Below, one piece after another: positions 1 to 64,000 of a stretch of 64,000 nt of DNA. The DNA comes from Mesorhizobium sp. NZP2077. GTDB lineage: Bacteria > Pseudomonadota > Alphaproteobacteria > Rhizobiales > Rhizobiaceae. The notes beneath the pieces were generated by a model. It did not search any database. It saw only the letters and a program-made list of their open reading frames with translations, and had not been told where the DNA came from. Position 1 is the stretch's first letter; each line of letters begins with the position of its first letter. A program made the translations under genes and the position numbers. The stretch lies in assembly GCF_013170805.1 (NCBI RefSeq), contig NZ_CP051293.1, positions 5,896,001-5,960,000 of the forward strand, read 5' to 3'.

Positions 1-36
1 CGCTACACACTTTTCCTGGAATTGCTCTTGAGCCGC

Positions 37-1281
37 CTACTTGCAGCCGCCTTGCGCCCATTTGGCCAGCGCCACCTTGAAGCGTGTCCCCAGCGGATGT
101 TGCAGGCGCAAGACAGAGACGTCATTTGCGGCGAAATTCTTCGCCTGATCGCACAGCCGGGCCTCGTTCCATTCATGGCAGCCGTCGCAGTGCTTGCCTT
201 CCCAGACCGACTTGTCCAACCCCTCCACCGGGCTGAACAGGGGCTTGCTTTTGATCAGTTCGGCGATGCTCTTGCCGTCGATTGCCGCATCGCCGAAGTC
301 GACCGGATGGTTGAAAAGGATCGGAGCATCCGACGCCAGCTTGGGGATTTTCTGGCGCAGCACGTCGAGCGCAAGCTGATCGTTGCTTTGGCCTGATACA
401 GCGGCTGCACCGGTGTTGCGCGCTTCGGAGCCGCCTTCGGCCTGAGGTGTGCTCGCCTCGCCGACGATCAATGGCGCATTGAGATCGACCTTATGCAGAA
501 CGACCTCCGTCGTCAGCGAAACGTTGAGCCAGGGGCGCTGCTTGCCGGCGGTTGCCTTGAAGACGTCACCGGTCACTCGGTTCATCGCCTCGGTGATGGA
601 GACGTTGGATGCGCCGATGTGCTGAAGCAGTGCCGCGGTGAACGGCGAATGTTCGCCCGACCCGTCATAGGCGAGTTGATTGGGACTGGCGGCGAAAGCG
701 ACGAGTGTGCCGGCGCCGCCATTCTCGATCTGGATCTCGGCCAGGCCGCTCATCGCGCCCTTGACGCCAGCGTTCTTGGCCAGCACTTCAGCGAGGGGAT
801 TGTCGCGGCAAGCGTCGAGAAACACCAGCCTGATGCTGGTCTCCCGCGACATCTGGCGCAAAACGAAATCAACCGACACGGCCTCGAAGTCGAGGGAGGT
901 TTCGTCCTCCAGCGCGGCGTCTACCGGAAGCAGGTAGTTCTTGCCCGAAACCTGCAGGCCGTGGCCGGCATAGAAGAACAGCGCGATATCGGCACCGCGC
1001 ACCTGTTTTGCGAACTGGGCGATCGTTGCCTGAGTCTGCGATTTGGTCTGGTCGAAGCCGGAAACCACCTCGAAGTCGAGATTCTTCAGGCGTTCAGCCA
1101 TCGCCTCAGCGTCGCGCACCGGATTGGCGAGGGGTGCCGCGTGCTGATACTGGGCGTTGCCGAGGACCAGGGCGACGCGGCGCTCCGCACTGGCGGCAGT
1201 CACAGTCAGCATCAAGCCGAGCACCGCGAGACCGGCAGCGCGAAAGAGGCTTCCGCAACGGGCGATCAGATCGGACCTCAC
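37..1281 (-). CDS. Secreted caspase-like (peptidase C14) protein
   Basis: The product (414 aa from the GTG at 1281) opens with a Sec signal peptide of about 32 residues ending ASA, followed by a caspase/metacaspase p20-like domain. The catalytic His (about residue 107, in YAGHGLQ) and Cys (about 158, in LDACRDNP) are both present, so proteolytic activity is plausible. The C-terminal 150 residues include a CDGC motif in the last 50 residues and match nothing I recognise. The GTG start is preferred over longer readings because a GAGGG Shine-Dalgarno overlaps the stop of the upstream YceI-OmpA gene 7 bp away, which also implies co-transcription. Bacterial proteins of this kind are usually periplasmic caspase-fold proteases of unknown target; family assignment is firm, role is not. 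Confidence 0.85.
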   Translation of the reverse strand: MRSDLIARCGSLFRAAGLAVLGLMLTVTAASAERRVALVLGNAQYQHAAPLANPVRDAEAMAERLKNLDFEVVSGFDQTKSQTQATIAQFAKQVRGADIALFFYAGHGLQVSGKNYLLPVDAALEDETSLDFEAVSVDFVLRQMSRETSIRLVFLDACRDNPLAEVLAKNAGVKGAMSGLAEIQIENGGAGTLVAFAASPNQLAYDGSGEHSPFTAALLQHIGASNVSITEAMNRVTGDVFKATAGKQRPWLNVSLTTEVVLHKVDLNAPLIVGEASTPQAEGGSEARNTGAAAVSGQSNDQLALDVLRQKIPKLASDAPILFNHPVDFGDAAIDGKSIAELIKSKPLFSPVEGLDKSVWEGKHCDGCHEWNEARLCDQAKNFAANDVSVLRLQHPLGTRFKVALAKWAQGGCK

Positions 1282-1288
1282 CGCACCC

Positions 1289-2389
1289 TCAGAGCTTGGT
1301 CGCGGAAAACTCGATCCGCCGATTGAGCGCCTTGTTCTTGGGCGTGTCGTTGGCGGCAACCGGCCGCTCCTCGCCATACCCGGTCGCCGTTATCTGCGTG
1401 CGCGGAATCCCTGCGGCAACAATGGCATCGGCGACCGCCTGGGCTCGCCGTTCAGACAATTGCTTGTTCGCCTCCGGCGAACCGTCGGAATCGGTATAAC
1501 CGGCGACCTCGACCTTCAGGCTCGGGCATTTGCCGACGACACCTTCGACCTCTTCCAGCAGCGGCCGGCTCTTGGCGTCGAGCCGCGCGCTGGCGGGCCG
1601 GAAGTAGATGGCGCCGGTGCGCGAGAGCACGGCAAACCTGTTCAGGCACTCCTCGTCGCTGAAGTTCGCCTTGGCGGCATCGGTGGCAACTGGGCCAACC
1701 TCGGTCGAACTCGCCGCGGCGGTCGGGGCGGCGGCCGGCTTGCTGCCGTCGGCGGTGAAGACGAAATCGAACGATACCGACGCGGTAGGCACGATGTTGG
1801 TGACGTTGGCGGCCTGCTGCAGCTTGTCGATGTTCGGCAACAGGCCGAAATCCTCGACATGGACAGCGACCGGAGCCTCGGAGGCGACCGACACCATGCT
1901 GTCGCTGATCATGGTGACGACGACGCTGGCCTCGAGGTCCTTGTCGACGCCGTGCAGATTGAGGCGGAATGGCAGCGTTGTCTTCACCCGGCGCTTTGTC
2001 GCCAGATCGGCGAATGCGGCGGGATCCACCTTCGCCGTCAGCTCGGCCGTCGGAAACTTGAATGTCTCGAAGAACAGGAAGCGCATGCGGACGTTGCGCA
2101 GGTCGACGCCGGTATCGACGGAATTGAGGTCGAACGTGACCTTGGCATCACCCGCGGCGCTCAGCGTGCCAGTGATGTTCCTGATCTTGTTGGTCTCGAC
2201 GATCGTGTTCTTCTTGACCGACTGGTAGGTGATCACCGAAGCGGCGGGATCGAGCGTCCAGTTCGGCGCGGCGCTCGCGGCTTGCGGTCCGAGCAACAAA
2301 AGGCCGGACAGCGCGACGATCAGGCCAAGAGCTCTTACTGGAAGGTCTTTCGACGCTGTCTTCAACCAGAATGCGACGACTTCGTACAT
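1289..2389 (-). CDS. YceI-like domain fused to OmpA C-terminal domain
   Basis: This 366-residue envelope protein starts with a signal peptide (MYEVVAFW to about residue 40, ending ASAA). An N-terminal YceI-type lipocalin domain (roughly residues 42-215) follows, then an Ala/Pro-rich linker and an OmpA/MotB peptidoglycan-binding domain (roughly 255-366) with the GYTDSDG and NRRIEF signatures. YceI domains bind isoprenoid-type lipids; OmpA C-terminal domains bind peptidoglycan. The fusion would therefore hold a lipid-binding module on the cell wall. I took the ATG at 2389 because the signal peptide begins there; an in-frame start lies upstream at 2431. It is followed at 7 bp by the caspase-like gene, so the two probably act together in the periplasm. 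Confidence 0.85.
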   Translation of the reverse strand: MYEVVAFWLKTASKDLPVRALGLIVALSGLLLLGPQAASAAPNWTLDPAASVITYQSVKKNTIVETNKIRNITGTLSAAGDAKVTFDLNSVDTGVDLRNVRMRFLFFETFKFPTAELTAKVDPAAFADLATKRRVKTTLPFRLNLHGVDKDLEASVVVTMISDSMVSVASEAPVAVHVEDFGLLPNIDKLQQAANVTNIVPTASVSFDFVFTADGSKPAAAPTAAASSTEVGPVATDAAKANFSDEECLNRFAVLSRTGAIYFRPASARLDAKSRPLLEEVEGVVGKCPSLKVEVAGYTDSDGSPEANKQLSERRAQAVADAIVAAGIPRTQITATGYGEERPVAANDTPKNKALNRRIEFSATKL

Positions 2390-2910
2390 GGAACGCCCCT
2401 GCCCAGGACTACCGTATCGATACGACACCACAAGCTCCCCAGATTACGGCATCAAGGTCTGTTGAAGAACTCACAATCCACCGAGACAGAGCAGGAACAA
2501 GATTGAAAATCCGTCTTGGCAGCAGGCACCTTCCTCATCCGAATGTGTAAACTACCTCAGAGCCGAACCATCCGCAATGAGTGTCGAACCGCTCCGGGCG
2601 ACCGTCGTGTCATCGCCGTCCTTCTGGTGGATCCGGGAGACCCTGTCCTAGCCGGAGCCATCGACCAAGCCGCTACGGACGAGGACGATGGATTTGTGTT
2701 CGACGGGCACGCGTGCGTCGACCAGACCGCCGCGTGCAGACCATGACAAGACAGCCTTGCCGGCAGGACATACGTCGCGATCGTCTCTGGACTGAGTGAA
2801 GGCCAGGTGTGCGCAGCTAGGGTCTTTCTTCGTTGCAGAATCAATGGTGTTGGCAATCCGGGAGAGTGTGCCATCATGATTGATTTCATTGGCTTTATCG
2901 TGGGCCAATT
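2390..2910. other. Intergenic stretch, no recognised gene
   Basis: About 520 bp separate the YceI-OmpA gene from the acetyltransferase. Several short open frames of 70-110 codons exist on both strands here (for example 2557-2889 and 2648-2914 on the minus strand), but none shows a recognisable domain or convincing ribosome binding site. The part nearest 2390 should hold the promoter of the YceI-OmpA/caspase pair; I could not pick out clear -35/-10 boxes. Confidence 0.4.
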
Positions 2911-3363
2911 TCAATCGAGCGCTTTGGTCATGTAAACCCGGCGCAGCCCCTTTTCCTCGCCTCGGTGCGTCTCGACATAACCAATGCGAGAATAAAGTTC
3001 GATGTTTTGCGTCATCTTTTCGTGCGTGTAGAGCCGGATCGATTTGTAGCCGGCATCCCGAGCCGACCGCTCGGCGAACATCAACATCTTGCGGCCCAAG
3101 CCTGACCCCTTCGCGGCGGGAACGACGGCAATGTTGTCCAGGAGCATGGCGTTCACTTCGGGGATCAGCACGAGGACGCCTTTGACGATCCCGTCACTTT
3201 GCAGCACGTGGACCCGCCGATCGCCAATGAGTGCGGCGTAGTCGTCGAGCATTGGCCCCGGCTTTTGGCCAATGATGGGAATATAGTGAGAGTAGGCGGC
3301 CTCGACGATCGCCTCAACAAAAGGCAGGTCTTCCTCGACAGCGATGCGGAGCCCGTCGGTCAC
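2911..3363 (-). CDS. GNAT family N-acetyltransferase
   Basis: This 150-residue single-domain GNAT protein has the acetyl-CoA binding motif A around residues 83-100 (VVPAAKGSGLGRKML, the Q/RxxGxG/A loop) and the typical C-terminal NIELYSRIGY segment. It would transfer an acetyl group from acetyl-CoA to an amine; the substrate cannot be inferred. The start is a GTG at 3363 with a GAGGA ribosome binding site 7 nt upstream. It stands alone between unrelated genes on the same strand. Confidence 0.85.
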   Translation of the reverse strand: MTDGLRIAVEEDLPFVEAIVEAAYSHYIPIIGQKPGPMLDDYAALIGDRRVHVLQSDGIVKGVLVLIPEVNAMLLDNIAVVPAAKGSGLGRKMLMFAERSARDAGYKSIRLYTHEKMTQNIELYSRIGYVETHRGEEKGLRRVYMTKALD

Positions 3364-3468
3364 GTCACAGTCCTCATCGTGAATAGGTCAGGGGAATGCG
3401 AAGCGGCTCGGTATGGGGAGCAGTCAAGTTTCCGCTGAAGGTCAACAAACTTTTGTCCCGACTCTGCG

Positions 3469-4278
3469 CTATTCAGCTGCCATGGCCGCACGTTTCTCGG
3501 AACGCCGGCGAGAAATTTCATAACAGATGGCACAAACCAGCGTCACGCTGATCAGGATCAGCGCCAGTGCGTTGATGGTCGGCGTGATGCCGCTGCGCAC
3601 CTTGGAAAACACGTAGACGGTCAGCGTGTCGTAAGTTCCGCGCGTGAACAGCGTCGTGTTGAAATTCTCGATCGACTGAAAGAACGCGATCGCCGCACCC
3701 GCGCCGATCGCCGGGTAGAGATGCGGTAGCAAGATGCGCCGCAGCACCTGCGCGTGGCTTGCCCCGAGGTCGAGCGCCGCCTCCTCCAGTTGCCGGTCGA
3801 AACTCTGCAGCCGGGCCAGCACCAGAAGCATGACAAAGGCGGCGATATAGGAAACCTGGCCGAGTACCGACAAATGCAGTCCTGCCGGAACCGAGAATTT
3901 ATTCCAGAACAGCAAGGTCGAGATGCCGATCACGGCGCCGGGCGTCAGCACCGGCGCGACCATGAGGCCATAGAGTACCGAGCGTGCCGCGCCCGATAGG
4001 CTGTTGATGAGGATGGCGGCAGCGGTTCCGATGGGAATGGACAATCCGACGACGGCGAGCGCCACGAACAGCGTGTTGCGGAACGCGCCCCACAGGCGCC
4101 CGTCGTTCCACAAGTCGACGAACCAGCGGTCGGTGAAGCCGACCCACGGATAGACCGACGGGAAGCGGGAATCGTTGAAGGCGGCACCGCCCATCACGAT
4201 CAGCGGCAGCAGCATATAAAGCAGGAACACCACCATGTAGGCGTGGAACAGCCAATCCGACCGGCGCGCTTGGCTCAT
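3469..4278 (-). CDS. ABC transporter permease, PotC-like
   Basis: This 269-residue inner-membrane permease of the spermidine/putrescine (PotC/YdcV) type has about six hydrophobic helices and the cytoplasmic EAA loop around residues 165-185 (EEAALDLGASHAQVLRRILLP), which contacts the ATPase. It is the last gene of a minus-strand importer operon (binding protein, ATPase, PotB-like and PotC-like permeases) and starts 7 bp after the PotB-like gene. The family imports polyamines, but related rhizobial systems carry opines, amino acids or other cationic solutes, so the substrate is open. Confidence 0.88.
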   Translation of the reverse strand: MSQARRSDWLFHAYMVVFLLYMLLPLIVMGGAAFNDSRFPSVYPWVGFTDRWFVDLWNDGRLWGAFRNTLFVALAVVGLSIPIGTAAAILINSLSGAARSVLYGLMVAPVLTPGAVIGISTLLFWNKFSVPAGLHLSVLGQVSYIAAFVMLLVLARLQSFDRQLEEAALDLGASHAQVLRRILLPHLYPAIGAGAAIAFFQSIENFNTTLFTRGTYDTLTVYVFSKVRSGITPTINALALILISVTLVCAICYEISRRRSEKRAAMAAE

Positions 4279-4285
4279 GACGGTC

Positions 4286-5170
4286 TCATTTCGCGATGTC
4301 CGACAGCTTGACGCGGAACAGCCGCATCACCACCGAGACGAAGATCGTGCACAGCAGCAGCAGCATGAAGGCATAGGCCGAGCCGGTGTTCCAGTCCTGC
4401 GATTCGAACATCCATTGCTGGATGATCTCCGTGAACCACCGCGACGACGTGGACGCCAGCAGCGTCGGCACCAGGATCGAACCGGCCGACAGCATGAACA
4501 CCATCACCGATCCCGATGCGATGCCGGGCTTGGCGTGCGGCAGGATCACCCGCCAATGCGTTCGCCACCACGGCGATCCCAGATCCTCTGCTGCCTCGAT
4601 CTGGTTGGTGTCGAGCGACTGGATGGCGTTGTAGAGCGGAAACAGCATGAACAGCACGTAGGTATACACCAGCCCGATGATGACGCCGCGAAAGCCTGTA
4701 AGCCAGCGGATCGGCTGGTCGATGACACCTATGCCGAGCAGCAGAATATTGAGCGGCCCCTTGAGCGCCAGGATGATGAACCAGGCAAACGACCGGAGCA
4801 CCTCGCTGACCCACAACGGAACGAGGATCAGCAGGAACAGCGTCGGCAGCAGATTGCTGCGCGCTACCTTGGACAGATAGTAGGCGAGCGGGTAGGCGAT
4901 CACGAAGCAGAGGAGAGTGACGATCGCACTGTAGACGATCGTCCAGACGAACACCTGGATGTGGATCGGGCTGTGAAAAAAGGTCAGGTAGTTGTCGAAG
5001 CTGTAGAAATCCTTCGGCCCGCCAACTTCGGAAATCGGCAAATAGGGGCGAAACGAATTCTCGAACAGGTACAGATCCGGCAGCACCACCAGCGCCAGCA
5101 GCCAGAAGGCCGTCAACGCCGCGAACAGGCCCGAAAGCACTGGTCCGTAGCGGCGCAAGAGATCGGTCAT
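4286..5170 (-). CDS. ABC transporter permease, PotB-like
   Basis: This 294-residue permease is the partner of the PotC-like protein. It has an N-terminal helix (residues 8-30), a periplasmic segment, and five further membrane helices with an EAA loop (IEAAEDLGSPWWRTHWRVILP). The ATG at 5170 overlaps the stop of the ATPase gene (ATGA), so the two are translationally coupled. A much longer frame continues upstream through the ATPase gene, but that extension is only an antisense-like reading of GC-rich coding sequence and is not used. Confidence 0.88.
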   Translation of the reverse strand: MTDLLRRYGPVLSGLFAALTAFWLLALVVLPDLYLFENSFRPYLPISEVGGPKDFYSFDNYLTFFHSPIHIQVFVWTIVYSAIVTLLCFVIAYPLAYYLSKVARSNLLPTLFLLILVPLWVSEVLRSFAWFIILALKGPLNILLLGIGVIDQPIRWLTGFRGVIIGLVYTYVLFMLFPLYNAIQSLDTNQIEAAEDLGSPWWRTHWRVILPHAKPGIASGSVMVFMLSAGSILVPTLLASTSSRWFTEIIQQWMFESQDWNTGSAYAFMLLLLCTIFVSVVMRLFRVKLSDIAK

Positions 5171-6264
5171 GGGGCGCTCGCGGCCGGCGTCTCGTCGGCG
5201 AGAATGACGGCTCGCTCGGCGTCGAAGACCATGTGAAGCTTCTCGCCCGGCGACGGCACCGAGCCCCGGCCGTCGTTGCGGGCTTCGGCCACGAGAATGC
5301 CGCCATGCGCGTCGCGGGCCTGGATGCTGATGAAATTGCCCTCGAAGGCGACGTCGGCGATCTCGACGGCAATCGCGTTCTCGCCATTGACCGGCTTGGG
5401 TACGAGCCTGGCGTGCTCGGGCCTGACATAGAGCTTGGGATTGAGGGCAGTTCCGGCATCCGGCCCGACGGTCGCCTTGAACGTGCCGACGCTCGTCTCG
5501 AACTGCGCCATGTTGCTGGAGATATTGCCGATCTTGCCGGCAAAGATGTTGTTTTCGCCGACGAAGGACGCAACGAAGCCGTTGACCGGCTGGTTGTAGA
5601 TGTCCTGCGGCACGGCCACCTGCTGCAGCCGGCCCTGCGACATCACGCCGACGCGGTCGGACATGGCCAGTGCCTCGCCCTGGTCGTGGGTGATGTAGAT
5701 GAAGGTCACGTTGGTGCGCTTCTGGATGGCGCGCAGCTCGGCGCGCATATGCTGCCTGAGCTTGAGGTCGAGCGCCGACAATGGCTCGTCGAGCAGCATC
5801 ACCTTCGGCTCGACGGCAAGAGCACGCGCGATGGCGACGCGCTGCTTCTGCCCACCCGAGAGCTGGCTGATCGTCTTGTCCGCGGCGCCCGGCAGATCGA
5901 CGAGGCGCAGCAGCTCTTCGGCCCTCTCGCGCCGCGCCTTCTTGTCGACGCCGCGCACTTCCAGCCCGAAGGCGATGTTTTCCCAGACCGGCATCAATGG
6001 AAACAGCGCGAGGTTCTGGAAGATCAGCGCGGTCGGACGCTGGTTCGGGCGGATGTCGCGCATATCCTGGCCGCCAATGGTGATTTTCCCCTCGCTCGGC
6101 CGGATGAACCCGGAGACCATGCGAAGGATCGTCGTCTTGCCGCAGCCCGACGGACCCAGGAACGAGAAGAACTCGCCCGGCTTTATGTGAACGGTAACGC
6201 GGTCGACGGCCCGGAAGGAGCCGAAGTCCGCACATACGTTGTCGAGATCGACGCCCGCGCTCAT
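5167..6264 (-). CDS. ABC transporter ATP-binding protein, PotA-like
   Basis: This 365-residue ATPase powers the importer. Walker A is GPSGCGKTT (about residues 37-45), the ABC signature is LSGGQKQRVAIARA and Walker B is VMLLDEPLSALD. A C-terminal TOBE-type regulatory domain fills the last 110 residues, as in PotA/UgpC-class ATPases. The ATG at 6264 is used; a TTG seven codons upstream (6285) is an alternative and neither has a strong ribosome binding site. The gene is separated from the binding-protein gene by an intrinsic terminator. Confidence 0.87.
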   Translation of the reverse strand: MSAGVDLDNVCADFGSFRAVDRVTVHIKPGEFFSFLGPSGCGKTTILRMVSGFIRPSEGKITIGGQDMRDIRPNQRPTALIFQNLALFPLMPVWENIAFGLEVRGVDKKARRERAEELLRLVDLPGAADKTISQLSGGQKQRVAIARALAVEPKVMLLDEPLSALDLKLRQHMRAELRAIQKRTNVTFIYITHDQGEALAMSDRVGVMSQGRLQQVAVPQDIYNQPVNGFVASFVGENNIFAGKIGNISSNMAQFETSVGTFKATVGPDAGTALNPKLYVRPEHARLVPKPVNGENAIAVEIADVAFEGNFISIQARDAHGGILVAEARNDGRGSVPSPGEKLHMVFDAERAVILADETPAASAP

Positions 6265-6324
6265 GCTGTGCGTAGTCTGCCCCAATTCAAGAGGAATATG
6301 CTAGTCCAGATTGCCGCAGTGCAA

Positions 6325-6358
6325 CAAAAAACCGCCGGATCCCGTCAGAATCCGGCGG
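6325..6358 (-). terminator. Intercistronic intrinsic terminator / attenuator
   Basis: On the minus strand a perfect 9-bp GC-rich stem (6350-6358 with 6332-6340, 9-nt loop) is followed by a run of six T residues (6326-6331). It sits just after the binding-protein stop and before the ATPase gene. It probably lets only part of the transcripts continue, giving the excess of binding protein over membrane components that is normal for ABC importers. Confidence 0.8.
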
Positions 6359-6373
6359 CTTCTTGAGAGTAGG

Positions 6374-7510
6374 CTAAGCCGCCTTGTACTTGTCGGCGTA
6401 CTCGCCGCGCAGCTTGATGAACCAGGCCTGCTGTTCCGGCCACCACCACAGCTTCTGCGTCGCGTCGCTCGGAAGCGCTGAGGTGTAGAACGCCTTCACC
6501 TCGGCGCTGGCCAAATCGATCGCACCCTTGGCGACCGGGTTGGCCGAGAATGCGGCAGCCCAGCCTGCCGACCCTTCGGGCGTGGCGACCCATTTGGCGA
6601 ATTCATGCGCCTGCTCGACATTCTTGGCGTTGGACAGCAGGGCAAAACCCTGGTTCCAGGCGAACGCGCCTTCCTTCGGCGCGATGTAGCCGAAACCGTC
6701 GGCGCGCAGATTGTAGCCAGTGGAATCCCAGTTGAGGCCGATCACCGCGCCGTTTGTGCGGTAGGCTGCCTGGGCTTCGTTTTCGCCCGACCAGAACTGG
6801 ACGACGTTCGACTTGGTCTTGATCGCCTCGGCGAGCGCAATGTCCCAAAGCTGCTTCATGGTCGCTTCGTCCTTGTAGCCGTCGAGCCATGGCTTCGGCA
6901 GCTTGCCTTCGCTTTCGAGGTAGCGGCCCATCGCGGCCAACGCCGAATGCGGGCGCAAGCAGACCTTGCCCACGAACTTCGGATCGAACAGATCGCCGAG
7001 GCTCGCCTTGCCGTATTCGGTCGGCGCATCGGCCTTGGAATAGACGATCGCCTCGGTGCCCCAGACGCTGAGCACGATCATGCGCTTGCCGCCGACCGTC
7101 GCCATCTCACCCATCTTGCCGTCGGCCAGGCCGGGCAGATAGTTGTCGATATTCAGCTTGCTGACATCCCAGCCCTGGGTGAGCCCGTTCGAAGCCCAGC
7201 CGCCGATGCGGTCGACAGTCGGCTCGGCGACATCGATGGCACCGGTCTGCAGCGACAGCTTGGCCTGGGCAAACATTGCATCCTGGTCGGGCTGCTCGTT
7301 GAAGTTGACCTTGATCCCGGTCGCCTTTTCGAAGGCCGGGAAGACCTTGGCGGCAAGGTCGGGATAGCCCGCCCAGCCCATGAAATTCAACTCGCCGGAC
7401 GAGGCGAGTGCCGCACGCGAGATGAAGGCGGGAGCCGCGAGAGCGCCTGCGCCTACCGCCGTCACCTTCAACAAGGTGCGGCGGCTCACTGATGTCGTGA
7501 ACCTGTTCAA
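6374..7510 (-). CDS. Periplasmic binding protein of PotD/opine-type ABC importer
   Basis: This 378-residue protein is the first gene of the importer operon. It has a twin-arginine signal (SRRTLLK around residues 9-15, cleavage near residue 36 after RAALA) and then a group 1 extracellular solute-binding domain of the PotD type (LNFMGWAGYPDL at the mature N-terminus). Export by Tat rather than Sec implies folding before export. The adjacent aldehyde dehydrogenase and dehydratase genes hint that the ligand is a carbon source rather than a polyamine used for growth regulation, but that is inference. Confidence 0.87.
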   Translation of the reverse strand: MNRFTTSVSRRTLLKVTAVGAGALAAPAFISRAALASSGELNFMGWAGYPDLAAKVFPAFEKATGIKVNFNEQPDQDAMFAQAKLSLQTGAIDVAEPTVDRIGGWASNGLTQGWDVSKLNIDNYLPGLADGKMGEMATVGGKRMIVLSVWGTEAIVYSKADAPTEYGKASLGDLFDPKFVGKVCLRPHSALAAMGRYLESEGKLPKPWLDGYKDEATMKQLWDIALAEAIKTKSNVVQFWSGENEAQAAYRTNGAVIGLNWDSTGYNLRADGFGYIAPKEGAFAWNQGFALLSNAKNVEQAHEFAKWVATPEGSAGWAAAFSANPVAKGAIDLASAEVKAFYTSALPSDATQKLWWWPEQQAWFIKLRGEYADKYKAA

Positions 7511-7693
7511 GTCAATTCTCCCATTTTTCCCAACGTTGATCGTTCGCGTTTCGGCCGGCCGGCGTTTTCGGAAGCGGGATATTCCCCTAATTTTCTTGTC
7601 TTACCGGCACACCGAAATGATGCCGGGAGGCTTCCTTGCAAGCCGGCGCAGCTTGCCATCCGACAGTGTTAGGGCCTGCATTGACCCGGGACA

Positions 7694-7717
7694 CTGCCAT
7701 TCTCAACAAAATGGCAG
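7694..7717. repeat. Short inverted repeat between operons
   Basis: A perfect 8-bp inverted repeat (CTGCCATT, 8-nt loop, AATGGCAG) lies between the aldehyde dehydrogenase gene and the importer operon, both on the minus strand. No T-run follows on either strand, so it is not a standard intrinsic terminator; it could be an operator of the importer promoter or an RNA-stabilising hairpin at the 3' end of the dehydrogenase mRNA. Confidence 0.35.
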
Positions 7718-7784
7718 ACCATTGGCCATCCGTCGAGTCGCTGAAGTGTCGGCGACCGAAATCCGCGCGCGGCGGCCAAGGCCG

Positions 7785-9263
7785 TCATATGCGGATCGTG
7801 ACCGATTTGGTCTTGGAGTAGCTGGCCAAGGCGATCAGCCCCTTCTCCCGGCCGATGCCGGAGCGTCGATTGCCGCCGAACGGCGTTTCTATCCCGCCGG
7901 CAAAATACTCGTTGACGTAGACCTGGCCCGCGTCGACTTCGCGCGCGGCGCGCAACGCCTTTGAAATGTCGCGGGTGAAGACGCCGGCGACCAGCGCGAG
8001 GTCCGTGCAGTTCGCCGCCGCGATCGCCTCGTCGACATCGTCGACGGGCTGCACGACGAGAACCGGTCCAAATATCTCTTCCTGCACCACCGGATCGTCC
8101 CATGCCATGCCATCGAGAATCGTCGGCTCGAAGAACCAGCCGCGGCCGGTAGCGGGATCGACCGTCGCGTTGCCGCCGGTCACGATTTCGACGCCCCGCG
8201 CCTTCGCGCCTTCGACATAACCGGCAATTTTCTTCAGGTGCTCGGCGGAACTGATGGCGCCGAAGTCGATGCCGTCCGCAAGTCCGTGACCGAGGCGCAG
8301 TGCCCTCACCCGCTTGCGCAGCCGCTCGATGAATTCGGTATGCAGCGCGCGTTCGATCACAAGGCGCGAGCCGGCCGAGCAGATCTGGCCGGCATTCTCG
8401 AAGATCGCTCCGGCCACATTCTCGACAGCAAGGCCGATGTCGCAGTCGGCAAGCACGATGTTCGGCGACTTGCCGCCGAGTTCCAGCGTCACGGATGCCA
8501 CGTTGCGCGCCGCGGCCGCCATGACGCCAATGCCCGTCGCGGTCGAGCCGGTGAAGGTGATGTGGCGCACGCGTCTGTCGGCTGCCAGCGGCGCGCCGAC
8601 GGCGGCGCCAGTCCCCGTTACGACATTGCAGGCACCAGCTGGAAGTCCGGCGCGATGCAACAGCTCCGCCAGGATGAGCGCCGTCATCGGAGTCTGCTCC
8701 GCCGGCTTGGCCACGACCGTGCATCCTGCCGCCAGCGCCGGCGCGATGCTGCGCGCCGCCGGCGAAAGCGGATAATTCCAGGGAATGATGTGCGCGCTCA
8801 CGCCGACCGGTTCGTTGACCGAGAAGGACGTGTAGTTCTCCCCCAGCGGGAAGCTGCGCCCTTCGTTCTTGTCCGCGGCACCGGCATAGTAGTCGAAGGT
8901 TCGCGCGGCGCCGGCAACATCGCCGCGCGCTTCGGCGAGCGTCTTGCCGCTGTCCAGAACCTCGGCGATGGCCAGCCGCTCGGCGTCCTGGCGGACCAGC
9001 TCGGCCGCCCGCGACAAGACCTTGCCGCGTTCCCTCGGCAGCGCACGGCTCCAGACCGGAAAGGCGCGGGCCGCGCTGTCCACGGCACGCGCGACATCCT
9101 CGGCATCGCCGGCGGCAAACCGGGCGTGCGGGCTGGCGCTGCCAGGATCGCAGGTCTCCATCATGGCGCCAGCGGCGGCGGCCGCCCAGCCCCCATCGAT
9201 GAAATGGCTGTCGGGCAAGCCAGCGAGCCGACCCGAAGATCGCGTCGCGCCAAGCATATCCAT
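7785..9263 (-). CDS. NAD(P)-dependent aldehyde dehydrogenase
   Basis: This 492-residue ALDH-superfamily enzyme resembles betaine-aldehyde/semialdehyde dehydrogenases. The catalytic Cys (about 295, in AGQICSAGSR), the general-base Glu (about 261, in LELGGKSPN), the proton-relay Asn in PWNYPL (about 161-166) and the cofactor Lys (about 186, in VAKPAEQTP) are all present. It would oxidise an aldehyde to the acid. Its ATG overlaps the stop of the upstream enolase-superfamily gene (ATGA), so the two form one operon: the dehydratase product, a keto-deoxy acid, may feed a route ending in a semialdehyde, as in the 2,5-dioxovalerate type of sugar-acid degradation. Substrate unproven. Confidence 0.9.
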   Translation of the reverse strand: MDMLGATRSSGRLAGLPDSHFIDGGWAAAAAGAMMETCDPGSASPHARFAAGDAEDVARAVDSAARAFPVWSRALPRERGKVLSRAAELVRQDAERLAIAEVLDSGKTLAEARGDVAGAARTFDYYAGAADKNEGRSFPLGENYTSFSVNEPVGVSAHIIPWNYPLSPAARSIAPALAAGCTVVAKPAEQTPMTALILAELLHRAGLPAGACNVVTGTGAAVGAPLAADRRVRHITFTGSTATGIGVMAAAARNVASVTLELGGKSPNIVLADCDIGLAVENVAGAIFENAGQICSAGSRLVIERALHTEFIERLRKRVRALRLGHGLADGIDFGAISSAEHLKKIAGYVEGAKARGVEIVTGGNATVDPATGRGWFFEPTILDGMAWDDPVVQEEIFGPVLVVQPVDDVDEAIAAANCTDLALVAGVFTRDISKALRAAREVDAGQVYVNEYFAGGIETPFGGNRRSGIGREKGLIALASYSKTKSVTIRI

Positions 9264-10366
9264 CAGTTCATTTCGCTCTTCTGATAGGCGGATCTGGCCA
9301 GCCACTCCGGGCAGATCTCGACGCCCCATCCGGGTTCGTCGGAGACGACGACCTGCCCATCCTCGACGCCGTAGGGCGATTTCACGAACAGGCCTTCCTG
9401 CCAGGGATAGTAATCCGGCCCCTCTATCGAGAATTCGAGATATTTGCCGGCGCCATCGATGGCGCGCAGCAAGTGCATCGTGAACAATGTGACCAGCCCG
9501 AGATTGGCCGAGTGCGGCGTGACCGGCAGTCCGGCAGCCTTCGCCATCCTGCACACCCGCATGGTACGGCTCATCCCCCCCAGATAGAGGATATCCGGCT
9601 GGACGATATCGACGGCGCGCATCTCGATCATGCGCCGCCAGGTAGCGATCTCGCAGTCCTGCTCGCCGCCGGTGACGGCGACGTCCAATGCGTCCGCCAC
9701 CTCTTTGGTCTGCTCGAGCTCCCAGTAGAGGCACGGCTCCTCGAAATGCTCGATACCGTTGTCGGCAAGGATGGCGCCGACCTCGATCGCCCGCGCCGGC
9801 GAAAAGCCGCTGTTGGCGTCGACCAGAAGCGACACCGACGAGCCAAGCGCCTTGCGGATCGTCGGCACGATCTCCTCCGTGCGGCCGGGCCATTCGTCGA
9901 CATCGTGGCCGTACTCGGCCGCGACGCGAAACTTGAAGGCGTCGAAACCGAACTCGCCCTGCAGTCGCTTGAACCGTTGGGCTTCGGCGTCCGGCGTGAT
10001 ATCGCGCTTCATCGAGGAGGCATAGGCACGCAGCTTGCCCGGCGTGCCGCCGAGAAGCTCGACCACCGGCTTGCCGGCCTGCTTGCCGCGGCAATCCCAG
10101 ATCGCCGTGTCGAGCCCGCCCAGCGCGCGCTTCATGTACGAGCCGGGGAATTTGTGTTCGCGCTCGATCACCTTGTCGGTGAGCGCATCGACGTCGTCGA
10201 ACTCGACGCCGAGCACCCATGGCGCCACCTGGCGGTGCAGCACCGCCGAGCTTATGTCGGCGTTGTAGGTCGATAGCTGGCCGATGCCTTGACCGCCGTC
10301 ATCGGTGGTGATGCGAACGAAACCGATGTCGCGGGTCGTGAAAGTCTCGATGCAGTCGATACGCAT
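9263..10366 (-). CDS. Enolase-superfamily (mandelate racemase/muconate lactonizing) enzyme
   Basis: This 367-residue enzyme has the capping domain followed by the (beta/alpha)7-beta barrel. Visible catalytic residues are Lys145 in KFR, metal ligands Asp183 (VDANSG), Glu209 (FEEP) and Glu235 (GGEQD), and the general base His285 (TPHSAN). The family abstracts the proton alpha to a carboxylate; most members beside ALDH genes are sugar-acid dehydratases. The ATG at 10366 lies 117 bp from a divergent MocR-type regulator gene, the likely controller of this enzyme and the ALDH. Confidence 0.88.
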   Translation of the reverse strand: MRIDCIETFTTRDIGFVRITTDDGGQGIGQLSTYNADISSAVLHRQVAPWVLGVEFDDVDALTDKVIEREHKFPGSYMKRALGGLDTAIWDCRGKQAGKPVVELLGGTPGKLRAYASSMKRDITPDAEAQRFKRLQGEFGFDAFKFRVAAEYGHDVDEWPGRTEEIVPTIRKALGSSVSLLVDANSGFSPARAIEVGAILADNGIEHFEEPCLYWELEQTKEVADALDVAVTGGEQDCEIATWRRMIEMRAVDIVQPDILYLGGMSRTMRVCRMAKAAGLPVTPHSANLGLVTLFTMHLLRAIDGAGKYLEFSIEGPDYYPWQEGLFVKSPYGVEDGQVVVSDEPGWGVEICPEWLARSAYQKSEMN

Positions 10367-10483
10367 GTGCCAGCCCGGTCGATCTCGATGCCTAGGTCTA
10401 TCAACCTGACGGACCGCGCGTATAAGGTCCATTATCGAAAAATCCGCGAGCCGATATGGCTCGCCATCGATGGAGCGAGCGAA

Positions 10484-12019
10484 ATGGTCAAACGGTCGGG
10501 GGGCGAATTGCTGTTTGCGATCGCCATCGATCGCGGCTCGACACGGTCAATCACCGCGCAGGTTTACAGCGCTGTGAAGCAGATGATCGTGTCGGGCGAT
10601 CTGGCGGTCGGCAAGCGTCTGCCATCCAGCCGCACCTTTGCCAGGGAACTCGACGTGTCGCGCACGACGGCGATCGCCGTGTTCGAACGGCTGGCGGCGG
10701 AAGGCCTGATCGTGTCGCGCACCGGCTCGGGCTCGTTCGTGTCCGATGTCGCCGAGGCTCAGCGGCCCCGCGCCACGGTGACGGTGGGCAACGAACGCGC
10801 GGCCACGACAAAGCTGGCGGATCTTATCGCCGAAGCTTCGCCGCGCTTCTTCCAGCGGCTGTCGCACCCGCAGAAGCCACGCGCCTTCGTCACCGGAATG
10901 CCGGCGCTCGACGCGTTTCCGCTTTCCATCTGGTCGCGGCTGTCGGCCAAGCACTGGCGCGAGCCGCGCGACCTGATCATGGGCTATTCCGACCCGAATG
11001 GCTCGCCGCTGCTTCGGCAGGCGATCGCCGAGCATCTGCGCGCCAGCCGCGGCGTGGTCTGCGAGGCCGAGCAGATCTTCATCGTCAACGGCGCCCAGCA
11101 GGCATTCGACCTAATCGGCCGCGTGCTGCTCAACCGCGGTGATGCGGTGTGGTTCGAGAACCCCGGTGCGATCGGTGCGCGCAACTCGTTGATCGCCTGC
11201 GGCGCCACGATGGTCCCGGTTCCCGTCGATGCCGAAGGTCTGTGCGTGGACGCGGGACTGAGCATGGCGCCGGAATTCCGATTGGCGTTCGTGACCCCGT
11301 CGCACCAGCACCCTTTGGGCGTGGAGATGAGCCTGCAGCGCCGGGCGCACCTGTTGCGCGTCGTCAACGACCGCGATGCCTGGATCATCGAGGACGACTA
11401 TGATGGCGAATTCCGTTACGATGGCCGGCCGTTGCCGACGCTGAAGAGCGCCGACCATGCCGAACGCGTGATCTATGTCGGCACATTCTCCAAGTCGATG
11501 TTCCCGTCGCTGCGGCTCGGCTTCTATGTCGCCCCGCAACCGCTGGTCGCGGTATTTCAGAGGGTTTCCGGCGCCTTCCTCCAGGGAGTCCCGTCAAGCG
11601 TCCAGGCGGTGATGGCGGCCTTCATCAACGAGGGCCATTTCTCGACTCATCTTCGCCGCATGCGCGATATCTATCGCGAAAGACATGAAGTTTTCCACGA
11701 CGCGGCCGACCGGCTGCTCGGCGGCCTGCTCGACACGGCGCGGTCCCACGCCGGGTTTCACGTCGTTGCACGGTTTGCCCAGTCGGGGCACCAGGAAGAT
11801 GCGGTGCAGGCGGCGGCGGAAGCCGCCGGCGTCTTCGTCTCCACGATCGGACGATTTTGCATCGACCCCGTCGCCGATCGGGGTCTCGTGCTCGGCGTCA
11901 GCGCCATCGACCCGCGCAGCATCCGCAAGGGGGTCGAGCTGCTGGCCGGCGTGCTGGAACAGTTATCGGTCAGGCGTGGTCTTCAAGCACCATCGCGGCG
12001 CCCTTCTCCGCCACCATGA
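10484..12019 (+). CDS. MocR-type regulator (GntR HTH plus aminotransferase domain)
   Basis: This 511-residue protein has an N-terminal winged helix of GntR type (about residues 20-85, with the PSSRTFARELDVSRTT recognition region) fused to a fold-type I aminotransferase domain. The PLP lysine is seen in GTFSKSMFPSLRLGF. MocR proteins use bound PLP, often with an amino-compound effector, to control divergent genes; here the dehydratase and aldehyde dehydrogenase are the obvious targets. The ATG at 10484 has GGAG 8 nt upstream; longer in-frame readings would run into the divergent gene. Its last 50 bp overlap the 3' end of the convergent GMC oxidoreductase gene. Confidence 0.87.
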   Translation: MVKRSGGELLFAIAIDRGSTRSITAQVYSAVKQMIVSGDLAVGKRLPSSRTFARELDVSRTTAIAVFERLAAEGLIVSRTGSGSFVSDVAEAQRPRATVTVGNERAATTKLADLIAEASPRFFQRLSHPQKPRAFVTGMPALDAFPLSIWSRLSAKHWREPRDLIMGYSDPNGSPLLRQAIAEHLRASRGVVCEAEQIFIVNGAQQAFDLIGRVLLNRGDAVWFENPGAIGARNSLIACGATMVPVPVDAEGLCVDAGLSMAPEFRLAFVTPSHQHPLGVEMSLQRRAHLLRVVNDRDAWIIEDDYDGEFRYDGRPLPTLKSADHAERVIYVGTFSKSMFPSLRLGFYVAPQPLVAVFQRVSGAFLQGVPSSVQAVMAAFINEGHFSTHLRRMRDIYRERHEVFHDAADRLLGGLLDTARSHAGFHVVARFAQSGHQEDAVQAAAEAAGVFVSTIGRFCIDPVADRGLVLGVSAIDPRSIRKGVELLAGVLEQLSVRRGLQAPSRRPSPPP

Positions 12020-13586
12020 ACGTCGGCGCGTTGGTGTTGCCCGATGTCACCTGGGGGAACACCGAAGCGTCGATCACCCGCAGTCCCGACAGGCCGTGGA
12101 CCTTGAGGCGATGGTCGACGACCGACGACCGCGGATCCGGACCCATGCGGCAGGTGCAGGATGCGTGGAAAATGCTGCCCGACCGGCGGCGGATGTCATC
12201 CGACAGCGCCTCGTCGGTCGTCACCGCAACGCCGGGCTTGAGCTCTTCCTCGATCAGCTCCGCCATCGCCGGCTGCGCCGCGATCTTGCGTATCAGCCGC
12301 ACACCCGCCAGCATTTCCGCCATATCCGTTGGATGGGACAGATAGTTGGGGTCGATGACCGGGGCGGCGTCCGGGTCGGCCGAGGCGATGCGAATGCTGC
12401 CCCGGCTCCTTGGCCGGCAATGCGAGATGCCGATGAAAAAGCCCGGGAACGGGTCCGGCAGGGTCAGGCGCCGGACGCCCGGTGTCGGTTTGCTGTAGCT
12501 GACCGGGGAGAAGTAGAGCTGGGTGTCGACATAGTCGCGCGCGGGATCGGAGCGGACGAAGCCGCCGGCCTGGTTGACGCTGAGCGACAGCGGCCCGTCG
12601 CGGAACGCAAGATAACGCAGGCCCAGCATCAGGCGACCGGTCCACGACCGCAATTGACCGTTCAATGTCGGTTTGCGCGAGCGAAAAAGATAGTCGACAC
12701 CGAGGTGGTCCTGCAGATGCTCGCCGACCGCCGGCAGGTCGTGGACGACAGGGATGCCCAGCCTTCGAAGCATCTCGCCGGCGCCAAGCCCTGAGCGCTG
12801 CATCAGGGTCGGCGAACCGACCGCCCCTGCCGAAAGGATCACCTCGCGACATGCCGTGGCCGTGTGTCTTGTGGCGCCCGCGGAATAGTCGACGCCGACG
12901 ACCTTGCGACCGTCGAAAACAAGGTTGGTGACGACTGCACCCGTCACGAGCCGGAGATTATCGCGCTTCAATGCCGGGTGAAGGAATGCGGTCGCCGCGG
13001 ACGCCCGCATGCCATTGCGCGTCGTGACCTGGTAGGTGGCGATACCTTCCTGCCGAGGCCCGTTGTAGTCCGGTGTCGCTGCAAAGCCCGCCTGCTCGGC
13101 CGCAGTAAGAAAGCCGTTGCACATGGGGTGCACGCCGCCGGCCATGTCGATCACGTCAAGCGGCCCGTCGGTGCCGCGCTCGACGCCCCCCTTGCCATGA
13201 AATCTTTCGAACGATTTGAAGTGGGGCAGAACATCTTCCCATCCCCAACCGGGGTTCCCGGCATCGCGCCAGTCATCGAAATCACGATGCTGTCCGCGCA
13301 CGAAAACCATGGCGTTGATCGAACTCGAACCGCCCAGCAGCTTGCCGCGCGGAAAGTAGATGCTGCGGCCGGCCAGTGCCTCCTGCGCGCCCGACCAGAA
13401 CATCCAGTTGACGCGCGGGTTGTAGAAGCTGTGGCCGTAGCCGATCGGCATGCGGACCATAAAACGGCGGTCGCTGCCGCCGGCCTCCACCAAAAGCACG
13501 CGATGCTTTCCGGATTTCGTCAGACGGTCGGCGAGCAGGCAACCGGCGGTGCCGGCGCCAACAATGATGAAGTCGAATTCCGCCAA
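11970..13586 (-). CDS. GMC family FAD-dependent oxidoreductase (choline dehydrogenase-like)
   Basis: This 538-residue flavoprotein begins almost directly with the FAD-binding Rossmann motif (IVGAGTAGCLLADRL) and carries the GMC signatures (GGSSSINAMVFVRG and later SAGAVGSPTLMQRSGLG). The C-terminal region keeps the catalytic His (ASCTCRMG region) and Asn (SGNTNAPTFMVAEK). It oxidises an alcohol to an aldehyde, possibly supplying the neighbouring ALDH. The TTG at 13586 is preferred because AGGGAG precedes it by 10 nt; another TTG lies at 13607. The 3' end overlaps the convergent MocR gene by 50 bp. Confidence 0.85.
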   Translation of the reverse strand: MAEFDFIIVGAGTAGCLLADRLTKSGKHRVLLVEAGGSDRRFMVRMPIGYGHSFYNPRVNWMFWSGAQEALAGRSIYFPRGKLLGGSSSINAMVFVRGQHRDFDDWRDAGNPGWGWEDVLPHFKSFERFHGKGGVERGTDGPLDVIDMAGGVHPMCNGFLTAAEQAGFAATPDYNGPRQEGIATYQVTTRNGMRASAATAFLHPALKRDNLRLVTGAVVTNLVFDGRKVVGVDYSAGATRHTATACREVILSAGAVGSPTLMQRSGLGAGEMLRRLGIPVVHDLPAVGEHLQDHLGVDYLFRSRKPTLNGQLRSWTGRLMLGLRYLAFRDGPLSLSVNQAGGFVRSDPARDYVDTQLYFSPVSYSKPTPGVRRLTLPDPFPGFFIGISHCRPRSRGSIRIASADPDAAPVIDPNYLSHPTDMAEMLAGVRLIRKIAAQPAMAELIEEELKPGVAVTTDEALSDDIRRRSGSIFHASCTCRMGPDPRSSVVDHRLKVHGLSGLRVIDASVFPQVTSGNTNAPTFMVAEKGAAMVLEDHA

Positions 13587-13697
13587 CGTCCGATTGCTCC
13601 CTTGCAACGTCCGTCTACATCAGGCAACGGCCGGTAAAAGCACCCATTGCGGCAAGACAGGCAGACCATTCCGGTCGCCGCGGCCGGAGAGATGGCG

Positions 13698-13767
13698 CAT
13701 GGGCTTGCTGCCGAAGGCAGTTCAGGAGCGGCTCGGCCACACCTCAATCAAGATGACCATACGGTAG
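13698..13767 (+). pseudogene. Tyrosine-recombinase (integrase) C-terminal fragment
   Basis: A 22-codon in-frame piece ending in a stop encodes LLPKAVQERLGHTSIKMTIR, which closely matches the conserved box of phage/ICE integrases (SPKAVQERLGHSSIxMT) just before the active-site tyrosine. The reading just upstream appears in another frame (AHGLAAEG), so a frameshift has occurred, and the tyrosine segment is gone. It marks a decayed integrated element between the GMC gene and the GGDEF-EAL gene. Confidence 0.6.
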
Positions 13768-13856
13768 GTAACGTGCAAACTGCTGCTTGGCGAACCGTCC
13801 TGCGCACTGAGCCATCGATCGCCGGGACAAATCATCCTCGTCCACATGCGCGATAT

Positions 13857-15404
13857 TCACGCCTGGGAGGCGGGCTTGCTTTGGTAGCCCTGCAACGGAT
13901 TCGCACCAGCCTCAAGATATTGCGTGATTTCACTCAAGGGCATCGGCCTGCCAAACAAGTATCCCTGCTGGACGAAACACCCGCAGCTGGTCAACCTGAG
14001 CGCCTGGCTTTCGGTTTCAATGCCTTCTGCGATGATATCCAGGTCCAGGGCCTGTGCAAGTTGAACGATCGCTTTGACGACGGCTTCGGCCTGCCTGTCG
14101 GAACTGATGTCCCTGGCAAAGGAGCGATCGATCTTGATGACGTCCAATGGCAATCGCCTGATGTATGAAAGGCTTGAATAGCCCGCTCCGAAATCGTCGA
14201 GGGCAATTCGGATGCCGAGCGCACGAAAGTGTGAAAGCCGCTCCTCGGCCTGCTCGAAATCAATGAGCAGCAGGCTTTCCGTGATTTCAAGCTGAAGCGC
14301 CGAGGGCGGAAAGCGATGACGAGCCAACGTCGCGGCGATCTGCTCAACCACCGAGGGGGAACGCAAGTGGCGTGTCGATAGATTGATCGACACATAGTCG
14401 AGACACCCTTCACGGATGAGCGGATACATCTCCTCGCAGCAGCGGTCGATCATCGCCTGACCGAGTTCGACGATCAACGAACTTTCCTCGGCCAGCGGGA
14501 TGAACAGCCCGGGAAGAATGAGCCCGCGCTGGGCATGCTGCCATCGTGCAAGCGCCTCCACCCCGATGATCCTGTTGCTCTGGGTGGAGATGATCGGCTG
14601 ATACCAGGCCTCGATCTCTCGCGCCGCCACGGCGCTGCGCAGTTCTGCCTCCAGGCCTTGGCGGTGCTCGAGCTCGGCCGCCATCGTTTCGTCGAATTCC
14701 GTCCATGTCGAGCGCCCCGCCGACTTGGAACGATACAGAGCTATATCGGCGAAGCGCTGCAGCGTTGGCGAATCCGCGGCATTGCGGGGGAAGCTTGCAA
14801 AACCGACCGAGCAACTGACGATCAACTGCAGGCGGCCACAATCGATAGGCTTGCTCATGGCCTCCATGACCTTCGCGGCCATCTCGCGGGCACGTTCGCT
14901 ATGAACTGGCGTCACGCAGATGACACCGAACTCATCGCCACCCAGCCGGCCGGCCACCTCCTGTTCCTTGCAGATTGCCCGCAACCGGTCCGCAACGCCC
15001 AGCAGCACTGCGTCTCCCACGGCGTGACCGTAATTGTCGTTGATCTCCTTGAACCGATCGAGGTCTACAAACAAAAGTTGTACCGACCCGCCCTGAAGCT
15101 GGGCCGCACGGATAGCCGCGTCCAGGTCGCGAGCGAAACTGAACCGGTTGGCGAGCGTGGTCAGAGGATCGCGCTCCGCGAGGAACATGGCCTGCTGGCG
15201 CGAGGCCTCCAGTTCGTGCGTGCGATCGAGGACGCGCATTTCGAGATCGTTGGCCAGCACAGTCAGGTGGTTGTTGGCGTTGTAGAGCTCAAGCGATTTC
15301 GCCTCGAGCAGCCATTCGGCCTCTTCGCGTGCTCGCCGTTCGCGTTGGAGACGCCGTTCGAGACGCGTAACGCGGTCCTCGGAATGATCCGTTTCCGAGA
15401 GCAT
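13857..15404 (-). CDS. GGDEF-EAL cyclic-di-GMP enzyme (H-NOX partner)
   Basis: This 515-residue cytoplasmic protein has an N-terminal coiled coil (about residues 5-75), a GGDEF domain with an intact GGDEF motif (155-159) and an EAL domain with EALARW (283-288), LEITES, DDFGAGYSSL and EGIETE, so both cyclase and phosphodiesterase active sites look competent. No RxxD inhibitory site precedes GGDEF (the spot reads KEQE). Its ATG directly follows the TAA of the H-NOX gene (TAAATG). In known pairs H-NOX with bound NO shifts the activity of the partner and so changes biofilm or motility behaviour. Confidence 0.92.
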   Translation of the reverse strand: MLSETDHSEDRVTRLERRLQRERRAREEAEWLLEAKSLELYNANNHLTVLANDLEMRVLDRTHELEASRQQAMFLAERDPLTTLANRFSFARDLDAAIRAAQLQGGSVQLLFVDLDRFKEINDNYGHAVGDAVLLGVADRLRAICKEQEVAGRLGGDEFGVICVTPVHSERAREMAAKVMEAMSKPIDCGRLQLIVSCSVGFASFPRNAADSPTLQRFADIALYRSKSAGRSTWTEFDETMAAELEHRQGLEAELRSAVAAREIEAWYQPIISTQSNRIIGVEALARWQHAQRGLILPGLFIPLAEESSLIVELGQAMIDRCCEEMYPLIREGCLDYVSINLSTRHLRSPSVVEQIAATLARHRFPPSALQLEITESLLLIDFEQAEERLSHFRALGIRIALDDFGAGYSSLSYIRRLPLDVIKIDRSFARDISSDRQAEAVVKAIVQLAQALDLDIIAEGIETESQALRLTSCGCFVQQGYLFGRPMPLSEITQYLEAGANPLQGYQSKPASQA

Positions 15405-15959
15405 TTAAGCTAACGCACCGGTCTTCCGGATCGAAAAACGAACGAATTTCTCGCCACCGATTTCATGGGAGCTTCGCTCTACCCGCACAGTCTCACCGTA
15501 GATATGAGCCGCTCCAAGAATGAGGCCTGAGGCAAGCGCCTCGAAGGGGCGGCTGCTGCGATAGTCAAGGTTCATTGCCTGCTGACCGACGCGCTCGGCC
15601 CGAAATTCGGGCAGCTCGGCATCTGGGTAGAGCTTACGCACCTCCACATGGATGTGCGTGTCGATGCTTTCGAGGAAATCAAAGAGGGTGGCTGCCGTCA
15701 TGAAGAAGTCGGAGAACAAAGACTTGAAGCGCCCGATCAAATGCTGGCCGAATAAACCCAGCAACTCGTTTGCCGGCGTGTGGCTTTGCGCGGCCAATGT
15801 GGTGACGAGAGATTGCATCTCCTTGTGGTCATAAGTACCCACGGCGGTGTAGGCGCCGCCGCTCGGCAGATCGGAAGCCTCGATGAGGTCATCTACCGCA
15901 TCCGCTCCATAGGTCTGTTCCACGAAGCCCAGCAGCTCGGTGAACACCATACCCTTCAT
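15405..15959 (-). CDS. H-NOX haem nitric-oxide sensor
   Basis: This 184-residue stand-alone H-NOX protein has the proximal haem ligand His at about 104 (in THIHVEVRKLYP) and the propionate-binding YxSxR motif at about 133-137 (YRSSR). The N-terminus MKGMVFTELLGFVEQTYG is typical of the family. It binds NO (and possibly O2) at haem and signals to a partner encoded next door; here the downstream GGDEF-EAL protein. The sequence alone does not show whether a distal tyrosine for O2 binding is present. Confidence 0.92.
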   Translation of the reverse strand: MKGMVFTELLGFVEQTYGADAVDDLIEASDLPSGGAYTAVGTYDHKEMQSLVTTLAAQSHTPANELLGLFGQHLIGRFKSLFSDFFMTAATLFDFLESIDTHIHVEVRKLYPDAELPEFRAERVGQQAMNLDYRSSRPFEALASGLILGAAHIYGETVRVERSSHEIGGEKFVRFSIRKTGALA

Positions 15960-16123
15960 GTTGTCCTCACTCCCCTAGTGGACGGCCCCGGTTCCGAGCT
16001 CGACAGCAGTATAGAATGTATAGTTAAGGGTATAATTAAGAATGAAAAAGCCTCGCCCATAAGTTGTATCGCTTCGTAGTGCGTGCGACGCAGAGGTCCA
16101 ACACCCGTGATCCTGGCGCAAGA
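15960..16123. promoter_or_regulatory. AT-rich upstream region of the H-NOX operon
   Basis: The 164 bp between the H-NOX start and the DUF6544-like gene hold an unusually AT-rich core (about 16005-16050), in contrast with the GC-rich surroundings. Read on the minus strand it offers several TATA-like hexamers such as TATACT and TATACA that could be a -10 box. No FNR-type TTGAT-N4-ATCAA palindrome was found here. Confidence 0.4.
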
Positions 16124-16840
16124 TCAGGCACCATCGCTGGACGCGTCCCAACGTTCTATCCGACCTTGCCAATAGACGGTTTCCTTCCCGTCGATTTCCC
16201 AGGCGACCTCTCCGGCAAACGGAAGCCACATATTGCCGTGATGACGATAGTCGGAGAAACGGCCGCGCCATGGAGTTGGCAGGATTGGTGCCGTGGCCGA
16301 ACGCGGCCTATCGGGCGCAAAGGCACCGGCAATCCTCCCGTCACTGTCGAGGCTGAGCGTGACTTCGGCCGCTGTCTCTCCCACGCCGGCGCTCACGGCC
16401 AGCCTGTCGGGCCCGTCGTCACGCCAGCGCAGGGCGGTATTGAAGAGAATAGCGTCGGGCGCCCAGGCAAGTTCTGCAAGGTATCGCATCAGCTCGCCGC
16501 GCATCAGCGCCGACGAGTGCTCGGCCCGGGCCAGCGGAACGATGCCGAGCGCCATGACATCCAACCGCCCCTGGCCGCCCTTCAACGCATCGCGCACCGA
16601 GATCATACCGAAGGGACCAAACCGTGCCCGCCAGTCGAAGGCACATGCGGACGTGGAGACTGTTTGTGTTGCGGAAAATGATATCCAGGACGTAGCGCCA
16701 AGCCGCTGTTTCATCCGTCCGGTTTGCATGAGCTTGACCGTCGTTCGGCTCATCTCGGGATTGGCGCCGAGCCGCAAGGCCATGTCAAAGACAGCGGCCG
16801 GCAACCGCTTCCTGATCAGAAGATCATCCTCAGCCATCAT
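16124..16840 (-). CDS. DUF6544-like conserved protein
   Basis: This 238-residue soluble protein shows features I associate with the DUF6544/DUF6920 family: FSATQ, WRARFGPFGMISVRDAL, a GELMRYLAELAWAPDAIL block, and a C-terminal PWRGRFSDYRHHGNMWLPFAGEVAW block. Function is unknown. The ATG at 16840 has a strong GAGGAAGG site immediately upstream (an ATG one codon later is also possible). It is the last gene of the ackA-xfp operon, 11 bp after the small membrane protein. Confidence 0.65.
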   Translation of the reverse strand: MMAEDDLLIRKRLPAAVFDMALRLGANPEMSRTTVKLMQTGRMKQRLGATSWISFSATQTVSTSACAFDWRARFGPFGMISVRDALKGGQGRLDVMALGIVPLARAEHSSALMRGELMRYLAELAWAPDAILFNTALRWRDDGPDRLAVSAGVGETAAEVTLSLDSDGRIAGAFAPDRPRSATAPILPTPWRGRFSDYRHHGNMWLPFAGEVAWEIDGKETVYWQGRIERWDASSDGA

Positions 16841-16851
16841 GCGGCCTTCCT

Positions 16852-17220
16852 CTATGTTGACGCATGGCTCCACCTCGCGAGCGTGGCCGCTATCCCGGCC
16901 ACATAGAGGATCCCGAAGATCAGCTTGTTGTGACGCGCAAGCCATTCCGGAAGATAGATGTCGAAGTTATCGCGTCGATCGCCGGTGTAGCCCGCAGCGA
17001 GGGATGTGAGGGGGCACTGCCATCCGTTCAGGACCAGCACGAGCACCTCCACCAGGACGACGCCGATCGACAGCGCCGCGTGGAAAAAGTCGCCCCGCAA
17101 GGCAAACACCCAGATTGCAAGGATACACCCAACGAAAAAAGCCCAGACGACAGTGTGAATGGCTTTGATTGTCACCAGCCGTGCCGCCGATGAGGGCGGG
17201 CTCTGAACGGGTGCGTTCAA
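16852..17220 (-). CDS. Small integral membrane protein in ackA-xfp operon
   Basis: This 122-residue protein has three or four hydrophobic segments (about residues 20-38, 45-65 and 95-115) with a conserved-looking central block NGWQCPLTSLAAGYTGDRRD and EWLARHNK. The NGWQCPLT stretch recalls DUF2784-type membrane proteins, but I am not certain. A TTG start at 17220 overlaps the nitroreductase stop (TTGA); a GTG fifteen codons later is an alternative. The tight packing indicates co-transcription with ackA and xfp. Confidence 0.65.
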   Translation of the reverse strand: MNAPVQSPPSSAARLVTIKAIHTVVWAFFVGCILAIWVFALRGDFFHAALSIGVVLVEVLVLVLNGWQCPLTSLAAGYTGDRRDNFDIYLPEWLARHNKLIFGILYVAGIAATLARWSHAST

Positions 17221-18314
17221 GATATGATTACACTTTCCGCTGGCCGGCGCGCCGAGAAGGGGAGTGCTGCTCCGTAGCCGAAGCGCATGACGAGGTCGGG
17301 ACGTCGCCCGGGCAAGCCGACAAGCGTCGCCAGCTCCGGCCGCAGGCCAGCGACTTCGACGGGCTGATTGATGAAAGCGTGCTTGAGGCCGAGCGCGGTT
17401 GCCTGCAATGCGAAGCGCTGGCATGCGCGGCCTGCCAGGACCCAATGCTCGGGATCTTCCTTTTGGGCGACGAAGACGGCGACGCCGGCCGAAGAGGCGA
17501 GCTGTCGAGCGCATTTTTCGTTCTCGGCCTTGGCTTTGAAGACGAGATCGAACATGACCCGACCAAGCCATTCCGGAAGAGCGGGATTGCCGGTTGATGC
17601 GCTGAAGAGGCCGTCGCCAGTCACCATCGCCTGCCGGGGGCTGAAGCGCAGCCAGGTCTTCAGTTCCCGCACGAAGGCGGCGTTGGCGACCTGCGCATTG
17701 TTGCCCGCGACGACCAGGTCGCGCACGCGATCGATCCGTGGCCGATCCGTCATTAGAACGAGATCGACGCCGGGCACGGCCGCCGCAGCGGAAAGCGCCT
17801 GCAAATGGCCGCTACTGACGGCTTTGCCGTCATAGTCGCCACGTGTCGATTGCCGCTTCGGAATCGCATCGAACATTGCGGCCTCGACAGGCGACCCGCT
17901 GCCGAACGTGAACGTCACGGCACCGTCATTCGCCAGACTGAAACTGAGTTCGCCGGGCTTTCCGCACGCGCCGCCGGCGATTGCAAGGTTTTCCGCCGCG
18001 CAACCGAGGCTGGCTAAAAGATGATGATTGTCCGGGTCGACGATCGCGATCTGTCGCGCCATGTCGGGCAGGATTTCTATCCCGACATCACTGATCTTGA
18101 ATTGCCACGGTTGGGTGTTGTGGCTGTTCGCCGCAAGCGTCGCGTAGCGGATCAGGTCGCTCATCCCCGGCGCTTGTTCCAAAGCTGAGCGGGTCGCGGC
18201 CACGGAGGCGTTGTATTCCGCCATCGACCCCATGTTTCGGAGCCCCAAACAGGTTGCTCCGACGCCTGCAACCATCAGGGCGCCCCCGCCAGCCAGATAT
18301 TGCCGCCTGTTCAT
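17217..18314 (-). CDS. Acg-like nitroreductase-fold FMN protein
   Basis: This 365-residue protein resembles the Acg family of twin-nitroreductase-fold proteins. It begins with an RR-containing hydrophobic leader ([17 protein letters not shown]), suggesting Tat export or membrane anchoring, then [12 protein letters not shown], the flavin-binding nitroreductase motif. Members in mycobacteria are induced by hypoxia and NO and may sequester rather than reduce with FMN. The ATG overlaps the xfp stop (ATGA), so it is translated with the phosphoketolase, which agrees with expression under low oxygen. Confidence 0.78.
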
Positions 18315-20731
18315 TTCGCAAAATCGACTGTGCTTGAGGAATTGGCGGACCATCGCCAGTCCCGGATCTCCGGCATGTCGACGCCGTGCTTTCGAATGTA
18401 GCGATCGTGCTCGACCAGCTTGTCGCGGATCGCTTGTTTGGCGTAGACGGCCGCCGCGCCAAGCCTGGGCACCCGGTCGATGACGTCGGCGACAAGATGA
18501 AAGCGGTCGAGCCTGTTGCGGACGACCATGTCGAAGGTGGTCGTCGTCGAGCCCTCTTCCTCGTAGCCACGAACGTGCATGTTGTCGTGATTGGTGCGCT
18601 TGTATGCCAGACGATGAATGAGCCAGGGATAGCCGTGATAGGCGAAGATCACCGGCTTGTCCTTGGTGAACAATGCGTCGAAATCGCTGTCCGTAAGACC
18701 ATGCGGATGCTGGGACTTCGGCTGCAGGGTCATTAAGTCGACGACGTTGACGACCCGCACTTTCAGATCCGGAATGTAACCCCGAAGCAGGTCGACGGCG
18801 GCAAGCGTCTCGACGGTGGGCACATCGCCGGCGCAGGCCATCACCACGTCCGGTTCGCCGCCGCGGTCGTTGCTTGCCCATTCCCATATGCCGATGCCTT
18901 GCGTGCAGTGCTTGATTGCCGCATCCATGTCGAGCCACTGCGGCGCCGGCGCCTTGCCCGCGACGATGACGTTGATCCGATCCCAGCTGCGAAGGCAGTG
19001 GTCGGTGACATAGAGCAGCGTGTTGGCGTCCGGCGGCAGATAGACGCGGACGGTATCGGCCTTCTTGTTGACGACGTGGTCGATGAAGCCCGGGTCCTGA
19101 TGGCTGAAGCCGTTGTGGTCCTGTTGCCAGACATGGGATGTGAGCAGGTAGTTCAAGGACGCGATCGGCTGCCGCCATGGCACGTCGCGCGAGGTCTTCA
19201 GCCATTTCGCATGCTGATTGAACATCGAATCGATGATGTGGATGAAGGCCTCGTAGCAGGAAAACAAGCCATGGCGTCCGGTCAGCAGATAGCCTTCGAG
19301 CCAACCCTGGCAGAGATGTTCGCTGAGTACTTCCATGACGCGTCCCGATGGCGCCAGATGATCGTCCTCCGATGTGGCGCTGGCATCCCAGGCGCGGTCG
19401 GTGACTTCAAAAAGTGCCTGGAGGCGGTTGGAGGCCGTCTCGTCGGGCCCGAAAACCCTGAAGTTGCGCGTCGCATCATTGGCCTTCATCACATCGCGCA
19501 GGAATGTGCCCATCACTCGCGTCGCCTCGGCCTGAACCTCGCCTGGAGACGCCACGGCAACCGCATAGGTGGTATAATCGGGTAGCCGCAGCGGGCGCTT
19601 CAGGGCGCCGCCATTGGCATGTGGATTGGCGCTCATGCGCCTGTTGCCGGCAGGTGCCAGTGCCGCGATCTCGGCCTGCAACCGTCCAGTCTCGTTGAAC
19701 AATTCCTGCGGCCGGTAGCTGTGCAACCAGTCTTCCAGCAGTTTGAGATGCCCCGGCTTGGTCATGTCGCTGAACGGCACCTGGTGCGAACGCCAGGAGC
19801 CCTCGGTCTTGAGGCCATCGACTGTCTTCGGCCCGGTCCAGCCTTTGGGACTGCGCAGGACGATCATCGGCCAGCGCGGGCGCGCGGAGACGCCGGCTTT
19901 GCGTGCGTCATCCTGGATCTGTTTTATCCGTTGGAAGGCTTCTTCCATGGCCGCCGCCATCTTCTGGTGCATGATCTCCGGGTCCTCGCCTTCGACGAAC
20001 AGCGGGTCGTAGCCGTAGCCGCGAAAGAGAGCCTCCAGTTCCTCTGGGGAAATGCGAGCCAGCACCGTCGGGTTGGCGATCTTGAAGCCGTTCAGGTGCA
20101 GGATCGGCAAAACCGCTCCGTCGGCCGCCGGATTGAGGAACTTGTTGGCATGCCATGATGCCGCCAGCGGGCCGGTTTCGGCTTCGCCGTCACCAACAAC
20201 ACAGGCAACGATCAGATCCGGATTGTCGAGGACGGCGCCGTGGGCATGCGCAAGCGAATAGCCGAGTTCGCCGCCTTCATGAATCGACCCGGGAGTTTCG
20301 GGCGCGGCATGGCTTGGAATGCCGCCCGGAAACGAGAATTGCCGCACAAAGCGGCGCAATCCGTCCTCGTCCCGGGAGATGTCGGGATAGAGCTCGCTGT
20401 AGGTGCCCTCAAGATAGGTGTTTGCGACGATACCTGGCGCGCCGTGGCCCGGACCGGCGATGAACAGGACGTCGAGATCCCTCGCCTTGATGACCCGGTT
20501 CAGATGGACATAGATGAAGTTCAGGCCGGGCGTCGTCCCCCAATGGCCGAGCAGGCGCGGCTTGACGTGCTCGAGTTTGAGAGGTTCGCGCAGGAGCGGA
20601 TTGTCGAGGAGATAGACCTGTCCCACCGACAGGTAATTCGCCGCGCGCCACCAGGCGTGCATGAGCCTGAGCGTATTCGGCTCCAGAACAGTCGGTTCTG
20701 TCGCCCAACCCTGAAGTTTATGTGCTGCCAT
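18311..20731 (-). CDS. xfp: Phosphoketolase (xylulose-5-P/fructose-6-P)
   Basis: The 806-residue enzyme has the usual full length for Xfp/Xpk. The thiamine-diphosphate signature ([19 protein letters not shown], about residues 180-198) and other family blocks such as SPKGWTGPK and [11 protein letters not shown] are present. It cleaves xylulose-5-P or fructose-6-P with phosphate to acetyl-P plus a triose- or tetrose-P. Acetyl-P then goes to AckA, encoded two genes upstream, yielding ATP without oxygen. Its start lies 19 bp after the small membrane protein gene. Confidence 0.95.
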
Positions 20732-20750
20732 TGCGATGCTCCTGATGTCG

Positions 20751-21128
20751 TCAAGAATGAATGGGTCGCGCGTGGGTCTGGTCCGCGCGCGATGCCGGGC
20801 CGACGGCCAGAGGTCTCAACAGTTCCGTCGACACGAGGTAAGGGATGAGAATGACGCCGATGCCTGCCAGCATCGGCACGAAAGGCGCTTCGAAGCCAAA
20901 TCCACGCCCCAGCGGCGTAAACGGCAGCGCCATGGCAACGACCAGTGCCACGAGTGAGGATGCTCCGAGCATATTGGGCAAGCCTGGCTTCGCCATCCGC
21001 CGAGCCCAGGCCATCGCCGCCGCAATGAGAGCCGTGGAAAGAAAATCCGGCGTGCGCGTCCAGAACGCAGCGAGATCGGAGCGTGTTTCCGGGACAGGCT
21101 TGTTCGCGAGATTGGCTGCCGAGATCAT
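20751..21128 (-). CDS. Small membrane protein between ackA and xfp
   Basis: This 125-residue protein has two or three hydrophobic segments (about residues 29-42, 53-72 and 82-106). The run [23 protein letters not shown] resembles the last transmembrane helices of Mg2+/cation P-type ATPases, so the gene may be a shortened relative of such a transporter that has become a stand-alone membrane protein. The ATG at 21128 overlaps the ackA stop (ATGA). Function unknown; its position inside a two-enzyme pathway operon is notable. Confidence 0.7.
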
Positions 21129-22318
21129 CAACGCGCCTTTGCTGCCTGGAAAACGGAACAGGTTTCCTCGGCTATGACTTGTTCTTCGTCGGTTGGAATG
21201 ACGAGGACGGCGACCCTGGCGTCCGGCGCCTCGATCCGCGTCGCATTCGCGGCATTCGCCACGGGATCGATGGCAACACCGAGCCAGGAAAGATGGTCGC
21301 AGACGGCTGCTCGAATCTGGGACTGATGCTCACCGATACCGGCGGTGAAGACGATGCCGTCGAGCCCGCCCAGCGTGTTGGCGATTGCCGCCGTCTCGCG
21401 GGCGATGCGGAAGGCAAACATATCCAGTGCCTCGCGGGCAGCCGGTGCGTCGTTGCCGATCAGATCGCGGCTGTCGGCGCTGATGCCGGAAACGCCGAGC
21501 AGCCCGGAGCGGTGGTAGAGCATGTCCTCAACCGCCTCGATCGACAGGCCGCGTTGCTTCACAAGATGGATGAGCACGCCCGGATCGAGATCTCCGCAAC
21601 GTGTTGCCATCGGAATGCCGTCCAGCGTCGAGAACCCCATGCTGGTGTCGCGGCTGACGCCGCCCTCAAGTCCGCACAGGCTTGCGCCGCTGCCCAGATG
21701 CGCCACGACGATGCGGCGGCTGGCGATGTTCGGCGCGACCTGCCCCAGTTGCGCGGCAATGTATTTGTACGAGAGGCCGTGAAAGCCATAGCGCTTGATG
21801 CCCTCGTCAAAGAGCGAACGCGGCAGCGCGAAGCGGCGCACGAGATCGGTCTGGCTGCGGTGGAAGGCGGTATCGAAGGATGCGACCTGCGGCAGGCCGG
21901 GCCGCAGATGCCGGATCGCCTTTATCAAGCGAACGCTCTGCGGCTGGTGCAGCGGCGCCAGGGGCACCAGCGCCTCGATCGCGGCGAGCGTCTCGTCGGT
22001 TATCGCCTCGGGACCCGCGAACCGGTCGCCGCCATGAACGACGCGGTGTCCAACAGCAGCCAGCGCCCTTACCGAAAAGTGCTGCGACAACCAACCGAGG
22101 GTTTCTTCGATGACGTCGTGCAGATCGTCGGAAACGGCCGCCTTGAGCGGAATATTGGCGACCGTCCGACCCTCCGTGATCTGAAGCGCCAGCGGCTGAT
22201 GGCGTAGGTCGATGACACCTTTTCCAAGGCGATCCGGCACATCCGCCCTGATCGCGAACAGGCCGAGCTTGATCGTCGAGGATCCGGGATTGAATGTCAG
22301 CAGAACAGGATCGGTCAT
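21128..22318 (-). CDS. ackA: Acetate kinase
   Basis: The 396-residue enzyme has the acetate-kinase N-terminal phosphate loop (NPGSSTIKLGLF), the VGHRVVHGG motif, HLGSGAS and the C-terminal VFTAGIGEH signature. It converts acetyl-P plus ADP to acetate plus ATP. As the first gene of a minus-strand operon with xfp it completes the phosphoketolase bypass. Two FNR/FixK-type palindromes lie 146-216 bp upstream, so microaerobic induction is likely. Confidence 0.95.
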   Translation of the reverse strand: MTDPVLLTFNPGSSTIKLGLFAIRADVPDRLGKGVIDLRHQPLALQITEGRTVANIPLKAAVSDDLHDVIEETLGWLSQHFSVRALAAVGHRVVHGGDRFAGPEAITDETLAAIEALVPLAPLHQPQSVRLIKAIRHLRPGLPQVASFDTAFHRSQTDLVRRFALPRSLFDEGIKRYGFHGLSYKYIAAQLGQVAPNIASRRIVVAHLGSGASLCGLEGGVSRDTSMGFSTLDGIPMATRCGDLDPGVLIHLVKQRGLSIEAVEDMLYHRSGLLGVSGISADSRDLIGNDAPAAREALDMFAFRIARETAAIANTLGGLDGIVFTAGIGEHQSQIRAAVCDHLSWLGVAIDPVANAANATRIEAPDARVAVLVIPTDEEQVIAEETCSVFQAAKAR

Positions 22319-22463
22319 GGCAGGGTCTGATCACTGTTCTGCTCGCGCAGCGCGAACTTGCCATCAGCAACGGCTGGTAGACGATTTGGTTGCCCAACGG
22401 CGTCTCTGTCCGGTGACGCCCTCAGATGTGCGTTATGAAAAGCACATGGTAACCGCCAACGCT

Positions 22464-22477
22464 TTGATGCCGGTCAA
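22464..22477. promoter_or_regulatory. FixK/FNR-type box 1 (ackA side)
   Basis: TTGATGCCGGTCAA matches the FNR/FixK consensus TTGAT-N4-ATCAA in nine of ten defined positions. Placed at -41.5, it would set a minus-strand start near 22429 and give ackA an untranslated leader of about 110 nt. The nearby FixK-like regulator has the recognition-helix residues expected for this consensus. Confidence 0.6.
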
Positions 22478-22520
22478 AAAGATGCGCTTTCGTCACGGTG
22501 TGTTTGACCGTCCCTCTTCT

Positions 22521-22534
22521 TTGATCGCGATCAA
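22521..22534. promoter_or_regulatory. FixK/FNR-type box 2 (perfect palindrome)
   Basis: TTGATCGCGATCAA is a perfect FNR/FixK consensus palindrome. At -41.5 relative to a plus-strand start near 22569 it would activate the lipoyl-like gene; it can also serve the divergent ackA operon as a distal site. Confidence 0.75.
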
Positions 22535-22562
22535 TGCCTACTGCGGGTGATCGACCTTAAGA

Positions 22563-22580
22563 TTCTCGTCCAAACGAGAA
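22563..22580. repeat. Perfect 7-bp hairpin after FixK box
   Basis: TTCTCGT and ACGAGAA form a perfect inverted repeat with a 4-nt CCAA loop. It falls at the predicted transcript start of the lipoyl-like gene, so it would be a 5'-end hairpin stabilising that mRNA or a second operator. Confidence 0.4.
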
Positions 22581-22604
22581 CCGCGATGCAATATATCAAG
22601 ACCG

Positions 22605-22832
22605 ATGGCGTGGGCGTCTGCCATGATGCCTGAGGGAATCGTCGAGCGATGGTTCATCGTCAATGGTGCGACGATCAGGGCTGGCGAGCGGATTGCCGAA
22701 ATTCGCATAGAAGACGCGCTGCACGACATTGTCGCCCCGGCGGATGGGCGTGCGACGATTATCGCTGTGGTGAACGATATTATCGAACCCGGTTCAGTCC
22801 TGGCGACGCTGGAGACGATGCGGCCTGACTGA
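22605..22832 (+). CDS. Small biotinyl/lipoyl-like domain protein
   Basis: This 75-residue protein resembles a stand-alone biotinyl-lipoyl hairpin domain (VERWFIVNGATIRAGERIAEIRIEDALHDIVAPADG). The place where the modified lysine should sit, between the two central strands (ETDKA/EAMKM in relatives), reads IEDALHDI, so no acceptor lysine is visible and the domain may be unmodified. No strong ribosome binding site marks the start; ATGs at 22623 and 22626 are alternatives. Its FixK box suggests oxygen-limited expression. Confidence 0.65.
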   Translation: MAWASAMMPEGIVERWFIVNGATIRAGERIAEIRIEDALHDIVAPADGRATIIAVVNDIIEPGSVLATLETMRPD

Positions 22833-22885
22833 AGTCGCTCCGTTCGAAAACACAAGGGATGCTCGAAAACCAGGAGATCGCACCA

Positions 22886-23199
22886 ATGCAGATCCGCACG
22901 CTTACCGCCTTGGAATGTGCGAAATTGCTGACGGCCAATCATGTTGGTCGCCTGGCATGCGCGAAGGCGAAGGGCGGGGTTGGCAAAGCGTGGTTGTCGA
23001 TGGCCGCTACGAAGAACTGCCGGACCGCGTCGGCCACAGGCTGGAACGCGACCATGCATGGTCGCTGCTCAGCAAGCACTCCGACTGGTGGGAGCCGGGC
23101 GCGCTTAAGCCGGTCGTGCCTCCGGTGGCGGACAGCGCACCGCATGTGTTCTTCCGGATGCTAATTGTGGCCGTCTCCGGCCGAGAGGCCAAGGATTAG
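22886..23199 (+). pseudogene. Pyridoxamine-5'-phosphate-oxidase-family gene, frameshifted with internal deletion
   Basis: An ATG at 22886 with GGAG upstream begins MQIRTLTALECAKLLTANHVGRLACAKA, typical of the N-terminus of small FMN-binding PNPOx-family proteins. Near 22970 the family sequence jumps to a different frame, where GRGWQSVVVDGRYEELPDR and HAWSLLSKHSDWWEPGALKP continue to a stop at 23199. About 40 central codons that normally hold flavin-binding strands are missing. Frame shift plus deletion means no functional protein. Relatives are often found beside universal-stress and oxygen-limitation genes. Confidence 0.7.
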
Positions 23200-23262
23200 C
23201 TGTTTTTGCTCGGCGGCAATTGAAAGGCCGCTTCCTGTTATCGCGAGCGGCATCTCGGCACT

Positions 23263-23280
23263 CTAAGTAATTTCCCTTAG
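23263..23280 (+). promoter_or_regulatory. FixJ-like operator upstream of the FixK-like gene
   Basis: CTAAGTAATTTCCCTTAG is an imperfect palindrome that resembles the FixJ sites described in fixK and nifA promoters of rhizobia (TAAGTA...CCCTTA). It lies 72 bp before the regulator's ATG, a reasonable distance for an activator site followed by a promoter. No fixLJ genes are in the window. Confidence 0.5.
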
Positions 23281-23324
23281 GGGCATAACCGAATTTCGCG
23301 AAGTGCGGATTGCGCCCATTGCTG

Positions 23325-23340
23325 GTTCATTGAATTGAAC
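23325..23340 (+). promoter_or_regulatory. Inverted repeat just before the FixK-like start
   Basis: GTTCATTGAATTGAAC has perfect 5-bp arms (GTTCA/TGAAC, 6-nt spacer) ending immediately before the GGGAG ribosome binding site. A protein bound here would block transcription or translation, so it is a candidate operator for negative control; it does not match the TTGAT-N4-ATCAA consensus. Confidence 0.35.
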
Positions 23341-23351
23341 GGGAGACAGCG

Positions 23352-24008
23352 ATGCTCGCCTACACCACGTCCAGGACCGCGGTTCCACTGCAGCCTTCGG
23401 ATCCCCTCCATCCCGCCCTTTCACTTTCGTTCGCACCAACGCAACCGCAACCCTGCAGCTTCTTTCCCGCCGGGGCGGAGATTTACGCCCAAGGGGAAAA
23501 CGCCGGCAGTCTCTATCAGGTCGAGTTCGGCGCCGTTCGCGTCTATCGCCTGCTGGCCGACGGCCGCAGGCAGATCAGCGCTTTCCATCTGTCGGGAGAA
23601 ATATTCGGCTTCGAGGCGGATGCCACGCACCACTTCTTCGCCGAGGCGATCTGCGGCACAGGCATTCGTTCAATCCGCCTCGCGACCGGCGTCGACATGT
23701 CCCGCGAGCTTCTGCCTCTCGCACTGCGTGGCTTGATCAGGGCTCAGGAGCATCTCCTGGTGCTCGGTCGGCAAAATGCCATCGAGCGCGTCGCGGCATT
23801 CCTTGTCGATATGGCGGAACGCCAGGGCGGACTCAGCCACGTCGAGCTTCCCATGTCCCGCACCGACATCGGCGACTATCTAGGCCTGACCATCGAGACA
23901 GTGTCGCGCATCTTTTCGAAGCTCAAGGAGACAGGCATCATCAGGCTTCCGTCCTTGCGCACCGTTGAAATCGCGAAATGGGATGCCTTGCATGGCATGG
24001 GCGAATAG
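23352..24008 (+). CDS. fixK: CRP/FNR-family regulator, FixK-like
   Basis: This 218-residue protein has an N-terminal cyclic-nucleotide-type beta-roll (about residues 35-125), a dimerisation helix and a C-terminal winged HTH whose recognition helix reads LTIETVSRIFSKLK. The ExxSR pattern (ETVSR) predicts binding to TTGAT-N4-ATCAA. The cluster of N-terminal cysteines that binds the Fe-S centre in FNR is absent, so it is a FixK-type protein controlled at expression level rather than a direct oxygen sensor. It lies between two promoter regions carrying its predicted boxes. GGGAGACAGCG precedes the ATG. Confidence 0.85.
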   Translation: MLAYTTSRTAVPLQPSDPLHPALSLSFAPTQPQPCSFFPAGAEIYAQGENAGSLYQVEFGAVRVYRLLADGRRQISAFHLSGEIFGFEADATHHFFAEAICGTGIRSIRLATGVDMSRELLPLALRGLIRAQEHLLVLGRQNAIERVAAFLVDMAERQGGLSHVELPMSRTDIGDYLGLTIETVSRIFSKLKETGIIRLPSLRTVEIAKWDALHGMGE

Positions 24009-24032
24009 TCGCTCTGCCGTCGGCACCGTTGC

Positions 24033-25688
24033 TCAAGCGGTCTCCAACCGTCCATCCACCATACGAAGTATGTGATCAGCCGCACCCAGCGGCAGTGCGG
24101 CGTGCGTGGCAAGAATGACGGTGCGGCCGGCCGTTGCCGCGTTGACATCGGCCAGGAATGCCAGCTCTGCTTCCCGGTCGAGACCCGATGTCGGCTCATC
24201 AAAGGCGAGGATATCCGCTTGCGACAGCAACGTCCGCGCCAGGCAAAGACGACGTGCCTGGCCGACGGAGAGGGTTCGCCCCGTCTCGCCGACAAATGCG
24301 CCGAGTCCTTCGGGCAGCCCACGCACGAAATCTGCAAGTCTGGCACTGGCCAACGCATGCCAGAGTGCGGCGTCGTTTGCATCGGCACGGCCAATCAAGA
24401 GATTTTCGCGGATGGTCCCCAGCACAACGGGCGAGTCCTGGCTCAACAACGAAACCTTCTCGTGCAGATCCCTCTGGGCGACGGTGCGAATGTCCACGCC
24501 GCCGATGGAGATCGTGCCGGCCTGTGGGTCGTACAGGCGCAACAGCAGAGCAAGAACGGTCGATTTTCCCGAACCGCTCGGGCCGATGATTGCGACGCGG
24601 CTGCCTTGCTTCACGGACAGATCGAGGCCACGCAGCACAGGGCGTCGACGGTCATGGCCGAAGACAACGCTTTCAAAGCGCACGTCGCCGCTGGGCAAGG
24701 GATCTGGACGGGCGGGGTCATTGACCATCGGCCTGGCTGTCGAGATGGCCTTGAGCCTTGCGGCGGCAGCTGCGGATACGCCCAATCTGGCCACGCCGCG
24801 GACGACCGCGCCGGTTGCCTCGAAGCTGGCAATAGTGCCCAGCAGCAGACCGGCGAGCAACGGCCCGCCGATCGTTCCGGCGTGAACGGCTACAATGCCG
24901 AACCAGAGCACGCTGATCATCGCAGCACCGGCAAGCGCCTGGGTGACTGCTGCCGCCAGCGAGCCGGCCATCCCCAGTCGCCGCCGCGATGCGGCGAGCC
25001 GTGCCGCCGAGCCAGCGAAGGATGCCCTCGCGGTCGCGGTTTCGCCAAAGGCGATCAAGTCGGCATGACCGTCAATGCCATCCAGCACGGCGATGCGTGC
25101 GGCAGCGGACGCCTCGACCAGCTCCGTCCCCATGCGACGGGATGCGAGGATCAGCACAGCCGGCACGCCCAACACCGCGAAGCCAACCAATATGGCATAG
25201 GAAACGCCCGCCGCCGGGATGAAAACCCAGAGCGCGGTCGCCATGGCCGACCCGAGCAAGAGCGCGGCGAGCATGGGGCCGATGGCGACGAGAAATACAG
25301 TATCCAGCGCATCGACGTCGGCGGTCAGGCGGCTGACGAGATCGCCGTGGCGAAGGCCGCGGTCGGCCAGCGGCACGCGCGGAAACAGGCTGGCAAACAG
25401 CCATCCCCGCAGATCGGCAAGAAGGCGCAAGGTCGTATCGTGCCCGAAGACCTTCTCGCCATAGCGCGACAGGATGCGAATGAAGGACAGCCCGCGTATC
25501 AGCGAGGATGGACCAAACAGGTTGAAACTCGCGGCCGCCGTCGTCAGCGCCGCGGCCGTCAGGAACCAGCCGGAGACAGAAAGAAGCGCGATGCCGGCGG
25601 CGAGCGTGATGACGGACAGCAGCAGCGTCCACGCCAGTCGTGCGGCATGGCGCTGGAACAGGGGGCGGAAGAACCAGAATGCCGTCAT
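24033..25688 (-). CDS. cydC: CydC, thiol reductant ABC exporter subunit
   Basis: The 551-residue half-transporter has six membrane helices in the first 300 residues and an ABC domain with Walker A (GPSGSGKST), a signature region reading LSVGQARRLCLARTLL, and Walker B (ILAFDEPTSGLD). With CydD it exports cysteine/glutathione to the periplasm, needed to assemble cytochrome bd. The signature starts LSVGQ instead of LSGGQ, a common variation in CydC. The ATG at 25688 overlaps the cydD stop (ATGA). Confidence 0.92.
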   Translation of the reverse strand: MTAFWFFRPLFQRHAARLAWTLLLSVITLAAGIALLSVSGWFLTAAALTTAAASFNLFGPSSLIRGLSFIRILSRYGEKVFGHDTTLRLLADLRGWLFASLFPRVPLADRGLRHGDLVSRLTADVDALDTVFLVAIGPMLAALLLGSAMATALWVFIPAAGVSYAILVGFAVLGVPAVLILASRRMGTELVEASAAARIAVLDGIDGHADLIAFGETATARASFAGSAARLAASRRRLGMAGSLAAAVTQALAGAAMISVLWFGIVAVHAGTIGGPLLAGLLLGTIASFEATGAVVRGVARLGVSAAAAARLKAISTARPMVNDPARPDPLPSGDVRFESVVFGHDRRRPVLRGLDLSVKQGSRVAIIGPSGSGKSTVLALLLRLYDPQAGTISIGGVDIRTVAQRDLHEKVSLLSQDSPVVLGTIRENLLIGRADANDAALWHALASARLADFVRGLPEGLGAFVGETGRTLSVGQARRLCLARTLLSQADILAFDEPTSGLDREAELAFLADVNAATAGRTVILATHAALPLGAADHILRMVDGRLETA

Positions 25689-27457
25689 GCCACGCTCCTC
25701 AACGCCACTGCTGGCCGCGCGGCACGCACATGCGGCCCCGGCAGGACTTTAGCGCCAACAATCCTGTAAACGCTGTCCATGCGGTCGGCGACAGCCGCCG
25801 AATGGGTTGCAACGATCATCGTCCGGCCGGCGGCGAAGGCCATCAAGGCATCGAGCACCTGAGACTCGGTCTCGGCATCGAGATGCGCTGTGGGCTCATC
25901 CAGGAGGATGAGCCCGGGATTGCGCAGGAAAATCCGGGCGAGCGCCACGCGATGCGCCTCGCCACCCGAAAGCCCGACCCCGCCCTCCCCGATCAGCGTA
26001 TCGAGGCGATCCGGCAACTGTGTTGCGAAAGGCAGGACCGCGGCGCGCTCGGCGGCGTCGTGCACTTCGGCATCGCTGGCTGAGCGACGACCCAGCCTGA
26101 TGTTTTCGGCAATGGTGCCATGTAACAGGCGGGGTCTTTGGCCAAGAAAGGCGACACCCGCCCGCAAGTCAGACTCGGCAGCAGCCATCAAGTCCCGACC
26201 GTCCAGCCGGATCATGCCGTCGAACTCCCGCATGCGGGCAATGGCCTCGAGCAGCGTCGACTTGCCGATGCCGCTCTCGCCGGCCAGCGCCACATGCCGC
26301 CCTGCGGGGATCAGGAGCGACGTTTTGTCGATGACAAGACGGCGAGAGTCAGGGGTGCGCAAGGTAATGCTGTTCATATCCACGGTGATTGGCGCGGCAA
26401 AATGGGTGTCTGAGGTCGGCTGGACGACTGCGTTCGGCACGTCGAATTCCGGCAGGCCGCCGAACTGCCTGGCCAGTTCGGCCACGGCCGCTTTGGCGGC
26501 GGCACGGTCATGATAATGCGCCGCCAGCAACCGCAATGGCTGATAGACTTCCGGCGCCATCAGAAGGCAGAACAGCCCGGCCTGGAGTGTCAGCGCCGAA
26601 GGGCGAAGATCGACAAAACCGAGGAAAGTCAGACCGACATACAACGCCACGCCGGCCACTCCGAGCGCCGCGAAGAACTCCAGGACGGCGGACGACAGAA
26701 AGGCGATCTTGAGGACAGCCAGGGTGCGCAGGCGCAGATCCTCGCTCGCCAGCATCACCGAGCGGGTCTCGCTCTCGGCCCGGCCAAGAAGCTTGAGCGT
26801 CACAATGGCGCGCAAGCGATCGGCGAACAGCCCGGACAGGCGCGTAAACGCTTCGGCTTGCGCCCGGCTGGCGGCTTCGGCGCCCCAGCCGACCAGCGCC
26901 ATGAAAAGCGGAACCATCGGTGCGGTGACAAGAAAGAGCAGGCCCACGACCCAGTCGAAGGGCAGAACAATGACGGCGAAGGCGAGCGGCAGGATCGCCG
27001 CCTGCGCCATCGCCGGCAGGAAGCGGACAAGGAAACTGTCCAGGGATTCGATCTGGTCGATGATCGCCGAACTCAGCGCGCCCGATGACCGGGCGGCCGT
27101 CCAGTCGGGCCTGTGATCCAGCAAGGTTGCGTGAAACGCCGATCGCAGAAAGAACTTGATGCGCTCAGCGGCCACGATGCCGCAGCTTTCCCCGACAATC
27201 GCAAGCCCGATACGAACGGCGAAGAGGCTGGCAATGCCAAGGACGGGCGTCAGCAGAGCATGCGGCGAAGCGCCTTCAACGATCGCGCGATGAACAACCG
27301 AGGCAAGCAGATAGGCTTGCCCGATAAGCAGCAGCCCGGAAATCAGAGGCAGTGTAATCGCGACTGCCATCGGCGCGCGCGCGCGCCGCCACAGACGCAT
27401 CATCCAGCGCCCCTGGTCGCGGATGGCGTCGACTTGCTTTGAATCTGTCTGCTGCAT
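25685..27457 (-). CDS. cydD: CydD, thiol reductant ABC exporter subunit
   Basis: The 590-residue half-transporter has the membrane domain first, then an ABC domain with Walker A (GESGIGKST), signature (LSGGEAHRVALARIFL) and Walker B (LILLDEPTAHLD). It forms the heterodimer with CydC. I use the ATG at 27457 (MQQTDSK), which has AGGG 8-9 nt upstream; an ATG at 27484 adds nine residues but would leave almost no leader if transcription starts 41.5 bp from the shared FixK box. Confidence 0.9.
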   Translation of the reverse strand: MQQTDSKQVDAIRDQGRWMMRLWRRARAPMAVAITLPLISGLLLIGQAYLLASVVHRAIVEGASPHALLTPVLGIASLFAVRIGLAIVGESCGIVAAERIKFFLRSAFHATLLDHRPDWTAARSSGALSSAIIDQIESLDSFLVRFLPAMAQAAILPLAFAVIVLPFDWVVGLLFLVTAPMVPLFMALVGWGAEAASRAQAEAFTRLSGLFADRLRAIVTLKLLGRAESETRSVMLASEDLRLRTLAVLKIAFLSSAVLEFFAALGVAGVALYVGLTFLGFVDLRPSALTLQAGLFCLLMAPEVYQPLRLLAAHYHDRAAAKAAVAELARQFGGLPEFDVPNAVVQPTSDTHFAAPITVDMNSITLRTPDSRRLVIDKTSLLIPAGRHVALAGESGIGKSTLLEAIARMREFDGMIRLDGRDLMAAAESDLRAGVAFLGQRPRLLHGTIAENIRLGRRSASDAEVHDAAERAAVLPFATQLPDRLDTLIGEGGVGLSGGEAHRVALARIFLRNPGLILLDEPTAHLDAETESQVLDALMAFAAGRTMIVATHSAAVADRMDSVYRIVGAKVLPGPHVRAARPAVALRSVA

Positions 27458-27522
27458 TCCGATTGCCCTGATGTCGCTACGCATGTCGTTAGCTCTTTTG
27501 CCCGCAGGCGCGGCGGATCGCT

Positions 27523-27536
27523 TTGATCGACATCAA
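27523..27536. promoter_or_regulatory. FixK/FNR-type box between cydDC and cydAB
   Basis: TTGATCGACATCAA matches all ten defined positions of TTGAT-N4-ATCAA. It is centred at 27529.5, which puts a -41.5 start near 27571 for cydA (39-nt leader) and near 27488 for cydD. One site could therefore activate both the oxidase and its assembly exporter. Confidence 0.8.
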
Positions 27537-27609
27537 TGCCGTGCGCATCGCCACGGCGTAGCCGAGGAGACGCCCGGCAAACGACCGGCATCAATCGAGG
27601 CAGGCAGGC

Positions 27610-29193
27610 ATGATCGATTTCACCGTTGTCGACCTTTCGCGGCTGCAGTTCGCGGCCACGGCGATGTACCATTTTCTGTTCGTGCCGCTGACGCTCGGCC
27701 TGTCCTTCCTGATGGCCATCATGGAGAGCGTCTATGTCATGACCGGCCGCGATATCTGGCGGCGCATGACGCTGTTCTGGGGCACGCTGTTCGGCATCAA
27801 TTTCGCCATGGGCGTCGCGACGGGCATCGTCATGGAATTCCAGTTCGGCATGAACTGGAGCTACTACAGCCATTACGTTGGCGACGTTTTCGGCGCCCCG
27901 CTCGCCATCGAGGGGCTGATGGCCTTCTTCCTCGAGGCGACGTTCATCGGCCTGTTCTTCTTCGGATGGGACAGACTGCCGAGGGTCGGCCACCTCGCCG
28001 TCACCTGGCTGGTCGCGCTCGGGGCCAATTTCTCGGCCCTGTGGATTCTGATCGCCAATGGCTGGATGCAGAACCCCGTCGGCTCCGTCTTCAATCCCGA
28101 CACGATGCGGATGGAGGTCACCGACTTCATGGCCGTGATCTTCAATCCGGTGGCGCAAGCCAAATTCGTCCACACGGTAAGTGCCGGCTACACGACAGGC
28201 GCCATGTTCATGATGGCCATCAGCGCCTTCTTCCTTCTGCGTGGAAAGCACATCGAACTCGCCAAGCGGTCGATGGTGGTCGCGGCAAGCTTCGGCCTCG
28301 CCTCGGCGCTATCGGTTGTCGTGCTTGGCGACGAGAGTGGCTATGTCGCGACCGAACAGCAAAAGATGAAAATCGCCGCGCTGGAAGGCATGTGGGATAC
28401 GGAACCCGCGCCCGCCAGCCTCACGCTCTTTGCCATTCCCGGCAAGGCCGGCAACAGGTTCGAGGTCAAGATCCCCTGGGTTCTGGGCCTGGTCACCACG
28501 CGCAGCCTAAACACCGAACTCCCCGGCATCCATCAGCTGGTCGATCACGCCGAACAACGCATCCGCAACGGCATCATCGCATCGGCCGATCTCGACGCGA
28601 TCCGCAAGAACCCAACCGACAAGGTGGCACGCGCGGACTTCGCACAGAATTGGCGCGACCTCGGCTATGCGCTTCTGCTCAAGCGCTATCGTGACGACGT
28701 CCAGGCTGCAACGCCCGAGGACATTCACAAGGCCGCGCTCGATACAATTCCCGACGTCGCCACCCTGTTCTGGAGCTTCCGGATCATGGTCGGGCTTGGG
28801 TTCTACATGATCCTGTTCTTCGCCACCGCCTTCCTGCTGAGCGCCCGCAACAAGCTCGGCGAGAACCGCATCCTGCTCAGGATTGCGCTATTCAGCCTGC
28901 CAGTCCCCTGGATCGCGATCGAGTCGGGCTGGCTGGTGGCGGAATATGGCCGGCAGCCCTGGGCAATCGAAGGCGTGCTTCCCACCTTCTACGCTGCGTC
29001 GGGGCTGACCCTGACGGACCTCGCAATCAGCCTGGGTTTCTTCCTGACGCTCTACACCAGCCTTCTGATCGTCATGGTCATCTTGATGGTCAAGACCATC
29101 AAGGCAGGCCCCGGCCCGCAAGATGTCCCCGCCGATGGCGTGGGTGGCGCGGTCCAAATCCCCCAGGGCGCATTCGCCCATCCCGATCGCTGA
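27610..29193 (+). CDS. cydA: Cytochrome bd ubiquinol oxidase subunit I
   Basis: The 527-residue subunit has the N-terminal LSRLQFAATAMYHFLFVPLTLGL helix with the haem-ligand His, the GDESGY segment at the start of the Q loop, and a long Q loop (about residues 250-390) as in the long-loop class of E. coli bd-I. It carries haems b558, b595 and d and oxidises quinol, reducing O2 with very high affinity. It is first in the cydABX operon behind a FixK box. Confidence 0.95.
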   Translation: MIDFTVVDLSRLQFAATAMYHFLFVPLTLGLSFLMAIMESVYVMTGRDIWRRMTLFWGTLFGINFAMGVATGIVMEFQFGMNWSYYSHYVGDVFGAPLAIEGLMAFFLEATFIGLFFFGWDRLPRVGHLAVTWLVALGANFSALWILIANGWMQNPVGSVFNPDTMRMEVTDFMAVIFNPVAQAKFVHTVSAGYTTGAMFMMAISAFFLLRGKHIELAKRSMVVAASFGLASALSVVVLGDESGYVATEQQKMKIAALEGMWDTEPAPASLTLFAIPGKAGNRFEVKIPWVLGLVTTRSLNTELPGIHQLVDHAEQRIRNGIIASADLDAIRKNPTDKVARADFAQNWRDLGYALLLKRYRDDVQAATPEDIHKAALDTIPDVATLFWSFRIMVGLGFYMILFFATAFLLSARNKLGENRILLRIALFSLPVPWIAIESGWLVAEYGRQPWAIEGVLPTFYAASGLTLTDLAISLGFFLTLYTSLLIVMVILMVKTIKAGPGPQDVPADGVGGAVQIPQGAFAHPDR

Positions 29194-29210
29194 GCGAGGA
29201 GCCCGCAACC

Positions 29211-30359
29211 ATGAACACGATCCCCCTTGATTACGAAACCCTCAGGCTGATCTGGTGGCTTCTGCTTGGCGTCCTCCTGATCGGCTTTGCCGTCATGGAC
29301 GGTTACGATCTTGGCGTCGGCGCGCTTCTGCCGTTCGTCGCCCGTTCCGATGATGAAAGGCGTGTCCTGATCAACCTGCTTGGCCCGACCTGGGAAGGCA
29401 ACCAGGTCTGGCTCCTCCTGGGTGGCGGCGCCATCTTCGCAGCCTGGCCGGCACTCTATGCCGCATCCTTCTCCGGCTTCTACCTGGCGATGATCACAGT
29501 GCTGCTGGCGCTGATATTGCGACCGGTCGCATTCAAGTTCCGCGGCAAGATCAAGGATCCGCGCTGGCGTGCTACCTGGGACTGGGCACTGTTCATCGGC
29601 GGCTTCGTGCCGGCGCTGATCTTCGGTGTCGCGGTCGGCAATGTCCTGCTTGGCGTCCCCTTCAACCTCGATGCCACGCTCAGGCCCTCTTACGCCGGCA
29701 ATTTCTTCGGCCTGTTGCGGCCCTTCGCGTTGGTGTCGGGTCTGCTCAGCGTCGCCATGCTGGTCACGCACGGCGCCGTTATCATCGCGGCACGGACCGA
29801 AGGCATGGTCGCTCTGCGAGCAAGGGTCTATGGCCGCTATGCCGCTGTCGCCAGCGTCGTCCTGTTCGCTCTTGCCGGACTATGGGTGTCGTTCTTGATG
29901 GATGGCTATGTGGTCACCAGCGCGCAGGATCATTTTGGCCCGTCGAATCCGCTGGGCAAAATGGTGACGACGGGCACCGGCGCATGGCTCGCCAACTATG
30001 GTGCCCATCCGTGGATGATGATTGCGCCTGCCCTCGGGCTGCTTGGTCCGCTCGTCGCCTATGCCGGTTTGAAGGGCGACGCCTGGAAAACGTCGCTACT
30101 CGGCAGCACCCTGGCCATCGTCGGCATCATCTCCACGGCCGGCCTGTCGCTGTTTCCCTTCCTGCTGCCGAGCTCGCTCAATCCCAATGCAAGCCTGACA
30201 GTCTGGGATGCGTCCTCCAGCCACCTGACCCTGTTCGTCATGTTGCTGGCGACCATCGTCTTCCTGCCGCTGATCATCGCCTACACCGCATGGGTCTACC
30301 GCGTCATGCGCGGCACCGTCACGGCCACCTCGATTGGCCGCAACCCGAACGCCTACTGA
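29211..30359 (+). CDS. cydB: Cytochrome bd ubiquinol oxidase subunit II
   Basis: The 382-residue subunit has the family start (YETLRLIWWLLLGVLLIGFAVMDGYDLG) and GPTWEGNQVWL, with about eight membrane helices and full length. It pairs with CydA. The ATG lies 17 bp after the cydA stop with GCGAGGAG upstream. Confidence 0.95.
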   Translation: MNTIPLDYETLRLIWWLLLGVLLIGFAVMDGYDLGVGALLPFVARSDDERRVLINLLGPTWEGNQVWLLLGGGAIFAAWPALYAASFSGFYLAMITVLLALILRPVAFKFRGKIKDPRWRATWDWALFIGGFVPALIFGVAVGNVLLGVPFNLDATLRPSYAGNFFGLLRPFALVSGLLSVAMLVTHGAVIIAARTEGMVALRARVYGRYAAVASVVLFALAGLWVSFLMDGYVVTSAQDHFGPSNPLGKMVTTGTGAWLANYGAHPWMMIAPALGLLGPLVAYAGLKGDAWKTSLLGSTLAIVGIISTAGLSLFPFLLPSSLNPNASLTVWDASSSHLTLFVMLLATIVFLPLIIAYTAWVYRVMRGTVTATSIGRNPNAY

Positions 30360-30373
30360 AGGATTTGAAAATC

Positions 30374-30517
30374 ATGTGGTATTTTTCCTGGATCCTCGGG
30401 GTCGGTCTCGCCTGCTCCTTCGCCATCCTCAACGCCATGTGGTTCGAGATGCGCGAGGACCGCCGCACTGTAGCCGTGCAAGCAGCCAGACCCGGCATCG
30501 GCCGCCACGATCGATGA
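30374..30517 (+). CDS. cydX: CydX small subunit of cytochrome bd oxidase
   Basis: This 47-residue peptide (MWYFSWILGVGLACSFAILNAMW then a charged tail) has the single helix and the conserved MWYFSWILG start of CydX, which stabilises the haems of the bd oxidase. It lies 14 bp after cydB. It is shorter than most gene-finder thresholds. Confidence 0.88.
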   Translation: MWYFSWILGVGLACSFAILNAMWFEMREDRRTVAVQAARPGIGRHDR

Positions 30518-30671
30518 GCGCCAAAATCAATGGTCATGATGGCCGGAGCACATCGTATCTTTCCGTATGGTTCCGCGACCGCGTACAAGATTTCGGCTAT
30601 CTCCCTGCCCTTCTCTCACGACAGTTGTGGACGTCCGCGCTCGGCGCTGCGACCGTGGCGCAATCGACCAG

Positions 30672-31019
30672 CTAATCCGCCAGCGGCCGCTCCCTGTCGA
30701 GCGCGTTCAAATCTTTTGCACCAAGTGCGACAGGAGTTGCTTGGATGAGTTTGAGCGACTTGACCATCCTCACCGTCGCGGTCTTGTACTTCTTGAAATG
30801 AGCGGATTCCAAATGCGAGCGGTATGCATCTGTATCGCGATAGATCTCGAAAACTCTCACATGGGAGGGATTTTCCCTTTCAGCCACGGCATACAACACA
30901 AAGACTCCGGTTTCTTCGCTCACAGCCGTCGCAATCTGCTCCTCGACTGCAACTTTATAGTCCTCGAACTGGGCGGGATCGATTTCGAGCTCCGCTATCT
31001 GCACATAAAGATCTTGCAT
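30672..31019 (-). CDS. Antibiotic biosynthesis monooxygenase (ABM)-fold protein, putative quinol monooxygenase
   Basis: This 115-residue protein has the ferredoxin-like ABM fold seen in YgiN-type quinol monooxygenases: YVQIAELEIDPAQFEDY at the N-terminus and VFEIYRDTDAYRSHLESAHFKKY in the middle. Such proteins act as cofactor-free dimers. The ATG at 31019 has GGGGAAG directly upstream. It stands next to a LysR remnant and a LysR gene on the same strand. Confidence 0.8.
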   Translation of the reverse strand: MQDLYVQIAELEIDPAQFEDYKVAVEEQIATAVSEETGVFVLYAVAERENPSHVRVFEIYRDTDAYRSHLESAHFKKYKTATVRMVKSLKLIQATPVALGAKDLNALDRERPLAD

Positions 31020-31162
31020 CTTCCCCCGCCTGTCCTTCACGGGGCGGGGGTGGAGCGCCTCGTGTGCCCTTCATGATTCCATTCCTTCCTTGTGTGACGG
31101 CGCCGACCGGCCAGCGTCGCAAAGCCGGGCGCGTGATCATCGCGATCATAAGGTTTACGACC

Positions 31163-31225
31163 TTAAGCCTCAACGCGTTTCGGCAACTCGGAGACCAGAG
31201 CATCGATTGCCCGTCGTGACCGCAG
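31163..31225 (-). pseudogene. C-terminal remnant of a LysR gene
   Basis: Twenty codons ending in TAA encode LRSRRAIDALVSELPKRVEA, identical except for one residue to the C-terminus of the complete LysR gene at 33442-34347. Nothing upstream continues the reading. It is the tail left behind by deletion or recombination of a second LysR copy. Confidence 0.75.
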
Positions 31226-31249
31226 CGGCGGCTTGTGCAATGAATGGAC

Positions 31250-32134
31250 TCAACCGCAAAACCAATCGATGAATGCTCGGAGTTTTGGCGGCTGATTGCG
31301 TGTGGGATAGTACAGCTTGAACTGGACAGGACTCGGCTCGAATCTTGTCAAAAGCTCAACCAGTTCACCTGCCTCGATGGCGGGTATCTCCGTCGCTCTG
31401 AAGAGTTGCGCGATACCAAGGCCCGAGCAAACCGCAAAGCCGAAATGGTGATTGTCGTCGAACACCAGTCGCGGCGGCGGATCGAGACGAAAAACCTGAT
31501 CGTCGACGTTGAAGGTCAACGGCTCCAATCGCTGGCTCCCCGGAAACCTGTAACGGATAACCTGGTGGTTCCCCAGATCATTTGGATGCTGAGGGGTGTC
31601 AAAAGCTTCCAGGTAGGAGCGCGAGGCCAGCACTGAGCGGCGAAGAGGTGGACCGATGGAGCGAGCGATCATATCCATCTCCAGCGTATCTTGAAAACGG
31701 ATGCCGGCGTCGAAGCCACCAGCTACGATATCGGACAATCGATCGTCTGTTGTGAGTTCAATTGTGATGTCCGGGTAGTGCCGGACGAAGGCGGCCAATC
31801 GCGGCAAGATGCAGACCTGAGCCGCCAGCCGCGACAGGTTGATCCGCAGATTTCCCGCCGGCCGCTTCCCAACCGTCCGAACCCGATCGAGTGCGTCCGC
31901 GATGTCACTGAACGCTCGGTCCGTGTTTTCAAGCAGGAGGCGGCCCGCCTCGGTCAGCCGGACACTACGGCTTGTGCGCTCGAAAAGCCGGACCCCGACA
32001 AGGGATTCGATCTGCCGAATCTTCTGCGACACCGCAGACGGCGTTATCCCCAACGGGCCGGAGGCGGCGGTGAAGCCATTGGTCGTGGCAACCATGCGGA
32101 AGGTCGGCAGCAGCGAGAAAAGATCAGGTGCCAT
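31250..32134 (-). CDS. LysR family transcriptional regulator (divergent to serine hydrolase)
   Basis: This 294-residue LTTR has the N-terminal winged HTH (FRMVATTNGFTAASGPLGITPSAVSQKIRQIE, first ~60 residues) and a two-lobed effector domain. The ATG at 32134 has AGGA 8 nt upstream; the longer frame to 32200 lacks a site. It is transcribed away from the serine hydrolase gene 100 bp off, which it probably controls. Confidence 0.87.
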   Translation of the reverse strand: MAPDLFSLLPTFRMVATTNGFTAASGPLGITPSAVSQKIRQIESLVGVRLFERTSRSVRLTEAGRLLLENTDRAFSDIADALDRVRTVGKRPAGNLRINLSRLAAQVCILPRLAAFVRHYPDITIELTTDDRLSDIVAGGFDAGIRFQDTLEMDMIARSIGPPLRRSVLASRSYLEAFDTPQHPNDLGNHQVIRYRFPGSQRLEPLTFNVDDQVFRLDPPPRLVFDDNHHFGFAVCSGLGIAQLFRATEIPAIEAGELVELLTRFEPSPVQFKLYYPTRNQPPKLRAFIDWFCG

Positions 32135-32234
32135 CGTTAAGTCCTGCTTCAAGGCTCTTGAAGCATGCCCCAACTCGAATTCACGATCAAGCAGGAGCAT
32201 TTAGAGAGCATCTTTCAAACTTGGAGCTAAAAAT

Positions 32235-33398
32235 ATGACCGATGATTTTGCCCTAAAGGCACGGCCGAACGGCCTGACAAACGCGATCGATGTTGCGATC
32301 GAGGACGCCCTGGCAGAGGGCCGCATCGTTGGTAGCGTCGTGCTCGTCGCCCAAGATGGCGAGATCGTTTACGAGCGGGCGGCGGGCCTTGCTGACCGTG
32401 AGACAGGCAGGCAGATGCAGGTCGAGACGCCCTTCCGCTTCGCTTCCGTGACGAAAGCCTTCACAACCATGGCCGCGTTGAAATTGATGGAGGCCGGACG
32501 TCTGTCGCCCGAAGACAGGGTGACGAAGTATCTGCCGGGGTTTACGCCTCGTCTCGCCGATGGCCTGATCGCCGATATCAGAATCGGTCAGTTGATGGCG
32601 CATACGGCCGGGTTGGACTACCGCAACCAGCAAGCTGCCGATGGACCCTATGCCCGTGCCGGGGTGTCGGACGGTCTTGATGAGAGCCGGGGCTCACTGG
32701 AAGCAAATCTCGCCCGTATCGCTAACGTGCCGTTGGATCGCATTCCCGGCGAGGGCTGGCGGTACTCCATTGCGACGGACGTTCTGGGCGGCGTGATTGA
32801 GGCAGTCACCGGCACGACCCTTGACGGCGCGATCAGCACTCTGGTCACAGAGCCGCTACAATTGGGTGCGGCGTTTCATTGGCCCGAAGGGGACATTGCC
32901 GTGCCTTACCACGATGGCTCACCGGCGCCCGTGCGGATGACCGTCGGTGTCGAGGTGCCGCAGCGCTACATTGAGGGCCCCGGCGTTCGCTTCGATCCGG
33001 AGCGCATTCGGGATGCGACCGCTTGGCCCTCGGGCGGAGCGGGCATGGCCGGCCGCGCGCGCGACGTGCTGACCCTGCTTGAAGCGTACCGCACCGGCGC
33101 TTTCCTGGGCGAGGATCTGCGTGAAGCGGCGAGGATGCCCAGAGTCGGCGCGGAGGCTCAGGCGATGGGTCCGGGGTGGGGGTTTTCCTGGCTGGGCGCT
33201 GCCCTGATCGACCCCGCTTCCACCGGCAGCAACTGGGGCAAAGGATCGGTTTCCTGGGGCGGAACATATGGCAATTGGTGGGGTATCGATTTTGCCAGGA
33301 GGAGAAGCATCATCTCGATGACGAACACCGCCTACGAGGGAATGTCGGGCAGGTTCGCGCAGAGCATCGCGGCGGCGACCGCGATGCCGCTCTCGTAG
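32235..33398 (+). CDS. Serine hydrolase, class C beta-lactamase/esterase family
   Basis: This 387-residue protein has the SxxK nucleophile motif (ASVTKAF, about residue 74-77), a downstream YSIA in place of YxN (about residue 176), and a C-terminal GGTYGNWWG block in the place of the KTG triad. No signal peptide is evident, so it is probably a cytoplasmic esterase or peptidase rather than a true beta-lactamase. It is divergent to a LysR gene. Confidence 0.85.
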   Translation: MTDDFALKARPNGLTNAIDVAIEDALAEGRIVGSVVLVAQDGEIVYERAAGLADRETGRQMQVETPFRFASVTKAFTTMAALKLMEAGRLSPEDRVTKYLPGFTPRLADGLIADIRIGQLMAHTAGLDYRNQQAADGPYARAGVSDGLDESRGSLEANLARIANVPLDRIPGEGWRYSIATDVLGGVIEAVTGTTLDGAISTLVTEPLQLGAAFHWPEGDIAVPYHDGSPAPVRMTVGVEVPQRYIEGPGVRFDPERIRDATAWPSGGAGMAGRARDVLTLLEAYRTGAFLGEDLREAARMPRVGAEAQAMGPGWGFSWLGAALIDPASTGSNWGKGSVSWGGTYGNWWGIDFARRRSIISMTNTAYEGMSGRFAQSIAAATAMPLS

Positions 33399-33441
33399 CT
33401 CTGCCACAGAGCGTGATCGGACAGACGGCAAAGCTACGGCC

Positions 33442-34347
33442 TCAAGCCTCCACGCGTTTCGGCAACTCGGAGACGAGGGCATCGATTGCCAGTCGTGACC
33501 GCAGCGGCAAATATTGAGTGGCCGGCCAGACAGCGTAGCACTCCATCGATGCGCTTGGACGATTGGCCCACAATGCAACGAGAGAGCCGGCGAGCAATTC
33601 ATCGCGGATGAGCCAGTGGGGAACCCAGGCCAGACCCATACCGTCGACGGCGGCGTTAGCGATGGCCTCGAGGTCATCGAACCGAAGCCGCGACGTCACC
33701 GAGACGTCGATGAGCTTGCCGCTTGCGTCTGGGAGTTGCCAGGCTTGTCCATGATCGGCGCGCCAATAGAGCAACGTGTCATGGGCTGCCAGATCCGCAA
33801 TTTCATCGGGAGCGCCCTTGGCGGCCAGATATGCGGGCGCGGCACAGAGGACCTTGCGTTGGCTGGTGATGCGCCGCGCTTGCAATCCAGCACCGTTGCC
33901 CAAGACACCGTTGCGAACCGCGAGGTCCACGCCATCGGCAATCAGATCGACCTGCCTGTCGCTGAAGCTCAGATCGAGTTCGAGTTGGGGGTGCTCGCGA
34001 GCAAAAGCGAGAAGAACAGGCGCTACGCAATAGCGACCAAACAGCACCGGCATGGAAACACGCAGCCTTCCCACGACGTCGCGTCTTCCCGATTCGAGAA
34101 GGGACTCACCAGCCCGCAGTTCCTCCATCGCGCGCAGGCACCGCTCGTAATATTGCTGGCCGTCCTCCGTCAGATTTTGCGTGCGGGTCGTCCGGTGAAA
34201 AAGGCGAACACCGAGCCGTTCTTCCAGCCGTGCGATGGACTTTCCGACGGCTGAGCGAGTGAGCGCAAGCCGTTCGGCAGCCTTGGCAAACCCACCCGCT
34301 TCAACCACCTCAACGAATACCGGCACGCCGTCAAATCGATTGCGCAT
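33442..34347 (-). CDS. LysR family transcriptional regulator
   Basis: This 301-residue LTTR has the HTH FVEVVEAGGFAKAAERLALTRSAVGKSIARLEERLG and an effector domain. It is the closest LysR group to CrgA/DsdC-like regulators of oxidoreductase operons. It reads away from the plus-strand operon that starts at 34612 with the muconolactone-isomerase-like gene and alcohol dehydrogenase, the likely target. Confidence 0.88.
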   Translation of the reverse strand: MRNRFDGVPVFVEVVEAGGFAKAAERLALTRSAVGKSIARLEERLGVRLFHRTTRTQNLTEDGQQYYERCLRAMEELRAGESLLESGRRDVVGRLRVSMPVLFGRYCVAPVLLAFAREHPQLELDLSFSDRQVDLIADGVDLAVRNGVLGNGAGLQARRITSQRKVLCAAPAYLAAKGAPDEIADLAAHDTLLYWRADHGQAWQLPDASGKLIDVSVTSRLRFDDLEAIANAAVDGMGLAWVPHWLIRDELLAGSLVALWANRPSASMECYAVWPATQYLPLRSRLAIDALVSELPKRVEA

Positions 34348-34611
34348 CTAGCGGCTGATCCCAGCAAGGGCATGAACATTGTAGAACGGTGGGAACCAAA
34401 AACGGGAAGAACTGTCGCCACTGCTAATGCTCATTCTACGCTAAGAACAAAAACACGCCAACGATTTTGGATGGTCGCGGCCATGCACGGCATTGTTGCG
34501 GCCGGCAACAGCGATCTGGAGACCGCTGCCTATATGCGTCGGCGCATTGCCCAGACCGTGAGCCGACTTGAACCCGCTTGATCGGCATTTCCCCAACCCA
34601 GGAGCCCTAGC

Positions 34612-34911
34612 ATGAAACTGCTTTGCCTCGACGTCCCCCAGCCCGGCGCCACCATGGAGCGGTATCAACCGCACATGACAGACGAAGTCCGCCACACTTG
34701 GCAGGCCTACAAGAGCGGCATCGTGCGCGACATCTATTTCCGCCAGGACCGTCCGGGCGTGGCCATCATCGCCGAATGCGACTCGATCGAAGCCGCCAAA
34801 GAGGCTCTGAGCGAGTTCCCGCTGGCCAAGGCCGGGCTCATTGACTGGGATGTTATCCCGCTTGGCCCTTTCCTCAATTGGGAAACGCTGTTCGCGTCCG
34901 GAAACGCCTGA
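34612..34911 (+). CDS. Muconolactone-isomerase-like dimeric alpha/beta-barrel protein
   Basis: This 99-residue protein has the pattern of small dimeric alpha+beta barrel proteins (YciI/muconolactone delta-isomerase group): an internal GIVRDIYFRQDRPGVAIIAECDSIEAAKEAL and a hydrophobic C-terminus GLIDWDVIPLGPF. Activity is uncertain. It starts the operon leading to the alcohol dehydrogenase, about 265 bp from the divergent LysR start. Confidence 0.7.
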   Translation: MKLLCLDVPQPGATMERYQPHMTDEVRHTWQAYKSGIVRDIYFRQDRPGVAIIAECDSIEAAKEALSEFPLAKAGLIDWDVIPLGPFLNWETLFASGNA

Positions 34912-35016
34912 GACTTCGTGAAGTCAGGTAGCGCTTCGTGGCCCGCCGGGTGGGGGGGCCACAGCAGGTTTCGTCACGCGCTTCGACCGCGCCTGGATCG
35001 ACAAGGAATACGGACA

Positions 35017-36075
35017 ATGAAAGTGCTGGGCTATTCCGCACCATCGGCCACCGGGGCTCTTGAGCCTTTTGCCTTCGAGCGGCGCGTGGCGCGGCCCGAT
35101 GATGTCATGATCGACATCCTCTATTGCGGCGTCTGCCATACGGACTTGCACATGGCCCGCAATCACTTTGGCTTCACGACCTATCCCATCGTTCCCGGCC
35201 ACGAGATCATCGGAAGAGTTCGACAGGTCGGCGAGAAAGTCAGCCGCTTCAAGGCGGGTGACATGGTCGGCGTCGGCTGCATGGTCGACTCATGCCAGCA
35301 TTGCCAACCCTGCCTCAAGGGATGGGAGCAGGACTGCGCCGAAGGCGCGACCTTTACCTATGCCAGCATCGACAGGCATGATGGCAGCCCGACCTATGGC
35401 GGCTATTCCGACATGATCTTGGTGTCGGATAAGTTTGTCCTCGCCTTGCCCGATGGACTCGACCCGGCCGGGGCCGCGCCGCTCCTATGCGCCGGCATCA
35501 CCACCTGGTCGCCGCTCCACCGCTGGAATGTCCATGAAGGCAGCAAGGTCGCCGTGATCGGTCTTGGCGGCCTCGGCCACATGGCGCTGAGGCTCGCCAA
35601 GGCGCTCGGCGCCGACGTCACGCTGTTCACACGGTCAACCGGCAAGGATGAAGACGCCTTCCGCCTCGGCGCCGATCATGTGGTGCTGTCGAGCGATCAA
35701 GCGCAACTGGCGGCCGTTGCCGGCCAGTTCGACGTGATCATCGACACAGTCCCCTACGACCATGACGTCAACCCGTACATGCAGACGCTTGCGCTGGAAG
35801 GCGTGTTTGTCCTGATTGGCTATATGGGGCCGCTTGGCACGCCCGTGAACGCCGGGGGCGTTGTGCGCGGCCGTAGGGCGATCTCGGGATCATTCATAGG
35901 CGGCATCGCCGAGACCCAGCAGATGCTCGATTTCTGCGGTCAGCACGGCATCGTCTCGGATGTCGAGATCATTCCGATCCACCAGATCAATGAAGCCTAT
36001 GAGCGCATGTTGAAGAGCGACGTGAAGTATCGCTTCGTCATCGACATGGCCTCACTCAAATCACGAGGAACATGA
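35017..36075 (+). CDS. Zinc-dependent alcohol dehydrogenase (CAD/YahK group)
   Basis: The 352-residue MDR-family enzyme has the catalytic-zinc motif CGVCHTDLH (about 37-45) and GHE (about 61-63), a structural-zinc cluster of four Cys (about 93-107) and the Rossmann motif GLGGLGHMA. It reduces aldehydes or oxidises alcohols with NADP(H) preference in this subgroup. The ATG at 35017 follows AAGGA at 9 nt. Its stop overlaps the PfpI-type gene (ATGA). Confidence 0.9.
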   Translation: MKVLGYSAPSATGALEPFAFERRVARPDDVMIDILYCGVCHTDLHMARNHFGFTTYPIVPGHEIIGRVRQVGEKVSRFKAGDMVGVGCMVDSCQHCQPCLKGWEQDCAEGATFTYASIDRHDGSPTYGGYSDMILVSDKFVLALPDGLDPAGAAPLLCAGITTWSPLHRWNVHEGSKVAVIGLGGLGHMALRLAKALGADVTLFTRSTGKDEDAFRLGADHVVLSSDQAQLAAVAGQFDVIIDTVPYDHDVNPYMQTLALEGVFVLIGYMGPLGTPVNAGGVVRGRRAISGSFIGGIAETQQMLDFCGQHGIVSDVEIIPIHQINEAYERMLKSDVKYRFVIDMASLKSRGT

Positions 36076-36767
36076 CAGTGCCAGACAATATCAAGCCCAT
36101 TCTTTGTGTCGTCACCAGCCACCCGATCCGCGGCGACAGCGGCGAGCCGACGGGCTTTGCCATGGTCGAGCTCACGCATCCGCTTGCCGTGTTCCGCGAG
36201 GCCGGCATTCCGGCCGAGATCGCCTCGATCCGCGGCGGACATCCGCCGATCGATTTCTTCGACCTCAAGGATCCGATCAACGACCGCTTCTGGCACGACC
36301 AGGAATTCCGCGACGCGCTCGCCCACTCGCTGATCCTAGGCGAACTCGACCCGTCAAGCTATTCGGCGGTTTTCTTCGCCGGCGGTCACGGCACGATGTG
36401 GGACTTTGCTGACAACGTGGCTGTCCAGCGCGTCATCCGCGATATCTACGAAGCAGGCGGCATCGTGTCCGCCGTCTGCCATGGCCCGGCCGCGCTGGTG
36501 AACGCGAGGCTTTCGGACGGCAGCTATCTCGTCGCCGCCAAGAAGGTCGCCACCTTTACCGACGAGGAGGAGGCGGAAGTCAAGTACACGAAAGTCGTGC
36601 CTTATCTGCTCGCGACCACTCTCAAGGAGCGGGGCGCGCTGCATCAGCCGGCGCCGAACTGGACGGAGAAGGTGGTTGTCGACGGTCGCCTGATCACCGG
36701 CCAGAACCCAGCGTCCGCGCACGGCGTCGGCCAAGCCGTCGTCGATCAGCTCACCGCAAAGTCCTGA
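36072..36767 (+). CDS. DJ-1/PfpI (Hsp31-like) family protein
   Basis: This 231-residue protein has the nucleophile-elbow Cys in SAVCHGPAAL (about residue 136) and upstream FFAGGHGTMWDF, as in class I glutamine-amidotransferase-like DJ-1/Hsp31 proteins. Members act as glyoxalases or deglycases or as chaperones; a role protecting against reactive aldehydes would suit its coupling to an alcohol dehydrogenase. The ATG overlaps the preceding stop and has CGAGGAAC before it. Confidence 0.87.
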   Translation: MTVPDNIKPILCVVTSHPIRGDSGEPTGFAMVELTHPLAVFREAGIPAEIASIRGGHPPIDFFDLKDPINDRFWHDQEFRDALAHSLILGELDPSSYSAVFFAGGHGTMWDFADNVAVQRVIRDIYEAGGIVSAVCHGPAALVNARLSDGSYLVAAKKVATFTDEEEAEVKYTKVVPYLLATTLKERGALHQPAPNWTEKVVVDGRLITGQNPASAHGVGQAVVDQLTAKS

Positions 36768-36869
36768 GCGCCACTGTCCGGGCCATTTGGACGCAAGGCG
36801 GCTCTGCCTCGGCAGGGCGGGCCGCTGTCAAGCCAACGAGAATGGCCGCAAGTGTTAGGAGGAGCAGAA

Positions 36870-37877
36870 ATGAAGATCATCGCGATCGAAGAGCACGTCC
36901 TTCCCGATGACGTGCAACATGCGTGGAACACCATTCCCGGCGCTGATGACGGAACACTCGGGCTCAATCCCGGAATCCTCGGCAACCGTCTCGCTGATCT
37001 TGGCGAGCAGCGCCTGGCGTTGATGGACGAAACAGGTGTCGACGTGCAGGTCCTGTCCCTGACGACGCCCGGCCTCAACAACCTTGGGGATCACGCCGTC
37101 GATCTGGCCCGCCGGGTCAACGATCTCCTGGCTGAAACCGTGGCCTCGAAGCCATCACGCTTCCAGGCACTGGCAGTGCTTCCATCCGCGAGCCCAGACA
37201 CAGCCGCGCAGGAACTCGAGCGCTGCGTCATGGAGCTCGGCTGCAAGGGCGCCATTCTCTACGGCCGCGTCGGTGAGAAAAATCTGGACCATGCGATCTT
37301 CGAACCGACATTCGTGTGTGCGGCGAGGCTGGGTGTCCCGCTGCTGATCCATCCCCAGATTCCGCAGATGAGCGTTCGCAACGCCTATTACGCGGGGTTC
37401 AGCGCACCGATTGACCTTGCCCTGTCGACCTTTGGTCTTGGATGGCATTTCGAGGCCGGCATCCAGTTCGTCCGCGTCGTCATGGCCGGGGTGTTCGACC
37501 GATATCCCAACCTTCAGATGATTCTTGGCCACTGGGGCGAAATGGTAATCTTCTATCTTGAGCGGCTTGCAATGCTCGATCGGGTGTCGGGGTTGCAGAG
37601 GCCGTTTGTCGAGTATGTCCGCAACAATCTCTATCTGACCGCCAGCGGCATGTTCAGTCCGGCCTATCTGCAGCAGGCGGTCACCGCCGTCGGTCCCGCC
37701 CGCATCCTGTTTTCGACGGACTATCCCTACCAGTATCGCCCGGGAGGCGACGCGCGGCGTTTCGTAGAAGATCTGACGCTCGACAGCACCGATAAGGCGA
37801 AGCTTGCCCACGAAAACTGGGAGCGTTTGACCAGGAATCCGGGCTCGGAACCTGGCGCGATCCTGTCCGGCGCGTAG
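36870..37877 (+). CDS. Amidohydrolase, decarboxylase type (2,6-dihydroxybenzoate decarboxylase-like)
   Basis: This 335-residue amidohydrolase-2 protein carries the EEH metal motif near the N-terminus (IEEHV) instead of HxH, then LLIHPQIP, ILGHWGE and the terminal STDYPY Asp. This set matches gamma-resorcylate/2,3-dihydroxybenzoate decarboxylases, which remove CO2 from hydroxylated aromatic acids reversibly. The ATG at 36870 follows AGGAGGAG. Substrate is not certain. Confidence 0.82.
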   Translation: MKIIAIEEHVLPDDVQHAWNTIPGADDGTLGLNPGILGNRLADLGEQRLALMDETGVDVQVLSLTTPGLNNLGDHAVDLARRVNDLLAETVASKPSRFQALAVLPSASPDTAAQELERCVMELGCKGAILYGRVGEKNLDHAIFEPTFVCAARLGVPLLIHPQIPQMSVRNAYYAGFSAPIDLALSTFGLGWHFEAGIQFVRVVMAGVFDRYPNLQMILGHWGEMVIFYLERLAMLDRVSGLQRPFVEYVRNNLYLTASGMFSPAYLQQAVTAVGPARILFSTDYPYQYRPGGDARRFVEDLTLDSTDKAKLAHENWERLTRNPGSEPGAILSGA

Positions 37878-37969
37878 CCTGACCGGTTTGCCGATCATAG
37901 AGGTGTGCACATCGAAAAGCCTAAGGCTTGGTCGGCGCACCTTTCGATTCATCAGAAGGACGCACGATC

Positions 37970-38710
37970 TTGAAGCTCACAGAAAACACAATCCTCATCA
38001 CAGGCGGCGCGACCGGCATCGGTTTTGCGCTTGCCCGACGCCTTTCAGAAAAAGGCAACCAGGTCATCATCTGCGGCAGGAACGAAGCCGTTCTTGATAA
38101 GGCGCAGAAAGAAGTGCCGGCGTTAATCACCCGCATCTGCGATGTCGCCGATACCAAAAGTCGCCGGGCGATGGTCGATTGGCTGAAAGCGAACCATCCG
38201 GCCCTCAATGTGGTTATCAACAATGCCGGCGTTCAGCGTCGGCGCGACTTCAACAGGGATCCGGAGGTCGACACTCTCGATCAGGAAGTGGCGATCAACC
38301 TCACGGCGCCGATCCATCTGATCGCCGAGCTGCTGTCGACCCTCAGGCAGCACGAGCATGCATGCATCATCAATGTCAGCTCGGGACTGGCCTTCTCGCC
38401 GATGGCGGACGTCCCCGTCTATTGCGCCACCAAGGCTGCCATTCACTCCTTTACGCTCAGTCTGCGCCATCAGTTGAGGTCGACCGGAATCCGGGTGGTC
38501 GAGATGGCTCCACCGATTGTCGATACGGGTCTCGGTGGCAATACGCGCAGTGCGGGGACAGCCAACCGCATGATGGTCAGCCCGGACGAATTCGCCACGG
38601 AAGCGCTTGCGCAACTCGAAACGGACAAGGACGAGGTGCTTGTCGGTACCTCCGCCCAAACGCGCCAGCTGGGCGAAGCCTTGTTCGAGCGGATGAACAG
38701 CAGCTCCTGA
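37970..38710 (+). CDS. Short-chain dehydrogenase/reductase (DltE-like)
   Basis: This 246-residue SDR has TGGATGIG (cofactor), NNAG (about 82-85), catalytic Ser in NVSSGLAF and YCATK (Tyr-x3-Lys). It oxidises or reduces a hydroxy/keto group with NAD(P)H. A TTG at 37970 with AAGGA 9 nt upstream is the preferred start (MKLTENTILITGG). It lies 92 bp after the amidohydrolase and closes this operon. Confidence 0.85.
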   Translation: MKLTENTILITGGATGIGFALARRLSEKGNQVIICGRNEAVLDKAQKEVPALITRICDVADTKSRRAMVDWLKANHPALNVVINNAGVQRRRDFNRDPEVDTLDQEVAINLTAPIHLIAELLSTLRQHEHACIINVSSGLAFSPMADVPVYCATKAAIHSFTLSLRHQLRSTGIRVVEMAPPIVDTGLGGNTRSAGTANRMMVSPDEFATEALAQLETDKDEVLVGTSAQTRQLGEALFERMNSSS

Positions 38711-39165
38711 GCCACCGTGGGATTGCCGTGCGGGTCTCGGCAATCCCCCTCGTACGCCCGCGCCTTAAAGGTTCTATTAGCCATGTCTGCGGGCCGGACA
38801 GCGGAACGAATGGTGGCGTGGGCGTGCGCTGAAAAACGTTCAGGACCCCGATTGCCGCCGCTCTCGCCCAAAACTTGCCACCGCTGAACGGCGGCGCGCG
38901 CTTACAAAGTCACTACACCTCCGCCAAGGACAAACCCCGGCCGAGGCGCCCTACGATGGCACTTTGCCTGTGTTTTCTTAGCCTCGCAGGTGTGGCCTTA
39001 AGTCGCAAACTATTGGCCTCAGAAGCGGGGCGTCGGGCTTCATTGACGGCGCGACAAGCACCATATGGTGATCCAAAGCCCTCCAAAACGAGAGAAGCTC
39101 GCCCGACGTCGCACTGCGGTCGTCAGCCTGCGATGGCTATGAACTAAAGGAACCTGGAAAACATC
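38711..39165. other. Intergenic stretch, no recognised gene
   Basis: About 455 bp follow the SDR gene. One plus frame (38875-39147) is open for 90 codons but has no recognisable domain, no clear ribosome binding site and low-complexity composition. I see no transposase signature or clear hairpin. The region looks like decayed sequence ahead of the GcrA-like gene. Confidence 0.4.
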
Positions 39166-39399
39166 ATGCCTAAAAATATCAGACTAACGTCGAGAGACGT
39201 CCCCCTCATTCAGCTCGGCGTATATCAGTGCCGCTTTCCGGTGAGCGAAGACCCGTCAGTACCTGGCGGCTACCGTTTTTGTGCCGGGCCAACTTCGCCT
39301 GATCGCGTCTACTGCGATCACCACCACAGCATCGTGACTGCCGTCGACCCTCGTCGAGCCCGCTCGGGTCTCCATTTGCCCCAACGGCGCGCCGCGTAG
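39166..39399 (+). CDS. Small protein with GcrA C-terminal-like Cys/His module
   Basis: This 77-residue protein contains CRFPV...YRFC-AGP...YCDHH, the same Cys...FC-G...YC-x2-H arrangement found in the C-terminal region of the cell-cycle regulator GcrA, which contacts sigma-70. The N-terminal DNA-recognising HTH of GcrA is missing. An AAGGAA/GGAAAA-type ribosome binding site precedes the ATG. It could be an accessory protein on RNA polymerase or a relic of a longer gcrA copy. Confidence 0.55.
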   Translation: MPKNIRLTSRDVPLIQLGVYQCRFPVSEDPSVPGGYRFCAGPTSPDRVYCDHHHSIVTAVDPRRARSGLHLPQRRAA

Positions 39400-39502
39400 A
39401 CTACGTCTTGTTGGGCTGAGCCCTCCGCGCGCTGGCAGTCGGCGTCACCTCATCGGCTGTGACGTTGTCCTCAAATCTCTTTTGGAATTCGGCAACCCCG
39501 TT

Positions 39503-40192
39503 TCAGTCAACGAAGCGCGTCCTGTCAGACTTGAGGACGACGTTGGCGAACTCGGGCATTTCCAGACCTTGGCGCACCTTGGCATCAAGATCCTGCTCGG
39601 CCGCCTTGATGGCGGCGAGCCGCGCCAGCACGGTCCTGGCATCCAGGCGGGGCACCACGGCGACGCCATCGCGGTCGCCGACCAGTATGTCTCCCGGCGA
39701 GATAGTCACACCTCCCAGCACCACCGGAAATCCGACTGTGCCTGGACCATTGCGCGCCGGCGAGTTTGCGCTGGCCCCGGCACAGTAGACCGGCAACCCG
39801 ACCGCTTCGATCCCGACAACATCGCGCACGAGGCCATCGGTGATGAAGCCGGCAACCCCCTTGTTTCGCGCCATGCCGAGAACGAGATCCCCAGTCACCG
39901 CCGCACCGGCAAAGCTGTCGGTGGCCGCGACGATGATGTCTCCACTTGCAGCGACATCCAACGCCCCAAACAGCGCGAGATTGTCGGAAGGGCCGCAGTA
40001 ACAGGTCACGGCGACGCCGACGAGCGTAACCGCACCTGGCGATAGCGGCTTGATCGCATGGTGCAACGCCCCTCGCCCGCCCATGGCGTCGACGACTTGG
40101 CTAACGGATACGCCCGAAAAGGCACGGATGATTTCTGCTGCAGGCCGTTCGAAACGGCGCTTGATGGTGAGCAGCGGCGGGTCTTCAATCAT
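39503..40192 (-). CDS. RraA-like protein / HMG aldolase candidate (first copy)
   Basis: This 229-residue protein has the RraA/4-hydroxy-4-methyl-2-oxoglutarate aldolase core, with the phosphate/carboxylate Arg in TDGLVRDVVGIEAVGLPVY (about residues 118-136) and the GGVTISPGDILVGDRDGV block. Some family members cleave HMG or decarboxylate oxaloacetate; others bind RNase E. The catabolic neighbours favour the aldolase role. The ATG at 40192 overlaps the end of the FMN oxidase gene by 8 bp. Confidence 0.82.
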   Translation of the reverse strand: MIEDPPLLTIKRRFERPAAEIIRAFSGVSVSQVVDAMGGRGALHHAIKPLSPGAVTLVGVAVTCYCGPSDNLALFGALDVAASGDIIVAATDSFAGAAVTGDLVLGMARNKGVAGFITDGLVRDVVGIEAVGLPVYCAGASANSPARNGPGTVGFPVVLGGVTISPGDILVGDRDGVAVVPRLDARTVLARLAAIKAAEQDLDAKVRQGLEMPEFANVVLKSDRTRFVD

Positions 40193-41435
40193 GTGGCGGC
40201 CTCGTACCCTGAACGAACGAAAGACAGTCTGGCCCGAGGTCGCCCAGGCTCCGCGCGCCCATCAGTCCCATGACCCGGTCGATCTCCTTACGGTAGAGTT
40301 CAATCACGTGTCGCACCCCCTCTTCGCCGGCGACCGCGAGTCCCCATAGCTGCGGCCGGCCGATCAGACAGCAGGAGGCGCCGAGCGCCAACGCCTTGAC
40401 GACGTCGGAGCCTCGCCTGATGCCGCCGTCAATCAGCACCGGAATGCGACCGTCCACAGCCGCGACGACTGCCGGCAGCGCGTCCAGCGACGCGGCGGCG
40501 CCGTCGAGCTGGCGTCCGCCGTGATTGGACACGATGACGCCGTCGATTCCGCGCGCCACGGCCTCCGTGGCTTCGCCGGGATGCAGGATGCCCTTCAGCA
40601 ACAACGGTCCGGACCAAACTGTGCGCAGCCAGTCGACGTCGGCCCAAGAGAGCCCGGGGTCGAGCAGTGACGCCATGCGGCCCGCCAGCGCGCCGACCGT
40701 CGCGGTCTCACCCGGACGCGCGTAGTTGCCGAACGTCAGTTTCGGGAGCCGGGTGCGCATACGCAGCAGCCACGCCGCCTTGGTGGCGGCCGCCAGTGTC
40801 CCTGCCACCCCGAAGCGCGGCGGAATAGCAAAACCGTTGCGGATGTCGCGTTCCCGGTTTCCGAGCATCTGGTTGTCGATGGTGAGCACCAGCGCGCCGT
40901 ATCCTGAGGCACTCGCCCGATCCACCAGTTCTCGGGTGAAGCCGCGATCGGTATAGACGAATACCTGCATCCACTGCGGGCCGGTTCCGGTGGCCGCTAT
41001 GTCCTCCAGTTTGCACACCGAGCCGTGGCTCGCGCAGTAGAAGGTGCCGGCGGCTGTCGCTGCACGGGCTGCCGCGCACTCGCCGTCGGGCCAGAATAGA
41101 CCGGCCAGGCCGGTTGGCGCGATGCCGAGCGGGATAGCAAGCTTCGCGCCGAAGAGATCAAGGGAGAGATCTCGTGTCGCTGCGCCGTTGAGGGGTCGCG
41201 GCAGAATAGCAACCTCGTTGAAGGCCTGCTCGTTACGGCGCAGCGTTCGCTCATCCTCGGCGCCGCCATCGGCGAAGTCGAACACCGGGCGCGGCAAGGT
41301 CCGACGCGCGGCGTCGCGGACCGCTGCCACGCTGTACAGGCGCTTCAGCGCTGCCGTTGAAGCAGGCGATACCGCGACGCCGGCACGGCCGTTGACCAAA
41401 GGGTCTGCGTTCGAGACAGTCGAGGAGCTACTCAC
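40185..41435 (-). CDS. FMN-dependent alpha-hydroxy-acid oxidase
   Basis: The 416-residue enzyme belongs to the lactate dehydrogenase/glycolate oxidase (LldD/GlcD-like) family. The FMN barrel shows CASHGSVCKLEDIA, the catalytic His in VSNHGGRQLDG (about 316) and the DGGIRRGSDVVKAL phosphate loop. It oxidises an L-2-hydroxy acid to the 2-keto acid, presumably one made from a sugar acid. A GTG start overlaps the SMP-30 stop (GTGA). Confidence 0.9.
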   Translation of the reverse strand: MSSSSTVSNADPLVNGRAGVAVSPASTAALKRLYSVAAVRDAARRTLPRPVFDFADGGAEDERTLRRNEQAFNEVAILPRPLNGAATRDLSLDLFGAKLAIPLGIAPTGLAGLFWPDGECAAARAATAAGTFYCASHGSVCKLEDIAATGTGPQWMQVFVYTDRGFTRELVDRASASGYGALVLTIDNQMLGNRERDIRNGFAIPPRFGVAGTLAAATKAAWLLRMRTRLPKLTFGNYARPGETATVGALAGRMASLLDPGLSWADVDWLRTVWSGPLLLKGILHPGEATEAVARGIDGVIVSNHGGRQLDGAAASLDALPAVVAAVDGRIPVLIDGGIRRGSDVVKALALGASCCLIGRPQLWGLAVAGEEGVRHVIELYRKEIDRVMGLMGARSLGDLGPDCLSFVQGTRPPHD

Positions 41436-42337
41436 GGTTTCTTACCGCAGATGCGACCGTGGTGCGTCGGTCCTCCGCCCCCCGGAACACGCACACAGCA
41501 GAGCGTGCCCTCGAAGGAGGGAGCGCTGCCCGTCGCCAACGCGCCGGCATTTGTCACCCAAAGCATCTCGCCCGAGAAGACGCAGTTGGTCGTTGCCTTG
41601 CCGCAGACGAAGAAACCTTCCGCTGTGCCGTCGGGCTTCAGCACATGAATGCCGTTGGCGGCAATATCTGTGACATAAAGGCGGCCATCGGCTCCGACCT
41701 TCAGCCCGTCCGGGATCGGATTGGCCCCAGGCAAGCGGCCAAGGTCTTCGACGCTGCCATCCGGGCGCTGCCGCTTGACGCGGCCTGTATAGGACTCGCC
41801 CCAAACGATCGAGCCGTCGGCCTCGATCGCTACTCCATTCGGGAAGGTCGGCTCGTCGAAGCCAAGAGCAAGGTACGCACTGCCATCGGGTTTGACGGCA
41901 AAGATGTAGCTGGGGTCCGGGTTCCCCGGGTTGTATGTGCCGGGATCACTGAAGATAAGCCGGCCATCAGCAGCAAATACGAGATCGTTTGGACCATTGA
42001 GCCGAATGCCCGCAACTTCGGTCAGCAGGACTTCCGGCTTTCCGCCTTCGGCAACTCGCTGGATCGATGGCGTTGTCATCTCCGCGGCCCGCCAAGGTCC
42101 GGTCGTGCCACCATTCTGACAGACATAGAGCAGGCCATCCGAACCGAGAACGCATGCATTCGGCGCTCCCGCAACATACGCGAACTGCCGAGCAGTTCCT
42201 TCACGATCGATGGCGGTCAGCTGGCTGCGATAGCTTTCGACGATGACAACGCGCCCATCAGAGAGCATAGTCGGACCCTCGGGCCAGCCGAGGCCAGTCG
42301 CGACAACCTCGACTGCGAGCTTTTCAACCTCCTTCAT
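41432..42337 (-). CDS. SMP-30/gluconolactonase family protein
   Basis: This 301-residue six-bladed propeller protein has the metal ligands Glu in WPEGPTML, Asn in NGPNDLVF and Asp in PIPDGLKVG. It hydrolyses sugar lactones to aldonic acids, a step that fits before dehydration by enolase-superfamily enzymes. The ATG at 42337 follows GGAG at 8 nt; a longer frame to 42433 lacks support. First gene of the lactonase-oxidase-RraA operon. Confidence 0.87.
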   Translation of the reverse strand: MKEVEKLAVEVVATGLGWPEGPTMLSDGRVVIVESYRSQLTAIDREGTARQFAYVAGAPNACVLGSDGLLYVCQNGGTTGPWRAAEMTTPSIQRVAEGGKPEVLLTEVAGIRLNGPNDLVFAADGRLIFSDPGTYNPGNPDPSYIFAVKPDGSAYLALGFDEPTFPNGVAIEADGSIVWGESYTGRVKRQRPDGSVEDLGRLPGANPIPDGLKVGADGRLYVTDIAANGIHVLKPDGTAEGFFVCGKATTNCVFSGEMLWVTNAGALATGSAPSFEGTLCCVRVPGGGGPTHHGRICGKKP

Positions 42338-42690
42338 GGTGCGATCTCCAGACCGGCAGCCTATCAAGATTTGTCGGGTATAATCCAGCCGTCTACGCAT
42401 TCGTTGAATACATTGTGCGGCGATTGCAGGCATCGATGCATGGCCGCTTGGGGCGCGAAGTCGACATGAGCGTCGGCGCCAGCGATGTCCGCTTCAAGAA
42501 GCCGGACGGTGGTGCGGGAATCGCCTCCACGAGGCGCCTTGCAGCCCGGCAGCTTGGGGGCCGACAGCTTTAAGATACAAATGATCCGAAGTGGACGTTG
42601 AGACGCACCGCTGCCTCATGCATGACCCGAAGCGTGTCATTCCGGCACCAATTTGAACAACGGTCCGCGTCAAACAGGGTGGAGGAAGTT
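42338..42690. other. Intergenic stretch, promoter region plus unidentified sequence
   Basis: The 353 bp between two minus-strand genes should contain the promoter of the lactonase operon and the 3' end of the enolase-superfamily transcript. Short frames here (e.g. 42494-42694 minus) show no domain. I see no obvious terminator hairpin with a T-run. Confidence 0.35.
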
Positions 42691-43890
42691 TCAATCGAAG
42701 AAGCCCGCATCCTCTTCCCTGAGATATTTCCTGGCTGCTTCAGCATCGATATCGAGACCCAGCCCCGGCGCTTCCAGCAGGTCCACCATGCTGTCCTTCA
42801 CAATCTGCTTGGGTAGGCCGACTACGAGATCCTTCCACCATGGATCGGAGGCGCTCGGGTATTCGAAGGCGATGTAATTGGCGGGCAAGGTGGCACAGAC
42901 ATTGATCAGCGCGCCGAGGCCGAGCAGGCCGTTGGCGGTGCCGTGCGGCGCCATCAGGATCGAGTGCATATAGGCGTGCTCGGTGATCCATTTGAGCTCG
43001 GCAATGCCACCGACATCGGCAGGATCGGGGCCGATGACGCGCACCGCCTGCGTCTCGATCAGTTCCTTGAAATTGTGCCGCAGGTAGATCTGCTCGCCGG
43101 TATGGATTGGCGTCGAGGTGGAGGTGGTCAGCTCCCGATAGGCCTGGGGATTGACCCACGGCACATAGTCGCCGGTCAGCATGTCCTCGAGCCACATCAA
43201 ATTGTACTTCTCGACCGCGCGTGCGAATTTGATCGCATCGGGCAGCATCCAGCCCGGGCCGCAGTCGAGCGCCAGGCTGACCTTGTCGCCCAGGACTTCC
43301 TTCATGGCGATCACGCAGTCGAGCATGTGATTGAAACCGCGCTCGCTGATCACGCCCTGGTCCATGGCACCGTGATACCCGGCCTTGTTCTGTGTCACGC
43401 CGTAGTGAAAGCCCTCGACGGTGTCCTTCATGTTGGAATGGAATGAGATGCCTTGTTTGACCATGAAGAAGCCTTCTGGCCGCTCCATCATCCATTTGAC
43501 ATCAGCGGCGTAATCCTCCGGCCGGTCGCCCGTGCGTTTCCGGCGGATCGAGCCGTTGTAGACGCGCACCTTGTCGCGCACCTTGCCGCCGAGCAATTTG
43601 TAGACCGGAACGCCCGCTGCTTTCCCGGCGATATCCCACAAGGCGTGCTCGATGGCGCTTACCGCCGCGCCATTGGGCTTGAAAGAGCCGCGCTGGCGGA
43701 TCTTCAGCATCACGCGCTCGACGTCAGTCGGGTCCTCGCCGATCAGGGCGTCGCGAAAATGCAGCACCCAGGGTTTGAGGTAGGGCTTGGTGTATTCGAC
43801 TTCGCCCAGGCCGTGCAGGCCCTCGTCGGTGACGACTCGAACTATGGGGTGCTTGCCGATAACGGCACAGCGGAGATCGGTGATTTTCAT
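42691..43890 (-). CDS. Enolase-superfamily sugar-acid dehydratase candidate (first of cluster)
   Basis: This 399-residue mandelate-racemase subgroup protein resembles D-galactonate/mannonate dehydratase-type members. Catalytic residues: Lys145 (VKQGIS), Asp209 (LALDCGPG), Glu235 (MWLEDM), Glu266 (HTGEQ) and His316 (MAPHGTAN). A 12-residue segment after the Lys is longer than usual. It starts 8 bp after the NIPSNAP gene and is the last gene of the minus-strand operon led by the GntR regulator. Confidence 0.87.
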   Translation of the reverse strand: MKITDLRCAVIGKHPIVRVVTDEGLHGLGEVEYTKPYLKPWVLHFRDALIGEDPTDVERVMLKIRQRGSFKPNGAAVSAIEHALWDIAGKAAGVPVYKLLGGKVRDKVRVYNGSIRRKRTGDRPEDYAADVKWMMERPEGFFMVKQGISFHSNMKDTVEGFHYGVTQNKAGYHGAMDQGVISERGFNHMLDCVIAMKEVLGDKVSLALDCGPGWMLPDAIKFARAVEKYNLMWLEDMLTGDYVPWVNPQAYRELTTSTSTPIHTGEQIYLRHNFKELIETQAVRVIGPDPADVGGIAELKWITEHAYMHSILMAPHGTANGLLGLGALINVCATLPANYIAFEYPSASDPWWKDLVVGLPKQIVKDSMVDLLEAPGLGLDIDAEAARKYLREEDAGFFD

Positions 43891-43898
43891 GGGATTAC

Positions 43899-44225
43899 CT
43901 ATTTCACCGATGAGAAGGCGGTCGGAGCCAACAATTGGTTGGTGATATTGGCAAGGATTGGCCCATCGCTTTCAGACTCGTCGCGCACTTTGAGCCAGGC
44001 TGGATCAGTGACAAAGGCCTTCCACTTCACTTCGCGCTCAGCCAGCGATTCCCAGGCGATGAAGTAGGTGAGGCGATTGCTGCTTTCGCCCACCATCGTG
44101 GTGAAGAACCCGGCCTGGCGAATGCCGTGCTTGTCCCACAGAGCCAGGGTGTGGTCGTTAAAGCGCTTGAACAGCGCCGGTAGCCGCCCAGGCAGGCACT
44201 CGTAGACTCTCAGTTCGTAGATCAT
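43899..44225 (-). CDS. NIPSNAP family protein
   Basis: This 108-residue dimeric alpha/beta-barrel protein has the NIPSNAP start (MIYELRVYECLPGRLPALFKRF) and the GFFTTMVGES block. Function in bacteria is unknown; such genes are often embedded in catabolic operons. AAGGAGAAGAC precedes the ATG directly. It is followed by an enolase-superfamily gene at 8 bp. Confidence 0.82.
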   Translation of the reverse strand: MIYELRVYECLPGRLPALFKRFNDHTLALWDKHGIRQAGFFTTMVGESSNRLTYFIAWESLAEREVKWKAFVTDPAWLKVRDESESDGPILANITNQLLAPTAFSSVK

Positions 44226-44437
44226 GTCTTCTCCTTGTCGCCTCTCCCCTGCAGAGGGGCAGGCGCGTCGCGCCGGTTGAGGGGGCTCGTCCCCCATTGT
44301 GTGTGCTTGGCCTCACCCCGCTTATGATCCTTTCCCACTGAGTGGAGCGAGACGACGGGTGATACAGCGGGGATTGGATCAGTCGTTCCTCACCCTTTTG
44401 TGGAGGCCATGAGAGTGGGGGTTTTTGGGCACGAAAC
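44226..44437. repeat. GC-rich intergenic repeat-like element
   Basis: This 212-bp gap contains nested GC inverted repeats, including CCCCT-AGGGG (44248-44261 region) and GGGGG-CCCCC (44281-44297), plus a CTCACCC-like second half. The composition and arrangement are those of dispersed rhizobial intergenic elements; copy number in the genome is not visible from here. It sits between two genes of one putative operon. Confidence 0.4.
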
Positions 44438-45796
44438 TCAACTCCATATCCGATCCCAGGAATATTCGTCATCCCAATGATCGGTCGGCTGCCACACGCC
44501 GGTGACACCGGGTTGCAGGTGCTGGCTGATGACTTCGTCGACCACGTCGTCGATGCCGAGGCCCGGCTTGTCCGACACGGCGATGAAGCCATCCTTGACC
44601 AGCGGCTTGGGCAAGCCCGTGACGATATCGTCCCACCAGTCCACTTCGACGCTGTGATATTCGAGTGCCATGAAGTTTTCCGTGGCCACCGCGACATGCG
44701 CGGCGGCCATTGCCGCGATCGGGCTTTCCGCCATGTGAATGGCCATGGCAACGCCATGGTCCTGCGCCGCGTCGCCGATCTTCTTGGTCTCGAGGATGCC
44801 ACCGGAGGTGAGCAAGTCCGGATGGATGACCGAGATGCCGGCCTTGAGTAGCGGCTCGAAGCCTTCCTTGAGGTAGATGTCCTCACCGGTGCAGATCGGC
44901 ACGGAGGTCGCCTGCTGCAGCTGGCGATACTGCTCGGTGTACTGCCAGGGAATGACATCCTCGAGCCAGGCTGGTGCGTATTTCTCTATCCGCCGGGCGA
45001 GACGGATGCCATCCTGCAGCGAGATGTGGCCGACATGATCGATGGCGAGCGGGATCTCGTAACCGATCACCTCCCGGACCTCGTGGATATATTCATCGAG
45101 CAGGTCGAGGCCCTTTTCGGTGAAATGGAGGCCGGTGAAGGGATGCGGCACGTTCTGCGCGTCATAGGCGGCGTTGCGCGCCCGACGCTCGTCCAGTGTG
45201 CGCGCCGGGCAACGGCTGGCACTGATGCGGAAACCATCGAGCACACCAGCGGGCGCGACCACCGCGCCCGGGATGTGCGATATCTGCGCCAGCCCGAGAT
45301 CCATCTTGAGGAACGTGAAACCGAGATCCATCCGCGCCTTGAGCCGCTTGCCGGTCTCAGTGCCGCTGGGCTTGTCGGCGTCGGTGTCGCAATAGACACG
45401 CACCTTGTCGCGGAACCGTCCCCCGAGCATCTGGTAGATCGGCACGCCATAGGCCTTGCCGGCGAGATCCCAGAGGGCGATCTCGATTGCCGAGACACCG
45501 CCACCCTGCCGCCCATGACCACCAAATTGCTTGATGCGGCGAAACAGCCGGTCGATGTTGCAGGGATTCTCGCCCAGCAACCGGCTCTTGAGCATCAGCG
45601 CATAAGTGGCGCTGGCGCCGTCGCGCACTTCGCCAAGCCCGACAATGCCCTGGTTGGTGTAGATCTTGACAAGCGCCGAGGTAAACGGCGCGCCGACGAT
45701 TTCGGCTACCCGCATGTCGGTGATGCACAGTTCGGACGGCCTGGAGTTCGTGTTCACCCGATTGAGGGCATCGTGGGCTACAATGGTCTTTGGCAT
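44438..45796 (-). CDS. Enolase-superfamily enzyme with large insertion (second of cluster)
   Basis: This 452-residue protein is some 60-80 residues longer than usual. The extra length lies after the first catalytic Lys and spans roughly residues 175-225. Catalytic residues: Lys164-x-Asp166, Asp253 (AIDHVG), Glu279 (WLED), Glu305 (CTGED) and His354 (MAIHMA). The ATG at 45796 has GAGGACAGC before it. It lies between two other enolase-superfamily genes. The insertion may reshape the substrate pocket. Confidence 0.87.
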
Positions 45797-45863
45797 GCTG
45801 TCCTCGTACTCGTACTGGTCGGCGGGGCTTGTCGCCCGCACGCTGGGCCGGCAGGGAGCGATG

Positions 45864-47030
45864 CTAGACCAGTTCTATCTCGTGGGCCTGCAGGTAGTCT
45901 CGGTCCATCTCGACACCGAGACCAGGCTTCGACGTCAGCTTGAGGCTGCCGTTCGAAACGTCGAGCGGTGTGTCGATAAGGTGATCGTATTTTGCCAGGT
46001 TCCACTCCGAGGTTTCGAGCTTGTAGAAGTTGGGAACGGTCATCATCACCTGCGCGCCGGCAACCACGTTGATCGGCCCAGCGGCATCATGTGGCGAGAC
46101 CGGGATGTAGTAGGCTTCGCACAGGGCGGAAATCTTCTTGAGCTCGGTAATGCCGCCGGTCCAGGTGACATCCGGCATGATGTAGTCGGCGAGCTTGTTC
46201 TCCAGCACCGGCACGAAATCCCACTTGGTGTGGCCGCGCTCGCCCCACGAGATGGCGGCACTGACCTTCTCACGCACCTGCTTGAGGGCGTTGAGGCTCT
46301 CGGGCGGACAGGGCTCCTCGAACCAATCGATCTGGCCGGCTTCCTCGAGGCTGCGACAGAGGCGGATGGCGGTGGGAACGTCGAAGCGGCCATGCGCATC
46401 GATGAGGATGTCGACATCGGGGCCTGCAGTTTCGCGGATCAGCGCCGTCAGTTCGGCAGCCTCGCGCTCGTCCTTGCGCGTCATGCTGCCATCGAGGTAG
46501 CCGTCCCGCTGTTCGCGGGACAAGCCATCGGCGGCGCGGCCCTGGTGAGGGAAAGGGTCGAATTTGAGCCCAGTATGGCCGGACTCGACAATGTCTCGGA
46601 TTTCGCGGACCACAGCCTCCTTGCTGGTAAACTTGCGCTGGTTGGGATGGGTGTAGAGCGCGATCTCATCGCGCACCGGTCCGCCCAGCAGCTCGTAAAT
46701 CGGCTTGCCTAGAACTTTGCCCCTGATGTCCCAGAGTGCGATGTCGATGGCGCTCACGCATTCGACTGCGGCGCCGCGGCTGCCCATGTAGGTGAAGCTG
46801 CGGAAAATCTTGTGCCAGAGATGCTCGATGCGAGCTGGATCCTCGCCGGTCAAAGCGATACCGATCTGCCGCAGGATCGTGCACAGGGCCCTATTGGCGA
46901 GCTTCGTTGTGGTGGTGATCTCTCCCCAGCCACTCAGCCCTTCGTCGGTCGTCACTTCGACGAACAGGAATTCTCCCCAATAGGATGCAGCGGAGTTGAT
47001 CAGCCACGGCCGAACGCTTGTGATTTTCAT
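45864..47030 (-). CDS. Enolase-superfamily sugar-acid dehydratase candidate (third of cluster)
   Basis: This 388-residue enzyme has Lys156-x-Asp158 (LKFDPF), Asp211 (IDAHGRF), Glu238 (WFEEP), Glu264 (WGERG) and His314 (SPHDAAGP). The D-x-H-G pattern at the second metal ligand resembles gluconate/galactonate-type dehydratases. It starts 52 bp after the GntR regulator and probably shares its transcript. Confidence 0.87.
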
Positions 47031-47082
47031 CTCGACTACCTTTGTCTGAAATCAACAGGTGACTTTGTCCTGACCGGATCTC

Positions 47083-47793
47083 CTATCCGGCTCGAGCGGC
47101 GTTGCGCGCACGCATCTGTTCGAGAACGTGCCGGCCCGAACCTTCGACATGGCGGGAAATGAGTTCGCCCGCCTCGTCGGCATTTCCCGCTTTTATGTGC
47201 GCTATGAGCTCGCGGTGCTCACGCAGGATGGCGGCCCGCCGCGCGAGCGTAAAATTGAAACGCCGGCTCACGGCTCGCAGCACTTCGCGATGCTTCCACC
47301 AAAGCTCGGCTGCATGGCGATTATAGTGGCGCTGGTACATCACCGTGTGGAAGGCGGTATCCAGTTCACTGTGCCGGATTGTGTCGGCGAAGTTGTTCTC
47401 CTCGATCAGGCCCTGGATACGTTCGAGTTCGGCGATGTCCTCGCTGGTCGCCATATTCACGAACCATCGCGTCAGGGCCGGCTCGATCAGGACACCGATC
47501 TCGTAGATGTCGCGGACAAAATCCTGATCTATGGGGCGCACGCGCGCCCCGCGATTGGCCACGAAAGTGACAAAGCCCTCCCCGCGCAACAGCTGCAACG
47601 CTTCGCGCACCGGGTTGGTCGAGGTGCCATGACGCCGGGCGAGATCGGTGACCACAAGCCGTTCGTTGGCTGCGAGCCGTCCCTCGATGATGTCTTCCCG
47701 GATCAGTTGATAAAGCGAGGCGCCCTCGCTCGAGGCGCCTATGGGGTCAATCCCCTCCGGTGGTTCAGCTTTGAAATCGCTTGTTTCGGCCAA
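47083..47793 (-). CDS. GntR/FCD family transcriptional regulator
   Basis: This 236-residue protein has the N-terminal winged HTH (LYQLIREDIIEGRL, then HGTSTNPVREALQLLRGEGF) and an all-helical FCD domain that normally binds carboxylic or uronic acids through a metal. A TTG at 47793 with GGGGGAG 6 nt upstream is preferred over the first possible TTG at 47808. It is divergent to the ABC importer and co-directional with three enolase-superfamily genes, so it probably represses both. Confidence 0.87.
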   Translation of the reverse strand: MAETSDFKAEPPEGIDPIGASSEGASLYQLIREDIIEGRLAANERLVVTDLARRHGTSTNPVREALQLLRGEGFVTFVANRGARVRPIDQDFVRDIYEIGVLIEPALTRWFVNMATSEDIAELERIQGLIEENNFADTIRHSELDTAFHTVMYQRHYNRHAAELWWKHREVLRAVSRRFNFTLARRAAILREHRELIAHIKAGNADEAGELISRHVEGSGRHVLEQMRARNAARAG

Positions 47794-48005
47794 AGCCGGC
47801 TCCCCCAATCAATACACACTTTGGTCGATATCACGCACGGTTTCCATAAACAATGTACGATTTATCGCGTTGACAGCCAATCCCTGATCTGAAAACGTAT
47901 GAAATGATCGACAGGATACATAGAGAGAGGACGTCCCGCGATCGAACGAACAATGACCGCCTGCCTCGATGCTGAGCGGCATGGGAGAGAACCTGGAGGA
48001 TACCT

Positions 48006-49484
48006 ATGACGAGGATTATACTCGGCGGTGCCGTCCTGCGCGGCACTGTCTCCACTGCACTAATGGTATCGCTGATGTCTGCTTCGGCGCTTGGTGCGCC
48101 GCCGGTCGACCTGAGCAAGTGGTCGCCGGACTATGTGCGCTCCATCGCGGGAACACAGGATTTTGATACGGCGGCGGATTGCGCCAAGGTCACCCCGCTC
48201 GACTACAAGGGGCGACTGACATTCTGGTATCAGGGCGTGTTCGAGGGCGACCCCGACCTCCTGCGCCAATACTACAAGGATTTCTTCGAGACCTTCCGCA
48301 AGACCTATCCGAACATCCAGCTCGACGATCAGGCGCTTACCTATAACGACCTTCTCGACAAGTTCCGCACCGCGCTGCTGGGCAATGCCGCGCCGATGGC
48401 GGTCCGCCTGCAAATCCTGGGTGGTACCGAGTTTGCCTCGAAGGGCTATCTGCAGCCGCTCAAGCCGGAAGATGTGGGCTATCCGACCGAGGATTTCTGG
48501 CCCGGCGCCATGAAGGCCGTAACTTGGGAAGGGGTGACCTACGGCATTCCCACCAACAACGAGACGATGGCGTTCATCTGGAACGCCGACATCTTCAAGC
48601 GTGCAGGCATCGATCCGGACAAGGCTCCGGCTACCTGGGACGACGTCGTCAAGTATTCCAAGCAGATCCATGACAAGCTCGGCATTGCCGGTTACGGCCT
48701 CGTGGCTCGCAAGAATGCCGGCAACACGCCGTACCGCTTCATGCCGCAGCTATGGGCCTATGGTGGCGGCGTCTTCGACGAAGCCACTGCGAACCCGACC
48801 TACAGTGATGTCAAACTCGACAGCCCGCAGAGCAAGGCGGCACTGCAAGCCTCCTACGACATGTATGTCCGCGACAAGTCGGTTCCGGTTTCGGCGCTCA
48901 CCAACCAGCAGGCCGACAACCAGCCTCTGTTCGTCGCCGGCCAGCTCGGCATGATGATCTCGCACCCGTCCGACTACAACGTCATGCTCGACCTGCAGAA
49001 GAAGGCGACGGGCGCCGACAAGGAGAAGGCGCAGACCGTCATCGACAACATGCGTTACGGCTTGATTCCGACTGGGCCCGACGGCAAGCGCGCTGTCGTG
49101 TTCGGCGGCTCGAACATCCACATCCTGAAGCCTGAATATGTCGAGGGCGGCAAGGTGGACGAGCCGGCTGCGAAGGCTATCGCCTGCATGTGGGCGAGCC
49201 CTGAATGGTCGCTGAAGATGGCTTACGCCGGCTCCAACCCAGGCAATCTCAACGGCTTCAAGACCAAATGGATGAAGGAACGTCTGGACAACATCAAGTT
49301 CCTCGACGTCACAACCTCGATGCTGCCATACGGCATCCCGTTCCCCGCGCTGCCGCAGTCCCCCGAGATCATGAACATCATTGTCCCCGATATGCTGCAG
49401 AACGCCCTGACCGGAGCGATGACGGTCGATCAGGCCGCCGACGACGCCGCCAAGAAGGTAAAGGACCTGATGGGCGGGCTCTAG
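48006..49484 (+). CDS. Carbohydrate ABC importer, periplasmic binding protein
   Basis: This 492-residue group 1 solute-binding protein is large for its class. A Sec signal peptide (about residues 1-35, ending SALG-APP) is visible; the mature part has PTNNETMAFIWNADIFKRAGID and other type 1 binding-protein motifs. GGAGGAT lies just upstream of the ATG. First gene of the SBP-permease-permease-ATPase-dehydratase-RraA operon; the ligand is presumably an acid sugar or oligosaccharide. Confidence 0.9.
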   Translation: MTRIILGGAVLRGTVSTALMVSLMSASALGAPPVDLSKWSPDYVRSIAGTQDFDTAADCAKVTPLDYKGRLTFWYQGVFEGDPDLLRQYYKDFFETFRKTYPNIQLDDQALTYNDLLDKFRTALLGNAAPMAVRLQILGGTEFASKGYLQPLKPEDVGYPTEDFWPGAMKAVTWEGVTYGIPTNNETMAFIWNADIFKRAGIDPDKAPATWDDVVKYSKQIHDKLGIAGYGLVARKNAGNTPYRFMPQLWAYGGGVFDEATANPTYSDVKLDSPQSKAALQASYDMYVRDKSVPVSALTNQQADNQPLFVAGQLGMMISHPSDYNVMLDLQKKATGADKEKAQTVIDNMRYGLIPTGPDGKRAVVFGGSNIHILKPEYVEGGKVDEPAAKAIACMWASPEWSLKMAYAGSNPGNLNGFKTKWMKERLDNIKFLDVTTSMLPYGIPFPALPQSPEIMNIIVPDMLQNALTGAMTVDQAADDAAKKVKDLMGGL

Positions 49485-49569
49485 GCCGAGCCGACCTGCG
49501 ACTGACCTGGCCGGCTGCGCCTGATAGCAAGTGCAGCCGGTTCGTTCCGAAGAACAAGGGCACGCCACA

Positions 49570-50529
49570 GTGACGATCGTGACCGGCAAGAAAGAGGCTC
49601 GCCCAAGATTGCAACCCGATAGGTCCGGCTTGCTGCGGCAGGTCTGGCAGCATCGCGCCGACTACGCGTACGTGCTCCCCGCGATTGCCGTGATGCTCAT
49701 CGTCATAGCCTATCCGATCTACTACACGGTGGAGCTGTCGTTCTTCAAGACGCCGCCTGGCCTGCAGCTACGCGACAAGACCTTCATCGGCTTCGACAAC
49801 TACACGACCATCCTCACCAGCGACGTATTCTGGAAAGTTACCTGGAACACGCTTGTCTGGACACTGGGATCCACGTTCTTTTCCTTTGTACTGGGGTTTG
49901 GTGCCGCGTTGGCGCTCCACCGCGACTTTGTCGGCCGCGGTGTCTTGCGCGCTATCCTGATCGTTCCCTGGGTCATCAGCGCGGTTGCCGCCTCCTATAT
50001 CTGGAAGTGGATCTATCATTCCGACTTTGGGATCATCGGGGCGGTGCTGGTCGGCCTCGGATTGGCCGACCGGCCGCCGAATTTCATCGACAACGTCTCT
50101 ACGGTGCTGCCATCCCTGATCGTCGTCAATATCTGGCGCGAGTTTCCCTTTGCCATGATCATGATGATGGCCGGCCTGCAGACGGTCCCCGAGCAGTTGC
50201 TGAGCGCCGCAAAAGTCGATGGGGCCAGTGCATGGCAGCGCTTCTGGCACGTCACCTTCCCGCACTTGAGCAACGTCTCGACGGTGACGATCCTGCTGCT
50301 CGCTGTCGCCAACTTCAATTCCTTCATCATCCCGTGGATCATGACCGGCGGCGGGCCGTCGAACGCGTCGCATATCTGGATCACGCACATCTATGAGCTC
50401 GCCTTCGGCCGGCAGCGCTGGGGCGTCGCGTCGGCCTATTCGGTGCTCCTGTTTCTCATGCTGATGGTGCTGGGCTACTTCTACGTCCGTGCGCTGGCCG
50501 GAAATGATCGGAAAGAGGGGCGCGCATGA
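49570..50529 (+). CDS. Carbohydrate ABC importer permease (UgpA/MalF type)
   Basis: This 319-residue permease has six helices and an EAA-type loop (LLSAAKVDGASAWQRFWHVTFPHL). A GTG at 49570 with AAGGG 8 nt upstream is preferred over the ATG at 49531, which has none and lies in a non-conserved leader. Its stop overlaps the next permease start (ATGA). Confidence 0.87.
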   Translation: MTIVTGKKEARPRLQPDRSGLLRQVWQHRADYAYVLPAIAVMLIVIAYPIYYTVELSFFKTPPGLQLRDKTFIGFDNYTTILTSDVFWKVTWNTLVWTLGSTFFSFVLGFGAALALHRDFVGRGVLRAILIVPWVISAVAASYIWKWIYHSDFGIIGAVLVGLGLADRPPNFIDNVSTVLPSLIVVNIWREFPFAMIMMMAGLQTVPEQLLSAAKVDGASAWQRFWHVTFPHLSNVSTVTILLLAVANFNSFIIPWIMTGGGPSNASHIWITHIYELAFGRQRWGVASAYSVLLFLMLMVLGYFYVRALAGNDRKEGRA

Positions 50530-51416
50530 GCATGATTGTCGAGACTGCCCCTCGAGGTCAGACCCGGAGCCGCATGCGCGTCGACGGATGGCGGTGGGCC
50601 GGGCGCATCTTCCTCGTGTTCATGCTGCTCTACACCGCATTGCCGATGATCTGGATGCTGATCACCTCGATCAAGTCCGGGTTCGCGGCGATGCAATTCC
50701 CGCCGCAATGGTGGCCCGACGAGCCGACCCTCGCCAGCTACCAGAAGCTGCTCGACCCGCAGAACAGCGTAGGCCAGGACTTCCTCCGCTTTTTCTGGAA
50801 CAGCCTTTTCGTGGCGACGGCCACGACAATCCTTTCGGTGGTCGTGGCCGTTCCTGCAGCCTACGCGTTTTCGCGTTTCACTTTCCCGGGCCGGAATTTC
50901 CTGTTCTTCGCCGTGCTGCTGCGCAATATGTTCCCGGCGGTGATCTTTCTCGTGCCGCTGTTCATCCTAATGCGGGCGATCGGGCTGGTGAACACGCATG
51001 GTTCGCTGATCCTCACCTACCTCACCTTCGGCCTGCCGCTGGCGATCTGGCTGCTCAAGGGCTTCTACGACAACATCCCGGTGCAGCTCGAGCAGGCGGC
51101 GCGCATCGATGGCGCAACGCGGTTCCAGGCCTTCCTCCTGATCGTGATGCCGCTTTCGACGCCAGGGATCATCGCCACCGCGATCTATTCCTTCATCGGC
51201 GCGTGGAACGAGTACATCTACGCCTACACCTTCCTGTCCAAGAACGAACAGTTGACCTTGCCGGTCGGCATCCAACGTTTCTTTTCGGAAAATACGACGG
51301 ACTTTCCGGGCCTGATGGCGGCCAGCTTCATGATGAGCGTCCCCGTCGTGGTGCTGTTCCTCGTCCTGCAACAATACTTCGTACGCGCCCTTACAGAAGG
51401 CGCGGTCAAGCACTAG
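50526..51416 (+). CDS. Carbohydrate ABC importer permease (UgpE/MalG type)
   Basis: This 296-residue partner permease has about six helices and the EAA loop (EQAARIDGATRFQAFLLIVMPLSTPG). It is translationally coupled to the previous gene by an ATGA overlap. It precedes the ATPase gene by about 10 bp. Confidence 0.88.
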   Translation: MSMIVETAPRGQTRSRMRVDGWRWAGRIFLVFMLLYTALPMIWMLITSIKSGFAAMQFPPQWWPDEPTLASYQKLLDPQNSVGQDFLRFFWNSLFVATATTILSVVVAVPAAYAFSRFTFPGRNFLFFAVLLRNMFPAVIFLVPLFILMRAIGLVNTHGSLILTYLTFGLPLAIWLLKGFYDNIPVQLEQAARIDGATRFQAFLLIVMPLSTPGIIATAIYSFIGAWNEYIYAYTFLSKNEQLTLPVGIQRFFSENTTDFPGLMAASFMMSVPVVVLFLVLQQYFVRALTEGAVKH

Positions 51417-51426
51417 GGAGTTGCCG

Positions 51427-52524
51427 ATGGCCCACGTGGTCCTCAATGATCTCGTCAAGACCTACGGCAGCTTCAAAGCCGTCAACGAAGTTTCGCTGAC
51501 GGTCAATGATGGCGAGTTCGTAGCACTCGTCGGACCTTCCGGCTGCGGCAAGACAACGACCCTCAATCTCGTCGCCGGGCTGATCCCGACTACATCGGGC
51601 GAGATCGTCATTGGCGACCGGGTGGTCAACGACCTCGATCCCAAGGACCGGGACATCGCAATGGTGTTCCAGAACTACGCGCTCTATCCGCAGAAATCGG
51701 TCTACAATAACCTGGCGTTCCCACTGCAGATGCGCAAACTGCCCAGGGAAGAGATCGACAAGAAGGTTAGGGACGCTGCACGCGTACTCGACATGACCGA
51801 ACTCCTTGAGCGCAAGCCTCGTGAACTCTCAGGCGGACAACAGCAGCGTGTGGCCCTGGGGCGCGCCCTTGTCCGAGACCCAGCGGTGTTCCTGATGGAC
51901 GAGCCGCTCTCCAATCTCGACGCAAAGCTGCGGGTGCAGATGCGGTCAGAGATCAAGCGATTCCACCAGGACCTGAAGGCGACAATCATATACGTAACAC
52001 ACGACCAGCTCGAAGCCGTGACCATGGCCGACAGGATGGCGGTGATGAACGGCGGCTATCTGCAGCAATACGATTCACCGGCGCAGGTGTTTGCCCATCC
52101 GGTGAACATGTTCGTCGCCAGCTTCGTCGGCAGCCCTGCAATGAGCCTTGTTCCTCTGCAGGCATCGACGGCAAGCGGCAACACTATGTTGACCGGCGCG
52201 GAGGGCTGGCACCTCGAGCTTTCGCCGCACAACGCCCAGAAGGTCGCGACGGCAAAGACCAAGAAAGTGGTGCTCGGCGCGCGTCACTCGACGATCAAGC
52301 TGCACAAGAGTGCGGTGCCAGGCAGCGTCCCTGCCAAGGCCTACACGGTGGAGCCGACCGGAGACGTCACCTTCGTGCAGGCGTTGCTGTCCGGCGCCGT
52401 CGTCAACATCAGCGTGCCCCCCAGCGTCGCCGTTGCACCTGACGAACAGATCTGGCTCGAATTCGACCAGGAGCGGATGCATCTGTTCGACGGCGAAACA
52501 GAGATGGCTCTCAAGGTCAACTGA
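51427..52524 (+). CDS. Carbohydrate ABC importer ATPase (UgpC/MsmX type)
   Basis: This 365-residue ATPase has Walker A (GPSGCGKTT), the signature LSGGQQQRVALGRAL, Walker B (VFLMDEPLSNLD) and a C-terminal TOBE-type domain. The ATG at 51427 has AGGGAG 6 nt upstream; a TTG two codons earlier is less likely. It completes the importer. Confidence 0.9.
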   Translation: MAHVVLNDLVKTYGSFKAVNEVSLTVNDGEFVALVGPSGCGKTTTLNLVAGLIPTTSGEIVIGDRVVNDLDPKDRDIAMVFQNYALYPQKSVYNNLAFPLQMRKLPREEIDKKVRDAARVLDMTELLERKPRELSGGQQQRVALGRALVRDPAVFLMDEPLSNLDAKLRVQMRSEIKRFHQDLKATIIYVTHDQLEAVTMADRMAVMNGGYLQQYDSPAQVFAHPVNMFVASFVGSPAMSLVPLQASTASGNTMLTGAEGWHLELSPHNAQKVATAKTKKVVLGARHSTIKLHKSAVPGSVPAKAYTVEPTGDVTFVQALLSGAVVNISVPPSVAVAPDEQIWLEFDQERMHLFDGETEMALKVN

Positions 52525-52557
52525 GACAGAGCCGAAGCGTGTGGAACGTGGGCGTGC

Positions 52558-53721
52558 ATGACTACGAAGCTTAAAATCACCGCGATCAATCCCTATCCTG
52601 CGTGGGTGGGAACGCGCAATCAGATGCTCGTCAAGGTCGAGACCGACCAGGGCGTCTTCGGCTGGGGAGAGAGCGGCTTGAGCGGTCGCGAGAGGGCCGT
52701 GGCCGGCGCGGTCGAGCATTATCGCGAGTTTCTGATTGGCCGTAACCCCATGCAGATCGGGCGAATCTGGCAGGAGCTCTATCGCAGCCAGTACTTCGAG
52801 GGCGGGCGTGTTCTGCTGGCGGCTATTTCGGCCATCGACATCGCCCTTCACGACATCAAGGGCAAGGCGCTCGGAGTGCCGGTCTACGAGTTGCTGGGCG
52901 GCAAGCAGCGCGACCGCATCCCCACCTTCGCCTCGACAGGAGACGAGGCAGAAGGCGATGCTGCCATCGAACGAGCCCGCGAACTGCACGCACTGAGGTG
53001 GCAGGCAATCCGCTTCTTCCCCGTCGGGCAAAGCAGCAGGGACATCTTCGAGCCGCGCGAGTCGATAGGCGCGACCGCGAGAATGCTGAACAAGGCGCGC
53101 GAGGCGCTGGGCGACGACGTCGTCCTCGGCATCGACTATCACCATCGGCTGTCGGTGGCAGAGGCGGCGAGCTTCTGCAACAAGCTCGGCCGTGGCGTGC
53201 TTGATTTCCTCGAGGAACCGATACGCGACGAGACACCGGAGGCCTACGAATCCCTGCGCACGATGACCGAGATTCCTTTTGCCATCGGCGAGGAATTTGC
53301 CAGCAAGTGGCAGTTCTTGCCCTACATCGAGCGCGGCATCCATCAGTTCAATCGGCTCGATGTCTGCAATGTCGGGGGGCTCACCGAGGCGATGAAGGTC
53401 GCTGGCTGGAGCGAGGCCCACTATGTGGACCTGATGCCGCACAATCCCCTGGGACCAGTGTGCACGGCCGCGACCATTCATCTGGCCGCCGCGGTGCCGA
53501 ACTTCGCGTGGCTCGAGACCAGGGTTCCCGAAAGAAAGTTGGGCTTCGACAATTCCGAGTTCTTCCCAGTGCAACCACGGCTCGATGGTCCCGATTATCC
53601 GGTCAGCGACCTGCCTGGCCTGGGCGTCGAGGTCAATGAGGAGGCGATCCAGGCGGAGAGCTTCCGTTTCTGGGAAGCGCCTCACCTCAAGCGCCGCGAT
53701 GGTTCTGTCACGAACTGGTAG
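52558..53721 (+). CDS. Enolase-superfamily enzyme with Arg at the Lys position
   Basis: This 387-residue protein resembles D-galactonate dehydratase-like members (SAIDIALHDIKGK, HNPLGPV). Metal ligands Asp193 (GIDYHH), Glu219 (FLEEP) and Glu245 (IGEEF) and the base His295 (MPHNPLG) are visible. The segment where the first catalytic Lys normally sits reads AIRFFPV, with Arg152 in place of Lys. It follows the importer ATPase gene by 33 bp, so it acts on the imported ligand or its product. Confidence 0.87.
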   Translation: MTTKLKITAINPYPAWVGTRNQMLVKVETDQGVFGWGESGLSGRERAVAGAVEHYREFLIGRNPMQIGRIWQELYRSQYFEGGRVLLAAISAIDIALHDIKGKALGVPVYELLGGKQRDRIPTFASTGDEAEGDAAIERARELHALRWQAIRFFPVGQSSRDIFEPRESIGATARMLNKAREALGDDVVLGIDYHHRLSVAEAASFCNKLGRGVLDFLEEPIRDETPEAYESLRTMTEIPFAIGEEFASKWQFLPYIERGIHQFNRLDVCNVGGLTEAMKVAGWSEAHYVDLMPHNPLGPVCTAATIHLAAAVPNFAWLETRVPERKLGFDNSEFFPVQPRLDGPDYPVSDLPGLGVEVNEEAIQAESFRFWEAPHLKRRDGSVTNW

Positions 53722-53744
53722 TTCAATTTCAACCGGAGTCGACA

Positions 53745-54494
53745 ATGACACATACTCCCGACATCACGCGGCCGCCCAAGGACCTGATCGACGCATTACG
53801 AGAGATCGGCGCCGCGACGGTAGCCGGCACGCTCGGCCACATGGGCTTCCGCAATCCGCACATGGTCGGTCCGGTGGCGCAGAACCACGGGAAGTCGATC
53901 GTCGGGCCGGCGCTGACGCTGCAGTTCCTGCCGCAGCGGCCGGACCTCTTCAGCGAGGGAGAATATGCCGATCCGGAGACGCAACTGCATCGGCACGTGC
54001 TCTACCACGCCCAGGAGGGCGACGTGGTCGTGGTGGACGCGCGCGGCGACATGAGCTCGGGCGTCTTCGGCGATATGATGTCGACCTATTTCAAGGGCAG
54101 AGGCGGCGCGGGCATCGTCATCGATGGGTGCATGCGCGACCGACCCAATGTCGAAAAGCTCGATCTACCGCTATGGCTGCGCGGCTGGACGCCCAACTAC
54201 CATGTGCAAACCAGCATCTATCCTAACGCCGTCAACGTTCCGATTGCCTGCGGCGGCGTCACGGTTCTCCCCGGCGACATCATTATCGCCGACGATGACG
54301 GGGTGGTGGTGCTTCCAGTCGCAATGGCCTCGAAGGTAATCGAAGACGCGAAGATGCATCACGATTGGGAAGAGTTCTCGCGAGAGAAGCTTATGCAGGG
54401 CGCGTCGTTGCAACGCTACTATCCGCTGCATGACGACGCCCGCGGGGAATACGAGGAATGGCGCAATGCGAGACGCGTGGAGCGCCCAAGCTAA
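53745..54494 (+). CDS. RraA-like protein / aldolase candidate (second copy)
   Basis: This 249-residue RraA-family protein has VIDGCMRDRPNVEKLDLPLW (Asp-Gly-x2-Arg-Asp) and the GGVTVLPGDIIIADDDGVVVLP block. It is slightly longer than typical RraA and has a C-terminal extension DWEEFSREKLMQGASLQRYYPL. GGAG precedes the ATG at 7 nt. It closes the importer operon, next to an enolase-superfamily gene, so a retro-aldol step on the dehydratase product is likely. Confidence 0.83.
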   Translation: MTHTPDITRPPKDLIDALREIGAATVAGTLGHMGFRNPHMVGPVAQNHGKSIVGPALTLQFLPQRPDLFSEGEYADPETQLHRHVLYHAQEGDVVVVDARGDMSSGVFGDMMSTYFKGRGGAGIVIDGCMRDRPNVEKLDLPLWLRGWTPNYHVQTSIYPNAVNVPIACGGVTVLPGDIIIADDDGVVVLPVAMASKVIEDAKMHHDWEEFSREKLMQGASLQRYYPLHDDARGEYEEWRNARRVERPS

Positions 54495-54877
54495 CGCAAG
54501 GTCAGCTGCGACGGGCGGCAGACCTTATGGCGGTGTGCGTCAACGCCGAAGGTGGGGTCGAGTTTCACCACCGGGCGTTCAGCTTTGCGGCGCGGCAGCG
54601 TCAAGCGTTAACGTCAGCAGTGTCCGCTTTCAAGAAAGGGCAACTTCAGTGTGGACGGCCGACATAGGCGCATAGCCGACAGGCACCTGTGAGGCGGTGA
54701 GCGGACTGGCAGCTTCCGGCGGCAGATCTTCAAGAGCCGACATTTAGTCAAGGGCCAGTGTTGTCGAGACCTGACCATAGGGCACCTTCGTGTCGAGCGA
54801 GGGAAGCAATCTGCTGTGACGCCGGCGAATTGATCATCCCGCATTGCACAATTCCTTCGCTTGGTCACAATGCAGGC
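54495..54877. other. Intergenic stretch upstream of nasT
   Basis: About 383 bp separate the RraA-like gene from nasT. A short frame (54458-54675) and others show no domain. Just before nasT a GCATTG (54840-54845)...CAATGC (54868-54873) inverted pair flanks 22 bp and may be part of its promoter. I see no -24/-12 element here. The rest looks decayed. Confidence 0.35.
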
Positions 54878-55480
54878 ATGGTCCGATCCTCCCTAGCCGT
54901 CCTGGTGATCGATGAAAATCGCATCCGCGCCTCGATCATCGAGGCCGGCCTGCGCGAGGCCGGCCATCAGCGGGTCACGGTCATCCATGACGTGACCGGC
55001 ATTGCGCGACGGATCGCCGAAATCGAGCCTGACGTCATCGTCATCGATCTCGAAAATCCCAACCGCGACATGCTCGAAAACATGTTCCAGCTGTCGCGCG
55101 CCGTGAAGCGTCCGATCGCCATGTTCGTCGACCGCTCCGACCAGGCCTCGATCGAGGCGGCGGTCGATGCCGGCGTGTCCGCCTATGTCGTCGACGGGCT
55201 CAGGCAAGAGCGCGTCAAGCCGATCCTCGACATGGCGGTCAGCCGCTTCAATGCCTTCTCACGCATGGCGCGTGAACTGGAAGAGGCGCGCAGCGAGCTC
55301 GAGAGCCGCAAGGTGATCGATCGCGCCAAGGGCATTCTTATGAAGTCGCGCGGCCTCTCCGAAGAGGCGGCCTACACGCTGCTGCGCAAGACCGCGATGA
55401 ACCAGAACCGCAAGATCAGCGATATCGCCCAGAGCCTGGTGACTGCCGCCGGGCTGCTCGGACCGGCGGAGGACGAATGA
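54878..55480 (+). CDS. nasT: NasT, ANTAR-domain antiterminator
   Basis: This 200-residue protein has a pseudo-receiver domain (residues 1-120, VLVIDENRIRASIIEAGLR start) and a C-terminal ANTAR RNA-binding domain (about 130-195: RKVIDRAKGILMKSRGLSEEAAYTLLRKTAMNQNRKI). In rhizobia and Paracoccus NasT binds a two-hairpin leader in the nitrate-assimilation mRNA and prevents termination; NasS holds it inactive until nitrate/nitrite binds. The matching hairpins are seen before nrtA. The stop overlaps the nasS start. Confidence 0.92.
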   Translation: MVRSSLAVLVIDENRIRASIIEAGLREAGHQRVTVIHDVTGIARRIAEIEPDVIVIDLENPNRDMLENMFQLSRAVKRPIAMFVDRSDQASIEAAVDAGVSAYVVDGLRQERVKPILDMAVSRFNAFSRMARELEEARSELESRKVIDRAKGILMKSRGLSEEAAYTLLRKTAMNQNRKISDIAQSLVTAAGLLGPAEDE

Positions 55481-56721
55481 GCATGGGCGCCGAGCACCAG
55501 ATCACCGCCGGCTTCATGCCGCTTTTCGACAGCGCCGTGCTGGTGGCCGCAAGCGAGTTGGGCTTCGCCGCACGCGAAGGCATTGAGCTGACGCTGCACC
55601 GCGAGACGTCCTGGGCCAACATCCGCGATCGCATCGCCATCGGCCACTTCGATCTCGCGCATATGCTGGGACCGATGCCGCTCGCCTGCAATCTCGGGCT
55701 GACGCCGCTCGCTTCCGAAACCATCGTGCCGTTCTCGCTCGGGCTCGGCGGCAATTGCGTCACCATCTCCAACGCGGTGTGGGACGGCATGGCGGCGCAT
55801 GGCGGTGAAGCCGATCTCGATCCGGCGCGTGCCGGGGCAGCACTTCATGCGCTCATTCGCGAGCGCGCTGCAACCGGTGGCGAGCCGCTTCGCTTTGCCG
55901 TCGTGCATCCGCATTCCGGGCACAATTACGAACTGCGCTACTGGCTCGCCGCCTGCGGTATCGATCCCGACCGCGAAATCGAGATCGTCATCGTGCCACC
56001 GCCCTTCATGGCCGACGCGCTGGCCACTGGGCGCATCGACGGCTACTGCGTTGGTGAACCCTGGAACAGCGCTGCGGTCGCCGCCGGCACCGGCCATATC
56101 GTCACCGTCAAGGCACTGTTGTGGAAGAACAGCCCGGAGAAGGTGATCGGCGTGCGCAAGGCCTGGGCGGACGAGAACCCCGAGGCTCTGGCGGCATTGC
56201 TGCGCGCGCTGCATCATTCGGCACGCTGGTGCCAGGATCCAGCCAACCACGCAGAATTGGCAGTTGTGATGGCGCAGCCCGGCTTCCTCGGTTTGCCGCC
56301 CGCGGTGCAGATGCCGATCCTGACCGGCCATCTCCGATTGGGCGGCGGGGCGGAGCTGGAGATCGACGACTTCTTCCTACCTTTCGACAAGGCGGCGAAT
56401 TTTCCGTGGAAGAGCCATGCGCTGTGGTTCTACACGCAGATGGTGCGCTGGGGTCATGTCGCGCACACGCCTGAGAACCTCGCCATAGCGCGCGAATGCT
56501 ATCGGCCTGACCTCTACCGCTCGGCGCTGAAGCCGCTCGGCGTGGCGCTTCCCGGCGCCAATGCGAAGGTTGAGGGCGCGCTCAAGATCGCCACCGCGGT
56601 CGGCGCGACCGGGGCCGGCCTGGTGCTTGGTCCCGACGGTTTCTTCGACGGCCAGATCTTCGATCCAGACGAGATCGACGCCTACATCGCGTGCCAGAAA
56701 TCGGCCCACGCGGAAGCCTGA
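55477..56721 (+). CDS. nasS: NasS, cytoplasmic nitrate/nitrite sensor
   Basis: This 414-residue protein is of the NrtA/CmpA substrate-binding type but has no signal peptide, so it stays in the cytoplasm (MSMGAEHQITAGFMPLFDSAVLVAASELG). This, and the ATGA overlap with nasT, identifies it as NasS, the nitrate- or nitrite-binding inhibitor of NasT. Compare the exported NrtA encoded 330 bp downstream, which carries a Tat signal. Confidence 0.9.
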   Translation: MSMGAEHQITAGFMPLFDSAVLVAASELGFAAREGIELTLHRETSWANIRDRIAIGHFDLAHMLGPMPLACNLGLTPLASETIVPFSLGLGGNCVTISNAVWDGMAAHGGEADLDPARAGAALHALIRERAATGGEPLRFAVVHPHSGHNYELRYWLAACGIDPDREIEIVIVPPPFMADALATGRIDGYCVGEPWNSAAVAAGTGHIVTVKALLWKNSPEKVIGVRKAWADENPEALAALLRALHHSARWCQDPANHAELAVVMAQPGFLGLPPAVQMPILTGHLRLGGGAELEIDDFFLPFDKAANFPWKSHALWFYTQMVRWGHVAHTPENLAIARECYRPDLYRSALKPLGVALPGANAKVEGALKIATAVGATGAGLVLGPDGFFDGQIFDPDEIDAYIACQKSAHAEA

Positions 56722-56738
56722 TCATTTCCGCGCCATTC

Positions 56739-56753
56739 TTGTGCATTGCACAA
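56739..56753. promoter_or_regulatory. Palindrome suited to NtrC, upstream of nrtA
   Basis: TTGTGCATTGCACAA is a perfect 15-bp palindrome with the TGCAC half-site of NtrC enhancers. Its centre is about 152 bp upstream of the predicted sigma-54 transcription start, typical for an enhancer. A weaker partial GTGC-containing repeat follows (around 56758-56765). Confidence 0.65.
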
Positions 56754-56871
56754 AAATTGTGCGTGCGTCGGCTCTAGTGAACAATCTTTGGCCTGCTCAC
56801 TATAGTGCCCGGCATGTCGTCGATAGACACACATCGCTGCTTTCATTGATGTTTTTCGCTTCTCAGCAAAC

Positions 56872-56887
56872 TGGCATGGTTCCTGCT
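56872..56887 (+). promoter_or_regulatory. Sigma-54 (-24/-12) promoter of nrtA operon
   Basis: TGGCATGGTTCCTGCT matches TGGCAYR-N4-YTGCW, with the invariant GG (56873-56874) and GC (56885-56886) separated by 10 bp. Transcription would start near 56898, giving an untranslated leader of about 150 nt that contains the NasT-target hairpins. It implies NtrC control by nitrogen starvation. Confidence 0.8.
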
Positions 56888-56922
56888 TCGAAATAATCAG
56901 GCCCTTCACGGGTCACGGAACA

Positions 56923-57017
56923 GGCGTCCAATGACGGGCGCCACAGGCAAAGCTGCCGCTCAGGTCAAGACGCGCTCCCGGTCTCTCGGGCGCGAAGACC
57001 TGGCCGGCGGCTTTTTT
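56923..57017 (+). promoter_or_regulatory. NasT (ANTAR) target hairpins plus intrinsic terminator in nrtA leader
   Basis: Hairpin P1 has a 7-bp stem (56923-56929/56936-56942) with hexaloop AATGAC; hairpin P2 has GGC/GCC (56946-56948/56955-56957) with hexaloop AAAGCT, three nt after P1. Both loops carry A at position 1 and G at position 4, the ANTAR signature. The right arm of P2 (56955-56959) is also the left arm of a terminator stem that continues with CAGGTC/GACCTG (56961-56966/56997-57002) and GCCGC/GCGGC, followed by six T residues (57012-57017). P2 formation, stabilised by NasT, would exclude the terminator. Confidence 0.85.
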
Positions 57018-57048
57018 GTTTTGGAATCGCGTTCAACCGGAGACGACG

Positions 57049-58377
57049 ATGAAGAAGACGATGAAGAATTGGATCGGAACGGGAACATCCCTCAAGGATG
57101 TGACGCGTCGCGATTTTCTGGTCAGCAGCGCCATGACGGCAGGCCTGTTCGTGGCGGCCCGCAAGCTTTTCCCCTCCGGCGCCTATGCCGCCACCGCCGC
57201 TCCGGAAGTCACCGGCGCCAAGCTCGGCTTCATTGCGCTGACCGATGCCGCCCCGCTTATGATTGCCAAGGAGAAAGGGCTGTTCGCAAAATTCGGCATG
57301 CCCGATGTCGAGGTGCTCAAGCAGGCATCCTGGGGCGCGACGCGCGACAATCTGATGCTTGGCGGTGCGGCCAACGGTATCGACGGCGCCCATATCCTGA
57401 CGCCGCTGCCTTACCTCATGCACACCGGCAAGGTGACGCAGAACAACCAGCCGATGCCGATGGCGATCGTGGCGCGGCTCAACTACGACTGCCAGGGCAT
57501 TTCGGTCGCGCAGGAATATGCCGGCACCGGTGTCGGCCTTGATGCCTCGAAGCTGAAGGATGCCTTCGCCGCCAAGAAGGCGGCCGGCAAGGAAATCAAG
57601 GCCGCCATGACCTTCCCGGGCGGCACGCACGACCTCTGGCTGCGCTACTGGCTGGCCGCCGGCGGCATCGATCCCGACAAGGACGTCTCGACCATCGTCG
57701 TGCCGCCGCCGCAGATGGTGGCCAACATGAAGGTCGGCAACATGGACGTCTTCTGCGTCGGCGAGCCGTGGAACGAGCAGCTCGTCCACCAGGGCGTCGG
57801 CTTCACCGCCGCAACCACGGGCGAGTTGTGGAAGGGCCATCCGGAAAAGGCGCTCGGCCTGCGCGCCGAGTTCATCGAGAAGAACCCGAACGCCACCAAG
57901 GCGATCCTGATGGCCGTCATGGAAGCCCAGCAATGGTGCGAGGCCAAGGAGAACAAGGACGAGATGGCCGCCATCATCGGCAAGCGGCAATGGATGAACG
58001 TGCCCGTCGCCGACATCATCGGCCGCCTCAAGGGCGACATCAATTATGGCAACGGCCGCGTCGCCTCTGGCACCGACCTCTACATGAAGTTCTGGAAGGG
58101 CGGCGTCTCCTACCCGTTCAAGAGCCACGACAGTTGGTTCCTCGCTGAAAACATCCGCTGGGGCAAATTCGCGCCGACCACCGACATCAAAGCGCTGGTC
58201 GATCAGGTCAACCGCGAGGATCTGTGGCGCGAGGCGGCCAAGGATCTCGGCGTGGCCGCCGCCGACATTCCGGCATCATCGTCGCGCGGCGTCGAGACCT
58301 TCTTCGACGGCAAGGTCTTCGATCCGGCCAACCCGTCCGCCTATCTCGACAGCCTGAAGATCAAGGCATCGGCATAA
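57049..58377 (+). CDS. nrtA: NrtA, periplasmic nitrate-binding protein
   Basis: This 442-residue protein has a Tat signal (DVTRRDFLVSSAMTAGLFVAA) and then the NrtA/CmpA/SsuA-like binding domain with LGFIALTDAAPLMIAKEKGLF. It delivers nitrate (and perhaps nitrite) to the NrtB permease. The ATG at 57049 follows GGAG at about 8 nt; an earlier ATG at 57016 lies in the terminator tail. First gene of the antiterminated operon. Confidence 0.92.
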   Translation: MKKTMKNWIGTGTSLKDVTRRDFLVSSAMTAGLFVAARKLFPSGAYAATAAPEVTGAKLGFIALTDAAPLMIAKEKGLFAKFGMPDVEVLKQASWGATRDNLMLGGAANGIDGAHILTPLPYLMHTGKVTQNNQPMPMAIVARLNYDCQGISVAQEYAGTGVGLDASKLKDAFAAKKAAGKEIKAAMTFPGGTHDLWLRYWLAAGGIDPDKDVSTIVVPPPQMVANMKVGNMDVFCVGEPWNEQLVHQGVGFTAATTGELWKGHPEKALGLRAEFIEKNPNATKAILMAVMEAQQWCEAKENKDEMAAIIGKRQWMNVPVADIIGRLKGDINYGNGRVASGTDLYMKFWKGGVSYPFKSHDSWFLAENIRWGKFAPTTDIKALVDQVNREDLWREAAKDLGVAAADIPASSSRGVETFFDGKVFDPANPSAYLDSLKIKASA

Positions 58378-58436
58378 CCGGCGCAAGCGGCTTCACAGCC
58401 GCTTCTCACCAGTGCCCCACGGAGTTTTTCCCAGAC

Positions 58437-59327
58437 ATGTCGATCCAGGCTATCGAGGATACCAAGGTGAAGGCATTCCCCGCCAAACCGGCCGAGGTGA
58501 TCGCCTTCACCGCCAAGGCGCGGCGCCGCTTCGAGCCTATGGCAATCGCCGGCAAACTGGCGAGCACGCTGGTGCCGCCGATCATCGTCATCGCCCTCAT
58601 GCTCGTCGTCTGGCAGGTCGCCTGCTCGTCGCCCACATCGAGCCTGCCGCCGCCAAGCCAGGTGTGGAACGAGGCCTACGATCTGATCGCGCATCCGTTC
58701 TTCAACAACGGCCCGCAGGATATCGGCCTGGCTTGGCGGGTGCTGATCTCGCTGCAACGCGTCGCCATCGGCTTTGGCCTGGCGGCGATCGTCGGCGTGG
58801 CGCTCGGCGCACTGGTCGGCCAGTCGATCTGGGCGATGCGCGGCCTCGATCCGGTGTTCCAGATCCTGCGCACCGTGCCGCCGCTCGCCTGGCTGCCGTT
58901 GTCGCTGGCGGCGTTCCGCGATTCCAGCCCGTCGGCGCTGTTCGTCATCTTCATAACCTCGATCTGGCCGATCATCATCAACACCGCCGTTGGCGTGCGC
59001 AACATCCCGCAGGATTACCGCAACGTCGCCCGCATCCTGCGCCTCAACCCGTTCGAGTTCTTCGTCAAGATCATGGTGCCGGCCGCAGCGCCCTACATCT
59101 TCACGGGCCTGCGCATCGGCATCGGCCTGTCCTGGCTCGCCATCGTCGCCGCCGAAATGCTGACGGGCGGCGTCGGCATCGGCTTCTTCATCTGGGACGC
59201 GTGGAACTCGTCGCGGCTGCCCGACATCATCGTCGCGCTCGCCTATATCGGCGTCACCGGCTTCTGCCTCGACCGGCTGGTCGCGGCGGTCGGCGTCTTC
59301 GTCACCCGCGGCACAACGGCAAAGTGA
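58437..59327 (+). CDS. nrtB: NrtB, nitrate ABC importer permease
   Basis: This 296-residue permease of the NrtB/SsuC class has about six helices and an EAA-like loop (NVARILRLNPFEFFVKIMVPAAAPYIFTGLRIGIG). The ATG at 58437 is 59 bp after nrtA; GGAG is present upstream. Confidence 0.92.
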   Translation: MSIQAIEDTKVKAFPAKPAEVIAFTAKARRRFEPMAIAGKLASTLVPPIIVIALMLVVWQVACSSPTSSLPPPSQVWNEAYDLIAHPFFNNGPQDIGLAWRVLISLQRVAIGFGLAAIVGVALGALVGQSIWAMRGLDPVFQILRTVPPLAWLPLSLAAFRDSSPSALFVIFITSIWPIIINTAVGVRNIPQDYRNVARILRLNPFEFFVKIMVPAAAPYIFTGLRIGIGLSWLAIVAAEMLTGGVGIGFFIWDAWNSSRLPDIIVALAYIGVTGFCLDRLVAAVGVFVTRGTTAK

Positions 59328-59337
59328 GGAAAGCGCC

Positions 59338-60135
59338 ATGACGGCCTATCTGAAACTCGACCATATCGACAAATCCTTCGCCCGTGGCGGCCAGGTCAGT
59401 GAGGTTCTGAGGGATATCAGGCTGACCATCGACAAGGGCGAATTCGTCTCCATCATCGGTCACTCTGGCTGCGGCAAGTCGACCTTGCTCAACCTGATCG
59501 CCGGCCTGACCAATGTGTCCGCCGGCGCCGTGCTGCTCGAGGACAAGGAAGTCGACAGCCCCGGACCCGAGCGTGCCGTGGTGTTCCAGAACCACTCGCT
59601 GCTGCCATGGCTGACCGTCTATGAAAACATCAACCTTGCGGTGTCGAAAGTCTTCGGCCGTTCCAAGACCAGGGCCGAGCGGCATGACTGGATCATGCGC
59701 AATCTCGACCTTGTGCAAATGGCGCATGCCAGGGACAAGCGCCCAGCCGAGATTTCGGGCGGCATGAAGCAGCGCGTCGGCATCGCCCGGGCGCTCGCCA
59801 TGGAGCCGAAGATCCTGCTGCTCGACGAGCCGTTCGGCGCGCTCGATGCGCTGACCCGCGCCCATCTGCAGGACGCGGTAATGGACATCCATTCCAGGCT
59901 TGGCTCGACGACCATCATGATCACCCATGATGTCGACGAGGCGGTGCTTTTGTCCGATCGCATCGTCATGATGACCAACGGTCCGGCGGCGACCATCGGC
60001 GAAGTGCTTGCCGTGCCGCTGGCGCGGCCGCGCCGGCGCGTCGAGCTCTCCTCCGACCGCACCTTCCTGCGTTGCCGCGAGGCGGTGCTGAAGTTCCTCT
60101 ACGAACGCCACCGCTTCGTCGAAGCCGCGGAGTAG
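59338..60135 (+). CDS. nrtC: NrtC/D-type nitrate ABC importer ATPase
   Basis: This 265-residue ATPase has Walker A (GHSGCGKST), signature (ISGGMKQRVGIARAL) and Walker B (ILLLDEPFGALD). It lacks the extra solute-binding domain fused to cyanobacterial NrtC, so it is a simple NrtD-like ATPase. GAGGAAAGCGCC lies before the ATG; it overlaps closely with nirB (4 bp gap). Confidence 0.9.
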   Translation: MTAYLKLDHIDKSFARGGQVSEVLRDIRLTIDKGEFVSIIGHSGCGKSTLLNLIAGLTNVSAGAVLLEDKEVDSPGPERAVVFQNHSLLPWLTVYENINLAVSKVFGRSKTRAERHDWIMRNLDLVQMAHARDKRPAEISGGMKQRVGIARALAMEPKILLLDEPFGALDALTRAHLQDAVMDIHSRLGSTTIMITHDVDEAVLLSDRIVMMTNGPAATIGEVLAVPLARPRRRVELSSDRTFLRCREAVLKFLYERHRFVEAAE

Positions 60136-60139
60136 ACCA

Positions 60140-62590
60140 ATGACCGAAAAACTCGTCATCATCGGCAACGGCATGGCCCCCGGGCGCATGCTGGAGCACC
60201 TCCTGGAACAGGCGCCGGGCCGCTACGCCGTCACCATCTTCAACGCCGAGCCGCGGGTCAATTACGACCGTATCATGCTGTCGCCGGTCCTGTCGGGCGA
60301 AAAGGCCTATGAGGAAATCATCATCCACGGCGACGGCTGGTACATCGCCAACAACATCACCCTCTACAAGGGCCACAAGATAACAGCCATCGACCGGGCG
60401 GCGAAGACCGTCACCTCCGATCACGGCGTCATCGAGCCTTACGACAAGCTCGTCATCGCCACCGGCTCGGTGCCGTTTATCATCCCGGTGCCTGGCCACA
60501 ATCTGCCGGGCGTGCTCACCTATCGCGATCTCGACGACGTCCAGGCCATGATGCTGGCTGCCCAGTCCAGGGCCAAGGCCGTGGTCATCGGCGGCGGCCT
60601 GCTGGGACTGGAGGCGGCTGCCGGCCTCAACGCGCAAGGCATGGACGTCACCGTACTGCATGTCATGCCTACGCTGATGGAGCGCCAGCTCGATCCTGCC
60701 GCCGGCTATCTGCTGCAGCGCGCCGTCGAACAACGCGGCATCAAGGTCATCACCAAGGCCAACACGCAGGCGATCACGGGCAACGGCAAGGTCGAGCAGG
60801 TGGAACTTGCCGACGGCACCATCATTCCAGCGACGCTGGTGGTCATGGCCGTCGGCATCAGGCCGAATTCGGCGCTGGCCAAAGAAGCGGGCATCGCCGT
60901 CAACAGAGGCATCGTCGTCGATGCCGGCATGCGCAGCAACGATCCCGACATCTACGCGCTCGGCGAATGCGCCGAGGTCAACGGCATGGTCTATGGGCTG
61001 GTGGCACCGCTCTACGAGATGGCCCGCGTCGTCGCCTACCAGCTTGCCGGCAACGAGACGGCCGCCTTCGTCCACATGGACACGCCGACCAAGCTCAAGG
61101 TCACCGGCATCGACCTGTTCTCGCTCGGCGACTTCGCCGAGGGCGAGGACCGCCAGGAGATCGTGCTGCGCGACGCCGCGGCCGGGGTCTACAAGCGCCT
61201 GGTGCTCAAGGACGACCGCATCATCGGCACCGTGCTTTATGGCGAGACGGCGGACGGCGCCTGGTTCAGCGATCTCAAGAAGAAGCAGACCGACATTTCG
61301 CAAATGCGCGATACGTTGATCTTCGGCCAGTCCTACCAGGGGGGTGCCCCGCTGGACCCTATGGCGGCCGTTGCAGCCTTGCCGGATGATGCGGAAATCT
61401 GCGGCTGCAACGGCGTCTGCAAGGGCAAGATCACAGGTGCGATCACGGGCAAGGGACTGACCTCGCTCGACGATGTCAGGGCGCACACCAAGGCGTCGGC
61501 CTCCTGCGGCTCCTGCACCGGGCTGGTCGAGAAGCTTATGGTGCTGACCATCGGCGACAAGTACAACCCGGCCGCCGTGCAACCGATGTGCGGCTGCACC
61601 ACGCTCGGCCATGACGAGGTGCGCCGGCTGATCATCGCCAAGCGTCTGAAGACCATTCCCGCCGTCATGCAGGAACTGGAATGGACGACCTCCTGCGGCT
61701 GCGCCAAATGCCGGCCGGCGCTCAACTACTACCTCGTCTGCGACTGGCCGGACGACTATGCCGACGACTACCAGTCGCGCTTCATCAACGAGCGCGTCCA
61801 CGCCAACATCCAGAAGGACGGCACCTATTCGGTGGTGCCGCGCATGTGGGGCGGGGTGACCAATGCCGCCGAACTGCGCGCCATCGCCGATGTCGTCGAC
61901 AAGTTCGAGATCCCGATGGTGAAAGTCACCGGCGGCCAGCGCATCGATATGCTGGGCATCCGCAAGGAGGACCTGCCGGCGGTGTGGGCCGATCTCGGCC
62001 AGGCCGGCTTTGTCTCCGGCCATGCCTATGCCAAGGGCCTGCGCACGGTGAAGACCTGCGTCGGCTCCGACTGGTGCCGCTTCGGCACGCAGGATTCGAC
62101 GGGTCTCGGCATCCGCATCGAGAAATTCATGTGGGGCTCGTGGACCCCGGCCAAGGTCAAGATGGCGGTGTCGGGCTGCCCGCGCAACTGCGCCGAAGCG
62201 ACCTGCAAGGATGTCGGTGTCATCTGCGTCGACAGTGGCTACGAGATCCACTTCGCCGGCGCCGCCGGCCTCGACATCAAGGGCACCGAAGTGCTCGGCA
62301 TGGTCAAGACCGAGGACGATGCGCTCGAACATATCGTGGCGCTGACGCAGATGTACCGCGAGCAGGGCCGCTATCTCGAGCGCATCTACAAATGGGCCAA
62401 ACGCATCGGCATCCCGGAGATCAAGCGCCAGATCATGGACGACGATGCCAAGCGCAAGGCCTATTACGAGCGCTTCGTCTTCAGCCAGAAATTCGCCCAG
62501 GTCGACCCATGGTCGGAACGCGTGTCCGGCAAGGACAAGCACGAGTTCCGGCCAATGGCTTCGGTCGGCTTCGCGCAGGCGGCGGAGTAG
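60140..62590 (+). CDS. nirB: Assimilatory nitrite reductase large subunit
   Basis: The 816-residue enzyme has FAD/NADH pyridine-nucleotide oxidoreductase domains (first ~400 residues), a BFD-like [2Fe-2S] domain (CGCNGVCKGK...CGSCTG, about 418-462) and a C-terminal sirohaem/[4Fe-4S] domain with the Cys cluster in TCVGSDWCRFG and SGCPRNCAEATC (about 636-695). It reduces nitrite to ammonium with NAD(P)H. It starts 4 bp after nrtC. Confidence 0.95.
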   Translation: MTEKLVIIGNGMAPGRMLEHLLEQAPGRYAVTIFNAEPRVNYDRIMLSPVLSGEKAYEEIIIHGDGWYIANNITLYKGHKITAIDRAAKTVTSDHGVIEPYDKLVIATGSVPFIIPVPGHNLPGVLTYRDLDDVQAMMLAAQSRAKAVVIGGGLLGLEAAAGLNAQGMDVTVLHVMPTLMERQLDPAAGYLLQRAVEQRGIKVITKANTQAITGNGKVEQVELADGTIIPATLVVMAVGIRPNSALAKEAGIAVNRGIVVDAGMRSNDPDIYALGECAEVNGMVYGLVAPLYEMARVVAYQLAGNETAAFVHMDTPTKLKVTGIDLFSLGDFAEGEDRQEIVLRDAAAGVYKRLVLKDDRIIGTVLYGETADGAWFSDLKKKQTDISQMRDTLIFGQSYQGGAPLDPMAAVAALPDDAEICGCNGVCKGKITGAITGKGLTSLDDVRAHTKASASCGSCTGLVEKLMVLTIGDKYNPAAVQPMCGCTTLGHDEVRRLIIAKRLKTIPAVMQELEWTTSCGCAKCRPALNYYLVCDWPDDYADDYQSRFINERVHANIQKDGTYSVVPRMWGGVTNAAELRAIADVVDKFEIPMVKVTGGQRIDMLGIRKEDLPAVWADLGQAGFVSGHAYAKGLRTVKTCVGSDWCRFGTQDSTGLGIRIEKFMWGSWTPAKVKMAVSGCPRNCAEATCKDVGVICVDSGYEIHFAGAAGLDIKGTEVLGMVKTEDDALEHIVALTQMYREQGRYLERIYKWAKRIGIPEIKRQIMDDDAKRKAYYERFVFSQKFAQVDPWSERVSGKDKHEFRPMASVGFAQAAE

Positions 62591-62592
62591 TC

Positions 62593-62637
62593 GCGTGTTC
62601 CCGAAAAGTGGAAGCCGGTTTTCGGACAAGAACACGC
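62593..62637. repeat. Palindromic intergenic repeat within nirB-nirD
   Basis: GCGTGTTC + CCGAAAA pair with TTTTCGG + GAACACGC, leaving a 4-nt bulge: a 15-bp stem-loop lying exactly in the nirB-nirD gap. Its sequence is the kind of short palindrome repeated many times in Mesorhizobium and other rhizobial genomes. In the mRNA it may affect relative stability of the two cistrons. Confidence 0.65.
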
Positions 62638-62656
62638 TCAAAGAAGGGTGGAGCAC

Positions 62657-62986
62657 ATGAACTGGATCGCCATTGGCTCCCTGTCTGACATCCCGCGCCG
62701 TGGCGCGCGCTGCGTCGCCACGCCGGAAGGCAAGGTCGCGGTCTTCCGCACTCAGGACGATCAGGTCTACGCCATCGACGATCACTGCCCGCACAAGGGC
62801 GGCCCGCTCAGCCAGGGCATCGTGCACGGTACGGCGGTGACCTGTCCCCTACACAATTGGGTCATCTCGCTCGAGACAGGCAAGGCGCTTGGTGCCGACG
62901 AGGGCGCGGTGCGCACCGTCCCGGTCAAGGTCGAGGGCGAGCACCTGTTCCTGGCGCTGGAAGCGCTGGCCAGCCGCGCCGCCTGA
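62657..62986 (+). CDS. nirD: Assimilatory nitrite reductase small subunit
   Basis: This 109-residue Rieske-type small subunit has the [2Fe-2S] ligands CxH (DHCPHKGG, about 38-40) and CxxH (CPLHNW, about 58-61), both intact; many NirD proteins have lost them. It partners NirB. The ATG at 62657 has AAGGG and GGAG upstream, right after the palindromic repeat. Confidence 0.9.
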   Translation: MNWIAIGSLSDIPRRGARCVATPEGKVAVFRTQDDQVYAIDDHCPHKGGPLSQGIVHGTAVTCPLHNWVISLETGKALGADEGAVRTVPVKVEGEHLFLALEALASRAA

Positions 62987-62988
62987 AC

Positions 62989-64000
62989 ATGGAGATCGAC
63001 GCGGCACGCGAGGTGAGGACCACCTGCCCCTATTGCGGGGTGGGCTGCGGCGTGCTGGCGAAGGTCGCCGCGGAAGGGCAAGTGTCCGTCCGCGGCGACC
63101 CCGATCATCCCGCGAATTTCGGCCGGCTCTGCTCCAAGGGCTCCGCTCTGGCCGAGACGATCGGCCTTGAGGGCAGGCTGATCCATCCCGAAATCCACGG
63201 CCGCCGGACAGGGTGGAACGAGGCGCTCGACCTCGTTGCATCGACCTTCTCGCAAACCATCGCCGAGCACGGCCCGGATGCGGTCGCTTTCTATGTCTCG
63301 GGCCAGTTGCTGACTGAGGATTATTACCTCGCCAACAAGCTGATGAAGGGCTTCATCGGCTCGGCCAACATCGACACCAATTCGCGCCTGTGCATGGCTT
63401 CGTCCGTCGCCGGCCACCGCCGCGCATTCGGCGCCGACACGGTGCCGGGCACTTACGAGGATCTGGAACTCGCCGATCTCATCGTGCTGGTCGGCTCCAA
63501 CCTCGCCTGGTGCCACCCCGTGCTCTACCAGCGCATCGCCGCGGCCCGGGAAAAGCGGCCGGAGATGAAGATCGTGCTCATCGACCCGCGCCGCACCATG
63601 ACCGCTGATATCGCCGACATGCATCTGGCGATCGCGCCGGATGGCGACGTCGCTTTGTTCACCGGGCTGCTCGGCTGGCTCGGCCAGCACAACGCGCTCG
63701 ACCGAGGCTACATCACCGCTCACACGACCGGCTTCGGGCAGGCGCTTTTCGCCGCCTCGGCGCTCGACCTTGCCGGAATAGCTGCCGCGACGGGCCTCAG
63801 TGAGGATGAACTCACCCGTTTCTACAGCCTGTTCGCCGCCACCGCAAAGACAGTGACCGTCTACAGCCAAGGAGTGAACCAGTCGTCGTCAGGCACCGAC
63901 AAGGTCAACGCCATCATCAACTGTCATCTCGCCACCGGCCGCATCGGCAAGCCGGGAGCCGGCCCGTTCTCGGTGACCGGCCAACCCAACGCCATGGGTG
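62989..64000 (+). CDS. nasA: Assimilatory nitrate reductase catalytic subunit (cut by window end)
   Basis: Partial: 337 codons up to the window edge. The N-terminus has the [4Fe-4S] motif CPYCGVGCGVLAK...LCSKG (about 13-50) followed by the molybdopterin-binding domain (SRLCMASSVAGHRRAFG). It reduces nitrate to nitrite using the molybdenum cofactor. ATG is 2 bp after the nirD stop (TGAACATG). The remaining two-thirds, including the expected C-terminal domains, lie outside. Confidence 0.93.
   Translation, partial: MEIDAAREVRTTCPYCGVGCGVLAKVAAEGQVSVRGDPDHPANFGRLCSKGSALAETIGLEGRLIHPEIHGRRTGWNEALDLVASTFSQTIAEHGPDAVAFYVSGQLLTEDYYLANKLMKGFIGSANIDTNSRLCMASSVAGHRRAFGADTVPGTYEDLELADLIVLVGSNLAWCHPVLYQRIAAAREKRPEMKIVLIDPRRTMTADIADMHLAIAPDGDVALFTGLLGWLGQHNALDRGYITAHTTGFGQALFAASALDLAGIAAATGLSEDELTRFYSLFAATAKTVTVYSQGVNQSSSGTDKVNAIINCHLATGRIGKPGAGPFSVTGQPNAMG

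Follow-up and report, generated by a model that had tools for sequence, protein, structure and literature searches.

The question raised by this locus is how the short stretch of DNA between nasS and nrtA governs the nitrate assimilation genes behind it. The window, that is, the whole 64,000-nt stretch from 5896001 to 5960000 of G000:C1, carries, all on the plus strand, nasT, nasS, the leader, nrtA, nrtB, nrtC/D, nirB, a nirD-like gene and a nitrate reductase gene, in this order. nasT (54878-55480) encodes an antiterminator with a receiver-like domain (PF00072, 33.8 bits) and an ANTAR RNA-binding domain (PF03861, 80 bits); its stop is overlapped by nasS (55477-56721), which encodes a nitrate/nitrite-sensor-like protein of the NMT1_2 (NrtA-like) family (PF13379, 251.5 bits) and was named from family and position. 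An earlier, sequence-only reading had placed nasT-nasS just upstream of the leader, and the PF03861/PF00072 and PF13379 matches bear this out, the gene of a receiver-ANTAR protein adjoining that of an NrtA-like sensor, as in a NasS-NasT pair. The first gene after the leader, nrtA (57049-58377), encodes a nitrate-transporter substrate-binding protein (NMT1_2; PF13379, 356.3 bits), and is followed by the nrtB permease gene (58437-59327; PF00528, 97.9 bits), the nrtC/D nitrate ABC ATPase gene (59338-60135; TIGR01184, 333.8 bits, above cut-off), nirB for the nitrite reductase large subunit (60140-62590; TIGR02374, 898.6 bits, above cut-off), an ORF named from position and sequence as a nirD-like small subunit (62648-62986) and an assimilatory nitrate reductase gene (62887-63999; PF00384 and PF04879). 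The last of these runs off the window and its true start is not fixed, the searched stretch starting within the nirD-like ORF.

The window NasT is 100% identical to NasT of Mesorhizobium carmichaelinearum, which points to a Mesorhizobium as the probable source, and it aligns by sequence to the structures Rv1626, EutV 6wsh and NasR 4akk. The EutV residues described as touching RNA are K143, 147, R168, M172, N173, R175 and R177 (PMC8934654). With a numbering offset of 2 inferred from the alignment, K145, R170, M174 and N175 of NasT are identical to K143, R168, M172 and N173 of EutV. R149 is an Arg at EutV residue 147, taken as Lys, and K179 represents R177 changed to Lys; at N177, EutV R175 is replaced by Asn, and this contact residue is not kept. 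By this alignment, NasT retains most of the putative RNA-contact residues checked. The same genome encodes a second ANTAR protein (AmiR_N + ANTAR, AmiR-like; locus L002, G000:C1:678333-681485), whose gene adjoins genes for an AmiC-like binding protein and ABC permease-like proteins.

The leader contains two small hairpins in tandem and a terminator, all on the plus strand. P1, GGCGTCC[AATGAC]GGGCGCC (56923-56942, loop AAUGAC at 56930-56935), was read from the sequence and the minimum free energy (MFE) fold. The 3-nt linker ACA, between 56942 and 56946, separates it from P2, the predicted antiterminator, GGC[AAAGCT]GCC (56946-56957, loop AAAGCU at 56949-56954). The intrinsic terminator (56949-57017, -39.4 kcal/mol) shares the loop and right arm of P2. 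Its left arm (AAAGCTGCCG C TCAGGTC) lies at 56949-56966 and its right arm at 56997-57011, followed by six T at 57012-57017. Thus the two adjacent hairpins with A1/G4 in both loops, and the doubling of the P2 right arm as part of the terminator left arm before a run of six T, were found as the sequence-only reading had described them. The leader thereby combines tandem hexaloop hairpins, A1/G4 in both loops, a P2 exclusive with the terminator and an ANTAR protein in the same genome, which are features of an ANTAR dual-hexaloop target. Upstream, near the expected transcript start, a small 5' hairpin, P0 (GGCCC-TTCAC-GGGTC, 56900-56914), is predicted, the loop of which is not A1/G4 in the window. 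The predicted MFE structure of 56890-57020 consists of P0, P1 and the terminator (-64.6 kcal/mol, z -5.24), and none of 200 shuffles was as good.

The full signature was defined as P1 of at least 5 bp with A1/G4, P2 of at least 3 bp with A1/G4 and a terminator with at least five T whose arm overlaps P2 and has at least 8 bp. It occurs once on both strands of the window and in none of 20 dinucleotide shuffles of it; with the A1/G4 demand lifted, there are three occurrences in the window and eight in the 20 shuffles together. An Rfam scan of the whole window gave no gathering-level match. A covariance model built from relatives and the window (R1) found the leader as the sole strong match in the whole 7.69-Mb genome (87.3 bits, E 4.5e-17), together with its antisense shadow. 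With a second model, R2, the leader scored 62 bits and the next of 49 matches 23.9 bits (E 0.005). Further NasT targets in this genome were accordingly rejected as candidates, one leader alone being a strong match with either model.

As a hexaloop hairpin P2 has 3 bp, the minimum for an ANTAR dual-hexaloop target RNA, and without protein it is predicted to form a 4-bp tetraloop hairpin, GGCA[AAGC]UGCC. A competing register, CAG[GCAAAG]CUG, is weaker in the window (-1.0 against -2.8 kcal/mol). This register, which the automatic loop-free procedure picked in many mesorhizobia, was rejected as the functional P2 for its weakness in the window and its absence where the P2 arms are AGC/GCT. The P1-P2 spacing is 3 nt in the window, with some uncertainty in the exact stem ends, and the linkers of relatives are short too, in a search permitting just 0-9 nt.

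For a comparative analysis, loci around nasT were collected from the best 80 of 531 named genome contigs and from genomes of the same family; L004-L032 were not counted among the leaders, being too short or duplicating longer loci. A rule demanding P1, P2 and a T run after nasS, with the loops left free, was obeyed by 86 of 120 loci (L033-L152) and not by 34; two of the 86 (L120 and L126) are actually of a spacer type described below. Removal of near-identical leaders left 72, among which P1 shows A1 in 70 and G4 in 70, and P2 shows A1 in 68 and G4 in 69. The homologous leaders thus conserve both loops as well as the overlap of P2 with the terminator, the very check that the earlier reading had proposed. 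In the P1 loop, position 2 is A in 68 of 72, nearly as conserved as A1 and G4, and positions 3 (T38/C27/G5/A2) and 5 (A39/G27/T4/C2) vary. A1 and G4 of P2 have pairing partners in the terminator as well, so that their conservation does not by itself prove recognition by a protein, and in leaders of the window's type the P1 loop is the cleaner test of the hexaloop signature.

Covariation was assessed in an alignment (A1) of the window with 68 of these leaders, L048 and L147 (wrong place picked) as well as L120 and L126 having been dropped. In P1, four of seven pairs changed on both sides, in 23 cells (a cell number reached in 0 of 500 shuffles and a pair count reached in 20 of 500). P2 is 100% paired in the 69 leaders, with both-side changes in 15 cells (0/500 shuffles), all in the outer pair, the other two pairs being invariant; slid by -3 columns, it is still 93% paired, without double changes. 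The terminator changed on both sides in 101 cells (0/500 shuffles), its pair count of 7 being reached by 304 of 500 shuffles. The third base of the P2 right arm has two partners, the P2 left arm in one fold and the terminator right arm in the other. This shared-base triplet is G-C-G in 50 of the 69 leaders, A-U-A in 14 and something else in five (A-U-G, G-U-G, G-C-C, G-C-A and one gap). The left-arm letter needs at least three changes on the NasT protein tree, although three may represent one gain and two losses. This three-way covariation is direct comparative evidence that the P2 and terminator folds are both under selection, and it upholds the earlier claim that the two are mutually exclusive. 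Outside the two hexaloop hairpins and the terminator base the leader sequence is variable. To judge from these alignments, the switch evolves as a unit across relatives.

At the position of P0, a hairpin of at least 4 bp is present in 53 of 54 leaders against 68% in shuffles, and one of at least 5 bp in 31 of 54 against 32%, a modest excess. In some relatives, such as L008, L015, L062, L067, L076 and L094, the P0 loop is A1/G4. P0 was rejected as a third ANTAR hairpin, such loops occurring in some relatives only and the excess over shuffles being modest.

A sigma54-type -24/-12 promoter element, TGGCATGGTTCCTGC (56872-56886, plus strand), was detected by motif match ahead of P1. It is the single match to TGGCAYN5YTGC in the window, where 0.91 are expected by chance. 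In 53 of 68 relatives a comparable element precedes P1 by 44-62 nt; 200 shuffles gave 0.22 on average and 2 at most. The sequence-only reading had called the switch complete; P1, P2 and the terminator are indeed all present, and the conserved sigma54-type promoter should be added to them. An NtrC-like palindrome, TGCAC-N7-GTGC (56747-56762, plus strand, motif match), is weak evidence alone because the window holds two matches against 0.81 expected; of 68 relatives, 15 have such a palindrome 140-215 nt ahead of P1. The sigma54 and NtrC motifs matched here are general consensus sequences. The fixed spacing of the promoter suggests a second, NtrC-type gate on the leader. The switch would thus resemble a compact AND gate, combining nitrogen limitation via sigma54 with nitrate via NasT, in a rhizobium-like soil bacterium.

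The promoter also bears on the simplest alternative, namely that hairpin and T run only terminate nasTS transcription in the ordinary way and that the hexaloops are accidental. The structure does start about 230 nt after the nasS stop and is a strong terminator. However, a promoter-like element stands between nasS and P1 in those 53 of 68 relatives; P1, which lies outside the terminator, keeps A1/G4 and covaries; and changes in the shared base are matched both in P2 and in the terminator. Moreover, the M. alhagi leader (L041/G086) lies some 2.4 kb downstream of nasT, preceded by extra sequence and followed by an MFS-type gene. An ordinary nasTS terminator is therefore very improbable.

Slightly less probable still is control by leader-peptide attenuation or at translation instead of ANTAR antitermination. 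An ATG in the P1 loop does open a 203-aa frame through the terminator, and an added translational step has been proposed for Paracoccus (PMC5424462). This ATG, however, needs U at loop position 3; the start codon is not conserved, because just 38 of the 72 leaders have it there (27 have C, 5 have G and 2 have A), and the terminator is conserved. Leader-peptide attenuation was rejected on the lack of conservation of the P1-loop ATG.

NasT was detected at E <= 1e-10 in 73 of 151 genomes of the family. R1 leader matches at E <= 1e-5 were present in 47 of the 73 NasT-positive and 0 of the 78 NasT-negative genomes (Fisher 1.3e-20), a comparison in which the cut-off was chosen after the list had been seen and R1 shares training leaders with some of the searched genomes. 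At 0.01, the number of genomes with leader matches rises to 51, including one, G024 (E 1.6e-4), without a NasT match. The position of the M. alhagi leader, about 2.4 kb after nasT, explains one miss. A riboswitch sensing nitrate or another metabolite directly, without NasT, would account for a structured leader in cis before a transporter operon with no Rfam family at gathering level, but it is the least probable reading, and nearly negligible, given the variable sequence beyond the hexaloop hairpins and terminator base and the presence of NasT in all 47 genomes with leader matches at E <= 1e-5.

Second strong leader copies were found before a second nitrate-type ABC transporter (L195 in G064 and L196 in G124) and before a nitrate-reductase-like gene (L197 in G081), the genes being named from translations. 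Weak leader matches away from nasS (L198 in G014, L199 in G057 and L200 in G024) share a sigma54-like element, and contain hairpins such as GGTCC-AGAGG-GGACC and then a P1-like hairpin; G024 is the genome without a NasT match.

Sequence, covariation and genome coupling establish the anatomy of the leader, its conservation, the mutual exclusivity of its two folds and its coupling to nasT. Taken together, it is very likely that the nrtA leader acts as a switch for NasT-dependent transcription antitermination, with the sigma54-type promoter driving it. The window element is a well-supported new ANTAR dual-hexaloop antiterminator under NasT control, with a well-precedented mechanism: Paracoccus NasT has been reported to bind the nasA leader RNA, with nitrate or nitrite dissociating NasS-NasT (PMC3795266), the dual-hairpin ANTAR antiterminator has been described (PMC3369931), and NasT systems are reported to use it as well (PMC7496416). 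In the Mesorhizobium switch, NasT binding, nitrate release and NtrC control would follow these precedents from other organisms. Under nitrogen limitation, NtrC would activate the promoter at 56872, and the nascent RNA would fold P0, P1 and then P2. Without free NasT, the upper terminator helix would form and, once RNA polymerase was at about 57010, P2 would be displaced by the 8-10 bp at the terminator base, and transcription would end at the U run. Binding of nitrate or nitrite by NasS would release NasT, the ANTAR domains of which would bind the A1/G4 hexaloops, keep P2 closed and thereby prevent the terminator from forming its base, allowing the polymerase to read into nrtABC-nirBD-nitrate reductase.

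Step-wise MFE folding from 56895 predicted P1 together with P2, in its 4-bp tetraloop form, at 3' ends 56958-56970 and 56998-57006. The upper terminator helix is predicted to be present by 57002, and at 57010-57014 the terminator base has displaced P2. With the 3' end at 56974-56994, a different structure is predicted, in which P1 is open and P2 adopts the CAG/CUG register. The sequence-only reading had NasT holding P1 and P2 together. In these energy predictions P1 is the same in both end states, which means that NasT has in effect to protect P2 from displacement by the last 8-10 bp. That reading was right on the anatomy and very probably on the mechanism.

Several features count against the switch mechanism: the 3-nt linker, by analogy with eutP, the 3-bp P2 with its competing register, the transient fold that opens P1, and the conservation of P1 loop position 2 almost to the level of A1 and G4. 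In the E. faecalis eut genes the P1-P2 spacing is reported as 5-12 nt, 3 or 14 nt being impaired, and cutting the eutP linker to 3 nt made induction drastically lower (PMC3369931). In Paracoccus, the level of the nasABGHC transcript was equally high with glutamate and with nitrate, and regulation at a translational step was proposed (PMC5424462). NasT hairpins are predicted for narK and bjgb of B. diazoefficiens, two genes that are nonetheless elevated when nasT is mutated (PMC6759348), and the presence of hairpins therefore does not guarantee activation by NasT.

The short-linker form is missing from many Rhizobium/Agrobacterium-type loci. Among 38 other loci examined under a loop-blind rule, 26 carry GAC-N6-GTC and then a T run, and all 26 of these P2 loops keep A1 and G4. 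These spacer-type loci lie among L103-L149 (for example L113, 1960-2088, minus strand), P1 being mis-chosen in six of the 26 rows (L103, L105, L124, L130, L142 and L149). The rule gave no spacer-type leader in the other 12, which comprise L102 and L119 (window-type), L041 (behind extra sequence), L122 (spacer-type by eye) and eight more (L059, L137, L138, L139, L143, L144, L148 and L152). In 20 aligned spacer-type leaders the P1 loops are likewise A1/G4, and the predicted terminator helix starts at G4 of P2. Because A1 of P2 is thus outside that helix, it provides a cleaner test than P2 of the window. The linker measures 28-39 nt (20 measured), and 18 of the 20 linkers fold a hairpin of their own with at least 6 bp, a feature of 8% of shuffles; the RNAalifold consensus of these 20 leaders (alignment A3) did not contain the spacer hairpin, probably because this stretch is poorly aligned. 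A 20-nt linker extension was reported to abolish antitermination by EutV (PMC8934654), and the spacer branch must therefore space its hairpins by folding or obey other rules. Just upstream of the short-linker leader of L119 (1958-2047, minus strand), a remnant of a spacer-type P1 and spacer hairpin was seen by eye, an arrangement which suggests that leader types were swapped or fused.

R2 misses most narK and spacer-type leaders tried, and is therefore a model of the window's leader type only. The Rfam narK RNA, RF03032, for which Weinberg 2017 is reportedly the source, aligned to two of four spacer-type loci tried (L113, 28.5 bits, and L109, 27.2 bits, both below gathering), with the spacer hairpin as one insertion. 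The RF03032 consensus starts with the sigma54-like GGCaC...UUGC and ends in CGACAAAGACGUCGC, and this end reads as a second A1/G4 hexaloop hairpin, left unpaired in the Rfam model. RF03032 was found in 21 of 398 Pseudomonadota genomes, 16 over gathering, and 30 of the 36 matches listed were examined as loci L153-L182. A first rule for P2 landed on hairpins of the terminator; with the fixed closing-pair rule used in its place, P2 shows A1 in 27 of 30 loci and G4 in 29 of 30, and a P2-overlapping terminator is present in 28 of 30. The P1 loops show A1 in 26 of 30 and G4 in 26 of 30; the rule mis-sets P2 in L172 and P1 in L159, L160, L163 and L182. The sigma54 pattern is present in 28 of 30 loci. 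An ANTAR gene is present in 21 of 21 RF03032 genomes and in 134 of 377 others (Fisher 1e-9, with kinship ignored and 16 of the 21 from one family, f44), and in at least eight of the 21, fewer than 250 nt separate the end of an ANTAR domain from the narK RNA that follows it. The RF03032 narK RNA hence appears, from its consensus and loci, to consist of a sigma54 promoter and an ANTAR dual hairpin with an unannotated P2.

It is rather likely that many Pseudomonadota nitrate leaders form one class of sigma54 promoter, ANTAR P1/P2 and terminator. This class would include RF03032, its second hairpin having been missed, and a Rhizobium/Agrobacterium-type spacer branch in which a folded spacer brings the hexaloops within reach of NasT, the spacing then depending on three-dimensional shape and not on the number of nucleotides. 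Should RF03032 be an ANTAR target, a function would be assigned to an orphan RNA family; the spacer-hairpin leaders, for their part, allow the ANTAR spacing rule to be tested directly. No paper linking the narK RNA with ANTAR was found in a search that did not cover the RF03032 authors' own text or the Rfam entry; as far as the literature searched shows, these two extensions look new, and they are the more novel part compared with the window element itself.

None of the papers listed by a literature search on Mesorhizobium, nasT and nitrate is about the window's leader, judging by titles and the starts of abstracts. Among the closest known systems, RF03032, like the window, has a sigma54-like start, P1, P2 with A1/G4 and a terminator, its P1 loop being mostly AACGGC; the window is not a member of that family (18.6 bits, E 0.57, against a gathering score of 43.2). 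Bradyrhizobium diazoefficiens likewise has a rhizobial NasT with leader hairpins, on nosR, nirA, coxS, narK and bjgb, and these targets include an assimilatory nitrite reductase gene, as does the window operon (PMC6759348). Its target genes differ from those here and are described under denitrification (PMC6759348); in the window's genome, one leader was found as a strong match. In Paracoccus denitrificans, the nasA leader is reported to have nasT-nasS directly upstream, intergenic leader hairpins and a nitrate assimilation operon behind, in the same manner as here (PMC3795266, PMC5424462). Unlike in Paracoccus, the window leader feeds an ABC transporter operon, nrtABC-nirBD-nitrate reductase. 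The sigma54-type promoter of the window stands at fixed spacing just before P1, and the NtrC site reported for Paracoccus lies before nasT (PMC3795266, PMC5424462). EutV on the E. faecalis eut leaders and NasR on Klebsiella nasF likewise act on two A1/G4 hexaloop hairpins, of which the second overlaps an intrinsic terminator (PMC3369931, PMC7496416, PMC8934654). The linker of 3 nt in the window compares with 5-12 nt in the E. faecalis eut genes (PMC3369931), and, unlike EutV and NasR, the regulator in the window is the two-protein pair NasS-NasT.
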